From the NCBI RefSeq assembly GCF_900141825.1, contig NZ_FQYQ01000015.1, positions 1-64,000 on the forward strand: DNA of 64,000 nucleotides. Direction: 5' to 3'. Position 1 is the stretch's first letter, and every line of letters begins with the position of its first letter. Under the pieces are notes generated by a model, which saw nothing but the letters and a program-made list of their open reading frames with translations, searched no databases and was not told the DNA's origin. This DNA is from Pseudobutyrivibrio xylanivorans DSM 14809. GTDB lineage: Bacteria > Bacillota > Clostridia > Lachnospirales > Lachnospiraceae. Below are positions 1 through 64,000 of the stretch, piece after piece. The position numbers and the translations under genes are program-made.

Positions 1-861
1 TCAAAGGTAAAGTTCTACATTGGTAACGTCCGCGATATGCGCTCTGTTCAGGATGCTATGCCAGGCGTAGATTTCATTTTCCATGCAGCAGCACTTAAGC
101 AGGTTCCATCTTGTGAGTTCTTCCCAATGGAAGCTGTTCGTACAAACGTAGAGGGTACTGATAATGTACTTCACGCAGCTGTAGAGGCTGGCGTTCAGCG
201 TGTTGTTTGTCTTTCAACTGACAAGGCTGCTTACCCAATCAATGCTATGGGTATTTCAAAGGCTATGATGGAAAAGGTAATCGGCGCAAACGCTCGTGTA
301 GCTGCAGGCAAGACTACAATCTGTACAACACGTTACGGCAACGTTATGTGCTCTCGTGGTTCGGTTATTCCTCTTTTCATCGACCAGATTAAGGCAGGAA
401 ATCCAATCACAATCACAGATCCAAACATGACTCGTTTCCTTATGAACCTTGATGAGGCAGTTGCTCTTGTTATGTTCGCATTTGAGCACGGCGAGCCAGG
501 TGATCTTTTCGTTCAGAAGTCTGATGCTTCTACAATCGGAGATCTTGCAAAGGCTGTTCAGCAGCTCTTCGGCGATACAGGCACAAAGATTATCGGTACT
601 CGTCACGGCGAGAAGCTCTTCGAGACACTTATGACAAATGAGGAGTGTGTTCGTTCAGTAGATATGGGCAACTACTACCGAGTTCTTCCAGATGGTCGTG
701 ATCTTAACTACGACAAGTTCTTTGTTAACGGCGAGGTTCACACAATGGCCTCTGATGCATACACATCACACAACACACAGAGACTCGATGTACAGGGCAC
801 TGTAGACAAGATTATGACTACAGACTATGTTCGTGAGATGTTGGCAAACTGGAATAAATAG
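1..861 (+). CDS. capE: UDP-GlcNAc 4,6-dehydratase/5-epimerase, CapE/FnlA type (5' partial)
   Basis: The reading frame is open from base 1, so the N-terminal Rossmann start (nucleotide-binding glycine motif) lies outside the window. This cytoplasmic extended-SDR enzyme would convert UDP-GlcNAc to a 4-keto-6-deoxy sugar, the first step toward UDP-FucNAc/QuiNAc-type precursors. Visible signs are HAAALKQVP, the STDKAAYPIN segment and NAMGISKAMMEK, where Met (codon at 247) replaces the usual Tyr of the catalytic YxxxK and the Lys codon is at 259. That Met-x3-Lys variant is typical of CapE/FnlA/WbjB. The C-terminal SHNTQRLDV stretch is also typical of this subfamily. FlaA1/PseB relatives are the main alternative. 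It is followed by a hairpin repeat and then transporter-like genes. Confidence 0.85.
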   Translation, partial: SKVKFYIGNVRDMRSVQDAMPGVDFIFHAAALKQVPSCEFFPMEAVRTNVEGTDNVLHAAVEAGVQRVVCLSTDKAAYPINAMGISKAMMEKVIGANARVAAGKTTICTTRYGNVMCSRGSVIPLFIDQIKAGNPITITDPNMTRFLMNLDEAVALVMFAFEHGEPGDLFVQKSDASTIGDLAKAVQQLFGDTGTKIIGTRHGEKLFETLMTNEECVRSVDMGNYYRVLPDGRDLNYDKFFVNGEVHTMASDAYTSHNTQRLDVQGTVDKIMTTDYVREMLANWNK

Positions 862-903
862 CCTTCCCCTTGAGGGGAAGGTGCCCGAAGGGCGGATGAG
901 GTG
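861..903. repeat. Intergenic double-hairpin repeat (CCTTCCCC/GGGGAAGG family)
   Basis: Directly after the capE stop, CCTTCCCC (862-869) and GGGGAAGG (874-881) form a perfect 8-bp stem with a TTGA loop. A second small stem follows, GCCC (883-886) with GGGC (890-893), then GGATGAGGTG. The tail GATGAGGTGTAAAT recurs at about 1650-1663, and a truncated left part, GGCTTCCCCTTGAGGTG, lies at about 28614-28630. Repeats of this look are frequent between genes in Lachnospiraceae, from memory. Here its GATGAGG end also serves as the Shine-Dalgarno sequence of the next gene. Confidence 0.7.
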
Positions 904-906
904 TAA

Positions 907-1305
907 ATGAAAAAAGAAAATATTAAATGGTTTATCATTCTTCATATAATTATTGTTATCATTTCAGCCAGCAGTATTATTGCTAAGGCTGCAGGAAAGT
1001 ATCCATTTCTTAGTTTTAAGTGGATTCTGCTTTACGGCTGTGTTGTTGCTATCCTTGGATTTTACGCAATCGCATGGCAGCAGGTAATCAAGCATCTACC
1101 TCTGATTGTGGCCTACGCCAACAAGGCTGTTACTACAATCTGGGGACTTGTGTGGGGATTAATGATTACACATGAGCAGATTACTTTACAGAAGGTCATC
1201 GGCGCAGCTATTGTAATCGTCGGAGTATATTTTGTAGTATCTGGCGACGAAGATGTGTCAGGTAAATCTGAAGAAAAGATTGAGGAGGTAAAGAATAATG
1301 CTTAA
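907..1305 (+). CDS. EamA/SMR-like small membrane transporter subunit
   Basis: A 132-residue protein with four predicted transmembrane segments (about residues 8-27, 38-56, 66-86 and 93-112) and a charged cytoplasmic tail ending near EEKIEEVKNNA. Size and topology match half-size drug/metabolite-superfamily proteins such as ArnE/ArnF-like lipid-sugar flippase subunits and SMR proteins. It overlaps the next gene, another four-helix protein, by 8 bases, so the two probably make a heterodimer. Lying between a UDP-sugar enzyme and a sugar O-acyltransferase, a role in moving a sugar-linked polyprenyl phosphate or precursor is plausible but inferred. The start follows the GATGAGG site supplied by the preceding repeat. 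Confidence 0.65.
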   Translation: MKKENIKWFIILHIIIVIISASSIIAKAAGKYPFLSFKWILLYGCVVAILGFYAIAWQQVIKHLPLIVAYANKAVTTIWGLVWGLMITHEQITLQKVIGAAIVIVGVYFVVSGDEDVSGKSEEKIEEVKNNA

Positions 1306-1639
1306 GTATGCACTTGTTATGCTTACAGGCACATTCATTGCTTCCTGTTCGCAGATTATTTTAAAGAAGGCAGCTGAGAAGGAGTATCCTAGCAAGATCG
1401 CTGAATACATGAATCCAATGGTTATCGGTGCATATTTCTTCTTTTTTGGCGCATCACTATGTTCAGTACTTGGTTACAAGGTTGTTCCACTTTCAATCGG
1501 ACCAATCCTTGAGGCAACAGGTTACATTTGGGTAGCTATTTTAGGAAAGATTTTCCTTAGCGAGAAGATTAGCAAGAAGAAGGCTCTTGGCCTTGTGATT
1601 ATTATTGTAGGTATTATCGTGGCAGCTATGGGAGCTTAA
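1298..1639 (+). CDS. EamA/SMR-like small membrane transporter subunit, partner
   Basis: A 113-residue protein with four transmembrane helices and the EamA/SMR look: an N-terminal helix, a Glu in the third helix region (GPILEATGYIWVAILGK) and a final helix LGLVIIIVGIIVAAMGA. The ATG lies inside the last codons of the upstream gene (8-base overlap in another frame), which implies translational coupling and a two-component transporter. In SMR-type proteins the glycine/alanine-rich last helix packs at the dimer interface. The substrate cannot be read from sequence. Neighbouring UDP-sugar and acetyltransferase genes suggest a glycolipid precursor, and a multidrug role is the alternative. Confidence 0.65.
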   Translation: MLKYALVMLTGTFIASCSQIILKKAAEKEYPSKIAEYMNPMVIGAYFFFFGASLCSVLGYKVVPLSIGPILEATGYIWVAILGKIFLSEKISKKKALGLVIIIVGIIVAAMGA

Positions 1640-1665
1640 ACTCCGGTAGATGAGGTGTAAATAGT

Positions 1666-2286
1666 ATGAAGAGTATCGCAATTATGGGTGCCAGCGGGCA
1701 CTGTAAAGTACTTGCAGACATGGCGCTTCTAAATGGTTATGATGACATTGTTTTCATCGACAAGAATCCAGAAATCGATATGCTTGCTGAATATCCAGTG
1801 GCAGATGAGGACACCGATTTAGATTATTACATCGAGCATCACTATGATTTTATAGTGGGTATCGGTGATGGCAAAATCAGACGAAAAGTTCAGGAGATGC
1901 TTGAGGAGAGAGGCGCTGATATTGTAAGCCTCATTCATCCATCAGCTGTAGTTGCCTATGATGTGAAAATTGGTGAGGGCACAGCAGTTATGGCTGGCGC
2001 AGTCATCAATCCAAGCACGGTAATTGGTAAGGGCTGCATTATCAACACATCTGCCTCTGTAGATCACGACAATGTGATTGGAGATTATGTTCATGTTTCT
2101 GTAGGTGCTCACACAGCAGGCACTGTCACAGTAGGAGACAACAGCTGGCTAGGAATCGGCACCATTGTCAGCAACAACATCGACATCTGCGCTGACACCT
2201 TTATCTGCGCCGGTGGAGTAGTAGTAAAGAATCTCACAAAGCCTGGCAAGTACGCGGGTGTACCAGTTAGGTTTGTGCCGATTTAA
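1666..2286 (+). CDS. NeuD/PglD-like sugar O-/N-acyltransferase
   Basis: A 206-residue cytoplasmic protein. It has an N-terminal NeuD/PglD-type nucleotide-sugar-binding domain (IMGASGHCKVLADMALLNGY, residues about 4-23) and a C-terminal left-handed beta-helix of hexapeptide repeats from about residue 90 (IGEGTAVMAGAVINPS, IGKGCIINTSASVDHD, VGDNSWLGIGTIV). Catalytic His candidates are H107/H119-type positions in SASVDHDNVIGDYVHVSVGAH. The family transfers acetyl from acetyl-CoA to a UDP-sugar or sialic acid. It follows the transporter pair by 26 bases, with a GATGAGGTG ribosome-binding site resembling the remnant of the hairpin repeat. Acceptor identity is unknown; a second NeuD-like gene lies at 57801. 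Confidence 0.75.
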   Translation: MKSIAIMGASGHCKVLADMALLNGYDDIVFIDKNPEIDMLAEYPVADEDTDLDYYIEHHYDFIVGIGDGKIRRKVQEMLEERGADIVSLIHPSAVVAYDVKIGEGTAVMAGAVINPSTVIGKGCIINTSASVDHDNVIGDYVHVSVGAHTAGTVTVGDNSWLGIGTIVSNNIDICADTFICAGGVVVKNLTKPGKYAGVPVRFVPI

Positions 2287-2369
2287 TAGGGGAGAGCCTG
2301 TAGGAATAGAAATATGGTAGATAACTAAGTTTTTGTAGTTTTAATTTATTCTTTAATGTGCTAAAGTAT

Positions 2370-2405
2370 AAGGAGCTTACGTATATTCGTAGGCTCCTTA
2401 TTTAT
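2370..2405 (+). terminator. Intrinsic terminator after the NeuD-like gene
   Basis: AAGGAGCTTACG and CGTAGGCTCCTT form a 12-bp stem with one G-U pair around a TATATT loop, followed by ATTTAT. It sits only about 10 bases before the metY Shine-Dalgarno sequence. It therefore either ends the upstream operon or acts as an attenuator in the metY leader. The rest of 2287-2423 is AT-rich with no gene. Confidence 0.6.
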
Positions 2406-2423
2406 GTATAGGAGGATAATGAA

Positions 2424-3698
2424 ATGAGTAACGGAATTGGAACAAAATGTGTGCAGGCTGGATATACTCCAGGAAATGGCGAGCCTCGTCAGATTCCTAT
2501 CGTACAGTCTACAACATTTAAATATGATACAAGTGAAGACATGGGTAAGCTTTTTGATTTAGAGGCTAGTGGATATTTCTACACACGTCTTCAGAACCCT
2601 ACAAATGATTATGTAGCTGCAAAGATTGCAGAGCTTGAGGGTGGTGTGGCAGCAATGCTTACTTCATCTGGTCAGGCTGCAAACTTCTTTGCACTTTTCA
2701 ATATTTGCGAGTGCGGTAGCCACATCGTAGCATCTTCATCAATCTATGGTGGTACTTTTAATCTTATTGCTGTTACTATGAAGAAAATGGGAGTAGATGT
2801 GACATTCGTTTCTCCAAAAGCTACAGAGGAAGAGCTTAATGCTGCTTTTCAGGATAATACTCGTGCGGTATTTGGCGAGACAATCGCTAACCCAGCTCTT
2901 ACAGTTTTAGACATTGAGAAATTTGCCAAGGCAGCTCATGCGCATGGTGTTCCACTTATCGTAGATAACACATTCCCTACACCTGTAAACTGCCGTCCAA
3001 TCGAGTGGGGTGCAGATATTGTTACACACTCTACTACAAAGTACATGGATGGACACGGTGCTGCAGTAGGTGGATGTATTGTTGATTCTGGAAAGTTTGA
3101 CTGGATGGCTCACGCTGATAAGTTCCCAGGTCTTTGTACTCCAGATGACAGCTACCACGGCATCACATACGCTGAGAAGTTTGGCAAGGAAGGTGCTTTT
3201 ATCACAAAGTGTACAGCTCAGCTTATGAGAGACTTTGGATGCATCCAATCTCCACAGCATGCTTTCATCTTAAATCTTGGTCTTGAGTCACTTCATGTAC
3301 GTATGCCTCGCCACGTTGAGAACGGTCTTGCTGTTGCTAAGTTCTTATCTGAGCAGCCAGAGGTTAAGAAGGTTACATATCCAGGTCTTGAAGGTGATGA
3401 GTATTATGAGATTGCACAGAAGTATCTTCCAAAGGGAGGTTGTGGTGTAGTTTCATTCGAGCTTGAAGGTGGCAGAAAAGCTGCTGAGAGCTTTATGAAG
3501 AAGCTTAAACTTATCGCTATTGAGACTCATGTAGCTGATGCTAGAAGCTGCTGCTTAAACCCAGCAACATCTACACATCGTCAGATGACAGACGAGCAGC
3601 TTGAGGCAGCAGGCATCCCAGCAGGCCTTATCAGAGTTTCATGTGGTCTTGAGGATAGCGCTGATTTGATTGCTGATATTGCACAGGCTTTGAAATAG
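2424..3698 (+). CDS. metY: O-acetylhomoserine aminocarboxypropyltransferase/cysteine synthase
   Basis: A 424-residue PLP enzyme of the Cys/Met metabolism family that makes homocysteine from O-acetylhomoserine and sulfide in the cytoplasm. The PLP-binding lysine is K206 in STTKYMDGHG. The preceding VDNTFPTP contains the Asp that contacts the pyridine nitrogen. SSGQAANFFAL near residue 80 is the cofactor-phosphate segment, and SCGLEDSADLI near the C terminus carries the substrate-carboxylate arginine region. Length fits MetY, which is longer than MetB/MetC. It has a clear GGAGG site and is flanked by hairpins on both sides, so it is probably its own transcription unit with no obvious functional link to the glycan genes around it. 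Confidence 0.92.
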   Translation: MSNGIGTKCVQAGYTPGNGEPRQIPIVQSTTFKYDTSEDMGKLFDLEASGYFYTRLQNPTNDYVAAKIAELEGGVAAMLTSSGQAANFFALFNICECGSHIVASSSIYGGTFNLIAVTMKKMGVDVTFVSPKATEEELNAAFQDNTRAVFGETIANPALTVLDIEKFAKAAHAHGVPLIVDNTFPTPVNCRPIEWGADIVTHSTTKYMDGHGAAVGGCIVDSGKFDWMAHADKFPGLCTPDDSYHGITYAEKFGKEGAFITKCTAQLMRDFGCIQSPQHAFILNLGLESLHVRMPRHVENGLAVAKFLSEQPEVKKVTYPGLEGDEYYEIAQKYLPKGGCGVVSFELEGGRKAAESFMKKLKLIAIETHVADARSCCLNPATSTHRQMTDEQLEAAGIPAGLIRVSCGLEDSADLIADIAQALK

Positions 3699-3734
3699 AA
3701 AACATTTGATGTAAAATATAATACGTAGAATTAC

Positions 3735-3766
3735 AAGGAAGGTAGTATTACCTTCCTTGATTTTTT
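3735..3766 (+). terminator. Intrinsic terminator after metY
   Basis: A perfect 10-bp stem AAGGAAGGTA/TACCTTCCTT with a GTAT loop is followed by GATTTTTT. It lies only about 10 bases before the MBOAT start, so the T-tract abuts the TGAGGTG ribosome-binding site of that gene. Confidence 0.85.
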
Positions 3767-3776
3767 GAGGTGAAAA

Positions 3777-5300
3777 ATGCTTTTCAATTCTTATATATTC
3801 ATTTTTCTATTTTTGCCAATATGCATAATCGGGTATTTTCTTATCAATAAGACAGGAAGGTACCGCCTGGGGCATGCCTTTTTGCTGGGGATGTCACTGT
3901 GGTTCTATGGCTATTTCAACCCAGCGTATCTGCTGATTATTATCGCAAGTGTATGCATCAATTTCACATTCTACACGCTGATGAAGCGCATGCAGAAGCA
4001 GACTATGCTTGAAGCAGTTACGGAAAATGATGAGCTTCAGAATCTGGCAAGTGCGTCAATTGGTCACCTGAAGAAGTGTAAGCCAGTGATGGTGTTGGCT
4101 GTGGTTGTGAATCTTGGAATCATTGGATATTTCAAATACATGGATTTCTTCATTGAAAATGTGAATGCCATTGTAAAGACTGACTGGCCACTTATGCACA
4201 TTGTGCTACCTCTTGGTATCAGCTTTTTCACATTCCAACAGATTTCCTTCGTGGTGGACACCTACAGAGGCGAGGTGCCAACTTACGATTTCCTAACATA
4301 TGCCTGCTATGTTACCTTCTTCCCACAGCTGGTGGCAGGTCCTATTGTTACACATGATGAGATGATTCCGCAGCTGATGAATCCAGCTAAGAAGCACGTA
4401 GATTGGAACAACATGGCCATGGGATTTTACATGTTTGCCATGGGTTTGGCAAAGAAGATTTTGATAGCCGATGTATTTGGAGTGGCTGTTAACTGGGGCT
4501 ATGAGAATGTGCCTGAGCTTAAGGCTACAAATGCTATTCTTATCGCTATCGCCTATTACTTCCAGATTTACTTTGATTTCAGTGGATACTGCGATATGGC
4601 TATCGGACTGGGCAAAATGCTGAACATTGAGCTACCAGTAAACTTTGACAGCCCATATAAATCTCTTTCTATTGTAGAGTTTTGGAAGAGATGGCATAAG
4701 ACTCTTACAAGATTCTTCACCCGCTACGTTTACATCCCACTTGGTGGAAATCGTAAGGGGAAAGTGCTGACACTTGTGAATATCTTCATCGTATTTTTCT
4801 TGAGTGGATTGTGGCACGGCGCTGCCTGGACTTTTGTGCTCTGGGGCGTGATGAATGGAATCTTTGTCATCATCAATAGAATCTTTAAGAAGCAGTTTGA
4901 TGCAATGCACCCAGCACTTGGGTGGATTATCACACAGACATTTACCTGCCTTGCTTGGGTATTTTTCAGGGCTGAGACTATCAGTGATGCAATCATGGTG
5001 ATTAAGCAGATGCTTTATGTGGATTTCACAAACATCGATGTGAATATCTTATATGCCTTCCAGACATCACCACTTAAATATCTGTTTGATGGTACGTCAG
5101 TGACACACTCACTACCATTTATATATGTTGGAATCTACTATTTCCTTGCATTGATACTGGTGCTTGGATTTAGGAATTCTCATGAGAGAATGATGACGTT
5201 TAAGCCAAACGTGAAGAACATGCTGTGGACGGCAGTACTGATGGCGGCAAGCGTACTATCGTTTAGCGGAATAAGTACGTTTTTGTATTTTAACTTTTAG
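3777..5300 (+). CDS. MBOAT-family membrane O-acyltransferase (AlgI/DltB-like)
   Basis: A 507-residue polytopic membrane protein (about 10-11 hydrophobic segments) that would move acyl groups, usually acetyl, across the membrane to an extracellular polysaccharide. The MBOAT signature is present: EFWKRWHKTLTRFF with His307, and LSGLWHGAAWTFVLWG with the conserved catalytic His347. PVNFDSPYKSLSIVEFWKRWH is the standard AlgI/DltB/PatA-type block. The next gene, starting a few bases downstream, is an SGNH-like membrane-anchored protein. That MBOAT plus SGNH pairing is the usual arrangement of alginate, peptidoglycan and exopolysaccharide O-acetylation systems. Which glycan is modified is not visible. 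Confidence 0.9.
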   Translation: MLFNSYIFIFLFLPICIIGYFLINKTGRYRLGHAFLLGMSLWFYGYFNPAYLLIIIASVCINFTFYTLMKRMQKQTMLEAVTENDELQNLASASIGHLKKCKPVMVLAVVVNLGIIGYFKYMDFFIENVNAIVKTDWPLMHIVLPLGISFFTFQQISFVVDTYRGEVPTYDFLTYACYVTFFPQLVAGPIVTHDEMIPQLMNPAKKHVDWNNMAMGFYMFAMGLAKKILIADVFGVAVNWGYENVPELKATNAILIAIAYYFQIYFDFSGYCDMAIGLGKMLNIELPVNFDSPYKSLSIVEFWKRWHKTLTRFFTRYVYIPLGGNRKGKVLTLVNIFIVFFLSGLWHGAAWTFVLWGVMNGIFVIINRIFKKQFDAMHPALGWIITQTFTCLAWVFFRAETISDAIMVIKQMLYVDFTNIDVNILYAFQTSPLKYLFDGTSVTHSLPFIYVGIYYFLALILVLGFRNSHERMMTFKPNVKNMLWTAVLMAASVLSFSGISTFLYFNF

Positions 5301-5314
5301 GAGATTTGACAGAA

Positions 5315-6382
5315 TTGAAATCTAGAAACTGGATAATAGGTTTGCTTCTTGCAGTGGCGCTGATTTTAGGCGCGGTAGCTTCCGTGATCATATATGTGGA
5401 TCCATATTTTCACTATCACGGCCCACAGGCAAATCTTTACTATGAACTAAATAACGAGCGTAGCCAGAATGATGGTATCATCCGCCATTTTAAATATGAT
5501 GGGATGATTATCGGCACATCTATGGCTGAGAATTTCAAGACCAGCGAAGCAGAGGAGCTTTGGGGCACGGACTTCATTAAAGTGACTTTCGCCGGTGGTA
5601 CCTACAAGGAACAGAATGATAACATAGCAAAAGCTATCAAATATAATCCTGATTTAAGAACTGTTATACGCTCACTGGATTACGCATATCTTATGGATGG
5701 TGCCGATAAAGTGAGAGATGATTTAGGAGACTATCCTGAGTATTTATATGACGAGAATCCATTTAATGATGTGAACTACATCTTTAATAAGGACATCTTT
5801 TATAAGATCTGCCTGCCTATGTTGGATGATGCAAGACACGGAAAGCCTGCAGGTATCACATCCTTTGATGACTACGCAAACTGGATGGAGGGTAAGGAGT
5901 TTGGGCCTGAGGCTGCACTTATTGGGAGAACAGAATACAAGGAACCAGCTCAGAAGCAGCCATTTGTTGATGAAGTAAAGGAGATGGTGAAGGCTAACAT
6001 TACTCAGAATGTGACAGACCTAGCCAAGGCAAATCCTGATGTAGACTTTTATTATTACATCACTCCATATTCAGTGGCATGGTGGGGTTCTCAGAAGGAA
6101 CTGGGAGTGATGGAGCGATGGTTTGCTGTTGAGCAATATGCCATCGAGCTTATGCTTGAGTATGACAACATCCACCTCTACTCATTTAATAATGAGTTCG
6201 ACATAACAACAAACCTTGATAACTACAATGATGAGTGTCATCATGGTGATTGGATAAACTCACAGATTCTTGGCTGGCTTTACAGCGGTACAGACCAGCT
6301 GACAAAGGATAATTACAAGGATTATATTGCAGTGGAAAAGGATTTCTATACTACATTCGATTACGAGGGGCTTTTAAAATGA
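5315..6382 (+). CDS. SGNH/AlgX-like partner of the MBOAT acyltransferase
   Basis: About 355 residues with one N-terminal membrane anchor (IIGLLLAVALILGAVASVIIY) and an extracytoplasmic domain. The GTSMAEN segment near residue 70 resembles the Ser-containing block I of SGNH enzymes. NDECHHGDWINSQ near residue 310 looks like the C-terminal Asp-x-x-His block. Such proteins complete acetyl transfer onto the glycan outside the cell. No ATG fits. An upstream TTG at 5306 sits only 2 bases from the AGGAG site, so I prefer the in-frame TTG at 5315 (11 bases away). The stop overlaps the ATPase start (ATGA), tying acylation to the ABC genes in one operon. Confidence 0.7.
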   Translation: MKSRNWIIGLLLAVALILGAVASVIIYVDPYFHYHGPQANLYYELNNERSQNDGIIRHFKYDGMIIGTSMAENFKTSEAEELWGTDFIKVTFAGGTYKEQNDNIAKAIKYNPDLRTVIRSLDYAYLMDGADKVRDDLGDYPEYLYDENPFNDVNYIFNKDIFYKICLPMLDDARHGKPAGITSFDDYANWMEGKEFGPEAALIGRTEYKEPAQKQPFVDEVKEMVKANITQNVTDLAKANPDVDFYYYITPYSVAWWGSQKELGVMERWFAVEQYAIELMLEYDNIHLYSFNNEFDITTNLDNYNDECHHGDWINSQILGWLYSGTDQLTKDNYKDYIAVEKDFYTTFDYEGLLK

Positions 6383-7047
6383 TTGAAATCAAGGGAGTAA
6401 CTAAGAATTATGGAAAGCATCAGGTTCTGCAGGGCGTAAGCTTTACTGTGAAGCCTGGAGAGATAATAGGAATATTGGGAGCAAATGGCAGCGGTAAAAG
6501 TACGCTGCTGTCCATTCTTGCGGGATTAGAGCAGCCAAATGGCGGCTTTTTTTGTATTGATGGGAAAGATTTACTGAAGGATTCCAAGCTAAGAAATAGG
6601 ACGCTGGCATATGTTCCCCAGGAAAATCCTTTGATAGAGGAGCTTAATGCCTGGGACAACCTTAGAATGTGGTATAGCAGAGGGGAGCTTGATAAGGAGC
6701 TGAAGAATGGAATGTTGAAGCTTCTTAGAATAGATGAATTTCTGAAGGTTCCTGTCAGCAAGATGTCTGGTGGCATGAAGAAGCGTCTTACTATAGGTTG
6801 TGCTATGAAGGGCGGTCCTAAGCTTATGCTTTTGGATGAGCCTACATCGGCTCTTGATATGGTGTGTAGAAATGAAATCTACGACTATTTTGAAAACTTT
6901 AGAAGCAGTGGCGGTTCCATGATTATTTCCACACACGAGCTTCAGGAAATCGAGCTTTGTAATAAGTGCTATATTTTAAAAAATGGGGTGCTTCACCCAT
7001 ATATTTATGATGGTGACATACAGCATTTGATTGGGATACTGGAATGA
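6379..7047 (+). CDS. ABC transporter ATP-binding protein
   Basis: A 222-residue nucleotide-binding subunit. Walker A is GANGSGKST (residues 34-42, Lys40). The Q-loop is YVPQENPL, the signature MSGGMKKR starts at residue 129, Walker B is LMLLDEP (D153, E154) and the switch His lies in STHE. It overlaps the SGNH gene upstream and the first permease downstream by 4 bases each. It would power the two ABC-2 permeases that follow, giving a heterodimeric exporter of the multidrug/lipid (DrrA/CcmA-like) class. Substrate is unknown. Co-transcription with an O-acylation pair makes an envelope component possible, but that is inference. Confidence 0.9.
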   Translation: MIEIKGVTKNYGKHQVLQGVSFTVKPGEIIGILGANGSGKSTLLSILAGLEQPNGGFFCIDGKDLLKDSKLRNRTLAYVPQENPLIEELNAWDNLRMWYSRGELDKELKNGMLKLLRIDEFLKVPVSKMSGGMKKRLTIGCAMKGGPKLMLLDEPTSALDMVCRNEIYDYFENFRSSGGSMIISTHELQEIELCNKCYILKNGVLHPYIYDGDIQHLIGILE

Positions 7048-8333
7048 TTAGATTTGGGGATTATTTTATCGTACAACTGAAAAGAGTGCTGAAGCTATTG
7101 CCTGGAATTCTGATTATGACAGTAGTGGTGGGGCTTGTTGTGGGTGCTATCGGATACGCTGTGGTTAATAGTGATAGCTACAAGGATCAGCAGATGAGAT
7201 ATAAGCTTGGCATTGTTGGGGATAATCAGGATGACATGCTTACTATGTGCGTGAATCTTCTTGAGAACAATGATGACAGCAGATTCATGCTAGATATCAT
7301 TCAGTTTGATGATGAGGAACTTGCCAGGGCTGCGCTTCGCAACGGAGAGGTTTCAGCATATGTATTGATAACCGACAAATTCGTAAATTCGTTGAATGCA
7401 TTATCAAATGATATAAGTTTAGAATATTTTGCCACATCTGGCCAAAGAGGGATAACTGGCGTAATGATGGATGAACTAGCTGATATTGCGTCTGAATTGG
7501 TTGTAAGTTCAGAAAAAGGATTATTAGCGCTTGAGGAAGAGATGAGAAATGCAGGATTTCCTTCAGAGGCTATAAACCCTCAAATTGACCAGCTTTTACT
7601 GCTATATGTAGGGGCTATGTTGGCCAGAGGAGATATGGCAGAGTTTTCTGAATTAGGTCTTGCCAACGGTCTTACAACGCCAGAATATTACAGCATTTCG
7701 TTGAGTTTATTTTTCTTGCTTTTAATGTCATTTTGTAGTGTCAGTTTCTTCCTTGGCAAGAAAAAAGCTACCTATCAATTTATCACTGCTAAGGGGCTTG
7801 GAGCAGCCTGGCAAATCCTGGCAGAATTTCTTGCCTACTTTTTAATGAATCTTTTTTGCGTGGAATTGATTCTATTTTTTGTAAGAAGACTTTCAAAAAT
7901 GAGAATTATCCCTTCACAAAATGGCAAAATAATAGGGGATACAGCGATAATTAAATCAGAGATTAATATTATTGCGGTAGCGATTTTGTTCTCAGCCATG
8001 GGATTTTTCATTTTTGAACTGGTTACAGGGGTTATAAACAAGTTTTTGGCGGCATTTATTCTCTATATTGGCATGGCGTATATTTCAGGATATTTTTATC
8101 CAAAGTCATTTTTCCCAGATATGCTCCAAAGGATTGGAAGGATTCTTCCGACAGGTGTGGCATTCACATACATGGAAGGACTACATCGTGAATCATTTTC
8201 ATCCCTGGTTTCAAGCAAGATGATAGCAGGGGAATATATCAGTATTCCAAAATACATTTTCATAATTGCCATTTATGTGGCGGTTTTTGTATCAGGTTCA
8301 ATTTATATTAGGGGACGAAAAATCAGGAAATGA
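7044..8333 (+). CDS. ABC-2 type transporter permease (first subunit)
   Basis: A 429-residue membrane protein with the ABC-2 layout. One N-terminal helix (LLPGILIMTVVVGLVVGAIGY) is followed by a large extracytoplasmic domain (about residues 40-215), then five to six helices clustered in the C-terminal half and ending in a basic tail (IRGRKIRK). It overlaps the ATPase gene by ATGA and the second permease gene by ATGA, so the three are translated together. The extracellular domain contains a LIT-like segment seen in YhgE/ABC-2 membrane domains. Function is export of an unidentified compound together with the next gene product. Confidence 0.8.
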   Translation: MIRFGDYFIVQLKRVLKLLPGILIMTVVVGLVVGAIGYAVVNSDSYKDQQMRYKLGIVGDNQDDMLTMCVNLLENNDDSRFMLDIIQFDDEELARAALRNGEVSAYVLITDKFVNSLNALSNDISLEYFATSGQRGITGVMMDELADIASELVVSSEKGLLALEEEMRNAGFPSEAINPQIDQLLLLYVGAMLARGDMAEFSELGLANGLTTPEYYSISLSLFFLLLMSFCSVSFFLGKKKATYQFITAKGLGAAWQILAEFLAYFLMNLFCVELILFFVRRLSKMRIIPSQNGKIIGDTAIIKSEINIIAVAILFSAMGFFIFELVTGVINKFLAAFILYIGMAYISGYFYPKSFFPDMLQRIGRILPTGVAFTYMEGLHRESFSSLVSSKMIAGEYISIPKYIFIIAIYVAVFVSGSIYIRGRKIRK

Positions 8334-9469
8334 GATATCTACTTTTGCTGAAAAGGTTTTTCAGAAAGAAAAGTTACATATTGATGCTTCTTTTGGTGCC
8401 ACTCATGGTATTTCTTCTGAAGACAGTGGGGCATGGACAGAATAGTGTCATGTCCATTGGAGTCTTTATACCAGGAGAAGATGCCAGCTCTCAGGCATTA
8501 AGAGAAAAGCTTGAACATGAAACTGGTGCTATTCAATACTTTTTTTATGATTCTAAAGAAGAGTTGCAAACTGATGTGGCAAATCAGACGCTCACAGAAG
8601 GCTGGCTCGTGCCGGAAGATTTAGATTTAATGGTGCAGCAGCTGGCATCAAATCAATTTCCGTCAGAGCGTGTGCAGGTGATAATACGAGAATCGGGACT
8701 TTCTCACCTGCTTGGAAAAGAGATTATCTGCAGCAGAATCTATCCATCAGTGGCAAAGCAGCTTCTGATTAACTATGTACGTTCTAGCTTTTCGCAAGGA
8801 CAGCTTTCTGCGGATGAGCTAGCAAAATTAGAAAAGAGTTTCGATGCTTATGGTCTTTCTGGCAGCCTTTTTAAAGCAAGCTATATGGATTCTTCTGAGA
8901 TGAATGATACTCCAGTAATCCTAATGCCACTTCGAGGAATTCTTGCTATGTGGCTGATGCTTTGCGGAATAGCTACCTCTATGTACTATCTGGAGGATCA
9001 GGAGAACGGTCTTTTCATCTGGTGGCATACGAAGATTAGATTTTTCAGAGACCTTGGCTATTATGCTGTGGCTTTTTTTGCTCCATCTATTATTACTGTA
9101 ATCAGCCTTATCTATAGTGGTAGCTTTACAACCTTGGCAAAAGAGCTTCCTGCCTTGGTTTTATATGCATTGTCAACTATTTTTTTCTCTATGGCTTTAC
9201 GTCTAATTGGACCTGGCAAGAAGTTTTTAGGAATGTTAACTCCAGTTTTAATTATACTATCTACATTGCTATCGCCAGTGTTTGTAGACCTTAAGCAACT
9301 AAGGCAAATTCAAAAATGCTGCCCGGCATTTCATTACCTGAGCAGCATTCATGATTCGTATTATTTAGTTACCTTACTTATTTATACGATACTCCTTGGG
9401 GGTCTTGTTGTACTTCTCCTTAAATTTTCTATTAAAGTGCGACAGGTTCTCAAAGCCGACCTGCTGTGA
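8330..9469 (+). CDS. ABC-2 type transporter permease (second subunit)
   Basis: A 379-residue protein with an N-terminal helix (SYILMLLLVPLMVFLLKTVG), an extracytoplasmic domain to about residue 195, and five helices, the last being LVTLLIYTILLGGLVVLLL at residues about 345-363. It starts inside the stop of the first permease (ATGA). Its last 96 bases run antisense through the 3' end of the convergent araC gene, so its terminal helix and tail are encoded opposite the regulator's DNA-binding helices. Both frames look genuine: the helix is needed for normal ABC-2 topology, and the AraC C terminus is canonical. No terminator is visible in the overlap. Confidence 0.78.
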   Translation: MRYLLLLKRFFRKKSYILMLLLVPLMVFLLKTVGHGQNSVMSIGVFIPGEDASSQALREKLEHETGAIQYFFYDSKEELQTDVANQTLTEGWLVPEDLDLMVQQLASNQFPSERVQVIIRESGLSHLLGKEIICSRIYPSVAKQLLINYVRSSFSQGQLSADELAKLEKSFDAYGLSGSLFKASYMDSSEMNDTPVILMPLRGILAMWLMLCGIATSMYYLEDQENGLFIWWHTKIRFFRDLGYYAVAFFAPSIITVISLIYSGSFTTLAKELPALVLYALSTIFFSMALRLIGPGKKFLGMLTPVLIILSTLLSPVFVDLKQLRQIQKCCPAFHYLSSIHDSYYLVTLLIYTILLGGLVVLLLKFSIKVRQVLKADLL

Positions 9470-10246
9470 AATATCAAGAATATTATCTTCTGTAGACAGA
9501 AGCAGGCGGGCAGCCATGGATAATCTGTAATCATTTAAATAAGTAATAAAGCTGACACCGAAGGTATCTTTGAAAAATCTCATAAAGTGGGATTCTGAGA
9601 AGCCGGCCCTGTCAGCCATTTCAGCTACAGTCATTTGCTCACTATAGTGAAGCTCTACATATTTAATAACAGGCTTCAGCTTGTCGATTCTGCGGATGCT
9701 TGAGGCATCCCTTTTTTCTTCATATAAAGTAACTAGATCAAAAAGCATTAGATAAAGGTTTCCCTTTATGGCTAAACCCCAGGCGCCCTCACGGTGGCCG
9801 GAAATATTGTCATTGCTATCTAAATACTTTCGTACACTCTCGTAGCCAGGGACTCCCTGCTTAAAAATCTTAGGAACTTGTACTGCATTTTCAAAAAACG
9901 GAAGCAGAAAAGTATCATAGAAGTCATCCATAGAAGAGGAGAAAATCTTTCCATCGAAAAGAATATTCTCATATTCCATGGAATCATCTTTGTTCTGAAA
10001 GATGCCATGAACGATGCCAGGAATAATAAATGCAATATCCCCACTGTTCACTGTATGTTCATCTCCATCGATTACAATAACCCCTGAACCCTTCTTTATA
10101 TAAATGAATTCCACATCCTCGTGCCAGTGAAGTGGCACACTTTCAAAGTCTAGTGGGATGGTACAAGGGTAAGTGTTATACGCTATGTTGTAGTCAAAGT
10201 GACTAACGTTTTCATGTATGGCTTGATACTCGTTTATATTAATCAT
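9374..10246 (-). CDS. AraC-family transcriptional regulator with cupin sensor domain
   Basis: A 290-residue regulator. The N-terminal cupin/AraC-binding domain is at about residues 20-160 (HWHEDVEFIYIKKGSG, GDIAFIIPGIVHGI). The C-terminal double helix-turn-helix is at about 190-290, with MTVAEMADRAGFSESHFMRFFK, then ILDISQQVGFENLSHFNRKFK and the closing YNKTPKEYR. Such proteins usually sense sugars. It is divergent from glycogen phosphorylase, so it may control glgP, or the ABC operon it converges on. No Shine-Dalgarno precedes the ATG. A TTGCGT/TACTAT promoter lies so close that the transcript may start at the ATG itself. Confidence 0.92.
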   Translation of the reverse strand: MININEYQAIHENVSHFDYNIAYNTYPCTIPLDFESVPLHWHEDVEFIYIKKGSGVIVIDGDEHTVNSGDIAFIIPGIVHGIFQNKDDSMEYENILFDGKIFSSSMDDFYDTFLLPFFENAVQVPKIFKQGVPGYESVRKYLDSNDNISGHREGAWGLAIKGNLYLMLFDLVTLYEEKRDASSIRRIDKLKPVIKYVELHYSEQMTVAEMADRAGFSESHFMRFFKDTFGVSFITYLNDYRLSMAARLLLSTEDNILDISQQVGFENLSHFNRKFKEKYNKTPKEYRINK

Positions 10247-10252
10247 AGCAGA

Positions 10253-10282
10253 ATAGTATCACTTTTTAGCAGTATTACGCAA
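10253..10282 (-). promoter_or_regulatory. Predicted SigA-type promoter of the araC-like gene
   Basis: Read on the minus strand: TTGCGT (10282-10277), 18-base spacer, TACTAT (10258-10253) with an upstream TGA extended -10. Only six bases separate the -10 from the ATG at 10246, so the predicted transcription start coincides with the start codon and no Shine-Dalgarno is present. Confidence 0.5.
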
Positions 10283-10335
10283 GAATAATCGTAAGAAACC
10301 GCAGTATACTCTTAGTGAATTAAGATTGAGAAACA

Positions 10336-10475
10336 GAGATGCACTTATAATCTTGGCAAGCGCGAGCAAGGGGGCACCATACAGTACATGGGATGGGGCC
10401 CACGCCGGCGGGGGGACCCATGTGCTGATATGGGGGATGCCTTGCGGGAGCATGTAAAACTAGGAGGTGCATCTC
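10336..10475 (+). ncRNA. Candidate structured RNA element, copy 1 (glgP leader)
   Basis: The element is closed by a perfect 9-bp stem GAGATGCAC (10336-10344) / GTGCATCTC (10467-10475). Inside is the core TCTTGGCAAGCGCGAGCAAG (10351-10370), a long variable hairpin (CCATACAG at 10377-10384 with CTGATATGG at 10425-10433, and ACATGGG 10386-10392 with CCCATGT 10417-10423), then CTTGCGGGAGC (10441-10451), which can pair with GCAAG in the first core. Both core strings recur identically in copy 2 at 19585, while the closing stem and hairpin sequences differ but still pair. It lies in the glgP leader, with AGGAGG at 10462-10467 beside the closing stem. I do not recognise the class; a riboswitch-like control element is inferred. 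Confidence 0.6.
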
Positions 10476-10497
10476 ATGATTAACAAGGAGGATAAAA

Positions 10498-12747
10498 ATG
10501 ACAGCAAATGAGTACATCAAGGTAAGATTTGGTCGCCACATGGACCAGTGTACAAATGAGGAGATTTACATCGGTCTTTTGGAGTATGTAAAGGATAAGG
10601 CCAAGGACAGAGAAATTAAGGGCGGAAAGAAGAAGCTCTACTACATCAGTGCAGAGTTCCTTATCGGAAAGCTTCTTTCAAACAACTTAATTAACCTTGG
10701 TCTTTATGATGAGGTTAAGGCAGAGCTTGAAGCTTGCGGAAAGTCACTTGCAGAGATTGAGGAAATCGAGGTTGAGCCTTCACTTGGTAACGGTGGTCTT
10801 GGAAGACTTGCAGCTTGCTTCCTTGATTCAATCGCAACACTTGGTCTTAATGGTGATGGCGTAGGTCTTGCATATCACATGGGCCTTTTCAAGCAGGTGT
10901 TTGAGAACAATCTTCAGAACGAGGTTCCAAACCCATGGATGTCTGAACACAGCTGGATGACAAAGACAGACAAGACATACAAGGTAGATTTCGGCGGATT
11001 CAATGTTCAGTCAAGAATGTACGATATCGACGTAACAGGTTACGATTCAGTATCTACAAAGCTTCACCTTTTCGATGTTGAAACAGTAGATGAGAGCATT
11101 ATTAAGGATGGAATCAACTTCGATAAGGGTGAGTTCACAAAGAACCTTACACTTTTCCTTTATCCAGATGATTCAGATGATAATGGTAGATTACTTCGTG
11201 TATATCAGCAGTATTTCATGGTAAGTAACGCAGCTCAGCTCATCTTAGATGAGGCAGTTGAAAAGGGTTCAAACCTCTACGACCTTGCTGATTACGCAGT
11301 TATTCAGATAAATGATACACATCCATCAATGGTTATCCCTGAGCTTATTCGACTCCTTCAGATTCGTGGGCTTACAATGGACGAGGCTATTGATGTGGTT
11401 TCTAAGTGTACTGCTTATACAAACCACACAATCCTCGCAGAAGCTCTCGAAAAGTGGCCAATCCACTTCATGATGAAGGCTGTTCCACAGCTCATGCCTA
11501 TAATTCGCGAGCTCCACAACAGAATCGCAAAGAAAGTAAGTGACCCAGACGTAGCCATTATCAAGGACGACCTTGTACACATGGCACACATGGATATCCA
11601 CTATGGTATCTCAATCAACGGTGTTGCTGCACTTCACACAGAGATTCTTAAGGAGACAGAGCTTAACAAGTTCTACAAGCTCTACCCAGAGAAGTTCAAC
11701 AACAAGACAAACGGTATCACATTCCGCCGTTGGTTATTATATTGCAACCCAGAGCTTGCAAAGCTTATCGAGGAGCTTATCGGACCAGGCTTCAAGAAGG
11801 ACGCTACAGAGCTTAAGAAGCTTGAGCAGTTTATGAATGATGATGCAGTTGTTCAGAAGTTCCTTGATGTAAAGAACACAAGAAAGACAGTTCTCAAGAA
11901 CTACCTTGCAAAGACACAGGGAATCGAAATCGACGACAACTCTGTTTACGATATTCAGATTAAGAGACTTCATGAGTACAAGCGTCAGCAGATGAATGCA
12001 CTCTACGTAATTAATAAGTACTTTGAGATTAAGGAAGGCAAGAAGCCAGCTCGTCCAATCACTGTAATCTTTGGTGCAAAGGCAGCTCCAGCTTACGTTA
12101 TCGCAAAGGATATCATTCACCTTATCCTCTGCTTACAGGAAATCATCGCAAAGGATCCAGAGGTAAGCCCATACCTTAAGGTTGTTATGGTAGAAAACTA
12201 CAACGTAACACTTGCTGAGAAGCTTATCCCAGCTTGCGATATTCACGAGCAGATTTCACTTGCATCTAAGGAGGCATCTGGTACTTCTAATATGAAGTTC
12301 ATGCTTAACGGTGCAGTTGCTATCGGTACAATGGATGGTGCAAACGTAGAGATGCACGATTTTGTAGGTGATGATAACATCTACATCTTCGGCGAGGATT
12401 CAGACACAGTAATCAAGCGCTATGCAGACGCATCTTATGTATCACGCGACTATTATGAGAAGGATGCTAACCTTAAGAAGTGCGTAGACTTTATCGTATC
12501 TGACAAGCTTATGGAAGTAGGTCAGAAGGAGAACCTTGAGCGTCTTTATAATGAGCTCCTTAACAAGGACTGGTTCATGACATTCCCAGATTTCAAGGAT
12601 TACTGCGAGACAAAAGAAAAGGCTTACAAGGAATTCGAGAACCGCACAGAGTGGGGCCGCAAGATGATTAAGAACATCGCCAACGCAGGATTCTTCTCAA
12701 GCGACCGTACAATTGCTCAGTACAACGAAGATATCTGGAAATTATAA
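10498..12747 (+). CDS. glgP: Glycogen/starch/maltodextrin phosphorylase
   Basis: A 749-residue PLP enzyme of GT35 that releases glucose-1-phosphate from alpha-1,4-glucans in the cytoplasm. It has [20 protein letters not shown] near residue 95 (the standard GT35 block), QINDTHPSM near residue 270 and the PLP-binding Lys600 in [14 protein letters not shown]. It is somewhat shorter than the roughly 800-residue enzymes of enterobacteria, with the N-terminal regulatory region reduced. A strong AAGGAGG site precedes the ATG. Upstream is a structured RNA candidate and the divergent AraC-type sensor. Codon use is strongly biased, which suggests high expression. No other glg genes are adjacent. Confidence 0.95.
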
Positions 12748-12750
12748 ATA

Positions 12751-12833
12751 GCTAGTAGCTATCAAGCTCTGTGTATTGCACAAGGAGCCAATCTCGCGAC
12801 GGTGCAATATCCAGGCTTGAGAGCGTAACTAGC
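12751..12833 (+). ncRNA. Long covarying hairpin element, copy A
   Basis: Beginning 3 bases after the glgP stop are three nested stems: GCTAGT (12751-12756)/ACTAGC (12828-12833); GCTATCAAGC (12758-12767)/GCTTGAGAGC (12815-12824, one mismatch); TATTGCAC (12774-12781)/GTGCAATA (12802-12809). The apical segment holds AAGGAGCC. Copy B at 16716 has the same outer stem and a middle stem changed on both strands, which preserves pairing. It could be a 3'-UTR RNA or a small palindromic mobile repeat. It lies just before the promoter of the next gene. Confidence 0.55.
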
Positions 12834-12835
12834 GG

Positions 12836-12864
12836 TTGAAATAGTACTGGAGACATGTTAAAAT
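12836..12864 (+). promoter_or_regulatory. Predicted SigA promoter of the 12910 gene
   Basis: TTGAAA (12836-12841), 17-base spacer, TAAAAT (12859-12864) with an extended TGT before the -10. It starts two bases after the copy A hairpin ends, and the ATG at 12910 has a GTAGGAGG site. Confidence 0.65.
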
Positions 12865-12909
12865 ACCACTTAGTGTGGCCCTAGTGGGCTTAGGTAGGAG
12901 GATATTTTA

Positions 12910-13389
12910 ATGAGCACAGGAATTATCGTTTTGCTTGTAATCCTGGTAGTAATGATTGCAGCATTGGTTGCTCTTTACTTCATGGGTAAGAAGGCACAGA
13001 CACGTCAGGAAGAGCAGAGAGCTCAGATGGAAGCTGTAGCACAGCAGGTGTCTATGCTTATCATTGATAAGAAGCGCTTAAAAATGAAGGATTCAGGTCT
13101 CCCAGAGGCAGTTATCTCAGCTACACCATGGTATGCTAAGAATTCTAAGATACCAGTTGTTAAGGCTAAGGTTGGCCCACAGATGATGACACTCATCTGC
13201 GATGCAGAGATTTTCGACGAGATGCCAATTAAGAAGGAAGTAAAGGCTACAGTTTCTGGTCTTTACATCACAAAGGTTCGTGGTCTTCGAGGTGGAAACG
13301 CACCAGTTGATACTAAGAAGAAAAAGGGCCTCAGAGCATGGGCATTAAACAAGCGCAAAGAGCTTGAAGCTGAAAGCAAAAAGAAGTAA
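12910..13389 (+). CDS. Conserved small membrane-anchored protein of unknown function
   Basis: 159 residues. One N-terminal transmembrane helix (IIVLLVILVVMIAALVALYFMG, residues 5-26) is followed by a basic coiled stretch (KKAQTRQEEQRAQMEAVAQQV) and a soluble domain of about 85 residues (PWYAKNSKIPVVKAKVGPQMMTL, then TVSGLYITKVRGLRGG), ending in a lysine-rich tail. Topology suggests a cytoplasmic body tethered to the membrane. I do not recognise a named domain; proteins of this shape are common in Lachnospiraceae. It has its own promoter and a terminator, so it is monocistronic. Confidence 0.75.
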   Translation: MSTGIIVLLVILVVMIAALVALYFMGKKAQTRQEEQRAQMEAVAQQVSMLIIDKKRLKMKDSGLPEAVISATPWYAKNSKIPVVKAKVGPQMMTLICDAEIFDEMPIKKEVKATVSGLYITKVRGLRGGNAPVDTKKKKGLRAWALNKRKELEAESKKK

Positions 13390-13417
13390 AATTTAATTTG
13401 ATATTTGAATCTTTAGA

Positions 13418-13450
13418 AAAGTGTGTCTTTTATGTGACACACTTTTTTAT
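13418..13450 (+). terminator. Intrinsic terminator
   Basis: A perfect 10-bp stem AAAGTGTGTC (13418-13427)/GACACACTTT (13436-13445) with an 8-base loop, then a T-rich tail. It ends the single-gene unit of the 159-residue protein. Confidence 0.88.
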
Positions 13451-13509
13451 TTTAGTGAAAAATGTTAGACTATTCTTGATATTTGTTGGCAATTAAGGGG
13501 GAAAAGAGA

Positions 13510-14361
13510 ATGAAGAAAATACAATTGCGAGTTGTCTTGTCCGTTATGGTTTTCGGCGCTGTGCTGGCACTGTCTCCCAAGCTAACTGCAAAGGCGGCTT
13601 ATAATGATGAACTTTTGGCATGTTCTAAGATTTTTGATGCTGATTATTATGCAACCATGTATCCAGATGTTGGGGCGGCATCTAACGGTAACAAGCTATG
13701 GCTTTTAAACCATTATTTGCGCTGTGGAATATATGAGGGAAGAAATGCATCTGCAACCTTCAATGCCACAGATTACAAGAATAAGAATGCTGATTTGGTA
13801 GCGATTTATGGAGATTATCTGCCAGGCTATGTATTCCATTATGCTAATGCTGGATTCGCAGAGGGCAGAGATGGAACACCAGCTACAGGTACTGAATTAG
13901 AAGTTCCAGCAACCTATAAATTGCTGGGCACATACGCCACAGAATATGATCCTGAGGCAGCCCGTGGTACAAACATCCAGATTGCAGCATCACATGTAAA
14001 TGGAACTGTTGTGGCTCCAGGCCAGACCTTCTCAGCAAATAAGGCAATCGGCCCTAGAACCTATGCAAACGGATTTGTTGATGCTCCAGTATTCATTAAT
14101 AAGGAACATGCAATTGGAGTCGGCGGAGGTGTTTGTCAGGTATCATCAACAATTTATGCTGCTATGAAGGTAGCAGGAATTAACGCTACAGAAAGACACC
14201 CGCATTCTCTCCCAGTGTATTATTTACCAGAGGGATGGGATGCGACAATTTCAGGAAACTCTTTAGATTTAAAATTTAAAAATACATATGGCAAAAATGT
14301 CGTAGTTTACGAAATTGCAGGTGGTGGCATACTTACTGCGGCGTTATATTTAGAAAACTAA
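13510..14361 (+). CDS. Secreted VanW-domain protein with two short N-terminal repeats
   Basis: 283 residues from the ATG at 13510, which has an AAGGGGGAAAAG site upstream; a longer frame from 13483 lacks one. A signal peptide (residues about 1-30, ending near AKAA) is followed by two approximately 40-residue repeats of the FDADYYATMYPDV...HYLRCGIYEGR type. A VanW-like domain follows at about 140-283: APGQTFSANKAIGPRTYANGF, then GVGGGVCQVSSTIYAA with its conserved Cys, and ERHPHSLPV. VanW domains resemble the L,D-transpeptidase-associated cores of Gram-positive envelope proteins, and their activity is uncertain. It probably acts at the cell wall. It lies between a terminator and the GGDEF gene. 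Confidence 0.82.
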   Translation: MKKIQLRVVLSVMVFGAVLALSPKLTAKAAYNDELLACSKIFDADYYATMYPDVGAASNGNKLWLLNHYLRCGIYEGRNASATFNATDYKNKNADLVAIYGDYLPGYVFHYANAGFAEGRDGTPATGTELEVPATYKLLGTYATEYDPEAARGTNIQIAASHVNGTVVAPGQTFSANKAIGPRTYANGFVDAPVFINKEHAIGVGGGVCQVSSTIYAAMKVAGINATERHPHSLPVYYLPEGWDATISGNSLDLKFKNTYGKNVVVYEIAGGGILTAALYLEN

Positions 14362-14374
14362 TTCAAAAATGTGG

Positions 14375-14403
14375 TGGAAATATAACTTAGTCTATGGTAT
14401 ACT
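14375..14403 (+). promoter_or_regulatory. Predicted promoter of the TPR-GGDEF gene
   Basis: TGGAAA (14375-14380), 17-base spacer, TATACT (14398-14403) with an extended TGG. The -10 falls inside the longest possible reading frame (ATG at 14394), so transcription would begin near 14410 and the real start codon must lie downstream, probably 14433. Confidence 0.4.
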
Positions 14404-14432
14404 ATCCGAGTTATTTGGATTTATACGCGAGG

Positions 14433-16064
14433 ATGATAGTTTTGAATGATGTTTTATTAAGCAAAAAATCACCAGAAGTGGTGGAGCTTATTAAACAGAT
14501 GGAGGCTGTTCGCAAGAAAGATAACGAGAAATATGTTGATCTTGCGTGCGATTTGTTTGATATGGCTCAAGAGGAGGGCAACGAAGATTTGCGTAATTTT
14601 GCCAGTTGTACACTTGGCGATGCGCTTTGTCAGAATAACGAGTTCTCTCAGGCAGTTTATTATCTTTCTGCAGGATTGCAGGGTATAATAAACACTGATG
14701 AATATCGTTTGATTTGTCGTTGCTACAATGAAATGGGAATCATTATGCGGAGTGAGGGCCATTTCATTACAAGTCAGGAAAATTACATAAACAGTATAGA
14801 TATGGCCAGAGCCCATCGTATGTATTTTCAGGAAGCAATAGCTTGTGGTAACTTTGCTTCTCTTTGTGAGGAAATGGGTGCGAGAAATGAGGCTCTTGAA
14901 TATCATTACAGAGCAATTGAATGTTGCCAGTTTATTGAGGATGAGAATTTAAAAAATGTTCTTTTAGTAGCTGAGTATGCTCAGCTTACAAAGCTTTATA
15001 TTTACAAGGGCGACCTAATACAGGCCAAGACCATTCTTGACGAGATGAATCGACTTGATAGGGAATATCCAGATGAGGATAATTTCTTTGCGGCATCCTT
15101 AGCCAGATGGTATTATTACGATTCTATAAAGGAACGTGAGCTTTCAGAAAAATACAAGGATGACTGCGTTAGGGCATTTTATGCACTTAAAGATGTGGTT
15201 GTATTCTTTGATGAAATTGAAGCGCTTGTACTTCTTTTATTAGAAAAAAGAGCATATGTAGAGCTTGAAAAAATCTTCGAGCATATTGATTTGAAGGCAG
15301 CGGAAGATGAGGTAGTCAATATCAGACTGCGCTTAGAAAGCTGGAAAATCAAAATGTACGAAGCTATTGATGATAGGGTTAAGATAGCACAGAGCTGTTA
15401 TAACTACTATAGATATGATTCAATTAAGAGCCGTACAAACAGAAAGTCCTTCACAACAACACTTCGACTTAAGACTGAGCTGGTTCAGCAGAAGACAAAG
15501 AATCTGTTCCTTTCAGCCCAGGCAGAGACTGATTCACTTACAGGTCTTGCCAACAGAATGAAGCTCAATAACGTTATCGATGAGCTTTTCATGATGGCGT
15601 CAGAAAAGGGTCAGAAGCTCGGTGTTGAGATGATGGACGTGGATTTCTTTAAGCAGGTTAACGATAACTACGGTCATGCTAAGGGTGATCAGCTTTTAGC
15701 GGCAATGGGGCGTGGATTTAGAGAGATTAACGACGAGTTCGAAAAAGTCTTCGTTGCCCGTTACGGTGGTGACGAGTTCATCCTGTACTATTACGATATG
15801 GAAGATGATGAGATTATTGTGGTGTCTGACAGAATCCGTGATATGGTTGCCAAGATTGGTAAGGAGCTTGAAATTGATAAGATTTCCGTTTCGCAGGGAA
15901 TAGTAAACAGAGTTCCAGAGCCAGCTAACAGAGCGTGGGATTATCTTAATGCGGCAGATTTTGCTCTTTACTATGTAAAGGAAAATGGAAAGAATAATGT
16001 GAAGCTTATTCACAATGTTTATGAGCTGGAAAACTATTTTGACAGCGTGTTCAAGAAAGATTAA
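14433..16064 (+). CDS. TPR-repeat diguanylate cyclase (GGDEF)
   Basis: About 543 residues from ATG 14433; the frame opens at ATG 14394, but a predicted -10 box lies inside that extension. TTG 14442, 8 bases after AGGA, is another candidate. Residues about 1-360 are helical tetratricopeptide-like repeats (ASCTLGDALCQNNEFSQAVYYL, CYNEMGIIMRSEGHFITSQENY). The GGDEF domain occupies about 370-540, with DSLTGLANRMKLN, DVDFFKQVNDNYGH and the active site RYGGDEF (GGDEF at 445-449). It would make cyclic di-GMP from GTP. The RxxD inhibitory site expected just before RYGG is absent. No transmembrane segment, so it is a cytoplasmic sensor, perhaps binding a partner through the repeats. Confidence 0.88.
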   Translation: MIVLNDVLLSKKSPEVVELIKQMEAVRKKDNEKYVDLACDLFDMAQEEGNEDLRNFASCTLGDALCQNNEFSQAVYYLSAGLQGIINTDEYRLICRCYNEMGIIMRSEGHFITSQENYINSIDMARAHRMYFQEAIACGNFASLCEEMGARNEALEYHYRAIECCQFIEDENLKNVLLVAEYAQLTKLYIYKGDLIQAKTILDEMNRLDREYPDEDNFFAASLARWYYYDSIKERELSEKYKDDCVRAFYALKDVVVFFDEIEALVLLLLEKRAYVELEKIFEHIDLKAAEDEVVNIRLRLESWKIKMYEAIDDRVKIAQSCYNYYRYDSIKSRTNRKSFTTTLRLKTELVQQKTKNLFLSAQAETDSLTGLANRMKLNNVIDELFMMASEKGQKLGVEMMDVDFFKQVNDNYGHAKGDQLLAAMGRGFREINDEFEKVFVARYGGDEFILYYYDMEDDEIIVVSDRIRDMVAKIGKELEIDKISVSQGIVNRVPEPANRAWDYLNAADFALYYVKENGKNNVKLIHNVYELENYFDSVFKKD

Positions 16065-16080
16065 AATATGTAATTAATTA

Positions 16081-16109
16081 GACAGAAGGTAGTTTACTTG
16101 CCTTCTGTC
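16081..16109 (+). terminator. Hairpin, probable terminator
   Basis: GACAGAAGG (16081-16089) pairs perfectly with CCTTCTGTC (16101-16109) across an 11-base loop. The tail AATTTATG is a poor T-tract, so termination would be weak. Confidence 0.5.
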
Positions 16110-16141
16110 AATTTATGTAAGGGGAAAAGGGAAATAATTTT

Positions 16142-16708
16142 ATGGCAAAGCTCTATTTTTACTATGGTGCAATGGGATCTTCTAAGACAGCCAATGCGCT
16201 TATGACACACTTTAATTATGAAGAGGTAGGACAGAACGCACTTCTTGTGAAGCCAGCAGTGGACACAAGAGATGGCGAGCGAATCGTTCACTCCAGAATT
16301 GGTCTTGAGCACGAGTGTGTATTTCTTGAGGATTTAGTTGAGATGTCTGAGGAGGAGATTAAGAAGTATGATTGTATTATCGTAGATGAGGTGCAGTTTG
16401 CTACTCCTGAGCAGATAGATTATCTTTCAGATATAGTTGATTTTATGGACGTTCCAGTGGTCGCTTATGGACTTCGTGCGGATTTCCAGAATGAGCTGTT
16501 TCCAGGCTCAAAGAGACTTATTGCAATCGCAGATGTGATTCATGAGGTTAAGACAGTATGCTGGTGTGGTCGAAAAGCTACCTGCAACTGCCGTTACAAT
16601 GAAAACGGCGTGGTTCGCTCTGGCCCACAGGTTATGCTTGGAGCCAACGATTCATATGTGGCGTTATGTAGAAAGCATTTTAAGCTTGGACAGCTTAAGG
16701 ATAATTAA
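16142..16708 (+). CDS. tdk: Thymidine kinase (class II)
   Basis: 188 residues. It phosphorylates thymidine in the salvage pathway. The P-loop is GAMGSSKT (residues 9-16, Lys15). DEVQFAT carries the Walker-B Asp and the catalytic Glu region. The structural zinc site is formed by CWCGRKATCNC and the later LCRKHF cysteine, with the lasso segment RYNENGVVRSGPQVMLG for thymidine binding. The length is normal for the bacterial tetrameric enzyme. It follows a weak hairpin with an AAGGGG site. The stop is followed within 8 bases by hairpin element B, which leads into the GT-C-like gene. Confidence 0.95.
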   Translation: MAKLYFYYGAMGSSKTANALMTHFNYEEVGQNALLVKPAVDTRDGERIVHSRIGLEHECVFLEDLVEMSEEEIKKYDCIIVDEVQFATPEQIDYLSDIVDFMDVPVVAYGLRADFQNELFPGSKRLIAIADVIHEVKTVCWCGRKATCNCRYNENGVVRSGPQVMLGANDSYVALCRKHFKLGQLKDN

Positions 16709-16715
16709 GAAAATA

Positions 16716-16798
16716 GCTAGTAACTAACAAGTTCTAGTATTTCTGAAAGGAACATCTAGTGACTGGAAGAAATCATTAGACTTGTTAGTGGAACTAGC
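16716..16798 (+). ncRNA. Long covarying hairpin element, copy B
   Basis: Outer stem GCTAGT (16716-16721)/ACTAGC (16793-16798) is identical to copy A. The middle stem ACTAACAAGT (16723-16732)/ACTTGTTAGT (16780-16789) is a perfect 10 bp. Relative to copy A it differs at four positions on the left strand, and pairing is kept or improved. The apical AAGGAAC pairs with GTTC as AAGGAGC does with GCTC in copy A. It ends directly against GGAGGG, the ribosome-binding site of the gene at 16810, so it could modulate that gene. A palindromic repeat is the alternative. Confidence 0.55.
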
Positions 16799-16809
16799 GG
16801 AGGGATTAA

Positions 16810-18777
16810 ATGACTTTTAGTTTAGGCATTACATTTGTCTTCCTGCTTTACTGCATCTTCTGGATAGAGATTCCGGGAATGCTGTTTTCTACCATGCTTT
16901 TGCAGCGAAGATTCAAATTTTCTACAAGATTACTGGCTGGATTTTTTATCGGCTTCACATATATGGCGGCCCTGTATTTGATAGAGTCGCTGACGGGCAT
17001 TAATGGCATTATTATGTCTGCCGGCCCTGTTACTTCAGCTATTGGTATTTTTTGTTATTTCAAAAATGACAGACCTTCGATTTATAATGCGTCGGAGCAT
17101 TTTAGATGGACTTATGTGATTATCTTCGGATTTATTTATCTGGTTTCCATGCTGAATTTCCAGTTTAAATACCTGTTTGCTCTTTCTGGAGCATCCACTC
17201 AGGTCTATCATGATGTGCTGTTTCACACAGGAAACATAGTGTCTCTTAGCCACTCGTTCCCAAATACTGATATTAGAATTGAAGGACTTACATTCTATTA
17301 TCACTATTTCTATGAGCTGATTTTTGCTATGAGTAAGCACATTTTCAGAATTGATGCTTTCAGACTTTATCTCAACGGAAATGCTATAATTTGTGCCTTT
17401 CCACTGACTATGGCAATGGTTACTCTTGGAGAACGAATCCGAGGGGTAAAAGAGGTGACACCTCTAAGATATTTCTTTTACTGTTCAGGGCTCCTTGCTT
17501 CAGGAATTGCCATGCTTCCACTTGTGGTTGTAGGCGGAAGATTGCCGGTATCATGGCTTGGTAATCATATTTTCAGCAATATTAATGCCATGGGATTGGC
17601 ACTGTCATTGACCATGCTTGTAATTGATGTACTGGCGGAGATTTGGTACGATAAGCTGGTTTTCAAAAATCTTATTTTGTTGTTTATTCTTTCTGTTGCA
17701 GCCACAGGTTTTAAGGGTACTACAGCTACCATGCTGGTAGGTATTACCTGGGCAGTTTTTGTTATAGAATGGATTATTACCAAGAATTTTCACCTGCAAA
17801 AGCTTTTATATAATGTAGCTTTAACTTTGGGATTTATCCTGACATACATCACTGTTACTGTTGGATTGAATCCATCAGGAGCCAACAACCGAGCAATGGT
17901 TGTTACGGCAGAAGGAACACTTGAGGCAGGTCGTGTAGGTCAGCTCTTCACTAAGCTTGGTCTAGATTATATGGCATTCCCTTGGGTTGTTATCGCAGTG
18001 ATTTTATCAATCATTTGCATCTTAGGTCCATGCGTGATTACATTTGTGGCCTTTACTGTAGAGAAATTTACTACCCTCATTAAAGAGGGGGTTATTGGGG
18101 ATATTTTCGATTGGTTTGCCATCGGTATGGTTCTGATGGGCGTTATCGGCTTTTCTGCTGTAAGTGTACCTGGTCTTTCACAGGGCTATTTTGTTCTTAC
18201 CAGTGCAGGATTATTGTTCTATTGCTCAGTGAGATACATGATTGGTCACCGCATGGATTTCTTCTATAAGGTGATGCACTTCTGGTTTGCAGTAGGAACT
18301 GTGCTTCTTGCGGTGGATGTGGTATATTTCTGCTACGCAGATGTTAAGCAGAATGCTGTTTATAAGCAGGAAGCTGGAGATAGGGCGGATATGGTTTCTG
18401 CAGAGACTATGGAGGCTTATCTTTGGATTAGAGATAACACTCCAGAGGATTCTGTTATTGCTGTTGACAGATTATCTGAAAAGCAGGAGAACGATTACAG
18501 AAGCATCTACTTCTATGCCAGTGCTTTTGCTGAGCGCCAGTGCTATCTGGAGGGCTATGATTATTCTGATGTAGCTGCAGATCAGGTAGAGGCGAAGCTT
18601 TCCATGAATGAGAAGTTTTACAGCGAGGATTTCTATGAGGCTGATGCGGCTCTCGAAGTAGCAGGAGTGGATTATCTTGTGGTTACAAAGCAGGAACATC
18701 CTGATTATAAAGCAGCTAGTAGTAATCTTAAATTAGTATTTAATAATTCAGAGGTAATGATTTACAAGTATGATTAA
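16810..18777 (+). CDS. Large polytopic membrane protein, GT-C glycosyltransferase-like
   Basis: 655 residues with about 12-13 transmembrane helices in residues 1-515 and a C-terminal extracytoplasmic domain (about 525-655). The long first loop contains STQVYHDVLFHTGNIVSLSH and TFYYHYFYELIF, an acidic/His pattern like the catalytic loop of GT-C enzymes. The tail begins YLWIRDNTPEDSVIAVDR, a segment typical of the soluble domain of membrane GT-C proteins. It would transfer a sugar from a polyprenyl-phosphate donor on the outer face, for example as a side branch. It overlaps wzm by 8 bases, tying it to ABC-dependent glycan export. No named family could be fixed by eye. Confidence 0.65.
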   Translation: MTFSLGITFVFLLYCIFWIEIPGMLFSTMLLQRRFKFSTRLLAGFFIGFTYMAALYLIESLTGINGIIMSAGPVTSAIGIFCYFKNDRPSIYNASEHFRWTYVIIFGFIYLVSMLNFQFKYLFALSGASTQVYHDVLFHTGNIVSLSHSFPNTDIRIEGLTFYYHYFYELIFAMSKHIFRIDAFRLYLNGNAIICAFPLTMAMVTLGERIRGVKEVTPLRYFFYCSGLLASGIAMLPLVVVGGRLPVSWLGNHIFSNINAMGLALSLTMLVIDVLAEIWYDKLVFKNLILLFILSVAATGFKGTTATMLVGITWAVFVIEWIITKNFHLQKLLYNVALTLGFILTYITVTVGLNPSGANNRAMVVTAEGTLEAGRVGQLFTKLGLDYMAFPWVVIAVILSIICILGPCVITFVAFTVEKFTTLIKEGVIGDIFDWFAIGMVLMGVIGFSAVSVPGLSQGYFVLTSAGLLFYCSVRYMIGHRMDFFYKVMHFWFAVGTVLLAVDVVYFCYADVKQNAVYKQEAGDRADMVSAETMEAYLWIRDNTPEDSVIAVDRLSEKQENDYRSIYFYASAFAERQCYLEGYDYSDVAADQVEAKLSMNEKFYSEDFYEADAALEVAGVDYLVVTKQEHPDYKAASSNLKLVFNNSEVMIYKYD

Positions 18778-19585
18778 AGACATTATCACAAACAGAAAAT
18801 TAATAACAAAGCTTGCAAAGAACGATTTTAAGCAGAAGTTTGCAGGATCTACTCTTGGAGTAATCTGGGCTTTTGTACAGCCGGTTATCACAGTCCTGGT
18901 TTACTGGATAGTGTTTGATAAGGCACTGAGCCAGGGCACTCAGGGTACAAAGGGAGGCATTGACGCGCCATTTGTACTTTGGCTCTCAGCCGGTATAGTA
19001 TCATGGTTCTATTTCAGCGAGGTGCTTTCAGCTGGAACGGTGGTGCTTCACGAATACAATTATCTTGTGAAAAAGGTTGTATTTCCAATTAATGTGTTGC
19101 CTATCGTAAAGGCTGTTTCATCCCTGATTGTCCACGGCTTTTTCGTTGTATTCACATTGCTGGTAGCATTTCTTTATGGATTTGGATTTACACCATATAT
19201 CTTCCAGTGTATTTATTATTCCTTCGCCATGATGGTGCTTGTTATTGGTTTGATTTATCTTACCAGTGCGCTTTGTGTATTCTTTAAGGACATGGCACAG
19301 CTCATAAATATCTTCCTACAGGTAGGTATCTGGGCTACACCAATCATGTGGAACTTTGATTATATGGTGCAGAAGGGTTCGATTCCTCTTTGGCTCAACT
19401 ATGTGCTTAAGCTGAACCCAATGTTCTACATCACAAGCGGATATCGCGACAGCATTATTGGACAGACTGGATTTTGGACAAGACCAGTAATGACAGCATA
19501 TTTTTGGGTGGTTACGCTCATCGTATTTATATTAGGCACACATGTATTCAAGAAATTACAGTCCCAATTTGCGGATGTTTTATAA
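18770..19585 (+). CDS. wzm: Polysaccharide ABC exporter permease (Wzm/RgpC/TagG-like)
   Basis: A 271-residue ABC-2 permease with six helices. It has the family signature near the N terminus, NDFKQKFAGSTLGVIWAFVQPVITVLVYWIVF (residues about 17-48). LSAGIVSWFYFSE and LKLNPMFYITSGYRDSIIG are also characteristic of polysaccharide/polyol-phosphate exporters. It starts inside the end of the GT-C-like gene. Its ATPase partner is at 20818, separated by a structured RNA-like element and a GDPD gene, which is an unusual split. The exported glycan is likely a teichoic-acid-like or rhamnan-type polymer judged by neighbouring RgpF and GT2 modules. Confidence 0.9.
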   Translation: MIKDIITNRKLITKLAKNDFKQKFAGSTLGVIWAFVQPVITVLVYWIVFDKALSQGTQGTKGGIDAPFVLWLSAGIVSWFYFSEVLSAGTVVLHEYNYLVKKVVFPINVLPIVKAVSSLIVHGFFVVFTLLVAFLYGFGFTPYIFQCIYYSFAMMVLVIGLIYLTSALCVFFKDMAQLINIFLQVGIWATPIMWNFDYMVQKGSIPLWLNYVLKLNPMFYITSGYRDSIIGQTGFWTRPVMTAYFWVVTLIVFILGTHVFKKLQSQFADVL

Positions 19586-19705
19586 TGCGGCTAGTAGTCT
19601 TGGCAAGCGCGAGCAAGAGGGCCCCGCTCAGGTTCTTTGACATCTAGTCAAAGGTTCTGAGATGGGAGATGGCTTGCGGGAGCTTGGAAAAATTGGAGGC
19701 CGCAT
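19585..19705 (+). ncRNA. Candidate structured RNA element, copy 2
   Basis: Starts at the last base of the wzm stop. Closing stem ATGCGGC (19585-19591)/GCCGCAT (19699-19705) is different in sequence from copy 1 but perfectly paired. The 20-base core at 19598-19617 and CTTGCGGGAGC at 19673-19683 are identical to copy 1. GCAAGC in the first core can pair with GCTTGC at 19672-19677. The variable arm is CTCAG/CTGAG plus CTTTGAC/GTCAAAG. An intrinsic terminator follows 15 bases later, so this copy looks like an independent small RNA or a 3'-UTR-derived RNA. The class is not recognised. Confidence 0.6.
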
Positions 19706-19720
19706 AATAGAATTGTGCAT

Positions 19721-19752
19721 AAAAAATGCCCGATGATTTCGGGCATTTTTTT
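19721..19752 (+). terminator. Intrinsic terminator after copy 2 RNA element
   Basis: AAAAAATGCCCG (19721-19732) pairs with CGGGCATTTTTT (19740-19751) around a 7-base loop. The T-run gives a strong, possibly bidirectional, terminator. Confidence 0.9.
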
Positions 19753-19822
19753 GTGCTCATATTTGAGTTGAATTTGCCCCGATATGATAAAATATAACTA
19801 GCTAGAGAAGGGGGGCTTGCGT

Positions 19823-20638
19823 ATGAGGGGTAAGTTATTTTCTAGAGTAGGTAGAACCGTAGCTATCAGCATGGTCGCCTTGCTTTGTTCTTTTGCATTC
19901 TGCAATGAATTCAATTATTTACCAGCTGATGCTGATGAAGATATTGTAGTTCAGGTGGTGGCTCACAGAGGATACTCGGGAGCCTATCCGGAGAATACCC
20001 TTAGTGCTTTTGCGGGGGCTTATGCACACGGGGCAAAGACGGTAGAATTTGATGTTAGAAAGACAAAAGACGGAGAACTTGTAATCTACCATGATGATAC
20101 ATTAGAGAAGGTTGACGGAGGAGAAACAACAATTGCAGACCATACCTATGAAGAGCTTTTAGAGCTTGACGCAGGTGCATGGTATGACAAGGAATATGCT
20201 AAGGAGCGTATTCCTACACTGGATCAGGTTTTAAGCCTGTTACAGTCTACAAATATGCGTATATTCTGCGAATTAAAGGATATCGGAGAAGATCCAGCAT
20301 TTGCAGGTCAGGTATATGAGAAAGTTCAGCAACACGGACTTTTGGACAAGGTAGTATTTTTATCATTTAATTATGACTATCTGTCAGGAATTAAGGAGAT
20401 TAATCCAAATCAGCCAATCATGAAGCTGGCATCATTTGGAAAATCTACACTTCCTACCAAATACCCAGCTGAGTACTATGGAATTAATATGAAGACTCTT
20501 ACACCTAGAACAGTAAGAGCCATTCATGAGGCGGGGGGTAAGGTTTATTCTTATGCACCAGAGACAAAGGGACAGATGTTATCCCTTCAACGTCTTGGTG
20601 TGGACGGCGTAATCACTGATTATCTGGAAATCAACTAA
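19823..20638 (+). CDS. Secreted glycerophosphodiester phosphodiesterase (GDPD)
   Basis: 271 residues from ATG 19823, which lies 7 bases after GAAGGGGGG; the TTG at 19817 is less well placed. An N-terminal hydrophobic segment (VAISMVALLCSFAFC) looks like a signal peptide or anchor. The catalytic core has VVAHRGYSGAYPENTLSAF (His and Arg-Gly), VEFDVRKTKDGELVIYHDD (Glu/Asp metal ligands and the second His) and CELKDIGED. The ending GVDGVITDYLE is the usual last strand. It would release glycerol-3-phosphate from phosphodiesters outside the cell, for instance from glycerophosphate-modified glycans or lipoteichoic acid. It sits between wzm and wzt. Confidence 0.92.
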   Translation: MRGKLFSRVGRTVAISMVALLCSFAFCNEFNYLPADADEDIVVQVVAHRGYSGAYPENTLSAFAGAYAHGAKTVEFDVRKTKDGELVIYHDDTLEKVDGGETTIADHTYEELLELDAGAWYDKEYAKERIPTLDQVLSLLQSTNMRIFCELKDIGEDPAFAGQVYEKVQQHGLLDKVVFLSFNYDYLSGIKEINPNQPIMKLASFGKSTLPTKYPAEYYGINMKTLTPRTVRAIHEAGGKVYSYAPETKGQMLSLQRLGVDGVITDYLEIN

Positions 20639-20640
20639 TA

Positions 20641-20743
20641 TCAGTGAAAGCGCTAGCTTACGAATCATGAGGCTTTAAAGTTGCCATGATTATAAAGCTA
20701 AATTTTCACCCATCTCAGGTGTTGGGGTCACCTGAGATAAAGA
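20641..20743 (+). other. Structured intergenic region: imperfect palindrome plus hairpin
   Basis: GTGAAA (20644-20649) pairs with TTTCAC (20704-20709), TAGCTT (20654-20659) with AAGCTA (20695-20700) and AATCATG (20663-20669) with CATGATT (20685-20691), giving one long imperfect hairpin. A second perfect 10-bp hairpin ATCTCAGGTG (20712-20721)/CACCTGAGAT (20729-20738) follows, then a terminator. The layout (complex fold, helix, terminator) resembles a riboswitch or small RNA, but it lies between the GDPD stop and wzt and I recognise no class. Confidence 0.45.
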
Positions 20744-20773
20744 GGGCATCGGGAAACCGGTGTCCTTTTTTTT
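20744..20773 (+). terminator. Intrinsic terminator with GAAA tetraloop
   Basis: GGGCATCGG (20744-20752) pairs with CCGGTGTCC (20757-20765, two G-U pairs) around a GAAA loop and is followed by eight T. It ends transcription before wzt, or gates it if the upstream fold is regulatory. Confidence 0.88.
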
Positions 20774-20817
20774 GAAATTATGGTAGAATTGACTCATATA
20801 GCAACATAGGAGACGAT

Positions 20818-22125
20818 ATGAGCGATTACGTTATAGAAGTTAATCATGTAGACAAGGTCTACAAGCTTTTCGATAGTAACAAGGCCAGAGTAGCTGATAC
20901 CCTTGGCCTCACAAGAAAGAAAAATTATAAGGAGCATTATGCTCTTAAAGATATGTCCTTTGCGGTAAAGCAGGGAGAATGTGTGGGACTTATCGGTACT
21001 AATGGTTCTGGAAAGTCCACTATTTTAAAGATTATTACAGGCGTACTTTCACCAACAAAAGGTAATGTACACGTAGATGGTAGAATATCAGCTTTGCTTG
21101 AGCTTGGAGCCGGTTTTAATCAGGAATACACAGGAATTGAAAATATATATTTGAACGGCACTATGCTTGGCTACAGCAAGGAAGAAATCGATGCTAAGCT
21201 TGATGATATCCTTAACTTTGCAGATATTGGAGACTTCGTTTTCCAGCCAGTTAAAACATACTCTTCAGGTATGTTTGTCCGTTTAGCATTTGCAGTAGCA
21301 ATTAACATCGATCCAGAAATTCTCATCGTAGATGAGGCGCTTTCTGTAGGTGATGTTTTTTTTCAGGCAAAGTGCTACAAGAAGTTCGAGGAGTTCAAGG
21401 CGGCAGGAAAGACAATCCTTTTCGTATCCCACGATTTGGGAGCTATCAGCAAATACTGCGACAGAGCAGTTCTCATCAACAAGGGTGACAAGGTGGCAGA
21501 GGGCACACCAAAGGATATGATTGATATCTATAAAAAGATTCTTGTTGGTCAGGAGCCAGTCCTTTCTAGCAAGGTGGATTTGGCAGATGCTTTTAATACT
21601 GATGGTGCAGATGGTAGCCAGCCAAAGCAGGCAGGCGCTACAAACTGGAAATCAAACTACCAGCTTAACCCAAATGTTAATGAGTACGGCGATGGCAGAG
21701 CCAGCATCGTTGATTTTGCAGTTATCGATGACAATGGTAATTATACCAACGCCATTATGAAGGGCAGCACCTTTACAGTTAAGTCAAAGGTGCACTTCAA
21801 TACAGATATTGAAAATCCAATCTTTACACTTACATTCAAGACTCTTAAGGGAATCGATGTAACAGGCACAAACACCATGTACGAGAAATGCGACGTGGGC
21901 CTTTGCAAGGAGGGCAGCGAATATGTGGCTACCTTCACACAGAAGATGGATATGCAGGGAGGAGAGTACCTGATGTCTATCAGCTGCACGGGCTATGATG
22001 GTGTGGATTTCGTGGCATATCACAGACTTTACGACGTAATGAATATCACAGTAGTTAGCACTAAAAACACTGTTGGATATTACGATATGAATTCAAAGGT
22101 TACGGTAACAAAAGTTAAAGATTGA
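20818..22125 (+). CDS. wzt: Polysaccharide ABC exporter ATPase with C-terminal substrate-binding domain
   Basis: 435 residues. The N-terminal ATPase (1-240) has Walker A GTNGSGKST (Lys66), the Wzt/TagH-type linker GRISALLELGAGFNQEYTG, signature YSSGMFVRLAFA, Walker B ILIVDEALSVGD and switch His in VSHD. Residues about 285-435 form a beta-rich Wzt_C-like domain, which in O-antigen exporters binds the finished chain end. This indicates export of a chain whose terminus is recognised rather than Wzy-dependent assembly. It pairs with the permease at 18770. It is followed by the methyltransferase-like, RgpF and GT2 genes in one run. Confidence 0.92.
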   Translation: MSDYVIEVNHVDKVYKLFDSNKARVADTLGLTRKKNYKEHYALKDMSFAVKQGECVGLIGTNGSGKSTILKIITGVLSPTKGNVHVDGRISALLELGAGFNQEYTGIENIYLNGTMLGYSKEEIDAKLDDILNFADIGDFVFQPVKTYSSGMFVRLAFAVAINIDPEILIVDEALSVGDVFFQAKCYKKFEEFKAAGKTILFVSHDLGAISKYCDRAVLINKGDKVAEGTPKDMIDIYKKILVGQEPVLSSKVDLADAFNTDGADGSQPKQAGATNWKSNYQLNPNVNEYGDGRASIVDFAVIDDNGNYTNAIMKGSTFTVKSKVHFNTDIENPIFTLTFKTLKGIDVTGTNTMYEKCDVGLCKEGSEYVATFTQKMDMQGGEYLMSISCTGYDGVDFVAYHRLYDVMNITVVSTKNTVGYYDMNSKVTVTKVKD

Positions 22126-22141
22126 TTTAAGGAGTGAGCCT

Positions 22142-22630
22142 ATGATACAAGAAAAGTATAATAGACAAATCTTTGAAGCAGGAACCATTGATGCTATTGA
22201 GAATCTTAGCCATATGCGAAGCAACGTGCTCTCCCCTGTGGGTATCACAAAAGGAGACAGCGTGCTTATCATAGAACCAGACTGTGAGTCGCTAGTTGAG
22301 TGGCTTCAGGAACAGGCTGCCCATGTTACTGTGGCAATGGAGGATTCTATAGAAGATGTTAAAGAAAGATTTAATATCATAATTAATCTGGGACATCTTT
22401 CAGAGACGCCTTCCACCTTAAAGAAACACCTGTCAGAGGGCGGCAGACTTGTCTATGCATTCGCAGAAAAGGACAGGCTTTCAAGTTTTGTTAAGAACCT
22501 TTTGAAGGAAGCGGGCTTCAATGACATCACTACATTCAGAGTGAGCCCTGATTATCTATTCACTACAGAAATATATGCAGAGGATTATTTAGGGGGAGGA
22601 GCAGGCGATTACCTGCTCATTGCTAAATAA
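22142..22630 (+). CDS. Small methyltransferase-like protein
   Basis: 162 residues, 16 bases after wzt. Organisation resembles a minimal class I SAM methyltransferase: VLIIEPDCESLVEWLQEQ as the motif I strand (without the usual GxGxG), NIIINLGHLSET as the motif IV strand, then LKKHLSEGGRLVYAF and a final FNDITTFRVSPDYLFTTEIYAE. It lacks a clear SAM-binding glycine loop, so it may be inactive, a partner of the next protein, or act in chain termination as WbdD-type methyltransferases do next to Wzt_C exporters. That last role is inferred from position only. Confidence 0.5.
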   Translation: MIQEKYNRQIFEAGTIDAIENLSHMRSNVLSPVGITKGDSVLIIEPDCESLVEWLQEQAAHVTVAMEDSIEDVKERFNIIINLGHLSETPSTLKKHLSEGGRLVYAFAEKDRLSSFVKNLLKEAGFNDITTFRVSPDYLFTTEIYAEDYLGGGAGDYLLIAK

Positions 22631-22633
22631 AAA

Positions 22634-25600
22634 ATGGAACGATTACTATACGAGAAGCTCTCCAATGAGAGAAACCCAAAATACAACATCATCACAGATA
22701 TTGTGGAGCGTGACGGCACAAAGGTTGTTGTGAAAAGGCCCTACGACTCAGAGGCTGTGGGACATATTCATAGAGTATTTGATAGCTACAGAGGCTTGCA
22801 GGAATTGCTGCAGGGCTCTGATTTTTGCGTAAATGACAGTAAGCTTGTGGGGGATTCCATCGAAAGTGAATTCCTGGAGGGACAACATCTTACAGCTGCT
22901 GATGCAGAGGATTTTCTTGCAGCAGTAAAGAGCGCCTTTATACCAAAGGCTACTGAGTTTGTTAGTACTCCAGAGTTCGAGGAGGTATTCGGACAGGTGG
23001 ATTTGCCTAGAGGAGTGCTTGCATGCAAATTCTTAGATATAGATTTAATTTTTGACAACATTATTAAAACCGATAAAGGTTGGCAGATTATTGATTACGA
23101 GTGGACTTTTGATTTTCCTGTGCCAATCAATTACATGCTTTATCGTGTGGTTAAATTCAGCGAGCTTCCTGGTAATCTTGTGGCTATCTCTGATGCTGAA
23201 AAGGCGGAGTACCAGAAGATGGAGAATCACTTCCAGAGCAAATACTGTTTCAAGAATGTGAAGAACCTCAAGGAGCTTAGAGAACACGCCGAGGGACGTA
23301 GCAAGACAAGTACAGATTTCGCCCTTGCCAGTCGTGATTATCAGATAAAGCAGCTACAGGAGCTTATAGCTGCTAAGGATGTTCATATTAGAAATATCGA
23401 GGCTGTAAACGAGCAGCTTCGCACAATATATGACAACACAGTTAATACTAGAGGATATAAGACTTTGGAGAGCATTCGTGCTTTCAAGGCATTTTTAACA
23501 GGCAAGCCAAGCCCTGAAAGAGATGCTAAGAAGGCTGAGAAGGAAGCCAAGAAGGCAGCTAAGCTTGCAGCAAAGGAAGCTAAAAAGGCTGCAGCAAGAG
23601 GAGAAGAAGCACCTTCTGTTGCTGTGCATCTTCATCTGTTCTATGTGGATTTGCTTCCAGAGTTTGTAAGCTATTTTTCAAATATTCCATTTCGCTTCGA
23701 TCTTTATATTTCATGTCAGCCAGATGCTGATGTAAATGTGATTAAGGCGGGGCTGAAGGATCTTAAAATGGCTAATAAGATAGTGGTTCGACCTCTTCAG
23801 AACAGAGGAAGAGATCTTGCACCACTTTATGTAGCCTTTGCTGAGGAGATAAAGCAGCACGATTATTTCCTTCATGTGCACAGTAAGAAGTCACTTTACT
23901 CAGGACAAGAAAAAGGGGGCTGGAGACAGTTCTCGTTAGAGATTTTATTAGGCTCTCCCGAGAAAGTTAATTCTATATTTGATTTATTTAAGAATAAAAA
24001 TGCAGGTTTGGTATACCCAGATATTCATGAAGAGGTACCTATGATTGCCTACTCATGGCTTGCAAATGCAGGCTTGGGACAGCAGCTTTTTGCAGAATAT
24101 AACCTAGGTGATATGCCTTCTGTATTCAACTACCCAGCAGGTTCATTCTTCTGGGCTCGCACAGATGCTTTGAAGCCAATCTTCGACCACGGCTATACCT
24201 ACGAGGATTTTCCAGAGGAAGCGGGCCAGACAGATGGCACACTTGCTCATGCATTAGAACGTATCCTTCCATTCATTTCAAGAAAGCAGGGATATGATGA
24301 TTTCATCCTTTATTTAGAGGATAAGGATACACAGGTTAATAAGAGTCTTCGTCCATTCTTCAATACTTTCAAGGTGGATAAGGAGCTTCTTATTATGAAG
24401 CTTTCTGCATACGAGACTATTTCATTTGATATTTTCGATACACTTATCACCAGAACGGTTTATGAGCCTGATGATGTGTTTAGAATCGTGGAAAAGACCA
24501 TCTACAATAAATATGGTAAGCAGGTGGATTTTGTGAAGCTGAGAAAGTCAGCTGAGGCAGCTGCTACAGCTATGTATGGCGCTCTTACCACTATCGACAA
24601 GATTTACGTGGAGGTTTCTAAGGACAAGATCATCGGCGATATCGCCATGGATATAAAGAAGCTTGAAATTGATGTGGAGACAGCAGTGTGCATCCCTCGA
24701 AAGGACATGGTGGAGATTTACAACGCCCTCAAATCCATGGGTAAGCGTGTAATCCTTGTTAGCGATATGTATCTTAACCGCGTGGAAGTTGTGGGATTAT
24801 TACACAAATGCGGCATAGCATATTATGATGAGCTGTTGATTTCATGTGAGGTAGGAGCCCGTAAGGATGACGGTTCTATGTGGAATCTTGTGCTTGCTAA
24901 CGTGCCTGCAAACACTTTTATTCATGTGGGAGATAATTTCCGTTCAGATTCCCAGATTCTCATGGATAGACATGTGGCTACACACATTGTGCTGAATCCT
25001 AGAGATTTACTGGCACTTTCTGATTTTGCTTACTTTGATAAGCTTGCAAAGAGAAGCCTGGCTGATTCTGTAGTGGTAGGACAGGCGGTAAACGGAGGTA
25101 TTTTCAATTCTCCATTTGCTTTTGATACTCAGGGACAGCTTCACTTCAAGAACATGTATGACATGGGCTACACCACCATGGGACCGCTTATGGCCCGCTT
25201 CGTGGAGTGGATAGTCGATGAAAATAAAAAGAGCGGCGAGAGATTGCTTCTATTGGCTCGCGAGGGCTATATGCTTGAACAGCTTATCCGCGGCTACTGT
25301 CAGGGAAAGGGCATAGAGGTTCCAGATATTCACTATTTCCTTACATCCCGTAGAGCCTGTGCTGTGCCAGCTCTTGAAAATGATGAGGATATAAGAGAGC
25401 TTATTTCTCAGAAATATCAGGGAAGCTTAAGCAATCTTCTTGTAGAGCGCTTCGGACTTAAGCTTCATGCTGATGATGCTGACCGTGAGTTTGATTATGA
25501 GACAAAGCCTGAGGATTTGATGGCAGCATTAGAGCCATATAAGGCAGAGATTTTTGCAAAGGCGGCGACAGAAAAGACTGCATATTTGAACTATGCAGGC

Positions 25601-26164
25601 GATTTCATTGCCACATCTAATGATATAGCAGTTGTTGATGTGGGATTTTCAGGTACAATCCAGTATTTCCTGATGAAGCTCACAGGACGTGACATCAGAG
25701 GACACTACCTGGCTCTTCATTCAAACAAGCCAGAGCGAATCGGTGGTAAGGCAGATGCAATCTTTGAAATCAAGGATAAACGTCTTATCGACGACAGCAA
25801 GCTAATGAGATACCAGCTGTTCCTTGAAAATGCATTATCTGCACCATTTGGACAGCTTATTAATTTCACCATGGAAAATGGCAAACCAAAGCCTAGCTTC
25901 AAGGGAGACGAATTCGTAAGTGAGGATGTTAAGCAGCTCCAGAAGGGCATTTTGGATTATGTAATCCAGTATGCCATCTCAACAAAGCACATGGCTGGCC
26001 AGCAGGTGACAGATTCGGCACTTGTAGAAGATTTATTCTATGATATAATTGCAGCTGGCACATTGACACCTGAGATAGCAGAATGCCTCACTGTGGAGGA
26101 TGGCTACTCACGTGGTGGAGTGCAGAGATTTGATGTAGAAACCGGTACATGGAAGGTTGATTAA
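22634..26164 (+). CDS. Multidomain glycan-assembly protein: kinase-like, coiled coil, RgpF-like, HAD
   Basis: 1176 residues. Residues about 1-210 look like an aminoglycoside-kinase fold (LDIDLIFDNII, IIDYEW near 152). Residues 234-270 are coiled coil, and 295-327 a Lys/Ala-rich linker. Residues 331-565 match rhamnan synthesis protein F (VHLHLFYVDLLPEFVSYFSNIP, NRGRDLAPLYVAF, YFLHVHSKKS, NYPAGSFFWARTDAL). Residues 595-790 are a HAD domain with FDIFDTLIT (nucleophile D599), VSDMYL near 707 and HVGDNFRSD near 764, followed by about 380 residues with ARE-GYMLEQLI. It would build or modify a rhamnose-type chain in the cytoplasm. No Shine-Dalgarno precedes ATG, so coupling to the upstream gene is likely. 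The next gene overlaps by one base. Confidence 0.8.
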   Translation: MERLLYEKLSNERNPKYNIITDIVERDGTKVVVKRPYDSEAVGHIHRVFDSYRGLQELLQGSDFCVNDSKLVGDSIESEFLEGQHLTAADAEDFLAAVKSAFIPKATEFVSTPEFEEVFGQVDLPRGVLACKFLDIDLIFDNIIKTDKGWQIIDYEWTFDFPVPINYMLYRVVKFSELPGNLVAISDAEKAEYQKMENHFQSKYCFKNVKNLKELREHAEGRSKTSTDFALASRDYQIKQLQELIAAKDVHIRNIEAVNEQLRTIYDNTVNTRGYKTLESIRAFKAFLTGKPSPERDAKKAEKEAKKAAKLAAKEAKKAAARGEEAPSVAVHLHLFYVDLLPEFVSYFSNIPFRFDLYISCQPDADVNVIKAGLKDLKMANKIVVRPLQNRGRDLAPLYVAFAEEIKQHDYFLHVHSKKSLYSGQEKGGWRQFSLEILLGSPEKVNSIFDLFKNKNAGLVYPDIHEEVPMIAYSWLANAGLGQQLFAEYNLGDMPSVFNYPAGSFFWARTDALKPIFDHGYTYEDFPEEAGQTDGTLAHALERILPFISRKQGYDDFILYLEDKDTQVNKSLRPFFNTFKVDKELLIMKLSAYETISFDIFDTLITRTVYEPDDVFRIVEKTIYNKYGKQVDFVKLRKSAEAAATAMYGALTTIDKIYVEVSKDKIIGDIAMDIKKLEIDVETAVCIPRKDMVEIYNALKSMGKRVILVSDMYLNRVEVVGLLHKCGIAYYDELLISCEVGARKDDGSMWNLVLANVPANTFIHVGDNFRSDSQILMDRHVATHIVLNPRDLLALSDFAYFDKLAKRSLADSVVVGQAVNGGIFNSPFAFDTQGQLHFKNMYDMGYTTMGPLMARFVEWIVDENKKSGERLLLLAREGYMLEQLIRGYCQGKGIEVPDIHYFLTSRRACAVPALENDEDIRELISQKYQGSLSNLLVERFGLKLHADDADREFDYETKPEDLMAALEPYKAEIFAKAATEKTAYLNYAGDFIATSNDIAVVDVGFSGTIQYFLMKLTGRDIRGHYLALHSNKPERIGGKADAIFEIKDKRLIDDSKLMRYQLFLENALSAPFGQLINFTMENGKPKPSFKGDEFVSEDVKQLQKGILDYVIQYAISTKHMAGQQVTDSALVEDLFYDIIAAGTLTPEIAECLTVEDGYSRGGVQRFDVETGTWKVD

Positions 26165-28611
26165 TGAGAGATACATTTAATGTGGTATTTATCAGATACC
26201 ATCTAACAAAGAAAAATACATTATTGTTCCAGGGCTTTTACCCTTTCGACAACCCTAAGGGCTATGACCTTGTGGCCCAGATGAACGGAAAGCCTTACAA
26301 GATGGACATTACTATCAACGAAGGTAATGAGGTTCGCCGCCGCTACATTGCAGCTCACAAGAGTGTTTCAAAGGAATATGTGGGTGAGATTGCGCTTCCT
26401 GATAATTTAAAGGACGTGAAGTCTTTACAGCTCATTTGTGTTCTTGGTGATACAAGAAGTGTTGTTTACAAGGCTACAGGCCGCGACCTTGAAAAGCTTA
26501 AGAAGGAATATGAGTACAATCTTGAGCGCGCAGCGGTTACAGATGACAAGATTCAGATTCTCGGCTGGGCAATCGGAAACGTTCCAGAGGAGTTCCATCT
26601 TTACGATGGCAATACAGAGATTCCAATTTCTGTAAAGCGTATGTTCCGCAAGGATGTTTACGGTGTTTACCCTGAGCTTACAGAAAAGTGCGATTCAGGT
26701 CTTGAAATCGTTTTTGATAAAGGTAATTATAAGAAGCTTCGCCTTACAATCACTGCAAATGGGCAGGTTTACGATTGCAAGGTAGATACAGCTCACGTAC
26801 TTACAGGTGGAAATCTTCTCCCAAAGAAGACTTTGTGGGAGCGTATCGAGCTTTACCGTCAGGACAACGGACTTAGCGCTACTATCAAGCATGCAATTGA
26901 TAAATTTAAGAATGCTGATGCGCCAAAGTACACATATATGGATTTCCTTACAAGCTTCGGCCCTACAGAGGTTGAGCTTCAGCGTCAGCGTGATGAGAAG
27001 TTTGAGTACAATCCACTTATGAGTATTGTGGTTCCAATGTATCAGACTCCAGAGAAGTTCCTTGTGGAGCTTGTGGATTCTATCGTTGCCCAGACTTACG
27101 CTAACTGGGAGCTTTGTCTTGCAGACGGAAGCCCTGATGACAGCATCGGCAAATTTATTGAAAAGAAGTACGGCGACGACAGCCGTATCAAATACACACA
27201 CCTTAAGGCAAACCTTGGTATTTCAGATAATACAAACGCTGCTATTGCTCTTGCTGCAGGTGATTATATCGTGCTTTCAGATCATGATGATACTCTTGCT
27301 CCAAATGCAATGTACGAGTGCGTTGCTGCAATCAATAAGGACCGCAGCATCGACGTTATCTACACTGATGAGGACAAGATTTCAATGGACTCAAAGGAAT
27401 ACTTTGAGCCAGTGTTCAAGCCAGATTACAACTTAGATTTACTTTGCTCAGTAAATTATATCTGTCATCTTTTCATCTTCAGAAGAGATATTTATGAGAA
27501 GGTGGGAGCATTTAATAAAGAATATGATGGTGCTCAGGATCACGATTTCATTCTCCGCTGCTGCGAGGCTGCTGGAAATGTTTATCACGTTCCAAAGGCT
27601 CTCTATCACTGGAGAAGCCACGCTGCATCCACAGCTATGTCAGCAGAGAGCAAGCTTTACGCTTTTGATGCAGGTGTACGTGCAGTTCAGGCACACTATG
27701 ACAGACTTGGTATCCCAGCCAAGGTCGAGCAGGATACATTCTACGGATGTTATCGCACAATCTATCAGTGGGATAAGGAACCACTTGTTTCAATCATCAT
27801 TCCTAACAAGGATCACACTGATGATTTGGATAAGTGTATCAAGTCAATCGATGCAAAGAGCAACTATAAGAATATTGAATACATTATTGTAGAGAATAAT
27901 TCTACTGAGCCAGAGACTTTCGAGTACTACAAGTCAATCGAAGGTCGCCCAGATGTTAAGATTGTTCGCTACGAGACACCAGGCTTCAATTTCTCTGCAA
28001 TCAACAACTGCGGAGCAAAGGCAGCTAGCGGTGAGATGTATCTTCTATTAAATAATGATACAGAGATTATCAATGAGGGCTGTATCAGAGAGATGGTAGA
28101 TGTTTGTCTTCGTCCAGACGTAGGTATCTGCGGAGCGCTCCTTTACTATCCTGACAACACAGTGCAGCATGCCGGTGTTGTAATGGGAATCGGCGGAATC
28201 GCAGGACATACCTTTGTAGGACTTGAGAGAAGCGAGCCAGGTTACATGTTCCGTGCAGTTACCACTCAGGATCTTTCAGCTGTTACAGCTGCCTGCCTGA
28301 TGGTTCGCAAAGAAGTATTTGATGAGGTTGGCGGTCTTACAGAAGACTTGGCCGTTGCCTTTAATGATGTGGACTTTTGTATGAAGGTTCGCGATAAGGG
28401 ATATCTTGTTGTTTACAATCCACATGCAGAGCTTTACCACTATGAGTCAAAGTCACGTGGATATGAGGACACAGGAGAGAAGGTTGCCAGATTTAATTCT
28501 GAGGTAGAGAAGCTTGAGAAGAGATGGCCAGATATCCTTGAAAAGGGTGACCCTTACTACAATCCAAACCTTTCAATACTTGACGGATGGTTCAGACTAA
28601 AAGAAGAATAA
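26164..28611 (+). CDS. Tandem-domain glycosyltransferase family 2 protein
   Basis: 815 residues. An N-terminal beta-rich region of about 280 residues of unknown role comes first. GT2 domain 1 starts at about 283 (LMSIVVPMYQTPEKFL), with a LSDHDDTL nucleotide-binding motif near 370. GT2 domain 2 starts at about 540 (LVSIIIPNKDHTDDL), with LLNNDTEII near 630 and the acceptor-side block DLSAVTAACLMVRKEVFDEVGG. Such two-domain enzymes, often near RgpF, extend rhamnose-rich or O-antigen chains in the cytoplasm. The start ATG overlaps the upstream stop (TAATG). The 613-residue protein at 34443 shares the same tandem module without the long N-terminal extension. Confidence 0.9.
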   Translation: MRDTFNVVFIRYHLTKKNTLLFQGFYPFDNPKGYDLVAQMNGKPYKMDITINEGNEVRRRYIAAHKSVSKEYVGEIALPDNLKDVKSLQLICVLGDTRSVVYKATGRDLEKLKKEYEYNLERAAVTDDKIQILGWAIGNVPEEFHLYDGNTEIPISVKRMFRKDVYGVYPELTEKCDSGLEIVFDKGNYKKLRLTITANGQVYDCKVDTAHVLTGGNLLPKKTLWERIELYRQDNGLSATIKHAIDKFKNADAPKYTYMDFLTSFGPTEVELQRQRDEKFEYNPLMSIVVPMYQTPEKFLVELVDSIVAQTYANWELCLADGSPDDSIGKFIEKKYGDDSRIKYTHLKANLGISDNTNAAIALAAGDYIVLSDHDDTLAPNAMYECVAAINKDRSIDVIYTDEDKISMDSKEYFEPVFKPDYNLDLLCSVNYICHLFIFRRDIYEKVGAFNKEYDGAQDHDFILRCCEAAGNVYHVPKALYHWRSHAASTAMSAESKLYAFDAGVRAVQAHYDRLGIPAKVEQDTFYGCYRTIYQWDKEPLVSIIIPNKDHTDDLDKCIKSIDAKSNYKNIEYIIVENNSTEPETFEYYKSIEGRPDVKIVRYETPGFNFSAINNCGAKAASGEMYLLLNNDTEIINEGCIREMVDVCLRPDVGICGALLYYPDNTVQHAGVVMGIGGIAGHTFVGLERSEPGYMFRAVTTQDLSAVTAACLMVRKEVFDEVGGLTEDLAVAFNDVDFCMKVRDKGYLVVYNPHAELYHYESKSRGYEDTGEKVARFNSEVEKLEKRWPDILEKGDPYYNPNLSILDGWFRLKEE

Positions 28612-28652
28612 GGCTTCCCCTTGAGGTGAAAAATTAAATATATGCTAAGAGT

Positions 28653-28712
28653 AAAAAGTTATAGATTGAGTATCGATAATAAAATTGCATGCAATCTATA
28701 ACTTTTTGTATA
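28653..28712 (+). terminator. Intrinsic terminator with 16-bp stem
   Basis: AAAAAGTTATAGATTG (28653-28668) pairs perfectly with CAATCTATAACTTTTT (28692-28707) around a 23-base loop and is followed by GTATATTTTT. It ends the glycan operon that began at 16810 or 20818. Confidence 0.85.
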
Positions 28713-28730
28713 TTTTTACTATAGTATATT

Positions 28731-28745
28731 GTGACGAAACTGTGT
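28731..28745. repeat. 15-base motif GTGACGAAACTGTGT, copy 1
   Basis: The identical 15-mer occurs at 44380-44394, upstream of the surface coiled-coil gene. Here it lies 58 bases before the chemoreceptor start. Two exact copies, each in a promoter region, suggest a regulator site or alternative-sigma element. No matching consensus is recognised. Confidence 0.45.
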
Positions 28746-28803
28746 ATATTACCTTTTGTTGTGTATTAACTATTAATTTAGACAAAACTTGAAAGGTAAT
28801 ATC

Positions 28804-30468
28804 ATGAAGAAAGTTTCAGTAAAATCGGTTAAAGTAGTACTAATTGGCATGGTAATATTTACACTTGGTACTCTTGAATTAATCAATTTGTTTTTTGGTG
28901 GACAGAATTTGAGTAATGGTCTTGAGTACCAGACTATGCAGGGACTCAAGGCTGCATCTCTTACATATAAGCAGGTGCTAAATATAACAGAGCATAATGC
29001 AAACGTAGATAACTCTACTCTTGAGAAGGAGTTACATGACTCTACCGGATATGAGTACACATTCTTTCTTGGAAACAAGGTTGAGCGTACAACAATAGAA
29101 GGTGGTGAAGGCGGTGTCATTGAAGGTGAAATCGCCGATGCAGTTTTAAGTGAATATCAGACATATACTGATGCAAATACTGAGATTAATGGCGTAGATT
29201 ACATGGTAGTTTACCAGCCACTTATTTATAACGATGTATGTTATGGAATGGCTTTTGTAGGTATGCCAAGGACTACACTTCTTTCATACATCAATAGCAT
29301 GATGTTAAAGACATTAATAACAGGTCTTGTTGCAATGGCAATTGTTATTTCAATAGCTATATATGCAGCAGTTAAGCTTTCAAATGCTATTAAGGCAAAT
29401 GTTGAGGCTATTAATCAGCTTTCTACAGGTGATTTATCAGTAAGAATTAATGAGAAGATTGTACGTAGACGTGATGAGCTTGGTCAGACAGCAAGAGCTA
29501 TTATTTCTCTTGCAGATAAGCTTGGAGATGTAATTGGTAGTGCTAAGAATTCATCTTCAGAGCTTGATACATCAGCAGAGTACCTTTCAACTACAGCTGA
29601 GGCAATTTCTATGACAGCTGAGAACGTAACAAGTGCCGTAGATAATGTTGCTTATGGTGCTTCAAATCAGGCTGATTCATTACAGGATGCAGTCGCAAGT
29701 GTTGAAGAAATCAATGATGCTATCCAGAACATCACTGACAACACAAATCACATGAACAAGATTGCAGGTTACATGCAGGATAATTCTCAGACAAGCTCAG
29801 CTGCTTTACAGGAGCTTCAGGCTTCTACTGAGGAGACAATCAACGCAATCGAGGATATCGTAACTAAGATTGACAAGACAAATAAGGCTGTTGAGTCTGT
29901 AGTAGAGGCTGTTGCAATTATTGACTCTATCGCAGCTCAGACAAACCTTCTTTCACTTAATGCTAGTATCGAGGCAGCAAGAGCTGGTGATGCTGGTAGA
30001 GGCTTTGCAGTAGTTGCCAACGAAATTCGTGATCTTGCTGAGCAGTCAGCTACAGCTGCAAAGAATATTGAGGAAATCATGGGTGTTCTTTCTGCTGATT
30101 CACAGGCGACTATGACAAATGCTGGTCAGGTACAGGTATCAGTTGAGAAGCAGGGTGAGGTTCTTAACAGAACAATCGATGTTGTAAATGCTATGATTGG
30201 AAACATCGACGAGTCACTTGTTGTAACAAAGAAGATTGTTGAAAGCGTAGACCAGTCTGATAAGGCTACAAAGGTATTTGCTGATACAATCAATTCACTT
30301 TCGGCTATCTCACAGGAGAACGCAGCTAGCACAGAGGAAACTCGTGCTTCAATGCTTGAGCTTGCAGAGACAGTAAGCAAGCTTTCCGAGAAGGCAAACA
30401 ACCTCAACGATATCTCTAAGATTCTTGAGAGAGAAATGTCTTACTTCAACGAGAAGCAGAGCGCGTAA
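28804..30468 (+). CDS. Methyl-accepting chemotaxis protein
   Basis: 554 residues from ATG 28804, preceded by GAAAGG; a TTG at 28789 is less likely. Transmembrane helix 1 is at residues about 10-30, an extracytoplasmic sCache-like sensor at about 40-165 ([29 protein letters not shown]), and helix 2 at about 175-195. A HAMP domain follows ([22 protein letters not shown]). The cytoplasmic signalling rod has the conserved hairpin tip [20 protein letters not shown] and [17 protein letters not shown]. It would control CheA and flagellar motility. It is a single-gene unit bounded by terminators, with the repeated 15-mer in its upstream region. The ligand is unknown. Confidence 0.95.
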
Positions 30469-30479
30469 TATAGATAATA

Positions 30480-30518
30480 AAAAAAGAAGAACTTGCAGAT
30501 TGCAGGTTCTTCTTTTTT
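30480..30518. terminator. Bidirectional terminator between convergent genes
   Basis: AAAAAAGAAGAACTTGCA (30480-30497) pairs with TGCAGGTTCTTCTTTTTT (30501-30518, one G-U pair) around GAT. A-run and T-run flanks serve both the chemoreceptor gene and the minus-strand sulfatase-fold gene ending at 30523. Confidence 0.9.
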
Positions 30519-30522
30519 ATGT

Positions 30523-32136
30523 TTATCGTTCCGCTTCTAATGCGCTGAAGTATGCCAGTACTTGGCTTAGGAATTCTTCTTTTTCCAGTTCTTCAAGGTA
30601 CCTGATTTTTCCATCCTCAGTGCTGATGAGATATGATGCATCGTAAAACATTCTGTCAAATGAACTGCTGGCATTTTTGTCGAAAAGACTGGTGCCAAGG
30701 AAATAGTTCTCCGTGTTGATGTCGAGATAATCTAAAACAGTAGGAGCGAAGCAAAGGGAGTTACGTCCATTTACGTTAATCTCCTGAGGCTTGATATCCT
30801 TGTGGTAAATGAATAGCGGCATCTCATCCAAATCAGTGCATTCGCGCTTGTGGTCTGGGAACAAATCTGTGTAGGACTGGTCCGCATAAGTGGAATGATC
30901 TGTTGTAAAAATAAGGATGGTGTTATCTGCTAGCTTAGAAGATTTAAAATCCTCCAAGAAGTAGTTAAACATCTGGTCGCAGTTGTAAAACTTATTTAAA
31001 AATCCGTTAGCGCCGTCGCCATACTGATACTCCTTTGAGTTGAAGGAAACGTGGGTACCAAAGGTGTAAATTCCAAGTAAGAAAGGCTCGTCGCTATCTT
31101 CCAGCTCGTGAGTTGTCTGCATGAGAAGTCTGTAGGCTTCGCCGTCTGTCATTCCTTCTGCAAGTCCGGTAACATTATCTTTATCTTCGATAATTTCATC
31201 AAAGCCAAGATTGTTCAAGTAAAGAGTAAACTCTTCGTTAAATGGTTCCGTATTTACGAATTTGGTTTTATATCCCTGCTCCTTTAAAACACTTTGAAGG
31301 GATACGAGATTGTTTGCTTTGTTGTCATCATCAAGCTTATAACCACTGTACAGCTGTCCCTGAACACCGCGGAGTGTAGGGAAGGTGTGGTTGTAATAGT
31401 TCTTGAATGAAATGCAGGATTTTTCGAATTCCTTCACACTTGGCATGATATTCCTGTCATCTTCAATGATGTTTGAGCTGAGGCCTTCTGTGAATATTAT
31501 GATAATGTTCGGTTTTCCTGGTAAACGCTCTGGTTTGTTAACGCCATCCTCGAGAGAGTCTTTGTGGAACGTATTAAGTGCAACCTTAGGATCTGAGGCA
31601 GCTCGTTTTACGTGCTGGTAGCGAATTTGGTCAACAAAAATAGTAGCAAAGCTCTGAACAGGACTGAATCTTTTGTACTCGATATTGACTGCAACTTCTG
31701 CAATAAGAAGAGCGGTGATTATGTAAAGGATAATTCTCTTATTAAGCTTTACTACAGATTTTCCTGGAAGGAAAATGATGGCAAGTGCCAAAACTGTTCC
31801 TAAGATGTAAGCAACTGCGCGACCGCCTAAATCCTGCAGGAACTTAACATTTTTAAGCATGGTCAGTGTAACGTAGCTGTTACCAAAATAAAGCACTGTC
31901 ATCTGTCCTACATAGATGAAGAACAAAATGCATGCAATGGCGCGGTACCATTTGTTTTTGTCGATTATTAGATTGTAAATAAAGAAAATCAGTGTCAGCT
32001 CAGCCAACCCAACGATGCAGTAAGTGATAATGTGGGTAGTGGAGTAGGTCATGAAAGAGAGGACAGTGGCCAATACAAATTTTATTATGGTAAAAAAACT
32101 TCTTCTAAAGTCTTTATCTTTCATTCGAGAAATCAA
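30523..32136 (-). CDS. LTA synthase-like membrane sulfatase-fold phosphotransferase
   Basis: 537 residues. Five N-terminal transmembrane helices (about 15-150) are followed by an extracytoplasmic alkaline-phosphatase-like domain (about 205-500). IIIIFTEGLSSN carries the metal-binding Glu, TFPTLRG (251-257) the likely Thr nucleophile, YTFGTHVSF a metal/substrate His, and FTTDHSTY the Asp-His metal pair. It would transfer phosphoglycerol or another phospho-group to glycans or lipids outside the cell, like LtaS or OpgB. The TTG at 32136 is 8 bases from AAAGGAG and overlaps the TGA of the upstream acyltransferase gene (TTGA), implying coupled translation. ATG 32124 is the alternative start. Confidence 0.85.
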   Translation of the reverse strand: MISRMKDKDFRRSFFTIIKFVLATVLSFMTYSTTHIITYCIVGLAELTLIFFIYNLIIDKNKWYRAIACILFFIYVGQMTVLYFGNSYVTLTMLKNVKFLQDLGGRAVAYILGTVLALAIIFLPGKSVVKLNKRIILYIITALLIAEVAVNIEYKRFSPVQSFATIFVDQIRYQHVKRAASDPKVALNTFHKDSLEDGVNKPERLPGKPNIIIIFTEGLSSNIIEDDRNIMPSVKEFEKSCISFKNYYNHTFPTLRGVQGQLYSGYKLDDDNKANNLVSLQSVLKEQGYKTKFVNTEPFNEEFTLYLNNLGFDEIIEDKDNVTGLAEGMTDGEAYRLLMQTTHELEDSDEPFLLGIYTFGTHVSFNSKEYQYGDGANGFLNKFYNCDQMFNYFLEDFKSSKLADNTILIFTTDHSTYADQSYTDLFPDHKRECTDLDEMPLFIYHKDIKPQEINVNGRNSLCFAPTVLDYLDINTENYFLGTSLFDKNASSSFDRMFYDASYLISTEDGKIRYLEELEKEEFLSQVLAYFSALEAER

Positions 32137-33206
32137 TTCAGGAACTCCTTTGTCTTGTTAATAAGTGGCTGTTCCACGTATGTATAGATTGCCATGGACA
32201 TGGCTAGTGAAAGCAGATAAACCACAAGGAAAACTCTGTAAGCTGAAAGCTGTGTGAAATGAAGCATCAGCATGAAATGAAGCAGGTACATAGAGAAGCT
32301 TACATTTCCGATAAGAGTGAAAAGCCTGTTGCCCAAAAATCGGCGCAGGATATTGTCCTCTGAAAGAAGGCACAAAATCATAATGGCACCCCCTGCCATA
32401 TATGTGATGAGTACAGGATACTCCCAGCCAACGTGGAAGCCTGTGAATTTAGAATCCAGAAGGGACAAAACCTGGTCTGAGCTAATAATAGTAAGTGCCA
32501 GGCAGATAACTACATAGATGGAGCCAACCCATTCAAGAGTGTGTGATGCGCCATCTGAAACTGTTGGTGCAATCAGCTTCACAATCCTAAGCAGGTAAGC
32601 GAAAGCCATACCTACAATAAAGAGCCAGAGCCTCAGTGGAGATGGATATCCATTTCCAGAAAGGAACAGGGCTGGTGCCATAGGTAAAAGCTGGTAGCTT
32701 ACGAATACAAGCAGATTAAGTAATACAAAAACTGCCACATTCATCTGAAGTGCATTTAGCTGGAGCTTGCCAAGAAGCTTTTTGAATACTGCGATAATCA
32801 AAATCACAAATGGTGCAACCAGATAGAAAAATATTTCCTGCTGGAGGAACCAAAGGTGGTTTTTACTCTTAATGAAAAACATATTTAGTAGCAGACTGTT
32901 GTCTGAACGGAAATCTCTGAAATCGAAAAATGCTAATCCCCAAGTGGCGAAAAACATACATAGCCAGCAGGCTGGAATGATGCGAACCAGGCGCTTGATA
33001 TAGTAACGGCCAAATTCCTTTGGAGCGAAATATCTGAATTCATAATCATCCTGTATAAAAGGCTGACAAACAAAAAATCCGCTCATGGCAAAGAAAATGT
33101 TATTTCCTAGTCCGCCCTGAGACAAAAAGCCGCAATGGGAAAGGATGATGAGGGTAATTGCCCAAAATCTGAGTCCCTGAATTGCGTTGTTTTTGGACTG
33201 TTTCAT
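32133..33206 (-). CDS. Acyltransferase family 3 membrane protein (OafA/YrhL-like)
   Basis: 357 residues, about ten transmembrane helices, no SGNH tail. The family's N-terminal pair is present as R13 and H24 (GLRFWAITLIILSHCG). IFFAMSGFFVCQPF and FYIKRLVRIIPACWL-type segments are the usual next blocks. These proteins O-acylate extracellular sugars using a cytoplasmic acyl donor. It is the first gene of a minus-strand pair with the sulfatase-fold enzyme. It is divergent from a second acyltransferase-3 gene at 33361, with a roughly 155-base shared promoter region between them. Confidence 0.88.
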   Translation of the reverse strand: MKQSKNNAIQGLRFWAITLIILSHCGFLSQGGLGNNIFFAMSGFFVCQPFIQDDYEFRYFAPKEFGRYYIKRLVRIIPACWLCMFFATWGLAFFDFRDFRSDNSLLLNMFFIKSKNHLWFLQQEIFFYLVAPFVILIIAVFKKLLGKLQLNALQMNVAVFVLLNLLVFVSYQLLPMAPALFLSGNGYPSPLRLWLFIVGMAFAYLLRIVKLIAPTVSDGASHTLEWVGSIYVVICLALTIISSDQVLSLLDSKFTGFHVGWEYPVLITYMAGGAIMILCLLSEDNILRRFLGNRLFTLIGNVSFSMYLLHFMLMLHFTQLSAYRVFLVVYLLSLAMSMAIYTYVEQPLINKTKEFLN

Positions 33207-33295
33207 TTATATAATTCCCTTCAAAATATAGTGGTAAAAATCAAAATTATTTCATTGTGATTATACTATAGTGAGTACCGAAAAAATAGGTAAAT

Positions 33296-33324
33296 TTGTA
33301 TGTACTCTGGGTATATGATAAAAT
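33296..33324 (+). promoter_or_regulatory. Predicted SigA promoter of acyltransferase 33361
   Basis: TTGTAT (33296-33301), 17-base spacer, TAAAAT (33319-33324) with an extended TGA. The gene start at 33361 follows a TAAGGA site. Confidence 0.65.
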
Positions 33325-33360
33325 GACTCCGTTAAAATGAATATAATAAGGAACTAATTG

Positions 33361-34434
33361 ATGAATAATAAATGTACGTTAGATTCCCTATCTCAGGGAA
33401 CTGATAACAATTTGAATCTAGTGAGATTGGTTGCTGCTATGCTGGTTATGTACATGCATTCCTTTGCACTTTGTCAGGCTAATCTGGAGTCAGATTTGAT
33501 GTACACCCTCACTTTCCACAAGGCGCTTTCGGGCCAGGTGGGAGTGGATATATTCTTTGTTATCAGCGGATTTTTGATTTATAGAAGCTATGACCGTAGC
33601 AATAAAATTGGTAAATATTTAAAGGCTCGTTTTCTTAGAATATGGCCACTTTTGGCACTGTTTGTTCTTTCTACGGCCTTTATTTTTGGCCCTATGTTTA
33701 CCACCCTTTCAAAAAAGGAATACTATGCTGGAGATATAAAAGGGTATTTGATGAATCTGGTATTTATATCATCTCAGACAAGACTTCCGGGGGTGTTTGC
33801 AAATCACATTAATCAAAGTTCAAACGGAAGTATCTGGACTCTTCAGTATGAAGTGATTTGTTATCTGCTGGTCCTTTTGATGGTGCCACTTTTAAGAAAA
33901 TTTAAAAAGCTGATTTTTGTGATAATCGGCGTGTCAGCGGCAATATATTTATTCTTTAGCTATGGCTGTACTACCGATACTTTTCTTGGTATTTCAAAGA
34001 CTCCATTTATAAACTTTGGACGTCTTACAATGCAGTTTGAAGTAGGCGTGCTTTACTACGTTTATAGAAAAAAAATTACCATGTCTCGCAAGAAGTTTTT
34101 GATAGCTGTTGCAGGACTTATTGCGGGCTCATATATCATGGATTATGAAATCGTATTTGCGATATTTGGAGCTTATATAGTTTTATATTTAGGCTTCAAT
34201 TATTACAGCATTTCGAAGCTCTACAATAAGGTTGGAGACATCAGCTACGGTGTCTATATCATGTCGTTCTTCGTTCAGCAGCGTGTTATAGAGTGGCTGG
34301 GAGAAATACCTTATGGCTACCGCGCTTATTACATGGATACCTACACTAACTTTTGGGTGTCTGTATTGATTGTTGTACCACTGGCGCTGATTAGCTGGCA
34401 TTGTTTTGAAAAACAATTATTAAAACTTAAATAG
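33361..34434 (+). CDS. Acyltransferase family 3 membrane protein
   Basis: 357 residues from ATG 33361, 8 bases after TAAGGA; the in-frame TTG just before it is not needed. About ten transmembrane helices. R22 and H33 (LVRLVAAMLVMYMHSF) form the family motif, followed by GVDIFFVISGFLIYRSY and ARFLRIWPLLALF. It would acylate a surface polysaccharide; with the paralogue at 32133 and the MBOAT at 3777, this is the third predicted acylation system in the window. It is followed 8 bases later by the tandem GT2 gene, so the modified glycan may be the one made by that enzyme. Confidence 0.88.
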   Translation: MNNKCTLDSLSQGTDNNLNLVRLVAAMLVMYMHSFALCQANLESDLMYTLTFHKALSGQVGVDIFFVISGFLIYRSYDRSNKIGKYLKARFLRIWPLLALFVLSTAFIFGPMFTTLSKKEYYAGDIKGYLMNLVFISSQTRLPGVFANHINQSSNGSIWTLQYEVICYLLVLLMVPLLRKFKKLIFVIIGVSAAIYLFFSYGCTTDTFLGISKTPFINFGRLTMQFEVGVLYYVYRKKITMSRKKFLIAVAGLIAGSYIMDYEIVFAIFGAYIVLYLGFNYYSISKLYNKVGDISYGVYIMSFFVQQRVIEWLGEIPYGYRAYYMDTYTNFWVSVLIVVPLALISWHCFEKQLLKLK

Positions 34435-34442
34435 GGATAATT

Positions 34443-36284
34443 ATGAACAAGATAAAAGAGTACAAAGAACCAACAAATAAAATTGAAAAGGGACTGATGT
34501 ATCTTCAGCACTACGGTGTTCGTAGAACTGTTACTAAGACCTTCTTAAAGGCTATTGGCCATGATCAGGAGCACTATAGCTATCGCAAGTTTTTGAAGGC
34601 TCATCCTGTTACTGAAGAGGAGCTTGATAAGCAGCGTCATACCGTATTTACGTATAATCCTGTCATTAGTATCGTAATTCCTCTTTATAATACACCGGAA
34701 AATTTTCTCATAGAGCTTATCCAGTCATTTACGGCTCAGACCTACCCAAACTGGCAGCTTTGCCTTGGTGACGGCAGCCCAAAGGATGGATTGAAGGATA
34801 TCATTTTAAAAGCTACCGGTGGGCAGTGGGATGACAGAATTGTGTACAAGAAGCTGGAGGGTAACACAGGTATCGCCGGCAACACAAATGCAGCAATGGA
34901 GCTTGCTACAGGTTCCTTCATCGGCTTTACAGACCATGATGATCTCATCACACCTGATGCAATGTTTTATATTGCAAAGGCTCTTAATGAGGATAGCACT
35001 ATTGAGGCTATCTATTCGGATGAGGACAAAATCGACATGGAGGGCAAGGAATATTTTCTTCCTCACTTTAAGTCAGATTTCAATCTTGACCTTTTGTGCT
35101 CACATAATTACATCACTCATCTTTTCGTTGCAAGAGCTGACTTGGTAAAGGCCAGTGGCGGCATCAAGTCAGAGTTCGATGGGGCACAGGACCACGATTT
35201 TGATTTAAGAATTCTTGAGCAGTGCAAGAATATTTACCATATTCCAAGAGTGCTTTATCACTGGAGAACTCACCCACTTTCTACAGCGGATCACCCAGAG
35301 GCAAAGATGTATGCCTATGAGAATGGTCGTCGTGCAGTGGAGGAGCACTACAAGAGAATTGGCGTGCCAGCCCGTGTGGAGCTTGATACTCATTTGGGTT
35401 ATTACCGCACAATCTATGAGTGGCCAGACACACCACTTTTATCGATTGTAATTCCTAATATGAATCACTGCAGAGATTTGCAGCAGTGTATCGACAGCAT
35501 CACTGAACACACTGATTACAAGAATATTCAGTTTGTAATCGTTGAAAATAATTCTGATGAGCCAGAGCTTTTTGATTATTATAAGGAGCTTGAAATCAGA
35601 ACAGATATCAATGCCAAGGTGGTTGATTTCACAAAGGATTATCCTGAGACAAAGGGAGATTTCAACTTCTCGAAGCTTGTGAATTATGGTGTCAGCCATT
35701 CAGATGGAGAGTACATTCTCCTTCTCAATAACGACACTCGTATGATAAATGAAAATGCCATTTCAGAGATGATGGGATTTGTCAGAAGAAATGATGTTGG
35801 TGCGGTTGGCGCCAGATTATATTACGGCAACAACACTGTGCAGCATGCCGGATTGATTTTAGGGCTCGGTGGAGTAGCTAATTCTCAGTTCCATGGAAGT
35901 GGAAGAGAGCAGGTAGGATATTTCTATAGAAGCACATGCGTGCAGGATTTATCTGCCGTTACAGGAGCCTGCCTCCTTACAAGCAAGGCTGATTTTGAAA
36001 GTGTCGGCGGATTTGATGAGACATTGGCAGTGGCATTTAATGATGTGGATTACTGTCTGAAGCTTAGAGCAAAGGATTTACTTTGTGTCTATACACCATT
36101 TTCAGAGTGGTATCATTTGGAGTCTATAAGCCGCGGCTTAGACCACGATGATCCTGCTAAGAAGGCTCGCATGGACAAGGAGACAGAGTATTTCATGTCA
36201 AAGTGGAAGGATGTGTATGAGAAGGGGGATCCATACTACAATCCAAATCTTTCACTTACAAAATTTGACTACTCATTTGAGTAG
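34443..36284 (+). CDS. Tandem-domain glycosyltransferase family 2 protein
   Basis: 613 residues. A short helical N-terminal region comes first, then GT2 domain 1 from about 74 (VISIVIPLYNTPENFL; FTDHDDLI near 162) and GT2 domain 2 from about 331 (LLSIVIPNMNHCRDL; LLNNDTRMI near 427), with DLSAVTGACLLTSKADFESVGG. Domain order and block spacing match the C-terminal 530 residues of the 815-residue protein at 26164, so the two are paralogues. It is cytoplasmic, using nucleotide-sugar donors to extend a lipid-linked chain. Eight bases separate it from the acyltransferase upstream. Confidence 0.9.
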   Translation: MNKIKEYKEPTNKIEKGLMYLQHYGVRRTVTKTFLKAIGHDQEHYSYRKFLKAHPVTEEELDKQRHTVFTYNPVISIVIPLYNTPENFLIELIQSFTAQTYPNWQLCLGDGSPKDGLKDIILKATGGQWDDRIVYKKLEGNTGIAGNTNAAMELATGSFIGFTDHDDLITPDAMFYIAKALNEDSTIEAIYSDEDKIDMEGKEYFLPHFKSDFNLDLLCSHNYITHLFVARADLVKASGGIKSEFDGAQDHDFDLRILEQCKNIYHIPRVLYHWRTHPLSTADHPEAKMYAYENGRRAVEEHYKRIGVPARVELDTHLGYYRTIYEWPDTPLLSIVIPNMNHCRDLQQCIDSITEHTDYKNIQFVIVENNSDEPELFDYYKELEIRTDINAKVVDFTKDYPETKGDFNFSKLVNYGVSHSDGEYILLLNNDTRMINENAISEMMGFVRRNDVGAVGARLYYGNNTVQHAGLILGLGGVANSQFHGSGREQVGYFYRSTCVQDLSAVTGACLLTSKADFESVGGFDETLAVAFNDVDYCLKLRAKDLLCVYTPFSEWYHLESISRGLDHDDPAKKARMDKETEYFMSKWKDVYEKGDPYYNPNLSLTKFDYSFE

Positions 36285-36374
36285 ATAATGAGGTCAATAA
36301 CATTTATAATATAAGATAATAACTTACTTGGGGAAGTAATCGGGTTTTACTATAAATGTATTGGGAGAATTGCC

Positions 36375-37799
36375 TTGTACAAGAAAAAGAAGCGCTCGTG
36401 GGTAAAGCATCTTGACTTTATTCTGCTGGACATGTTGGCTGCAGAAATTGCACTGTTCGTGGGTGTTTTTGTTAAATTCGAAGGTGCAATTATTTTTGTC
36501 AGCAGATTTGACCATTATCCTTTATATGAAGATATGGCCATGCTGTTGCCATTTATAGATTTGGCAGGAGTTCTTTTTACAGAGACTTACACGGGTATTT
36601 TACGACGAACAAAATATCAGGAAGCTATTTCTACCATTGGTCATTGCCTTGTAAATATACTTGGGATTTTGTTATACATGCAGGCAATGCAGACCACATT
36701 CTTCTACTCAAGATATGCTCTTGCTGTAGCAGGTGTGGCAATGGTAATCATTTCCTATATATTTAGATGCGGATGGAAGCGTGTTATCCGCAAAAGAATG
36801 CTGCAGGATGTCAATAAGACATCCCTTATTGTGGTGGCTGAATCTACCACTGTGGATGCCTGCCTGGAGGATCTTGCCCACAGTCCATATTACGAATTTA
36901 AGGTAAATGGTGTGGCTGTGGTTGATAAGGATATGACAGGCCAAGAGATTCAGGGAATTCCTGTTGTGGCTTCTGCAGACACTTTATTTGAATATCTTAG
37001 AACCAACGTTGTGGACGAGGTTTTCCTTGATGGCAATACAAGAGCTAGCGAGGAGACTTTAGCAGGACGTTTGGTTGAGCAGGGACTGACAGTTCATGTA
37101 TCCCTTATTCACACAGACAATCTTATGCCAAACAGAATAATGGAGACCTACGGGCATTATGTTGTGCTCACAACCAGCATGCATATCGCAAACAATCGAC
37201 AGGCATTTTGTAAGAGACTTGGCGATATTTTAGGTTCAATAATTGGACTGGTTTTCGTGGCAATTGCTTTCATCATTTTTGCTCCTATTATAAAATATCA
37301 GTCGAAGGGGCCAGTATTTTTCAGCCAGACTCGAATTGGTAAGAACGGACGAAAGTTCAAATTTTATAAATTCAGAACCATGTATATGGATGCTGAGGAG
37401 CGAAAAAAAGAGCTGATGGAGCAGAATGAAATTAGTGGAAATATGTTTAAGATGGAAAATGATCCTCGAATTATACCTATTGGAAAATTTATGAGAAAGT
37501 ATTCAATCGATGAGCTGCCTCAGTTCTGGAATGTTTTGAAAGGGGACATGGCAATTGTTGGAACCCGTCCACCTCTTGAAGATGAGTATGAAAATTATGC
37601 ACTTCATCATAAAGCACGACTTTCAATTAAGCCGGGGCTCACAGGAATGTGGCAGGTCAGCGGACGAAGTGACATCACTGATTTTGAGGATGTGGTGGCA
37701 CTGGATACCCAGTACATTTCCAACTGGTCGCTGATGCTGGATTTGAAGATATTGATTAAAACTGTTGCTGTTGTACTTGGAGGAAAGGGGTCGAAATAA
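36375..37799 (+). CDS. Exopolysaccharide polyprenyl glycosylphosphotransferase (WcaJ/WbaP-like)
   Basis: 474 residues. Four N-terminal transmembrane helices (about 15-130), a central nucleotide-binding-like domain (about 140-265) and one further helix (IGLVFVAIAFIIFAPIIKY) precede the catalytic C-terminal domain: PVFFSQTRIGKNGRKFKFYKFRTM, YSIDELPQFWNVLKGDMAIVGTRP, and KPGLTGMWQVSGRSD. It transfers a sugar-1-phosphate from a UDP-sugar to undecaprenyl phosphate, starting repeat-unit assembly. The start is a TTG at 36375, 6 bases after GGGAGA. The next gene begins within its stop (TAATG). Confidence 0.92.
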   Translation: MYKKKKRSWVKHLDFILLDMLAAEIALFVGVFVKFEGAIIFVSRFDHYPLYEDMAMLLPFIDLAGVLFTETYTGILRRTKYQEAISTIGHCLVNILGILLYMQAMQTTFFYSRYALAVAGVAMVIISYIFRCGWKRVIRKRMLQDVNKTSLIVVAESTTVDACLEDLAHSPYYEFKVNGVAVVDKDMTGQEIQGIPVVASADTLFEYLRTNVVDEVFLDGNTRASEETLAGRLVEQGLTVHVSLIHTDNLMPNRIMETYGHYVVLTTSMHIANNRQAFCKRLGDILGSIIGLVFVAIAFIIFAPIIKYQSKGPVFFSQTRIGKNGRKFKFYKFRTMYMDAEERKKELMEQNEISGNMFKMENDPRIIPIGKFMRKYSIDELPQFWNVLKGDMAIVGTRPPLEDEYENYALHHKARLSIKPGLTGMWQVSGRSDITDFEDVVALDTQYISNWSLMLDLKILIKTVAVVLGGKGSK

Positions 37800-39196
37800 T
37801 GAGCGACGCTTATTTTTCTCTGGTTGTATGGACTAACGATACTGACATGGACCAGTTTAAGGATATGCTGGAGTCCATCGACCAACAGGATTATCGTGAA
37901 TTCGAATTGTATATCTTGGATAATAACCCAAGCAACGAGCTGGAAGTGACTATAAAGGAGTTTTTCCCAGATATCGTTGATAAGGTTCATTATCGCCGTC
38001 TGAAAAAGAAGAATGGTGGAGCATATTCCTATAATATAGGGATTCATTTTGCTGAAGGCTCGCATCTGGTTTTTCTGGGGCAGCATGATCGACTGAGCGG
38101 TAATACCCTGAGCTCTTTTAATGAAAAAATACAGACCATGGAGAGCGATGCCTACATTATATACAGTGATCATGATGAGCTGGTGGGACTGGACAGAATG
38201 AATCCACACTTTAAGAGTGATTTTAATAAGGAACTGTTTTTGCAGACAAATTATATAGGAGATTTTTTGTGTATATCAAAGGGACTTGTGAAACAGATTG
38301 GCGAGTTCAATGAGAAGGCGAAGTATTCCTATATATATGAATATATTTTAAGAGCGGCATTCAAGAAATTTGAAATCGCTCACGTACCATCTCTTCTTTA
38401 TCATAAGAGAACATCTACGAAGGGAATGAATAGGGAAGAGAGAAAGGAAGCTGAATATTCTGCAAAGGAGCATTTGGCTTTAGCATTATCGTATTTACGT
38501 AATAATGGTGTGATATGTGATGGTCGAGTGGATCAGTCTTTTAAGAAGTGGCATATCGATTATGATGATACGAACTTTAGAAGATTCGGTAAGGACTACA
38601 TGTTTTTACGTGAGGAGAATGTGCGCCTCTTTACAAGAAATAATGTTAAGAAGATGTATGGATATCTTTGTCAGCCAGATGTGGCTGTGGTAGGTGTGCG
38701 ATTTTTAGGCAAAGGATTCACCTACGATAATGCGGGTTATATAATAGGAGAAGACGGAACTGAGTACCCTGCATTTCATGGTCAGCGAATCTTCAAAGAT
38801 ACATATGAAGGGCTTGGGAGTATGCCAAGAGATGTGGCGATGGTAGATGGTGGCTGTTGCCTCATTGATGCAAAGGTGTACAGAATGCTTCATGGTTTCG
38901 ATAAGAATTTATCCGGACGTGATGCCATGCTTGATTTCTGCTTGAGAGCAAAAGCCAGGGGATACAGAACAGTGGTGGTGCCAAGAGTCATCGCCAGATA
39001 TAAGGAGAAAAATAACGAGTCTACGCAGGAAAGCCATGAAAGACTTATGGAAAAACATGGTGATTACATTCAAAAGGGGGATGGGTTCTATAACAAGAAT
39101 CTGCCAATTGGAGTAGAAAACTATATTCTTCCGGGTACTGAAACAGAAGAAGTGATAAAAGAAGAAACACAAGGAGACTTAAAAGAAGCAGAGTAA
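37799..39196 (+). CDS. Glycosyltransferase family 2-like protein
   Basis: 465 residues, one-base overlap with the phosphoglycosyl transferase gene. The N-terminal GT2 domain begins YFSLVVWTNDTDMDQFKDMLES, with DQQDYREFELYILDNNPS and LVFLGQHDRLSGN in place of a standard DxD. YIIYSDHDELV and MNPHFKSDFNKELFLQTNYIGDFLCIS follow the pattern of the tandem GT2 proteins. The C-terminal half (VAVVGVRFLGKGFTYDNAGYIIG, DVAMVDGGCCLIDAKVYRML) is a diverged second GT2 module lacking an obvious catalytic acidic pair. The protein may therefore be a tandem GT2 with one degenerate domain. It probably adds the second sugar of the repeat unit. Confidence 0.78.
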   Translation: MSDAYFSLVVWTNDTDMDQFKDMLESIDQQDYREFELYILDNNPSNELEVTIKEFFPDIVDKVHYRRLKKKNGGAYSYNIGIHFAEGSHLVFLGQHDRLSGNTLSSFNEKIQTMESDAYIIYSDHDELVGLDRMNPHFKSDFNKELFLQTNYIGDFLCISKGLVKQIGEFNEKAKYSYIYEYILRAAFKKFEIAHVPSLLYHKRTSTKGMNREERKEAEYSAKEHLALALSYLRNNGVICDGRVDQSFKKWHIDYDDTNFRRFGKDYMFLREENVRLFTRNNVKKMYGYLCQPDVAVVGVRFLGKGFTYDNAGYIIGEDGTEYPAFHGQRIFKDTYEGLGSMPRDVAMVDGGCCLIDAKVYRMLHGFDKNLSGRDAMLDFCLRAKARGYRTVVVPRVIARYKEKNNESTQESHERLMEKHGDYIQKGDGFYNKNLPIGVENYILPGTETEEVIKEETQGDLKEAE

Positions 39197-39229
39197 TCTT
39201 TAAGAATTATTAAGAATTGGTGAGTTTCC

Positions 39230-39259
39230 TTGACAACCTATAAACCATTAGAGTAGACT
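39230..39259 (+). promoter_or_regulatory. Predicted strong promoter of the LCP gene
   Basis: A consensus TTGACA (39230-39235), 18-base spacer, TAGACT (39254-39259). A hairpin ATGCTGTCA/TGGCAGCAT (39268-39293) forms right at the predicted 5' end of the transcript and could stabilise it. Confidence 0.7.
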
Positions 39260-39333
39260 AAACCATAATGCTGTCATGTAAAAATGGCAGCATAAAATTT
39301 TGGTAAAAATAAGAATGGAGAACATAAAGTAAG

Positions 39334-40881
39334 ATGAGTAATTTTGATGATTACGATTTTGACTTGGATAGGGATTTCAATTCCCAGCGTGGAATTGATC
39401 TCGATGATGAATTAGATATGTACGATTATGATCCAGATGTTAGACGCAGACGTCCAGAGGGCAGCCGCCCATCAGGCGCTCGTCGTCCAGCAGGATCACG
39501 TCCTGCAGCTTCAAGAAGCAGCCAGCCACGTCAGGGCGCTCCAAGACGTCGCCCAGATGGAAGTCGTCCACAGCAGAGACGTCCAGAGGGCAGCCGCCCA
39601 TCAGGCAGTCGCTCAGCCGGTTCGCGTTCAGGAAATGGCCGTCCTTCAGTGACACGTCCAGATGGCGGACGCGCATCTTCAAGAGCAACAGCTGACAGAC
39701 GCAGCAGTCGCCCATCAAACAGCCGTCCAGCTGGAAGAAAGAATAGCAAGGCTGCACAGAAGAAAAAGAAAAGAAGAACAATTATTGTAGTCGAAATAGT
39801 TATCTTATTAATCCTTGCAATTGTTATTTTCTTATGGAGCAAATTTGGCAAGGTTAACTGGGACAACATCAATATGGAGCAGGTTAAGTCTAACGACCTT
39901 GATGCAGCTACAGAAGAGGTTCTTAGCAATTACAAGACCTTCGCTTTATTCGGTGTTGATAACCGTTCCAACGGAAATCTCGATACAGGTAACTCTGATG
40001 CTATCATTATTGTTTCTATTAATAATGATACAAAGGATGTTAAGATGCTTTCAGTACAGCGTGATACTTACCTTCAGGTTGAAAAGGATTTGTACCGCAA
40101 GTGTAATTATGCATACAATCATGGTGGTGTAGAGAGTGCTCTTGAGATGCTCAATACAAACCTTGATATCAAGATTGATGGATATGTATCAGTTGACTTC
40201 TATGCACTTGCAAAGATTGTTGATGATCTTGGTGGTCTTGATCTTGAGATTACACAGCGTATGATTACTACAGACAACGAAAAGACAGGTCAGAATGCTC
40301 TTGCAGGATACATCGCAGAGGTAGAAAATGTATTAAAGTATTATCCAGATGAAAAAGAATACTGGAAGTATTCAGACTGTTACTTTGATAAGCCAGGTAC
40401 ATATCACCTCAATGGTGCTCAGGTAGTTGGATACTGCCGTAACAGATATGCTGTAAATAATGACTACGGACGTGCAGAAAATCAGCGTAAAGTTATCAAG
40501 CTTATCGTAGAAAAAGCTAAGAAGGCAAACGTTAGTCAGCTTAATAAGATTGCTGATGACGTATTCCCTAAGATTTCTACAAGCCTTTCACTTTCACAGT
40601 GTGTAGGTATGGCTGCAGATGTCAGCAAGTACAATATGGCAGAGTCTTCAGGCTTCCCATTTGCACTTAAGACAAAGACAGTTAGCTCGAAGACAGGTAG
40701 TGTTGTAGTTCCATGTACACTTACATCAAACGTTGTTCAGCTTCATAAGTTCCTGTTTGAGCAGGAGGATTATGATCCTACTGAAGATGTTGATGCTATC
40801 AGTGACCACATCCAGTCTGAGACAGGATTTAGTGAATCAAGCGCTGAAATAAATCAAGCTATAGATGGTTCAGGTAACTAA
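39334..40881 (+). CDS. LytR-CpsA-Psr family glycopolymer ligase with Arg/Ser/Pro-rich N-terminus
   Basis: 515 residues. The acidic N terminus (1-30) is followed by about 115 residues of RRPEGSRPSG-type low-complexity repeats, strongly basic and predicted cytoplasmic. Then come KKKKRR, one transmembrane helix (about 148-170) and the extracellular LCP domain (about 205-440), with NSDAIIIVSINNDTKDVKMLSVQRDTYL and the catalytic Arg block YCRNRYAVNNDYGRAENQRKVI. LCP proteins attach undecaprenyl-linked glycans to peptidoglycan. Its place after the EPS initiation genes fits. The basic tail is unusually long and could bind acidic partners or nucleotide; this is inferred. It has its own TTGACA promoter. 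Confidence 0.92.
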   Translation: MSNFDDYDFDLDRDFNSQRGIDLDDELDMYDYDPDVRRRRPEGSRPSGARRPAGSRPAASRSSQPRQGAPRRRPDGSRPQQRRPEGSRPSGSRSAGSRSGNGRPSVTRPDGGRASSRATADRRSSRPSNSRPAGRKNSKAAQKKKKRRTIIVVEIVILLILAIVIFLWSKFGKVNWDNINMEQVKSNDLDAATEEVLSNYKTFALFGVDNRSNGNLDTGNSDAIIIVSINNDTKDVKMLSVQRDTYLQVEKDLYRKCNYAYNHGGVESALEMLNTNLDIKIDGYVSVDFYALAKIVDDLGGLDLEITQRMITTDNEKTGQNALAGYIAEVENVLKYYPDEKEYWKYSDCYFDKPGTYHLNGAQVVGYCRNRYAVNNDYGRAENQRKVIKLIVEKAKKANVSQLNKIADDVFPKISTSLSLSQCVGMAADVSKYNMAESSGFPFALKTKTVSSKTGSVVVPCTLTSNVVQLHKFLFEQEDYDPTEDVDAISDHIQSETGFSESSAEINQAIDGSGN

Positions 40882-40908
40882 TCAATAGAAATATAAGAGG
40901 AATTAAAT

Positions 40909-42741
40909 ATGTGTGGAATAGTTGGATATGTAGGAAAGTCACAGGCAGCACCAATTTTGCTTGATGGACTTAGCAAGTTGGAGTACAGAGGTTATGATTC
41001 AGCTGGTATGGCTGTATATGATGGCTCAAAGATTGAGTACGAGAAGGCTAAAGGACGCTTAAAGCTTCTTAGCGAGAAGACTCATGATGGTGCTACTATG
41101 CAGGGTACTATTGGTATTGGTCATACACGTTGGGCTACACATGGTGAGCCTAGTGAGACAAATGCTCATCCACATCTTAATGAGGAAGAGACAATCGCTG
41201 TTGTTCACAACGGTATTATTGAGAACTACGCTAAGCTTAAGGAAAAGCTTATTAAGCGTGGATATACATTTAAGTCAGAGACAGATACAGAGGTAGTTGC
41301 ACATCTTCTTGATTACTATTACAAGCAGGGCAATGATCCACTTACATCTGTAACAAAGGTTATGCACCGTGTTGAGGGTGCATACGCACTTGGTATTATT
41401 TTTGCAGATTTCCCAGATGAGATTTATTCAGTTCGTAAGGACAGCCCACTCATTGTTGGTCTTGGAAAAGATGGAAATCTTATTGCATCAGATGTACCTG
41501 CAGTTCTTAAGTATACTCGTGAGGTATACTTCATCGAGAACGAGGAAATTGCTAAGCTTACAGAGAACAGCATTGAGTTCTATGATGTAGATGGTCAGCC
41601 AATCGAAAAACAGTCTAAGACAATCGATTGGGATGTTGACGCAGCAGAAAAGGGTGGTTATGACCACTTCATGATTAAGGAAATCCACGAGGAGCCTAAG
41701 ACTGTTCGTGATACACTTAATCCACGTATCAAGAATGATAAGGTAGATATTGAGGAGCTTGGTATGACAGACGAGGAGATTAAGGCAATCTCACGTATTC
41801 GTATCGTAGCTTGTGGTTCTGCTTATCATACTGGTGTTACAGCTAAGTATGTATTTGAGGAAATGGCTCGTATCCCTGTAGAGGTTGATATCGCATCAGA
41901 GTTCAGATATCGTAACCCTATCCTTCAGGACAATGAGCTTGTAATTGCAGTTTCACAGTCAGGTGAGACTGCTGATACAAAGGAAGCAGTTCGTATGGCT
42001 CGCGCAATGGGCAATATGACACTTGCTATCGTTAATGTAGTAGGTTCTTCTATCGCACGTGAGGCTGAAAAGGTTATGTACACATGGGCTGGTCCTGAGA
42101 TTTCAGTTGCCACTACAAAGGCTTACTCAGCTCAGCTTATTGCGTTCTATCTTCTTGCTATGAAGTTTGCAGAGGTTAGAGGACTTCTTGGAGAGGACGA
42201 GATGAAGTCTCTGATCCAGGATTTAAAGAAGCTTCCAGAGCAGATTGAGATGCTTCTTGGAAATAAGGAGCGCATCCAGAAGTTTGCAAACAGATTCGTT
42301 GCAGCTAAGGACGTATTCTTCATCGGTCGAGGAATCGATTATGCGATTTCTCTCGAGGGCTCACTTAAGCTTAAAGAGATTTCATACATTCACTCTGAGG
42401 CATATGCTGCTGGCGAATTAAAGCACGGTACTATCTCTCTTATCGAGGATAATACTCTTGTTGCAGCGGTTGCTACTCAGGATAATGTTTACGCTAAGAC
42501 AGTTTCAAATATTGTAGAGTGCAAGACTCGTGGTGCTTTCATCCTTGCAGTTACTACAATTGGTAATGAGGATATTGAAAAGGTTGCAGATTATGTAATG
42601 TACATTCCTCAGACTAACAGATACTTCACTAACTCACTTGCAATTATTCCATTGCAGCTCTTTGGTTACTATGTATCAGTTGGTAAGGGCTTTGATGTTG
42701 ATCATCCTAGAAACTTGGCAAAATCAGTTACAGTAGAATAA
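40909..42741 (+). CDS. glmS: Glutamine--fructose-6-phosphate aminotransferase
   Basis: 610 residues, the standard length. Cys2 after the initiator Met is the glutaminase nucleophile (MCGIVGYVG). The glutaminase domain includes GHTRWATHGEPS and HNGIIENY. Two SIS isomerase domains follow, with VACGSAYHTG, VSQSGETADTKEAVR and the C-terminal DVDHPRNLAKSVTVE, including the final Lys/Glu functional region. It makes glucosamine-6-phosphate for UDP-GlcNAc and so feeds all the glycan pathways here. Only 27 bases separate it from the LCP gene, leaving no room for a glmS ribozyme, so regulation differs from the classic Firmicutes case. It ends at a hairpin. Confidence 0.97.
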   Translation: MCGIVGYVGKSQAAPILLDGLSKLEYRGYDSAGMAVYDGSKIEYEKAKGRLKLLSEKTHDGATMQGTIGIGHTRWATHGEPSETNAHPHLNEEETIAVVHNGIIENYAKLKEKLIKRGYTFKSETDTEVVAHLLDYYYKQGNDPLTSVTKVMHRVEGAYALGIIFADFPDEIYSVRKDSPLIVGLGKDGNLIASDVPAVLKYTREVYFIENEEIAKLTENSIEFYDVDGQPIEKQSKTIDWDVDAAEKGGYDHFMIKEIHEEPKTVRDTLNPRIKNDKVDIEELGMTDEEIKAISRIRIVACGSAYHTGVTAKYVFEEMARIPVEVDIASEFRYRNPILQDNELVIAVSQSGETADTKEAVRMARAMGNMTLAIVNVVGSSIAREAEKVMYTWAGPEISVATTKAYSAQLIAFYLLAMKFAEVRGLLGEDEMKSLIQDLKKLPEQIEMLLGNKERIQKFANRFVAAKDVFFIGRGIDYAISLEGSLKLKEISYIHSEAYAAGELKHGTISLIEDNTLVAAVATQDNVYAKTVSNIVECKTRGAFILAVTTIGNEDIEKVADYVMYIPQTNRYFTNSLAIIPLQLFGYYVSVGKGFDVDHPRNLAKSVTVE

Positions 42742-42751
42742 ACCGATTAAT

Positions 42752-42795
42752 AAAGGTAGTAGTTTTTTCTGAAAAAGAACTACTACCTTTCACTT
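42752..42795 (+). terminator. Hairpin terminator after glmS
   Basis: AAAGGTAGTAGTT (42752-42764) pairs perfectly with AACTACTACCTTT (42778-42790). The loop is T/A-rich and can extend the stem. The 3' flank CACTTACTT is a weak T-tract. Confidence 0.65.
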
Positions 42796-42854
42796 ACTTA
42801 TCACATAAGAGGTTTACACTACGGTTATGTAATTGAGAAAGGAAGGCGAGTACA

Positions 42855-44231
42855 ATGAGCGATTTTTTTAACAACGACAATAGCTCAAATACAGAAGAGC
42901 AGAACAACTCAGGAACATATTCATATAAGAAGGACGAAATCAATCAAGGAGAATCTTTCTATCAGTGGTCACCATATGATGATGGCAATAGAGTAAAGAA
43001 AAAGAAGACAAGTACTCTTGGCAAGAAGATGGGAAATGCAGCAGCAATTGCAATTGTATTTGGTCTTGTGGCGGGGTTAGCATTCCAGTCAATCGTGGCT
43101 GTTACAAACAGACTTTGGGATTTAAATGATGCTAAGCAGCCAGCTATCGAATCTACAGCTGAAAAAGATGACACTGATAAAACAGTAGAATCTACCAGCA
43201 CAGCTACAGGTACTACAACTTCAACAAAGATTACAACTGATGTATCTGAGATTGCACAGAATGTGCTTCCAGCAATTGTTCAGGTTACTAATGTAGGAAT
43301 CAAAGAGTATCAGACATTCTTTGGTACAATGCAGCAGCCTACACAGTCAGCAGGCTCAGGTATCATTGTTTCTCAGGATGATGAGAATATCTACATCGCC
43401 ACAAATAACCATGTTGTTAGCGGAGCAGAAACTCTCACTATCACATTTAATGATGATCAGGCAGTTGAGGGAACAATTAAGGGTACAGACTCATCTTGTG
43501 ATCTTGCAGTTGTTTCAGTAGCAGTTAAGGATATTCCTTCTGAGACACTTTCAGCTATTAAGGTGGCAACACTTGGTGATTCAGATAATACTGTTGTTGG
43601 CGAGGCTGCTATCGTAATTGGTAACGCAATGGGCTACGGCACATCAGTAACAAATGGTATTATCTCAGCTATGAACCGTGAAGTTTCAGTACAGGATGAA
43701 GATGGAAACGTAGTTACTAATTCACTTATCCAGACTAATGCAGCAGTTAACCCTGGTAACTCTGGTGGTGCGCTCCTTAATGCAAAGGGCGAGGTCATTG
43801 GTATCGTATCAGTAAAGCTTGCTCAGGAAAATGTTGAGGGTATGGGCTATGCAATCCCAATTTCCTTTGCAACATCCATTATCCAGCAGATGGTAGACAA
43901 TGATGTTGTTTCAGAGCTTGATGCTTCATATCTTGGTATCGCTGGTAAGGACATCACATCAGAGATGTCAGAGCAGTACAACGTTCCTGTTGGAGTTTAT
44001 GTTGCGCAGGTAGTTTCTGGTTCAGGAGCAGATGAAGCAGGTATTGAAGTAGAAGATGTTATTACTGGCTTTAATGGACGTAAGGTTACTTCAGTAAACA
44101 CACTTAACAACATCATGCAGTACATTGCAGCAGGCACAACAGTTGATGTAACGGTTGCAAGACATGATAAAGATTACGAAGAGGAAACAATTAAGGTTAC
44201 CTTAACACGTAGAATTGATAAGGTTCAGTAG
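42855..44231 (+). CDS. htrA: HtrA/DegP-like serine protease with PDZ domain
   Basis: 458 residues. A hydrophilic cytoplasmic N terminus (1-60) and a membrane anchor (about 62-84) are followed by a Ser/Thr-rich linker and an extracellular trypsin-like domain. The catalytic triad is His186 (TNNHVVSG), Asp216 (SSCDLAVV) and Ser303 (NPGNSGGALL). A single PDZ domain follows (about 355-455; GVYVAQVVSGSGADEAGIE, DVITGFNGRKV). It degrades or refolds damaged envelope proteins. Monocistronic with terminators either side. The catalytic residues are intact, so it should be active. Confidence 0.95.
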   Translation: MSDFFNNDNSSNTEEQNNSGTYSYKKDEINQGESFYQWSPYDDGNRVKKKKTSTLGKKMGNAAAIAIVFGLVAGLAFQSIVAVTNRLWDLNDAKQPAIESTAEKDDTDKTVESTSTATGTTTSTKITTDVSEIAQNVLPAIVQVTNVGIKEYQTFFGTMQQPTQSAGSGIIVSQDDENIYIATNNHVVSGAETLTITFNDDQAVEGTIKGTDSSCDLAVVSVAVKDIPSETLSAIKVATLGDSDNTVVGEAAIVIGNAMGYGTSVTNGIISAMNREVSVQDEDGNVVTNSLIQTNAAVNPGNSGGALLNAKGEVIGIVSVKLAQENVEGMGYAIPISFATSIIQQMVDNDVVSELDASYLGIAGKDITSEMSEQYNVPVGVYVAQVVSGSGADEAGIEVEDVITGFNGRKVTSVNTLNNIMQYIAAGTTVDVTVARHDKDYEEETIKVTLTRRIDKVQ

Positions 44232-44264
44232 ACAATAGAATAGAGATTACTGAGGATTAAAGTG

Positions 44265-44298
44265 GGAAGGCTCCAGATATTTGGAGTCTTCCTTTTTT
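44265..44298 (+). terminator. Intrinsic terminator after htrA
   Basis: GGAAGGCTCCA (44265-44275) pairs with TGGAGTCTTCC (44282-44292, one G-U pair) around GATATT, followed by TTTTTT. Confidence 0.92.
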
Positions 44299-44379
44299 GT
44301 TGCGTTAAATCAAATTGAGGGTAACTAAGTGAGAAATAAACCCCAAAAAGTGCGATTGCACTTCTAAAAATACAATTTC

Positions 44380-44394
44380 GTGACGAAACTGTGT
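44380..44394. repeat. 15-base motif GTGACGAAACTGTGT, copy 2
   Basis: Exact copy of the motif at 28731-28745. Here it ends at the predicted -35 box of the coiled-coil gene promoter, a position suited to an activator or repressor. A small hairpin AAGTGC/GCACTT lies at 44348-44363. Confidence 0.45.
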
Positions 44395-44422
44395 TGTTGA
44401 TTTTTGGTTTCCGTGTTATAGT
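44394..44422 (+). promoter_or_regulatory. Predicted promoter of the surface cassette
   Basis: TTGTTG (44394-44399), 17-base spacer, TATAGT (44417-44422) with an extended TGT. The predicted leader is about 80 bases, ending in a GGTGGAG ribosome-binding site before ATG 44511. The remainder of 44232-44510 is AT-rich and gene-free. Confidence 0.6.
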
Positions 44423-44510
44423 TTATATGCTTTTAACAATGATAATAAGCGCGTATAACGTTTGAGATATAACAATGTAATGTATTATAGGATTTTTTAG
44501 GTGGAGCTAA

Positions 44511-46697
44511 ATGAAAACATTAGAACAAATCAATATCGAGAATTTAGATGTAGAAGATATTGAAGAAATGAAGGACATGAAGAAGGATAAGATAAGAATA
44601 ATGGCTATTATCATTATTACTATTTTATTCCTTCTTTTTTCAACCATTGCAGGAATTATGAAACTGCGTAAAACGGAGCTTGTAAGTGGATACCAGAAGG
44701 ATTCCTTAGAATCATTTGTGAAGGACACATACGCTGACACAATCAATGAGAAGATTGGTGGCGATTCAAATCTTACTTTTGATGAGATTACTAGCATTAT
44801 AGCTAGAATGATATCAGAGGAGCTGGATAAGACTAATTCATTTACAGGACCACAATTAAGTGCGGTGGAAAATCTCATCGAGGAGCGTATTTCACTTGCT
44901 GGTCCAGGAACTGCAGATCCACAGGTTATCAAAGAAATCACAACTGTTGTTGAAAAGCAGTATGAGACCAACTATGAAAATATGGTTGATTTACATAATC
45001 ATATACAGACAGTGCTTAATGAAAGTACTAATCAGTCCGATGCTCGCTACAAAGAATTAAAGGAAGTAGATGAGAGAATCTTGAAGTGGATTGAGTCGTC
45101 AGGTTCAGATTTTGATGATAAATTTAGAAATCGAGATGGCGAAATCGATGAGCTTAAAAGAAATGTTGAAAACCTGAATAAATTATTGGAGGAGATGAAG
45201 AAGGCTGCGCCAAAGCAATCATCTGATAAAAATGAGAGTATAACTGAACTTCAAAATGAAATTAAGAATCTTCTGGGAGCGATAGAACAGCTTAAAGCTG
45301 CTGATGATTCAAAGGCAAATAGTACCTATGTTGACGAAAAATATGCAATATTGAAGACGGAGATTTCAACAGTAAACACAAATATAAAAAATCTCGAGCA
45401 GTATCTAGATGGAATAAAAGTGGATAAGTTGGCAATAGAAGAAATATCAGAGGCGATAAATAAGCTAAAAGGTGAGATGGGACAAAAGGCCGATAAATCT
45501 GAGCTGAGTGCCAAGGCAAATAAGGATGTTGTAGATAAATTAATTGTCCAGCACCAGAGAGATTTTGAAACACTTAAGAATCAATTGGCAGCTTTAAATA
45601 CAGATATAACTGATTTGAAAGATTTTAAAGATAAAGCAGATAAAAAGTTCGCAACTAAAGATGAACTGAGAAATCTTTCAACACAGGTCGGTGCAATAGA
45701 TGTTAAGTTTACTGAAGAATATAAGGAGCTTCAACAACTCATTCAGGAGCTTAATACAGCTCTTAAATCTAAAGCCGATTCAAATGATGTAAACAATAAA
45801 CTGGCTGCAGTAGATGAAACATTACAGCATTTATCTGATAATGATTCAAATCTTATGGACAGGGTAAAGGCCCTTGAAGCTGCTGTCAAAGATACTAATA
45901 AAAATGATGGTGTAAACGTTGAACAAACAGACATTACGGTAATTAAAGAGGATTTACAGGCAATGCAGGAATCAGTTGATGAGTTGAAAAAGCTTGTAAA
46001 CCAAAAGGCAAACCAAGCAGATTTTACAACGGCCATCAATTCACTTAATGAAAAGGATGAGACACTCGCTACAAGCATAAATGACAGAAAAGCTGAAATC
46101 ATTGAATTATCAAGCAGGGTAGATAAAATTGAAAACCGTCTTCTGGCTGTAGAAGGGTACAGAAGTGATATCAATTCGCTTATAGAAGATGTTAATAGCA
46201 TCAAAAAAGATTTTGATAACTACTACACCAAGGATGAAGTAAATATCAGTATACAGAATCAATTCAATAAAATTCAAAAGATTACAGATGAAATACAGAA
46301 ACTTGATTCTGCCGCAATTCAAGATATATACAAGAAAATTGATGAATTAAAAGGAAAAGTAGATACAAAGGCAGATAAAGCTGATTTAGATTCAAAAGCC
46401 GATAAGAAGGCTTTAGATTCAAAGGCTGATATAAAGGACCTTGAAACTAAAGCAAGCAAAGATGATTTGGCTAAAAAGGCTAATATATCTGATCTCGAAA
46501 ATAAAGCAGACAAGGATGATTTAAAAAACAAGGCCGATAAGTCAGATATAGAAGGTCTTGCAAAAGAAGAAGGAAATATTACAACTAACAATATTAACAA
46601 TTATATTAATCAGGATGAAAAATACACTTATACAGTGTCTGATTATGTTGTAAATGGAGAAGTGGAACACAAGCTTATTATTACAGAAAATAGGTAG
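44511..46697 (+). CDS. Membrane-anchored rod-like coiled-coil surface protein
   Basis: 728 residues. Residues 1-25 are acidic and cytoplasmic, and about 26-47 form one transmembrane helix (IMAIIIITILFLLFSTIAGIM). Almost all of the rest is predicted extracellular coiled coil with heptad-like Leu/Ile spacing. Residues 620-682 are seven back-to-back nine-residue repeats of the form KADKxDLxx. Earlier single KADK/KANK units occur near 324-335, 423 and 500. The last 45 residues (NITTNNINNYINQ, YTYTVSDYVVNGEVEHKL) look beta-rich and may form a tip. KADK repeats are known from tail-fibre-like and other fibrous proteins. A cell-surface stalk is inferred. Two secreted proteins follow closely. Confidence 0.6.
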   Translation: MKTLEQINIENLDVEDIEEMKDMKKDKIRIMAIIIITILFLLFSTIAGIMKLRKTELVSGYQKDSLESFVKDTYADTINEKIGGDSNLTFDEITSIIARMISEELDKTNSFTGPQLSAVENLIEERISLAGPGTADPQVIKEITTVVEKQYETNYENMVDLHNHIQTVLNESTNQSDARYKELKEVDERILKWIESSGSDFDDKFRNRDGEIDELKRNVENLNKLLEEMKKAAPKQSSDKNESITELQNEIKNLLGAIEQLKAADDSKANSTYVDEKYAILKTEISTVNTNIKNLEQYLDGIKVDKLAIEEISEAINKLKGEMGQKADKSELSAKANKDVVDKLIVQHQRDFETLKNQLAALNTDITDLKDFKDKADKKFATKDELRNLSTQVGAIDVKFTEEYKELQQLIQELNTALKSKADSNDVNNKLAAVDETLQHLSDNDSNLMDRVKALEAAVKDTNKNDGVNVEQTDITVIKEDLQAMQESVDELKKLVNQKANQADFTTAINSLNEKDETLATSINDRKAEIIELSSRVDKIENRLLAVEGYRSDINSLIEDVNSIKKDFDNYYTKDEVNISIQNQFNKIQKITDEIQKLDSAAIQDIYKKIDELKGKVDTKADKADLDSKADKKALDSKADIKDLETKASKDDLAKKANISDLENKADKDDLKNKADKSDIEGLAKEEGNITTNNINNYINQDEKYTYTVSDYVVNGEVEHKLIITENR
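46368..46556 (+). repeat. Seven tandem 27-base units encoding KADKxDLxx nonapeptides
   Basis: Seven contiguous units of exactly 27 bases encode residues 620-682 of the coiled-coil protein. Lys-Ala is fixed at positions 1-2 and a hydrophobic residue (Leu or Ile) at position 7. The DNA units are diverged at third positions, so the array is old and selected at protein level rather than freshly slipped. Confidence 0.85.
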
Positions 46698-46710
46698 GAG
46701 TGAATATTCT

Positions 46711-48576
46711 ATGAGAAGCAAACTGGCAAAAAAGTTTATAGTACTTATAGCATGCCTTTCTATTTTTAGTGTATTCGCATCAAATAGTGTGCATACTGCA
46801 GATGCTGAGGGCGCATCATATGTGGCTCTTGGAGCCGCACAAAGCGGTAATGGAGTGGGACTTACATGGACTCCCGAAGGGAATAATTATTATAGAATCC
46901 TCAGGGCTAATGATAAGGATGGGTATTCGAAATTCACTCCAGTAGCTTTTAATACACAAAATGGTGTAATGCCAATGAAGAACGAGGTTATTGATGTTTT
47001 GCCTATTGTGCCTACACGAGGAGCAGCAAATTTCCTTAAGATATGGCTTAGTGGTGTTGAGAATTTAAATATCAATATTATGAATCCTGTATCATTTGAA
47101 GATTTTAATGAAAACACAGATGATGGGCAAAATAAATATTTATACAAAAGCCATGGTGCTTCTGCTGATGTAGATATAATCTTTTTCGGTGCAGCTGATT
47201 CAAATGGCCAAAAGGATTTAAGTGAAAAAGCTCGTCAGTCAGTTAGATATTTTATAGAAAAAAATAATGGTGGAGTAATTTTTGCTCACGATACAATCGC
47301 TTTGGGGGAATCCCCAGCCAAATATAATAATACCTGGTCTAAATTCTGGGAGTTGTGCAAAGCAATAAAATTAATAGATTCCTATGATGGATATTATAAA
47401 AATAATGATGTTTATAATAATAATCAAAATAATAAATCAAACGAATCTAATAGAATCAAGATGACAAAGACGGGTTTGTTAACCTCATATCCGTACATTA
47501 TAGGTCTTGAACCGGGAGAGGTATATGAAGTAGGTTTATCGCATAATGTAGGACAGGCTGTTTTTAATAATAATGATAAATGGTTTGAGTTTTACGAAAG
47601 TAAGAAGCCCTCGGACACAGAGGAAAGCAATTTTTTCCTGACGACACATGGGAAAACGGCCATGATACAAACAGGACATTCTTCTTATGTTACTGTAAAA
47701 GAAATGATGATTATTGCTAATTTGATTTACTACATAGGAAGTAATCAAAGTACAGATAGTTTTTATGATAGAGAAGCTACAGATATCACTAGTCCTACAG
47801 TAGCTGCAGAGTCAGTATCGGTAGCTAGTGGAAACATGGTATTAAAAATAACTACAGATGATGTTGGTACTAAATATACATATCTTATTAATGAGTACAA
47901 AAGAGATGCTGACATGGGTAAGGCAGCTAACAGAAGCGGCTATCAAAATTGTGAGGTGAAATCTGGCTTAAAAGAATGCTATTACCTTATAGATGGAAAT
48001 GAGAATGTTAATCCTGAAAATTCAAAGTTTCAAAAATTAACATTGAAAAATTCTTCAAAAGGCTCTGTCAGTGAAATAAACTGTATTATTAAAAATAAGG
48101 ATCAATATTTACACATAAAATCTATAGACAATGCAGGGAATAAAACTACTCAGACATATAGAATTTTAGGTGATAGTTCAAGTCCAATTATCAAGATAGG
48201 AGACGGTATAAAGGACGAGAATTCACCGGCAATTCATGAAGAAGATTTATCAGAAATTGAGGTTCATGATGTTCAAACCGATGGAGAAACAATGTCTGAT
48301 GTAAAAGGCTATGCTTTATCAGAGGCAAATAAGTGCCCATCAGATAAGGAGTTTGTAAAGGATAAAAATGGGTTAGATTTAAAAAAATATGGCTCAGGCT
48401 ATAAATGGCTTTGGGTAAAGGATTATGCGGGAAACACATCCAAAACAAAAATCTATATTCATTCGGATTTGATATTTAAGGATAAAGATGGCAATAGCGT
48501 AGAAATCAATAGTGTTGAATTCAACGGTGTGGAAATGAATAAATATTATTTTGGAGATAAGAAAATTTTTTATTAA
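46711..48576 (+). CDS. Secreted protein of unknown function, GATase-like and Ig-like regions
   Basis: 622 residues from ATG 46711, 10 bases after AGGAG; a longer frame from 46654 runs antiparallel to sense and has no site. A signal peptide ends near HTADAEG. Residues about 120-330 include DVDIIFFGAADSNGQKDLSEKA and GGVIFAHDTI, which resemble the class I glutamine-amidotransferase-like fold of some secreted Firmicute proteins (possibly DUF5057; uncertain). The C-terminal half (after 360) has two beta-sandwich-like stretches with DITSPTV and DNAGNKTTQTY, typical of bacterial Ig-like modules. No sortase motif or second membrane helix. It sits between the coiled-coil gene and an acidic secreted protein and may be carried by the stalk. 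Confidence 0.55.
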   Translation: MRSKLAKKFIVLIACLSIFSVFASNSVHTADAEGASYVALGAAQSGNGVGLTWTPEGNNYYRILRANDKDGYSKFTPVAFNTQNGVMPMKNEVIDVLPIVPTRGAANFLKIWLSGVENLNINIMNPVSFEDFNENTDDGQNKYLYKSHGASADVDIIFFGAADSNGQKDLSEKARQSVRYFIEKNNGGVIFAHDTIALGESPAKYNNTWSKFWELCKAIKLIDSYDGYYKNNDVYNNNQNNKSNESNRIKMTKTGLLTSYPYIIGLEPGEVYEVGLSHNVGQAVFNNNDKWFEFYESKKPSDTEESNFFLTTHGKTAMIQTGHSSYVTVKEMMIIANLIYYIGSNQSTDSFYDREATDITSPTVAAESVSVASGNMVLKITTDDVGTKYTYLINEYKRDADMGKAANRSGYQNCEVKSGLKECYYLIDGNENVNPENSKFQKLTLKNSSKGSVSEINCIIKNKDQYLHIKSIDNAGNKTTQTYRILGDSSSPIIKIGDGIKDENSPAIHEEDLSEIEVHDVQTDGETMSDVKGYALSEANKCPSDKEFVKDKNGLDLKKYGSGYKWLWVKDYAGNTSKTKIYIHSDLIFKDKDGNSVEINSVEFNGVEMNKYYFGDKKIFY

Positions 48577-48592
48577 TATATTAAGGGGATAA

Positions 48593-49474
48593 ATGATAAT
48601 GTTAAAAAAGTATAGAAAAATACTTCTAGTTATGGTGGCAACAGTATTGCTTATTTCGAACAAGGCATTTGCCGAAGAAACTGAAGAAAAAGTAATAGAG
48701 GACACAACATATGCCACTGTTTCAGAGGATGTTGCATCTGATGAAAAGGAGAATATTGTTGATTCAAATCTTGAAAATGAAAAACAGGATGAGATAGAAA
48801 AAACTGATGAGAACGAAGCTGAAGATGCTGTTGCTGATGATTCTAAACTAGAAGAAGCTGATGCTTTGCAGCAGAAAGATGAGGATTTACTAGAAGAAGA
48901 GGATGAAGTCGAGCTGATAGAGCAGACCTTCACTGCAATTTTAGATGGTCATAAGATAGAAATAGTAGGCAATTTGCCGAAAGGAGCAGCTGTATCGGTA
49001 AATGAATTGACAGATGTTAGAGCTATAACATACAGAGTGCTAGAGGCCATTGATAATGGTAGTGGCTATTTTGAAAAAGAATCATTTGAGATTTATATGA
49101 GCTATGAGGAAGATGGAAAGACAAAAAACTTTGTTCCATCCGATTTTGATAAAGATTGCCAGATAACAGTTACAGGAATTGGTGGACAAAGAAATGTAGC
49201 TGCATTTGTTCTTGGTGATGAATGTGAAAAAATAAGTAACTCCTCTACTTTTACAATGACGAATGAGTCAAAATTTACTGTAGGAGAAATATTTGATACA
49301 GATACTTCTATTGTTGGGACTACAGCAAATGGGGAAAAAAACTGTAAGATATACGCCAAAGGTGATGGGGTAGAATACAGTGCAGATGTAAATAAAGACG
49401 GTTGGTATTTATTTACTGACGTTGATTATTCAATGGCCCATTTTGGATGTTCATTTGAAATCACAACTGAATAG
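48593..49474 (+). CDS. Secreted acidic protein of unknown function
   Basis: 293 residues. ATG 48593 follows AAGGGG by 4 bases, and the Met two codons later is 10 bases away, so either could start. A signal peptide (about 1-26, ending NKAFAEE) is followed by roughly 80 residues dominated by Glu and Asp. A probable beta-rich domain (about 105-293) contains TFTAILDGHKIEIVGNLPKGAAVSV, KITVTGIGG-like strands and VNKDGWYLFTDVDYSMAHFGCSFEI. No anchor or known enzymatic motif. It is third in the cassette with the coiled-coil and GATase-like proteins and is followed by a terminator. Base composition is more AT-rich than the flanking genes, which suggests acquisition as a unit. Confidence 0.55.
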   Translation: MIMLKKYRKILLVMVATVLLISNKAFAEETEEKVIEDTTYATVSEDVASDEKENIVDSNLENEKQDEIEKTDENEAEDAVADDSKLEEADALQQKDEDLLEEEDEVELIEQTFTAILDGHKIEIVGNLPKGAAVSVNELTDVRAITYRVLEAIDNGSGYFEKESFEIYMSYEEDGKTKNFVPSDFDKDCQITVTGIGGQRNVAAFVLGDECEKISNSSTFTMTNESKFTVGEIFDTDTSIVGTTANGEKNCKIYAKGDGVEYSADVNKDGWYLFTDVDYSMAHFGCSFEITTE

Positions 49475-49483
49475 TTTAAATTT

Positions 49484-49514
49484 TCGGCAGGACTTTGTTC
49501 CTGCCGATTGTTTT
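49484..49514 (+). terminator. Intrinsic terminator after the surface cassette
   Basis: TCGGCAGGA (49484-49492) pairs perfectly with TCCTGCCGA (49499-49507) around CTTTGT and is followed by TTGTTTTA. The T-tract is also the predicted -35 box of the VanZ-like gene. Confidence 0.88.
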
Positions 49515-49535
49515 ATGTGAATGATATGGTACAAT
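49508..49535 (+). promoter_or_regulatory. Predicted promoter of the VanZ-like gene
   Basis: TTGTTT (49508-49513), 16-base spacer, TACAAT (49530-49535) with an extended TGG. Seven bases separate the -10 from ATG 49543, so transcription should start at or one base before the start codon. Confidence 0.5.
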
Positions 49536-49542
49536 AACACCT

Positions 49543-49980
49543 ATGAAAAAGAGTAAGATTATTTTAGGAATTTTGATTGTGGCATGGCTTGGCGTTATTT
49601 GGGGACACAGTATGCAGCCGGCAGTAGTTTCAGATGGAGAAAGTGGTAAGTGGCTGGAAGTACTTTCGAAGATTTTTCCTTTTCTAAGAGGAGAAAATGG
49701 AATGTATTATGTCAGAAAGGCAGCACACTTTACAGAATATGCAATCCTTGGAGTGTTGTTGGCACTTGAGCTTTCACACTTCGTAAAAGGATGGCTTAGA
49801 AGATTCTTTGAACCACTTGCTTTTGCTCTTTCAGCATCATTTATTGATGAGACAATCCAATTATTTGTGGAAGGTCGTTCAGGACAGGTTTCAGATATGT
49901 GGATTGATACAGCAGGAGCAGCACTTGGAATTTTAATCACACTTGCGATTATCGGAAATCGCAGAGGTAAAAGATATTAA
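49543..49980 (+). CDS. VanZ-like family membrane protein
   Basis: 145 residues with four predicted helices: about 5-22, a re-entrant region, 60-78, 88-105 and 122-140. The VanZ-like signature is present, with HSMQPAV near 22, RKAAHFTEYAILGVLLAL near 60 (His-Phe-x-Glu-Tyr), and SFIDETIQLFVEGRSGQVSDMWIDTAGAALG near 100. VanZ relatives are linked to teicoplanin tolerance and lipid or envelope remodelling, but their reaction is unsettled. No Shine-Dalgarno is visible. It lies between two terminators and probably forms its own unit or continues into arcC. Confidence 0.88.
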   Translation: MKKSKIILGILIVAWLGVIWGHSMQPAVVSDGESGKWLEVLSKIFPFLRGENGMYYVRKAAHFTEYAILGVLLALELSHFVKGWLRRFFEPLAFALSASFIDETIQLFVEGRSGQVSDMWIDTAGAALGILITLAIIGNRRGKRY

Positions 49981-50059
49981 TAGTGTCTACTGGGTATTGT
50001 TATGGTAGAATTATTACATAATTTATAATAGTTAAAGGCAAACAATTCGGAGGCATCAT

Positions 50060-50992
50060 ATGAGCAAAAAGAGAATAGTTATTGCACTTGGTCATGACGC
50101 ACTTGGCACAACTGTGCTGGAGCAGTGGAACGCTACAAAGCGTACAGCGGTAGCAGTGGCAGAATTTATCGGGCAGGATTATCAGGTGGTCATCACCCAT
50201 AGCAATGGCCCACAGGTAGGTATGATTCACACAGCACTTTCAGAGTTCTATCAGAATCATCCTGATTACACACCTACACCTATGTCGGTTTGTTCGGCAA
50301 TGAGTCAAGGCTACATTGGCTACGATTTGCAGCAGGCTATTCGTTCTGAGCTTGTAGGACGTGGAATTTACAAGCCAGTATCTACAGTACTTACACAGGT
50401 TACTGTAGACCCATATGATGAAGCTTTTTATAAGCCAACAAAAATCATCGGAAGAATCCTTACAGAAGAAGAGGCCGAGGCTGAGGAGGCTAAGGGAAAT
50501 CACACAGTTAAGGTTGAGGGCGGATTCCGTAGAATCGTGGCAGCTCCAAAGCCAATGGAGATAGTAGAGATTGATGCTATCAAGGCACTTTGTGATGCAG
50601 ATCAGGTGGTTATTGCAGCAGGCGGTGGCGGCATTCCAGTCCTCACTCAGGATAATAAATTAAAGGGTGCTTCTGCAGTAGTTGAGAAGGATACAGCGGC
50701 AGGTCTTCTTGCTTCTGAGCTTGATGCAGATATGCTTGTTATCCTTACATCGGTTACAAAGGTTTGTAAGAATTTTGGTCAGGCTGATGAGGAGCCACTT
50801 GATTACATTTCAGTGGCTGAGGCAAAGAAGATGCTTGCAGCAGGAGAATTTGGTGCGACAGATATGGCTCCAAAGATTCAGGCAGCTATTGATTACATTG
50901 GCGATTCAGCTATTCGTAAGGTGCTTATTACAAAGCTTTCAGATGCTGGTAATGCGGTAGGCGGCCAGACAGGAACAATGATTGGAAAGTAA
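50060..50992 (+). CDS. arcC: Carbamate kinase
   Basis: 310 residues, full length for the amino-acid-kinase-fold enzyme that interconverts carbamoyl phosphate plus ADP with carbamate plus ATP. It has IVIALGHDALG near the N terminus (the usual GGNA is GHDA here), VVITHSNGPQVG, VIAAGGGGIPV, VVEKDTAAGLLASELDADMLVILTSV and the closing GTMIGK. No arcA or arcB is adjacent, so it may serve allantoin/agmatine or purine catabolism, or make ATP in fermentation. A TTCGGAGG site precedes it. A strong terminator follows. Confidence 0.93.
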   Translation: MSKKRIVIALGHDALGTTVLEQWNATKRTAVAVAEFIGQDYQVVITHSNGPQVGMIHTALSEFYQNHPDYTPTPMSVCSAMSQGYIGYDLQQAIRSELVGRGIYKPVSTVLTQVTVDPYDEAFYKPTKIIGRILTEEEAEAEEAKGNHTVKVEGGFRRIVAAPKPMEIVEIDAIKALCDADQVVIAAGGGGIPVLTQDNKLKGASAVVEKDTAAGLLASELDADMLVILTSVTKVCKNFGQADEEPLDYISVAEAKKMLAAGEFGATDMAPKIQAAIDYIGDSAIRKVLITKLSDAGNAVGGQTGTMIGK

Positions 50993-50999
50993 TACTAGA

Positions 51000-51028
51000 T
51001 TGGACATCCTTGGGATGTCCAATTTTTT
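51000..51028 (+). terminator. Intrinsic terminator after arcC
   Basis: TTGGACATCC (51000-51009) pairs perfectly with GGATGTCCAA (51013-51022) around TTG and is followed by TTTTTT. A second hairpin, CCCCTAGG with CC-AGGGG (51042-51067), follows and runs into the next gene's promoter. Confidence 0.93.
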
Positions 51029-51052
51029 GGATATGAGCAAGCCCCTAGGTCT

Positions 51053-51081
51053 TTGACAGCCCAGGGGTTTTTGGTTATTAT
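51053..51081 (+). promoter_or_regulatory. Predicted strong promoter of GT2 gene 51088
   Basis: Consensus TTGACA (51053-51058), 17-base spacer, TATTAT (51076-51081). The ATG at 51088 begins seven bases after the -10 and nothing upstream resembles a Shine-Dalgarno, so a leaderless transcript is predicted. Confidence 0.65.
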
Positions 51082-51087
51082 GTCAAT

Positions 51088-52176
51088 ATGAGCGAAGAAA
51101 TAAAATTTTCCGTGATAATGCCTACATACGGAGTGGGCGAATATATTGGTGATGCTTTAGGCTGTCTCATGATGCAATCCTACGACAACTTCGAAGTTAT
51201 TATTGTGGATGATTGTTCACCTGATAATAGTGCAGATATTGCTCGTAGTTTTATTAATCGTGACGACAGATTTTTGTATATAAAACATCCTGAAAATCAA
51301 GGCGTATCAGCTGCAAGAAATACAGGTATTGAACATGCTACAGGGGATTATATTCTCTTTTTGGATCCGGATGATTTATATGAGAAAAATCTATTGAGAG
51401 TGTGTGCTGCAGCATTGGAACGAAATCCCGTTGATCTTTTAGTCTATAGTCACACAGAAGATTATCGTAATTACGAATCAGGAAAAATTGATTATATGAA
51501 AGCAATCACCTTGGAATTGCTGGATTATGATGATGATATGCTTACCACAAATGATCCTGTCACAATCCATAGATTAGCAATGCAGATGGAAGAAATAACA
51601 ATGCTTGGCTATCCATGGAATAAGTGTTACAAAGCAAGTGTAATTAAGGATAATAATCTTCGATTTGAAAAGATAAAGCATGTTGAGGATATTCTTTTTA
51701 ACTGTGATGTGCTTGATTTTACAGAGTCACTTACTATATTAAACGATGTTCTTTATCACTATAGAAATCAGGGGCAGATGCGCCTGACTGGTGGTGATAT
51801 TGATGATTATTTTGAACTTCAAAAAATACGTGTTAAGAGAATTTTTGACCAACAGCAGAAATGGAAGACCTGTGATTTTGAGGCTCTTGGTATTTTGTCG
51901 AAGGAATACTTTAGAAGTTTTCAGTCTGCTATGGTTCGTCAGTTGGAGACAAAGACAAAAACAGATGAGATTTTAAAGTGGTGTAAAAATGAAGCTCAGA
52001 CTCCTATTTACCAGGAGATGAGGAAATATCTTCCAGATAATTCTCGTACCATAAAGATGCTTTACAAGCCTTTGGCAGAGGGTATGTTTGGGACTGCACT
52101 CAAACGCGCACGCCTTATGGAGTATACAAAACACTACTTCCCAGGAGTGTTCAATAGAGCTAAGCAGCTGCGATAG
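51088..52176 (+). CDS. Glycosyltransferase family 2 protein
   Basis: 362 residues. The GT-A domain (1-210) opens with FSVIMPTYGVGEYIGDALGCL, has VIIVDDCSPDNSADIAR (uridine-binding Asp), GVSAARNTGIEHATGDYILFLDPDD (DxD near 90) and MLGYPWNKCYKASVIKDNNLRF. The C-terminal 150 residues are helical and basic, with a final amphipathic stretch that may touch the membrane. It is a single capsule/teichoic-type GT using a nucleotide-sugar donor in the cytoplasm. It stands alone between a terminator and the 45-residue peptide gene. Confidence 0.92.
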   Translation: MSEEIKFSVIMPTYGVGEYIGDALGCLMMQSYDNFEVIIVDDCSPDNSADIARSFINRDDRFLYIKHPENQGVSAARNTGIEHATGDYILFLDPDDLYEKNLLRVCAAALERNPVDLLVYSHTEDYRNYESGKIDYMKAITLELLDYDDDMLTTNDPVTIHRLAMQMEEITMLGYPWNKCYKASVIKDNNLRFEKIKHVEDILFNCDVLDFTESLTILNDVLYHYRNQGQMRLTGGDIDDYFELQKIRVKRIFDQQQKWKTCDFEALGILSKEYFRSFQSAMVRQLETKTKTDEILKWCKNEAQTPIYQEMRKYLPDNSRTIKMLYKPLAEGMFGTALKRARLMEYTKHYFPGVFNRAKQLR

Positions 52177-52185
52177 TCGACAGGT

Positions 52186-52214
52186 TTGCTTTTAGTTTTG
52201 AAAAGTTTTATAAT
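52186..52214 (+). promoter_or_regulatory. Predicted promoter of the 45-residue membrane peptide gene
   Basis: TTGCTT (52186-52191), 17-base spacer, TATAAT (52209-52214), giving a 15-20 base leader with GAGAAGGAGGG before ATG 52240. Confidence 0.7.
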
Positions 52215-52239
52215 AGTAGCGTGAGAAGGAGGGTTTACC

Positions 52240-52377
52240 ATGACTGAGGGCGGTTTTTTAATTTTCTTTTTTGCATTAATATTGTTAGTTGTCATTGTTG
52301 CAGTTATTGCAGTGGTATCTGCGGTTTCAGGTGCTGCGGCAGCAATTGTAGACGAAGAGGACGGCGAAGAGGATTAG
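52240..52377 (+). CDS. Small membrane protein, 45 residues
   Basis: A short open frame with an excellent ribosome-binding site (AAGGAGG, 7 bases before ATG), a good upstream promoter and its own terminator, so it is very likely expressed. The peptide has one hydrophobic helix (about residues 6-36: FLIFFFALILLVVIVAVIAVV then SAVSGAAAAIV) and an acidic tail DEEDGEED. It should be an integral membrane peptide with a negatively charged end. I know no family. A role as a small regulator of a neighbouring membrane or GT protein is only a guess. Confidence 0.75.
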   Translation: MTEGGFLIFFFALILLVVIVAVIAVVSAVSGAAAAIVDEEDGEED

Positions 52378-52396
52378 TAAATCCGATTATGATTAC

Positions 52397-52429
52397 AAAA
52401 GGCGTCTATGGGTATAGGCGTCTTTTTTT
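52397..52429 (+). terminator. Intrinsic terminator after the small peptide gene
   Basis: AAAAGGCGTCTAT (52397-52409) pairs with ATAGGCGTCTTTT (52414-52426, with G-U pairs) around GGGT, then TTT. It ends just before the ribosome-binding site of the DUF4422 gene. Confidence 0.8.
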
Positions 52430-52444
52430 ATGGGAGACTAGAGC

Positions 52445-53272
52445 TTGGATATCAAAATATTTATAGCTACACATAAGCCTTGTCAGCTGCCAGAACAATC
52501 ATGTTACATACCTATTCAGGTTGGCGCCCAAGGGAAAGATCCAATTTCATACAGTCAGGTTGGTATTTCGGACAAAACAGGCAACATCACTCGTGATGAT
52601 GAAGGAGAGAATATATCTCAGAAAAATCCGTTTTATTGTGAGCTGACAGCCACTTATTATATATGGAAAAATATCACAGCTGATGTAGTGGGGCTTTGCC
52701 ATTACAGACGCTACTTTGCTAGTAAAAAGAATCTTGGTACAGATACAGCACCTTTTGAAAATGTTCTGACTGAGGCAGAAATCGAAAGACTGATGGCGGA
52801 GTCGGATGTTATTATTCCAAAGCGAAATAAATACTTCATAGAGACGCTTTACAGTCATTACGCCCACACTATGGATGGAATGCATCTGGATGTGGCCAGA
52901 GAAGTGATGGCTCAAGTATGCCCTGAGGATTTGAAGTACATGGATGCTATTTTTTCTAGAACTAATGGTAGTATGTACAATATGTGTATCATGAAAAAAG
53001 ATATATTCGACCAGTATAGCCAGTGGCTTTTTGCGCTATTAGCAGGTGTTGAAGAACGAGTTGATTTGACGGGGCTTACGGATTTTCAGGCCCGTCTTTT
53101 TGGACGCGTTAGTGAAATACTTATGAATGTATGGATTCTTAAAATTCAATCAGAAGGGAAGGTTGTCACAGAAGTGACGGCGGCTTATTCTGAAAAGATT
53201 AACTGGATTAAGAAAGGTTATTGGTTCCTTCAAGCAAAGTTTTTTGGAAAGAAATACACAAAGAGTGCATAA
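52445..53272 (+). CDS. DUF4422 family putative glycosyltransferase
   Basis: 275 residues. The family hallmarks are IFIATHKPCQLP at the N terminus, PIQVGAQG, NPFYCELTATYYIWKN and VVGLCHYRRYF. These proteins occur almost only in capsule and exopolysaccharide loci and are treated as glycosyltransferases of the GT-A type; LGTDTAPFENVL and YNMCIMKKDIFDQYSQWLF are further conserved blocks. The start is TTG 52445, 8 bases after GGGAG. The donor and linkage cannot be read. A terminator lies upstream, so it probably depends on read-through or on a promoter I could not place. Confidence 0.85.
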   Translation: MDIKIFIATHKPCQLPEQSCYIPIQVGAQGKDPISYSQVGISDKTGNITRDDEGENISQKNPFYCELTATYYIWKNITADVVGLCHYRRYFASKKNLGTDTAPFENVLTEAEIERLMAESDVIIPKRNKYFIETLYSHYAHTMDGMHLDVAREVMAQVCPEDLKYMDAIFSRTNGSMYNMCIMKKDIFDQYSQWLFALLAGVEERVDLTGLTDFQARLFGRVSEILMNVWILKIQSEGKVVTEVTAAYSEKINWIKKGYWFLQAKFFGKKYTKSA

Positions 53273-53330
53273 ATTCATGCTAAACTTAGTACGTGTGGGA
53301 TATGCACTTTTTAGAATGAAGGAATGATTT

Positions 53331-54167
53331 ATGAAGGTGAAAATAAAGAAAAGAACAGGGCTAAAGATATTTTTAGCTGTTCTTATCTTGTTATCATTAG
53401 GATTTGTTAGCCCTTTAAAAGTAACAAAATACGATTTGTATCTTTCTACATTACCGGAAGAATTTGATGGATATAAGATTGTCCAGATAAGTGATTTTCA
53501 TTGCAGGGAATTTGGAGATAAAGAAGAAAATCTAATCAGGGTTGTTAAGAAACAAAAGCCTGATTTGATTGTTCTTACAGGCGATATTGTAGATGAGGAG
53601 CATACCATAGAAGAAGCTGATTTCCTATTGGCAGGGTTATCCGGTGTTGCTCCTATGTATTATGTTACGGGGAATCATGAATATTATACGAATGGTCCAT
53701 TGGGCGGTGCGCCTTATGAACAGTTCAGAGAGTTATGCTATGAGTATGGGATTAAGATTCTTGATAATGAAAAATGCCCTATAGAAAAAGATGGGGCAAA
53801 GATTTATATTAGTGGATTGGATTGGAGAAATTCGTCTGCTAATATGCGTGATGTTTTAGGATATGCTGATTTGGATTATTTTAATATTCTATTATGTCAC
53901 GATGCCTCAAAGTTTAATTTTCTATCTGAGTACGGTTATGATATAGTGTTTACTGGTCATATTCATGGCGGGCTTGTACGTATTCCTTTTAAGGGAGGAG
54001 TATTTGCTTCCGATTACACATTCTTTCCTAAATATGACCACGGTGTATATATAGAAAAGAACTCCACTATGGTGTGCAGTTCTGGACTGGGTGATGCCAG
54101 AATACCTCGCTGGAATAATCCAAGAGAGGTTGTTTTTGTGAAATTACATAAGGATAAAATCCAATAG
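53331..54167 (+). CDS. Metallophosphoesterase (YkuE/YaeI-like)
   Basis: 278 residues. One N-terminal membrane helix (LKIFLAVLILLSLGFVSPL) and an outward catalytic domain. Calcineurin-type metal ligands are all present: ISDFHCREF (Asp, His), VLTGDIVD (Asp), YVTGNHEYY (Asn-His), LLCHDAS (His) and FTGHIHGG (His-x-His). Relatives hydrolyse phosphodiesters or pyrophosphates such as UDP-diacylglucosamine or phospholipid head groups. Here it could act in lipid or polyprenyl-phosphate turnover. It lies 20 bases before rmlD, but whether they are cotranscribed is unclear. Confidence 0.9.
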   Translation: MKVKIKKRTGLKIFLAVLILLSLGFVSPLKVTKYDLYLSTLPEEFDGYKIVQISDFHCREFGDKEENLIRVVKKQKPDLIVLTGDIVDEEHTIEEADFLLAGLSGVAPMYYVTGNHEYYTNGPLGGAPYEQFRELCYEYGIKILDNEKCPIEKDGAKIYISGLDWRNSSANMRDVLGYADLDYFNILLCHDASKFNFLSEYGYDIVFTGHIHGGLVRIPFKGGVFASDYTFFPKYDHGVYIEKNSTMVCSSGLGDARIPRWNNPREVVFVKLHKDKIQ

Positions 54168-54187
54168 TTATAAAGAAGGAAATTTAT

Positions 54188-55048
54188 ATGAGAAAAATTT
54201 TGGTTACAGGTTGCAATGGACAGCTTGGCCGTGCAATCCAGAATGAGTATAAGGATGAGGTAGAGTTTATCCTTACAGATGTTGTTGAGGGTGAGAAGAT
54301 TTCACCACTTAACATTATGGATTTAGAAGAGGTGCTTAGCTTTATTGAGGCTAAGAAGCCAGATGTAATTATTAACTGTGCAGCAGCTACTAATGTAGAT
54401 GGCTGTGAAAAGGACTGGGATTTTGCTTACAAGCTTAATGCTCTTGGCCCTAGAAATCTTGCTATTGCAGCTTCAAAAGTTGGAGCAAAGCTTGTGCATG
54501 TAAGTACAGATTATGTATTCCCAGGAAATGCTACAAAGCCTATCACAGAGTTTGACCAGCCAGCGCCTATCAGTGCTTATGGAAAGACTAAGTATGAGGG
54601 TGAGAAATTTGTTCAGCAGTTTGCAGATAAATGGTTTATCGTTCGTACAGCATGGCTTTATGGAGATGGAAAGAATTTTGTTAAGACTATGCTTAGCTTA
54701 GCAGAGACTCATGACGAGCTTTCAGTAGTTTGTGATCAGCTTGGTTCACCAACATCAGCAGTTGAGCTTGCCCGTATGATTCATCATCTCGAGCCTACAG
54801 AGAATTATGGAATCTTCCATGGTACATGTGAAGGTGATACAAACTGGGCAGATTTTACAGAAGAAATTTTTAAGCTCAAGGGTATTAACGTAAAGGTTAA
54901 TCATGTTACAAGTGAGGAGTACAAGAAGATGAATCCTGCAAGTGCAGACAGACCTCACTATTCAATTTTAGATAACTATATGCTTCGCCTTACAAGCGGC
55001 TACAAGATGGCTGATTGGAAGGACGCATTAAAAGAATATTTAAACTAA
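54188..55048 (+). CDS. rmlD: dTDP-4-dehydrorhamnose reductase
   Basis: 286 residues. NAD(P)H-dependent last step of dTDP-L-rhamnose synthesis. The Rossmann motif is GCNGQLGRA (residues 8-16). The [18 protein letters not shown] block is diagnostic for Rml[12 protein letters not shown] provides the catalytic Thr region, and YGKTKYEGE holds the YxxxK pair. [19 protein letters not shown] is the usual substrate-side block. First gene of rmlD-rmlA-rmlC with 22-base gaps. rmlB is missing from the cluster and from the window. Confidence 0.95.
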
Positions 55049-55070
55049 CCGGAAGGAGCGAAAGCTTATA

Positions 55071-55949
55071 ATGAAAGGTATTATTTTAGCAGGTGGTTCG
55101 GGAACAAGACTTTACCCATTGACAAAGGCTATTAGTAAGCAGATTATGCCTATCTATGATAAGCCAATGATTTATTATCCATTATCTACACTTATGTTGG
55201 CAGGTATTCGCGAGGTACTTATTATTTCTACACCAAGAGATCTTCCTGTTTTTAAGGAGCTTTTAGGTGATGGAAAGCAGCTTGGAATGGATATCCAGTA
55301 TGCAGTTCAGGAGGCTCCAAACGGTCTTGCTGAGGCATTTATTATTGGTGCAGATTTTATCGGAAGCGATGCAGTTGCACTTGTACTTGGTGATAATATT
55401 TTCTATGGTCAGTCATTCTCTAAGGTGCTTCTTTCTGCAGCTGAAAGAACTGAGTCTGAGCCTGGTGCTACAATCTTTGGATACTATGTACGTGATCCAA
55501 GAGAGTACGGTGTAGTAGAGTTTGATGAGAATGGCGTTGCTATTTCCATCGAGGAAAAGCCAGAGAAGCCAAAGAGCAATTATGCTGTTCCAGGACTTTA
55601 TTTCTATGATAATTCGGTTGTTGAGATTGCTAAGACAATCACTCCTTCAGCAAGAGGAGAGCTTGAAATTACAGCTGTTAACAACGCATATTTACAAAGA
55701 GGAAATCTCCATGTAGAAACACTTGGACGTGGATTTGCATGGCTTGATACAGGAAATCACGATATGCTTCTTCAGGCAGCTGAGTTTGTCAGCACATTCC
55801 AGAAGAGACAAGGAATGTATGTATCTTGCATCGAGGAGATTGCATACAAGCGCGGCTTCATTAATAAGGAGCAGCTTCTTAAGCTTGCCGAACCTCTTAT
55901 GAAGACAGACTACGGTAAGTATCTCGTAGATGTATCTAATGGACTATAA
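55071..55949 (+). CDS. rmlA: Glucose-1-phosphate thymidylyltransferase
   Basis: 292 residues, the normal length. It makes dTDP-glucose from glucose-1-phosphate and dTTP. The N-terminal nucleotide-binding loop is [11 protein letters not shown] (residues 8-18), with [29 protein letters not shown] (metal Asp), [14 protein letters not shown] and [19 protein letters not shown]. Strong GGAAGGAG ribosome-binding site. In many genomes this enzyme is the feedback-controlled step. Confidence 0.96.
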
Positions 55950-55970
55950 AATGGTAAGGAAGATTTAACA

Positions 55971-56546
55971 ATGGCAATTACAGTAGAGAAAAATGTTAAT
56001 GGTATAGAAGGCTTATGTGTTATCACTCCAAAGGTATTCGGTGATGACCGTGGGTATTTTATTGAGACATATAGTCAGAGAGATATGGAGGCTGAGGGAC
56101 TTAATTATACATTCGTTCAGGACAATCAGTCTGCCAGCAAGAAAGGTGTTCTTCGTGGACTTCACTTCCAGAAGGAGTACGCACAGGATAAGCTTGTTCG
56201 CGTAATTTCTGGTGAGGTTTATGATGTGGCAGTTGATCTTCGCCCAGGTTCACCTACATTTGGTAAGCACTATGGAATTCTTCTTTCAGCTGAGAATAAA
56301 AAGCAGTTCCTTGTTCCAAAGGGATTTGCTCATGGATTCTTAGTAGTTAGTGATTTCGCAGAGTTCTGCTATAAGGTTACAGATTTTTATCATCCAAATG
56401 ATGAGGGGGGACTCGCATTTGATGATCCAGATATTAATGTTCAGTGGCCAATACCAGAAGGAATGACAAAGGCTGATTTGATTCTTTCTGATAAGGACAA
56501 GATTAACCCAAGCTTTAAGGAATATTGCGCAGAGAGAGGACTGTAA
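55971..56546 (+). CDS. rmlC: dTDP-4-dehydrorhamnose 3,5-epimerase
   Basis: 191 residues, cupin fold. Conserved blocks are [33 protein letters not shown] (catalytic His in LHFQ), [23 protein letters not shown] (His-Asp pair region), [16 protein letters not shown] and [28 protein letters not shown]. It converts dTDP-4-keto-6-deoxyglucose to the L-lyxo form for RmlD. The stop is only one base from the dehydrogenase gene start, so the two are cotranslated. Confidence 0.95.
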
Positions 56547-56547
56547 A

Positions 56548-57786
56548 ATGAAAATTGCGGTAGCAGGTACAGGCTATGTAGGACTATCGATTGCTACATT
56601 GTTGGCACAGCATCATGAGGTTCACGCTGTAGATGTTATTCCTGAAAAGGTAGAAAAGATTAATAAGAAGATTTCTCCAATTCAGGATGAGTATATCGAA
56701 AAGTATCTTGCTGAAAAGGAATTAAATTTAGTGGCGACACTGGATGCTGAGGAAGCATATACGGATGCAGAATTTGTTGTTATTGCAGCACCTACAAATT
56801 ATGATTCTCAGACACAGTATTTTGATACATCGGCAGTAGAGAAAGTTATCGAGCTGGTAATCAAATACAATCCAAATGCGATTATGGTTATCAAGTCTAC
56901 AATTCCTGTAGGCTATACAAAATCAATTAGAGAAAAGTTCAATTCAAAGAACATCATGTTCAGCCCGGAGTTTCTTCGTGAAAGCAAGGCATTATATGAT
57001 AACTTGTATCCTTCAAGAATCATTGTTGGTACAGATTTAGAGGATGAGAGATTAGTTAAGGCAGCTCATACATTTGCAGGGCTTCTTCAGGAAGGTGCCA
57101 TAAAAGAGGATATCGATACTCTTTACATGGGATTCACCGAGGCTGAGGCAGTAAAGCTTTTTGCTAATACATATCTTGCTCTTAGAGTTTCATATTTCAA
57201 TGAGCTTGATACCTATGCTGAGATGAAAGGACTTAATACAGAGCAGATTATCAACGGCGTTTGCCTTGATCCTCGTATTGGTTCTCATTATAATAATCCA
57301 TCTTTTGGCTACGGCGGATATTGCTTACCAAAGGATACAAAGCAGCTCCTTGCAAACTATAAGGATGTGCCACAGGATATGATGTCAGCTATCGTGGAGA
57401 GTAATAAGACTCGTAAGGATTTCATCGCCGACAGAGTTCTCCAAAAGGCTGGATATTATGGATATTCAGAGGGCAACACATGGAATGCTGCAAGTGAGAA
57501 GCAGGTAACAGTTGGTGTGTACCGCCTCACTATGAAGTCTAATTCAGATAATTTCCGTCAGAGTTCAATTCAGGGAATTATGAAGCGTATTAAGGCTAAG
57601 GGAGCTACAGTTGTTATTTATGAGCCATCACTTAATGATGGTGACACATTCTTCGGAAGTGTTGTAGTAAACGATTTGCAGAAATTTAAGGACATGAGCG
57701 ACAGTATTATCGCAAACCGATATGATTCGTGTTTGGATGATGTTATAGATAAGGTTTACACTAGGGATATCTTTAAGAGAGATTAA
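56548..57786 (+). CDS. ugd: UDP-glucose/GDP-mannose dehydrogenase family protein
   Basis: 412 residues. The NAD-binding motif is [19 protein letters not shown] (residues 7-25). The substrate blocks are [24 protein letters not shown] and [19 protein letters not shown]. The catalytic thiol is Cys259 in [15 protein letters not shown]. The C-terminal NAD half ends [10 protein letters not shown]. It oxidises a UDP-hexose twice to a uronic acid, most likely UDP-glucose to UDP-glucuronate; the chain is in the subgroup found in capsule loci, so a UDP-HexNAc is also possible. Cotranscribed with rmlC and the NeuD-like gene. Confidence 0.9.
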
Positions 57787-57800
57787 ATCTGAGGTAGCTT

Positions 57801-58454
57801 ATGATTCTGGGGGTTTTTGGAGCTGGAGGCAATGGGAAAACTGTTGTAGATGCGGCGCAGATTTTTTGGGGTAATACATCGCGTTGGGAAAAAATCATTT
57901 TTATCGATGATGTTGTTGGTGAGAAAGAGGTTTATCAACATGAGGTTTTTACCTATGAGGAGATGAAAGAAAAATATTCTCCCGACAAAATAGAAATTCT
58001 GATAAGTCTGGGCGAGCCTTCTGCCAGAAAGCATGCATATGATATGATAAAGCATGATGGTTACAGGCTGGGACAGCTTATTACACCGGGTTCGGTGTTG
58101 CCACAAAACTACAGCTTTGGCGAGGGAGTTATCATACTGGAAGCTGATATTAACAGTGATGTGACTGTTGGTGATAACACTTTTATTTCGGCGGAGGCAA
58201 TGATAGGTCATGATACGATTATTGGTAATGATTGTATAATAGGACCTCGGGCGTTTATCGCTGGTCATTGCAATATTGGCAATCAGGTTTATATTGGTCC
58301 TAATGCAAGCCTTCGAGACAGAATCAACATAGAAGATACAGCGGTTGTTTCTATAGGTGCTGTGGTTTTCAAAAACGTAACAAGCGATTCGATCGCAATC
58401 GGTAATCCATCCAGAAGTATGAAGAAGACTGATGATTATCAGGTTTTTAAGTGA
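57801..58454 (+). CDS. NeuD/PglD-like sugar acyltransferase
   Basis: 217 residues. An N-terminal nucleotide-sugar-binding region (LGVFGAGGNGKTVVDAAQIF) with the family's GAGG loop precedes a left-handed beta-helix (about 105-205) of hexapeptide repeats (VGDNTFISAEAMIGHDTIIGNDCIIG, IGNQVYIGPNASLRDR). The catalytic His is probably in IGHDTI. It would acetylate the product of an upstream enzyme, for instance an amino- or deoxy-sugar. It ends the rml-ugd operon, followed by a hairpin. It is only distantly similar to the NeuD-like protein at 1666. Confidence 0.8.
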   Translation: MILGVFGAGGNGKTVVDAAQIFWGNTSRWEKIIFIDDVVGEKEVYQHEVFTYEEMKEKYSPDKIEILISLGEPSARKHAYDMIKHDGYRLGQLITPGSVLPQNYSFGEGVIILEADINSDVTVGDNTFISAEAMIGHDTIIGNDCIIGPRAFIAGHCNIGNQVYIGPNASLRDRINIEDTAVVSIGAVVFKNVTSDSIAIGNPSRSMKKTDDYQVFK

Positions 58455-58470
58455 TAATAATGGAATTATT

Positions 58471-58500
58471 AAAGGGCGTCCGATGGACGCCCTTTGTGTT
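58471..58500 (+). terminator. Intrinsic terminator after the rml-ugd operon
   Basis: AAAGGGCGTCC (58471-58481) pairs perfectly with GGACGCCCTTT (58485-58495) around GAT, with a short GTGTT tail. The rest of 58455-58716 is AT-rich, with a promoter near its end and no gene. Confidence 0.75.
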
Positions 58501-58639
58501 GCTGAGTTATGTAAAATTGCTTGGTAAGACGCTATATGATTAATGTAATTTTTTATTGTTGAATATATAAATGTGGCGGAATTGTGAAATGTTACATAAT
58601 AATTGCAAAAAATACACAGATATTTTTACTAATCAGTAA

Positions 58640-58669
58640 TTGTCAACAGACGGAGCTGAGTTGTATAAT
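58640..58669 (+). promoter_or_regulatory. Predicted promoter of the Wzy-type locus
   Basis: TTGTCA (58640-58645), 18-base spacer, consensus TATAAT (58664-58669). The leader is about 40 bases and ends in GAGGAA before ATG 58717. It would drive the GT4-GT2-polymerase run. Confidence 0.75.
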
Positions 58670-58716
58670 TTAGCAATATGGCTGATTATGGGCAAATATA
58701 AATAGGGGCTGAGGAA

Positions 58717-59811
58717 ATGATTAGAGTATTACAATGTGTTAACAATATGCATAGAGCTGGCCTTGAAACCATGCTTATGAATTATTATAGAAGAATCGAT
58801 AGAGAACAGATTCAATTTGATTTTCTTACTCATAGACCAGAGAGAGCGGACTATGATGATGAAATCGAGTCGTTAGGTGGAAAAGTATATTACGCACCAC
58901 GTTTATACCCACAGAATTTACCAGAATACAATAGATATATGCGTCAGTTCTTTAAGGAACATCCAGAATACAAAATTATGCACTCGCATATTGACCCAAT
59001 GAGCTACTTGCCATTGAAGGCAGGAAAGAAAGCTGGTGTTCCAATCAGAATTGCACACAGCCACAACACTTCTATTGATAAAGATATGAAGTATTGGCTG
59101 AAGATGTACTATCGCGAAAGAATTACTTCAGTTGCTACTGATTTTCTTGCATGCGGTGAAGAAGCCGGTCAGTTCTTATTTAAAGGAAAACCATTTGAAG
59201 TTGTTCCTAATGCTATCGAAAAAGACCCATTTCTCTTTAATGAAGATGTTAGAACAAAGAAGAGACAGGAACTTGGTCTTGGTGATGAATTAGTAATTGG
59301 ACATATTGGAAGAATTTCTTATCAGAAGAATCATAGATTACTGGTTCAGATTTTTAGTAATATAGTTAAGCTTAATCCTAATTCAAAGCTTTTAATCATC
59401 GGTGTTGGTGAGAAGGAAGAAGAAATTAGAAAGCTTGTAAATGATTTGGGTATTACTGATAAGGTTCTTTTCCTTGGAAAGAGAACAGATGTAAATGAGT
59501 TATATCAGGCAATGGATGCGTTCGTGATGCCTTCATTCTTCGAGGGCGTGCCGGTAGTTGGTGTTGAAGCGCAGTTCGCAAAGCTTCCATGTTTCTTCTC
59601 TGATAAAGTACCAGTTGAGGTTTCATTTAGTGAGGCTACATCATTTATCAAACTAGAGGAAGACCCAGCTGTTTGGGCTAAGACTATTTTGGATAAGATG
59701 GCATCATTTAAGGATAGAAGAAATATCCAGTTAACTGATAACAGATACGATATCAATGAATCATATATCGTATTAGAAGATATGTATAAGCAATTTTATT
59801 CACGTTTATAG
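58717..59811 (+). CDS. Glycosyltransferase family 4 (GT-B) protein
   Basis: 364 residues. The N-terminal acceptor domain begins VLQCVNNMHRAGLETMLMNYYR and contains MHSHIDPMSYLPLKAGKKAGVPIRIAHSHN. The C-terminal donor domain has VIGHIGRISYQKNHRLLV, VLFLGKRTDVNELYQAMDAFVMPSFFEGVPVVGVEAQ with the Glu of the GT4 EX7E region. It resembles EpsF-type exopolysaccharide GTs. It is cytoplasmic, uses nucleotide-sugar donors and retains the anomeric configuration. First gene of a run that includes a polymerase. Confidence 0.92.
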   Translation: MIRVLQCVNNMHRAGLETMLMNYYRRIDREQIQFDFLTHRPERADYDDEIESLGGKVYYAPRLYPQNLPEYNRYMRQFFKEHPEYKIMHSHIDPMSYLPLKAGKKAGVPIRIAHSHNTSIDKDMKYWLKMYYRERITSVATDFLACGEEAGQFLFKGKPFEVVPNAIEKDPFLFNEDVRTKKRQELGLGDELVIGHIGRISYQKNHRLLVQIFSNIVKLNPNSKLLIIGVGEKEEEIRKLVNDLGITDKVLFLGKRTDVNELYQAMDAFVMPSFFEGVPVVGVEAQFAKLPCFFSDKVPVEVSFSEATSFIKLEEDPAVWAKTILDKMASFKDRRNIQLTDNRYDINESYIVLEDMYKQFYSRL

Positions 59812-59822
59812 AGGGAATAATC

Positions 59823-60860
59823 ATGAGTGGAAAAATTTCAATAATAATACCAGTTTATAATGTAGAAAAATACCTTGACCAGTGTTTAGAGTCTGTTGTG
59901 AATCAAACCTATAAAGATTTACAAATTATTCTTGTCGATGATAAGAGCCCAGATGGCTCAGGAGCATTATGCGACGCATGGGTAGATAAAGATAATAGAA
60001 TTGAAGTAGTTCACAAAGATGTAAATGAAGGCCTGGGATTTGCGAGAAATACAGGTTTGAACTACGTCAAGGGTGACTATATTTTATTTTTAGATTCAGA
60101 TGATTTTTATGATTTGGATTTATGTGAAAAGACAATGACAGCTATTAAAGAGTCAGATGCTGACATTTGTTATTTCGGACATAAGAAGTATGTTGATGGA
60201 AAAACTATCGACAATGATTATGTCATGAATATGAAGGATAAATATGAGGGAAAAGAAATTATTGATGAATTCTTAGCCCAAATAATTGGTCAGGCAGTTG
60301 ATGAAAGTGGTCTTCCTAAAATAGACATGTCTGCGTGGAGAGTCTTATATAAGAAAGATATTATTTTTGATAACAATGTGAGATTTTGCTCGGAACGAGA
60401 ATATTTATGTGAAGACTTATTCTTTAGAATTGAGTTATGTAAGTTTATAAAAAAAGTGGCAGTTGTTAAAGAAAATTTATACAACTATAGATATAATGAC
60501 GATTCATTAACATCTCGTTATAGAGAAGATAGATTCGATGCATCGAAAAGACTATACAATAAGTTGTGTGAAAGCATTGCTGATATTGATAGTGCTGATA
60601 TTGCAGAACGAGCAATCAGATGTTTCATGAATAATCTTATCTTTTGTTTGAAGCAAGAGGAATTTCATAGTAAGAATAGATATTTTAAAGCATTAGGAAG
60701 AATTAAGGAATATTCTAGTGATTCTTTGGTTCAAGAATTATTAGTGAAATATCCAATTGATAAAATGAAAAAAACAAATAAGCTCTTGTTTAAAATGGTG
60801 TTAAATAAAAGAGCTGTTATTGTGTTCTATTTGGTTAAAGCAAAGAGGATTTTTGGTTAA
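59823..60860 (+). CDS. Glycosyltransferase family 2 protein
   Basis: 345 residues. The GT-A domain has ISIIIPVYNVEKYLDQCLESVVNQTYKDLQIILVDDKSPDGSG, GLGFARNTGLNYVKGDYILFLDSDDFYD (DSDD metal/nucleotide motif near 90) and WRVLYKKDIIFDNNVRF. The C-terminal 150 residues are helical and Lys-rich. EpsJ/CpsJ-type enzymes look the same. It is 11 bases after the GT4 gene and its TAA directly abuts the ATG of the polymerase gene. Confidence 0.93.
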   Translation: MSGKISIIIPVYNVEKYLDQCLESVVNQTYKDLQIILVDDKSPDGSGALCDAWVDKDNRIEVVHKDVNEGLGFARNTGLNYVKGDYILFLDSDDFYDLDLCEKTMTAIKESDADICYFGHKKYVDGKTIDNDYVMNMKDKYEGKEIIDEFLAQIIGQAVDESGLPKIDMSAWRVLYKKDIIFDNNVRFCSEREYLCEDLFFRIELCKFIKKVAVVKENLYNYRYNDDSLTSRYREDRFDASKRLYNKLCESIADIDSADIAERAIRCFMNNLIFCLKQEEFHSKNRYFKALGRIKEYSSDSLVQELLVKYPIDKMKKTNKLLFKMVLNKRAVIVFYLVKAKRIFG

Positions 60861-62030
60861 ATGTATTCAATAAAAAAATATATACCTATAAGTTTTACAT
60901 ATATAGCAATAGTTGCAACTATATTCGCATGTTTGGTTAAAACACAGTTCTTTGATTTCACAAGGGTAAGAAATGCGTGCATTTTAGTAGTCGCAGTTTT
61001 TGTCATTCTGAATCTAAAGAAGATAAAGAAAGAATATTTTGGCATAGAAACAGTGTTTTTCTTAATTCATATTGGTTGGTCAATATATGCTTCGTATCTG
61101 AATGTCGGTGGTGTTGTAACGACAAATCCATTTTTGTCTTCATTGGCTTATTCTGTACTACTTACTGAATGCTATCTTTTCTTTGCAATTATGGCAGGGG
61201 AAGGGTTAATGAACAAATACATTGATCTTCTTTTTAAGTATTTGTTCGGCATAATGGTAGTTAATGATTTGTTGATTTTAGCAAGGATTACTAATAGCAC
61301 TTACTATCTTGTGGGAATCAAGTTTGATGTTACATATCTTCATATCATGGTTTTAGCTTTATTCTATTATAAATATATGATGACAGAAGATATTGATAGA
61401 ATAACATGGGTTAAGTATATTGTTTTAATCGCAGAATCAGTACTTATAGCAAAAGTTGTTGACTGTGCTACTGGGTTAGTTGGTGCGGTATTGCTTGTCG
61501 TAATGTTATTCGTTCATAGAAATAAGAATTACATTATGAATAAGAGGCTTCTTATATTACTAGTGGCAATAGCGTGTATGCTTTTCCCATTCTGGTATAA
61601 TCTGATTCTTTCTAATCATTATGTTACTTATTTTGTTGAAGGTATCTTGCATAAAAAGATTACTTTAACAGGACGTACATATATATACGAAATAGCATTA
61701 GTGTTACTCGGCGATGGCTGGATGACTGGCTATGGTATAGGAACAAATTATGAAATATGTATGAGAGCAGGGTTTGTTAACATTCAAAATGGTTTTTTGA
61801 AAGTTTTCATGGATACTGGTATCATTGGTGGACTATCTCTTTTGGCACTTGTTTTTTTAGTGTTCGGAAGAACAAGGAATAGTAGAAAAGAAACAATCAT
61901 TTTCGCTTCATACATTTTTGTTTTTATTATTCTTTCGTCTATTGAGATTACAATCGGAAATACATTTATGTTTTGGTTATTGTTTTTATTTGTATATGGT
62001 AGAGCGGTTAGAAATACAAATAAAAAATAA
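60861..62030 (+). CDS. O-antigen/EPS polymerase-like membrane protein (Wzy-like)
   Basis: 389 residues with about 10-11 hydrophobic helices and a larger loop near residues 245-315 (YFVEGILHKKITLTGRTYIYEIAL, TGYGIGTNYEIC). LTGRTYIYEIAL and NGFLKVFMDTGIIGGLSLLALVF match the O-antigen ligase/polymerase pattern, where an Arg in the loop and the Asn-Gly segment recur. It would join repeat units on undecaprenyl diphosphate outside the membrane. No Wzx flippase is in the window and it is expected beyond base 64000. Its start follows the upstream stop with no gap. Confidence 0.82.
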   Translation: MYSIKKYIPISFTYIAIVATIFACLVKTQFFDFTRVRNACILVVAVFVILNLKKIKKEYFGIETVFFLIHIGWSIYASYLNVGGVVTTNPFLSSLAYSVLLTECYLFFAIMAGEGLMNKYIDLLFKYLFGIMVVNDLLILARITNSTYYLVGIKFDVTYLHIMVLALFYYKYMMTEDIDRITWVKYIVLIAESVLIAKVVDCATGLVGAVLLVVMLFVHRNKNYIMNKRLLILLVAIACMLFPFWYNLILSNHYVTYFVEGILHKKITLTGRTYIYEIALVLLGDGWMTGYGIGTNYEICMRAGFVNIQNGFLKVFMDTGIIGGLSLLALVFLVFGRTRNSRKETIIFASYIFVFIILSSIEITIGNTFMFWLLFLFVYGRAVRNTNKK

Positions 62031-62084
62031 AAAAATATATCTTATATAAGTTATGAAATAAATTGTTATACGGGGGAGAAGTAA

Positions 62085-63281
62085 TTGTTAAGAAAAATTA
62101 AATTAATTATATGCAGTATGCTCATTGTGAGTATATTCCTGCTAAACTCAAATGTTATTGACGCAAAGGTTAAAGTACGTAAATCTGTTGCGGCTTCACA
62201 ACAAACAGTCAAGTTAGTTAATGTTAGAAAGTTTGGAGCAAAGGGTGACGGCGTTACAGACGATTACCAAAGTATTATAAATGCACTAAATGCAGTTAAA
62301 GATACTTCAAGTGTTTTGTATTTTCCGAACGGTGACTATTACTGTTCAACTAAAATTCTATTAAATTCCAGCTATTCCATCAAAGGGGAATCTAAGGAAC
62401 AAACCACAATTACATTTAGAGATTGTACCAAGAAAGCTAATTACGACGAATGGAATCAAAGAGGTTTGTTTACATTCAACGGTAAATCACTTTCTTTATC
62501 AAATATTACTTTTAGATATATCGCTAATACAGAAACAAAATATACTCGTACAAAAACTCAAACCGGTGCCGAAGCTCCTGAGGGAGTTTTGGTATCTGTT
62601 TTGCGTGGAGATAATATTAATATACAGGATTCTGTTTTTTGGGTAGGAGGAAAAGCCAATCCCTCAATAACATGTATGTGGATGAAAGCTGAGGGCGCTG
62701 ATATTTCTAATGTAAATATTAATAGGTGCAAATTTGAAAATGATACCACAGCAACTGTTGGAGGCTGTCTATGGTTTTCTTCGCATGACAACAAGAATGT
62801 AAAAGTAAATAATGTCGTAATATCGGAATGTGAAATGCTGAAACATGCCAACGATGAAGCGTTAGCTCTTTGGGGGTTTAATGTATGCGATTTTTACATT
62901 ATGAATAACAATATCACTTATAGTGGTCAGCAAGTTCAAAACGATGTTTTGATATCATTTGGTATGCCAGATCCAAGTAGAGTAGAATCCTTAAGAAATA
63001 TTCACTTTAATAATAATGCAATTAATTTAAATGGAAAGTGTATAGCAGCGGTTAAATTTCAGCTTCTTTCGAATGATTCATATATAGATTTTAGCAACAA
63101 TACTATTGAAGGTAATATGAACAATAAAACTACATTAGATTGTATTTGGTTTGCAAAATCAGGGACTGTTGATTTTTATAATAATACTATCAATGTTAAG
63201 GGTGGAAACAAAGTTTCTCTGTTAAAGAAAAGTCATGAAAATGATGTAAATATGAAAGGAAATTCCTTTAATCGTAGATAG
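62085..63281 (+). CDS. Secreted parallel beta-helix (pectate-lyase-3-like) protein
   Basis: 398 residues. TTG start at 62085, 6 bases after GGGGGAG. A signal peptide (about 1-28, LIICSMLIVSIFLLNSNVIDAK) is followed by the pectate-lyase-3 entry motif VRKFGAKGDGVTDDYQSIINALNAV and about ten beta-helix coils rich in Asn (INRCKFENDTT, FNNNAINLNGKC, DFSNNTIEGN). The fold is used by polysaccharide lyases, hydrolases and epimerases; catalytic residues cannot be assigned by eye. In a Wzy locus it may trim or release the polymer. An acceptor-binding role is also possible. Confidence 0.8.
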   Translation: MLRKIKLIICSMLIVSIFLLNSNVIDAKVKVRKSVAASQQTVKLVNVRKFGAKGDGVTDDYQSIINALNAVKDTSSVLYFPNGDYYCSTKILLNSSYSIKGESKEQTTITFRDCTKKANYDEWNQRGLFTFNGKSLSLSNITFRYIANTETKYTRTKTQTGAEAPEGVLVSVLRGDNINIQDSVFWVGGKANPSITCMWMKAEGADISNVNINRCKFENDTTATVGGCLWFSSHDNKNVKVNNVVISECEMLKHANDEALALWGFNVCDFYIMNNNITYSGQQVQNDVLISFGMPDPSRVESLRNIHFNNNAINLNGKCIAAVKFQLLSNDSYIDFSNNTIEGNMNNKTTLDCIWFAKSGTVDFYNNTINVKGGNKVSLLKKSHENDVNMKGNSFNRR

Positions 63282-63305
63282 AAAAAATTCATGGAGAATA
63301 GTTTT

Positions 63306-64000
63306 ATGAAGAAATGTGCTTTTATCAATCCGTATTTTGGAAAACTCCCTAAAACATTTCCGGTTTTCCTTAAAACCTGTGAGAAGAATCCGGATTTTGA
63401 GTGGTTGTTTTTCACCGATGATGAGTCAGATTATGATTATCCCCAAAATGTAAAAAGAATATTGATGACATTTGACGAAATGAGAGAGCTTGCCCAGAGC
63501 AAATTCGATTTTCCCATTGTTTTAAATCAACCATATAAATTATGTGATTATAAGCCTGCGTATGGTCTTATTTTTGAAGATTACATTAAAGAATACAGAT
63601 TTTGGGGCCATTGCGATGTTGATACAATCATGGGCAATCTTGGAAGATTTATAGATGATAAGATGCTTGATGAATATGATAAGATTTTTTGTTTAGGACA
63701 CATGATTCTCTACAGAAATTCTTTCGAAAACAATCGTGTGTTTATGAAGGAAGCAAGAGGAAGATATTTCTACAAAGAATCGTTCACTACTGAGAAAATC
63801 ACAGCATTTGATGAGACATGGGATGAAAATACAACCGTTAATACAGTGTTTGTAGATAATGGCTATAAGGTTATGATGGAAGACTGGTCTGTAAATTTCC
63901 AGATATTACCTACACGTTTCACAAGAGTAGTTTTTAATCCTGAAAAATATGGATTTGATGTTTTCCCTTACGAGAGAGCTGTTTATGTTTGGGATAATGG
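63306..64000 (+). CDS. DUF6625-like putative glycosyltransferase (3' partial)
   Basis: The first 231 codons of a gene cut by the window end. Translation begins MKKCAFINPYFGKLPKTFPVFL and continues with LFFTDDESDYDYPQNVKRI, KLCDYKPAYGLIFEDYIKEYRFWGHCDVDTIMGNL and a DETW segment near 185. The NPYFGKLP opening, the CDYKPAYG block and the HCDxD motif are features of a family found in capsule loci and regarded as GT-A type; the DxD here is DVD. It is 24 bases after the beta-helix gene with a GGAGAA site, so it is part of the Wzy operon. Confidence 0.75.
   Translation, partial: MKKCAFINPYFGKLPKTFPVFLKTCEKNPDFEWLFFTDDESDYDYPQNVKRILMTFDEMRELAQSKFDFPIVLNQPYKLCDYKPAYGLIFEDYIKEYRFWGHCDVDTIMGNLGRFIDDKMLDEYDKIFCLGHMILYRNSFENNRVFMKEARGRYFYKESFTTEKITAFDETWDENTTVNTVFVDNGYKVMMEDWSVNFQILPTRFTRVVFNPEKYGFDVFPYERAVYVWDN

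What the first reader, a model, noticed from the sequence alone, without database searches (positions are those of the whole stretch)
10336..10475. Unrecognised structured RNA class in two copies (10336-10475 and 19585-19705)
Seen directly: a 20-base core and an 11-base core (CTTGCGGGAGC) are identical in both copies. The outer closing stem is GAGATGCAC/GTGCATCTC in one and ATGCGGC/GCCGCAT in the other. A long internal arm is unrelated in sequence but perfectly paired in both. Conserved unpaired cores inside covarying helices are the hallmark of a functional RNA. One copy is in the glgP leader; the other follows the wzm stop and has its own terminator. No riboswitch, ribozyme or small RNA consensus I know matches.
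Basis: partly seen in the sequence, partly recalled or inferred. Interest (0 to 1): 0.85.

Follow-up and report, generated by a model that had tools for sequence, protein, structure and literature searches.

The report
Mobile structured RNA caps on hairpins
Two look-alike folded RNA stretches in a rumen bacterium belong to a family of small repeated elements that sit on top of ordinary RNA hairpins, swap their inner domains between genomic sites, and match no entry in the Rfam catalogue of RNA families.

Summary
In detail: both copies exist, share the cores claimed, and fold far better than shuffled sequence. They are not a two-copy class. The own genome has at least 15 copies; 25 of 29 genomes of the genus (Pseudobutyrivibrio) match a strict pattern, 0 of 32 of other genera. 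One other Lachnospiraceae bin has 14 weaker model matches. No Rfam family matches.

Core pairs covary (9 of 15; 0 of 500 shuffles). The outer stem is private to each site: 105 of 128 copies reach 7 bp, against 14% of mismatched flanks. Near-identical cores sit on unrelated stems. At 4 of 26 shared sites the stem stays while the inner arm is another subfamily.

A second family, F2, shares these slots, lies in the window behind glgP (12755-12829), and nests with F1.

Best reading: a dispersed mobile element, BOX/MITE-like in behaviour, that is also a conserved RNA domain capping hairpins, mostly in sense. Probably not a riboswitch. What moves it is unknown; expression was not tested.

The parts
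10336..10475 (+). F1 copy 1, complete with outer stem, in the intergenic stretch between the divergent AraC-type gene and the glgP Shine-Dalgarno
   Evidence: the promoter scan found no plus-strand promoter-like site there
10336..10344 (+). outer (site-private) stem, 5' strand GAGATGCAC
10358..10451 (+). F1 core plus internal arm (AAGCGCGAGCAAG...CTTGCGGGAGC)
10467..10475 (+). outer stem, 3' strand GTGCATCTC
19585..19705 (+). F1 copy 2; its first base is the last base of the stop codon of the upstream ABC-2 transporter gene
19605..19683 (+). F1 core plus internal arm of copy 2; same arm as own-genome copies L004 (identical) and L008 (one difference)
12751..12833 (+). F2: second, different structured element just after the glgP stop; core 12755-12829 with a GCTA/TAGC outer stem
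   Evidence: z -5.04
10498..12747 (+). glycogen/carbohydrate phosphorylase gene, F1 in front and F2 behind
   Evidence: PF00343, E 2.3e-259
18770..19585 (+).
   Evidence: PF01061
19726..19752 (+). terminator-like hairpin with T run, also present in relatives without the element, so not part of it
   Evidence: read by eye, the consensus scan does not list it

Best explanation
F1 is a short, non-coding, dispersed element of Pseudobutyrivibrio (core plus arm 78-167 nt, with linkers and stem about 120-215) whose transcript would fold into a conserved RNA domain. It sits as an apical cap on hairpins whose stems belong to the genomic site: leader hairpins before Shine-Dalgarno sequences, hairpins after stop codons, and a few terminators. 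Shown: copy number, covariation of the core, site-private stems, near-identical cores on unrelated stems, shared sites with and without the cap, replacement of the inner arm by another subfamily at otherwise conserved sites, nesting with a second family (F2), and sense bias. Inferred: it spreads as a non-autonomous mobile element using an agent supplied in trans, preferring hairpin (palindrome) centres, and its inner domain is exchanged between copies by recombination or gene conversion through the conserved cores. Also inferred: in the mRNA it is an independently folding cap that lets the host hairpin keep working (termination, 3'-end or 5'-end protection), so insertions at hairpin tips are tolerated or mildly useful. 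It is not a metabolite sensor tied to one pathway.
For: Copies: 15 pattern hits in own genome, 14 with both cores, one more by model; 25 of 29 genus genomes, 0 of 32 of other genera, reversed-pattern control 0. Core covariation. Outer stems: 105 of 128 copies at 7 bp or more against 14.2% of mismatched flank pairs, commonest register 13/14 nt. Mobility or homogenisation: 103 near-identical pairs at different sites, 0 of them with outer identity of 0.8 or more; in the own genome L002, L004 and L008 share a 79-nt core plus arm (at most one difference) on three different stems. Arm changes at fixed sites: of 82 within-site pairs, 34 have flanks at least 75% identical; arms are at least 85% identical in 19, under 65% in 9. 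Of these 9, 7 (4 sites) are arm replacements and 2 are an extra module inserted in the same arm. Presence and absence: copy-2 site lacks F1 in G005, G009, G026, G010; serS 3' site in 26 other genomes: F1 in 5, F2-type in 10, F1 nested in F2-type in 4, plain hairpin in 3, other or fragment in 3, unresolved 1 (sorted by eye). Other genome: the domain lies inside 12-bp inverted repeats with private palindromes outside (12, 9, 16, 7, 8, 6 bp; mismatched mean 4.9, max 9). Orientation: of 128, both neighbours sense 70, both antisense 20, convergent 11, divergent 8, unclassified 19; 70 of 90 gives p 1.1e-7, copies not independent.
Against: No transposase or recombinase was identified; the one family tried (PF01797) is absent from the own genome. 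No clean target duplication. Several empty sites (L004 site in G005 and G009; glgP leader in G009, G016, G020 and others) show no hairpin, so insertion into a pre-existing hairpin is not shown there; G014 keeps an F1 3' relic at the L004 site, so some empties may be losses. 23 of 128 copies have no 7-bp stem in the tested register, and flanks 35 nt further out also pair slightly above mismatched flanks (mean 5.5 against 5.0; real 8.9). Only 6 of the 105 stems end in a TTTT run, so capped terminators are a minority. 20 copies are antisense to both neighbours. In the other genome only 2 of 6 palindromes exceed the largest mismatched value. No expression or function data.
Confidence: 0.6

Rival explanations
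1. A classical MITE/BOX-like parasite moved by a chromosomal transposase, with no role for the RNA; the fold is a by-product of inverted repeats in the DNA.
For: Intergenic, multi-copy, mutual nesting; in the G448 genome the domain lies between conserved 12-bp inverted repeats in 6 copies. Pneumococcal BOX elements are modular, folded and insert into one another (PMC3049150, passages).
Against: Unpaired core nucleotides are near-invariant and core pairs covary; sense bias; in Pseudobutyrivibrio the terminal repeat is not shared between copies.
Confidence: 0.2
2. An old cis-acting regulatory RNA (riboswitch or protein-binding leader) kept at fixed sites, homogenised only by gene conversion.
For: 26 sites are shared by two or more copies, with compensatory stem changes (55 both-side, 3 one-side, 12 disrupting, 200 unchanged positions; registers were chosen to maximise pairing, so biased); median 49.5 nt from core end to next ORF in the 70 sense/sense cases.
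Against: Neighbouring genes of the 14 own copies look unrelated from their translated ends (only the window's were checked with Pfam), some copies lie at convergent ends, and orthologous leaders in close relatives carry F2, another repeat, or nothing.
Confidence: 0.12
3. The flanking palindrome is made by the insertion process itself (template switching or hairpin copying) rather than chosen.
For: Empty sites without a hairpin at the L004 site and the glgP leader; a stem at the expected position in 105 of 128 copies.
Against: Plain hairpins without F1 at the serS site in G005, G009 and G010 and a small hairpin at the copy-2 site in G005; the F1 3' relic in G014 suggests some empties are losses.
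Confidence: 0.15

Closest known systems
BOX elements of Streptococcus pneumoniae (PMC3049150; passages read)
   Same: short, intergenic, modular, predicted RNA fold, some shown to be expressed, insert into one another
   Different: BOX has terminal inverted repeats and target duplications (as the passages state) and a variable number of boxB modules; F1 has a site-private outer stem, a replaceable inner arm, and nested modules
REP/BIME and ERIC-type repeats (definition of REP from PMC12306157, passages; ERIC recalled)
   Same: extragenic, palindromic, multi-copy
   Different: REP are defined there as e.g. 14-40 nt with a common motif; here the shared part is the apical domain and the palindrome is not shared; no Y1-type (PF01797) gene in the own genome
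IS elements that target REP sequences and group IIC introns (PMC1525189, PMC7923331: search listing and start of abstract only; insertion at terminator hairpins recalled)
   Same: association with hairpins as landing sites
   Different: no enzyme gene or long ribozyme; unit about 120-215 bp
Rfam structured RNA families
   Same: conserved unpaired core inside covarying helices
   Different: no match at gathering score for F1 in the window, nor for F2 and F3 in nine fetched loci, which gave one tRNA only

Membership tests
Any Rfam 15 family | score at or above the curated threshold | tested here: not met
   whole window 0 matches; F1 regions at E up to 10 only far sub-threshold, F2 region none
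MITE | many short non-coding copies per genome | tested here: met
MITE | conserved terminal inverted repeats | tested here: not met
   in Pseudobutyrivibrio outer stems differ between sites; present in 6 copies of the G448 genome as ATTAAGTTAAGC/GCTTAACTTAAT
MITE | target-site duplication at insertion | tested here: inconclusive
   six sites compared with relatives; flanks too diverged to define one
MITE | cognate transposase in genome | not tested
   only PF01797 was looked for, absent from the own genome
Riboswitch | consistent association with genes of one pathway | tested here: not met
   14 own copies beside genes that look unrelated by their translated ends
Riboswitch | ligand-dependent expression switch | not testable with these tools
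   needs in-line probing or a reporter
REP sequence | short shared palindrome of about 14-40 nt | tested here: not met
   core plus arm 79-98 nt in 121 of 128 copies, range 78-167; palindromic stem private to the site
BOX element | boxA/boxB/boxC sequence modules | not tested
   no BOX model was run; similarity is of behaviour only

The most novel reading that the evidence does not exclude
A genus-wide system of interchangeable RNA domains: several unrelated structured cassettes (F1, F2, a probable F3) insert at, and are exchanged between, the tips of host hairpins, building nested mRNA structures by accretion. This would need a hairpin-recognising mobilisation or exchange machinery that I know of for no element of this size.
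Probability: 0.3. Interest if true: 0.85.

Novelty: new variant of a known kind. Interest (0 to 1): 0.62.

Why it matters
It would show that structured RNA domains can behave as mobile, swappable caps on ordinary hairpins, giving bacteria a way to build complex untranslated regions by nesting. It is also a rich natural experiment: one intergenic site, read in 25 other species, holds a plain hairpin, F1, F2-type, or F1 inside F2-type, so the effect of each cap on termination and mRNA stability can be tested directly.

Tried and rejected
Riboswitch tied to glycogen metabolism: rejected because neighbours of the 14 own copies look unrelated. Phage or plasmid origin: copy 1 has no BLAST match in the phage or plasmid collections; the strict pattern has 0 hits in viral contigs; a looser pattern gave 6 stretches, none recognised by the model at E up to 0.01, G+C-rich and by eye probably coding chance matches. 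Loci L116 and L177 (coding-like matches), L095 and L190 (other genera) were dropped from the 128-copy counts. An autonomous version with an inserted gene: among 130 5' cores and 140 3' cores in held loci, 4 and 8 lacked a partner within 400 bases by the patterns used; by eye these are a locus end, deletions, relics or sequence variants, with L094 unexplained. Only sequence within 400 bases and in held loci was looked at. Y1 transposase PF01797: none in own genome, found in 5 of 14 control genomes. Copy 2 having its own terminator: rejected. Two of nine low-identity arm pairs first counted as swaps are module insertions. Literature: searches in the open-licence PMC library listed no paper whose title or abstract start reports these repeats; the listings are capped at 8 to 20 rows, subscription papers are not held, and supplements were not readable.

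Full report
Observation. Each folds about 5.8 standard deviations below dinucleotide shuffles. The core is found twice in the window and not expected by chance. Pfam names the neighbours: 10498-12747 carbohydrate phosphorylase, 18770-19585 ABC-2 transporter membrane protein, 9374-10246 (minus strand) AraC-type regulator, 19817-20638 GDPD-family phosphodiesterase; 12910-13389 has no match.

How many and where. In the own genome a 19-base core pattern with up to 3 mismatches gives 15 hits. Fourteen have the 3' core too and one was dropped; the covariance model adds a copy at C16:28118. A strict two-core pattern hits 25 of 29 genomes of the genus, own included, and 0 of 32 genomes of other genera; the reversed control gives 0. 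With model R1, 3 of 397 Lachnospiraceae genomes match: two of this genus and one weak hit (29.6 bits) in another; the filters used there lose weak matches. The genome of L095 (G448) has 14 matches at E up to 0.01, best 54.8 bits, four under 30 bits.

RNA-level conservation. On 115 model-aligned copies, 94.9% of cells pair and 9 of 15 pairs show both-side changes; 0 of 500 shuffles reach either value, and 1 of 500 reaches the number of further pair types. Sliding the partner by 1-3 columns drops pairing to 29-47%. The alignment was fitted to the structure, which favours it. The clearest change is GCAAG/CTTGC against GCAGG/CCTGC (64 GC, 48 AU, 1 unpaired). Two pairs are weak: 28 and 40 of the cells there are unpaired.

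The outer stem. In 128 distinct copies (L095, L116, L177, L190 excluded) a perfect helix (G-U allowed) of 7 bp or more lies 6-20 nt from the cores in 105, against 14.2% when flanks of different copies are paired; mean 8.9 bp against 5.0, and 5.5 for true flanks 35 nt further out. Six of the 105 end in a TTTT run; 25 have RTGAG before and GGAYT or CGGAY after. Stems of different sites are unrelated even when core and arm are almost identical: 103 such pairs, mean outer identity 0.49, none at 0.8 or more, against 0.50 for other different-site pairs and 0.75 for same-site pairs.

Shared sites. Twenty-six groups of copies share flanking sequence at a similar distance. Of 82 within-group pairs, 34 keep stem and linkers at 75% identity or more; arms are at least 85% identical in 19, under 65% in 9, between in 6. 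Read out in full, 7 of the 9, at 4 sites, are arm replacements (L108 and L150 against L110 and L103/L143 at one site; L180/L184; L138/L291; L181 and L183 against L174), and 2 (L089/L281, L092/L106) are one extra module put into the same arm. Among same-register stems, positions changed on both sides number 55, one side 3, disrupting 12, unchanged 200; registers were chosen to maximise pairing and species are related, so this is suggestive only.

Empty and alternative sites (all sorted by eye). Copy 2: G005, G009, G026 and G010 have no F1; G005 has a small hairpin GCCAGTAACTGGC, and G005 and G009 keep the terminator-like hairpin. L008 site: G005 keeps stem and linkers but lacks the apical domain; G003 and G010 hold F2; G009 and G026 lack an element; G020 has an unclear remnant. 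L005 site: G005 and G009 hold F2; G026, G014, G010 and G003 a third type, F3; G020 part of F2. L004 site: G005 and G009 have no hairpin, G014 a 3' relic of F1, G010 F2 in the other orientation, G003 F2-type sequence in both orientations. serS 3' site, 26 other genomes fetched, one unresolved (G019): F1 in G002, G011, G017, G020, G022; F2-type in G001, G003, G006, G012, G013, G014, G024, G026, G027, G028; F1 nested in F2-type in G008, G015, G016, G023; plain hairpin in G005, G009, G010; other or fragment in G004, G007, G025. Eight of these also carry an F1 on the other strand in the same gap. glgP leader (copy 1), 27 other genomes: F1 in G002, G006, G008, G014, G018; a 3' half in G003; F2 in G010, G013, G017; another repeat, whole or part, in G005, G015, G019, G022, G023, G025, G026; no element recognised in G007, G009, G011, G016, G020, G024, G027; unclear in G004, G012, G021, G028. 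F1 stems at this leader resemble each other in part (CTGAAATG, CTGAGATT, GAGATGCA); one old insertion or several is not settled.

F2. A second family, GTAGCTATCAANCTCT...GGCTTGAGAGCGTAAC, has 16 exact 5'-motif hits in the own genome, and the motif is in 24 of 29 genus genomes. One copy is in this window at 12755-12829, directly after glgP (fold z -5.04), with no Rfam match at E up to 10. F1 inside F2-type stems and F2 inside the outer part of F1 both occur and fold as nested hairpins in the cases folded. For 32 F2 copies the adjacent stem averages 5.2 bp against 2.7 for mismatched flanks, though only 8 of 32 reach 5 bp against 6%.

Relatives in another genome. In 6 copies of G448 the domain lies between ATTAAGTTAAGC and GCTTAACTTAAT, and outside these the flanks pair again, site-specifically: 12, 9, 16, 7, 8, 6 bp against a mismatched mean of 4.9 and maximum of 9. 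Only two exceed that maximum; L332 with 16 bp is the clearest. This supports landing in palindrome centres, on few cases.

Orientation. Of 128 copies, 70 lie between two genes both in sense, 20 both antisense, 11 convergent, 8 divergent, 10 at an edge, 8 far from ORFs, 1 inside an ORF of 120 aa or more. 70 of 90 gives p 1.1e-7, but copies are not independent and genes were called by ORF length only.

Mechanism and standing. Shown: a conserved fold, high copy number, private stems, arm replacement at some shared sites, nesting, and presence or absence among relatives. Inferred: movement in trans, preference for hairpins, exchange through the cores, and a passive or stabilising cap role in mRNA. 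Behaviour is closest to pneumococcal BOX elements (PMC3049150, passages read). Membership in MITE or BOX families is not claimed: shared terminal repeats are absent in this genus and no mover was found (one search tested one family only).

Noticed in passing
window 12751-12833: Second structured repeat family (F2) right behind glgP; its 5' motif is in 24 of 29 genus genomes.
   Followed up: partly
L212-L215 (leader site of L005): A third structured type (F3, GGCGAAAGC...GAGCGAAAGCGTGTCTCTGG...) occupies the same leader in G026, G014, G010 and G003.
   Followed up: no
L019, L030, L038, L044, L103, L108 and others: A frame ATGAG[stem]...[stem]CGGAYTA outside the outer stem recurs: 25 of 105 stem-bearing F1 copies have loose versions of both parts; it also frames F2 copies (7 of 32) and F3 copies, often just before a Shine-Dalgarno.
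   Followed up: partly
L299, L306, L308, L309, L311, L312, L321 (glgP leaders): An unrelated palindromic repeat CCTCATC(C/A)GTCA...TGACTGATGAGG, whole or in part, sits in the same leader in several species.
   Followed up: no
L006, L043, L110 (F1) and L229 (F2-type): A side hairpin module CTAGTAAGCG(A/G)AGCTTACAT is found both in F1 and in an F2-type element, suggesting module exchange between families.
   Followed up: no
L328-L342 (G448): In another Lachnospiraceae bin the F1 domain is carried, in 6 copies, between 12-bp inverted repeats ATTAAGTTAAGC/GCTTAACTTAAT.
   Followed up: partly
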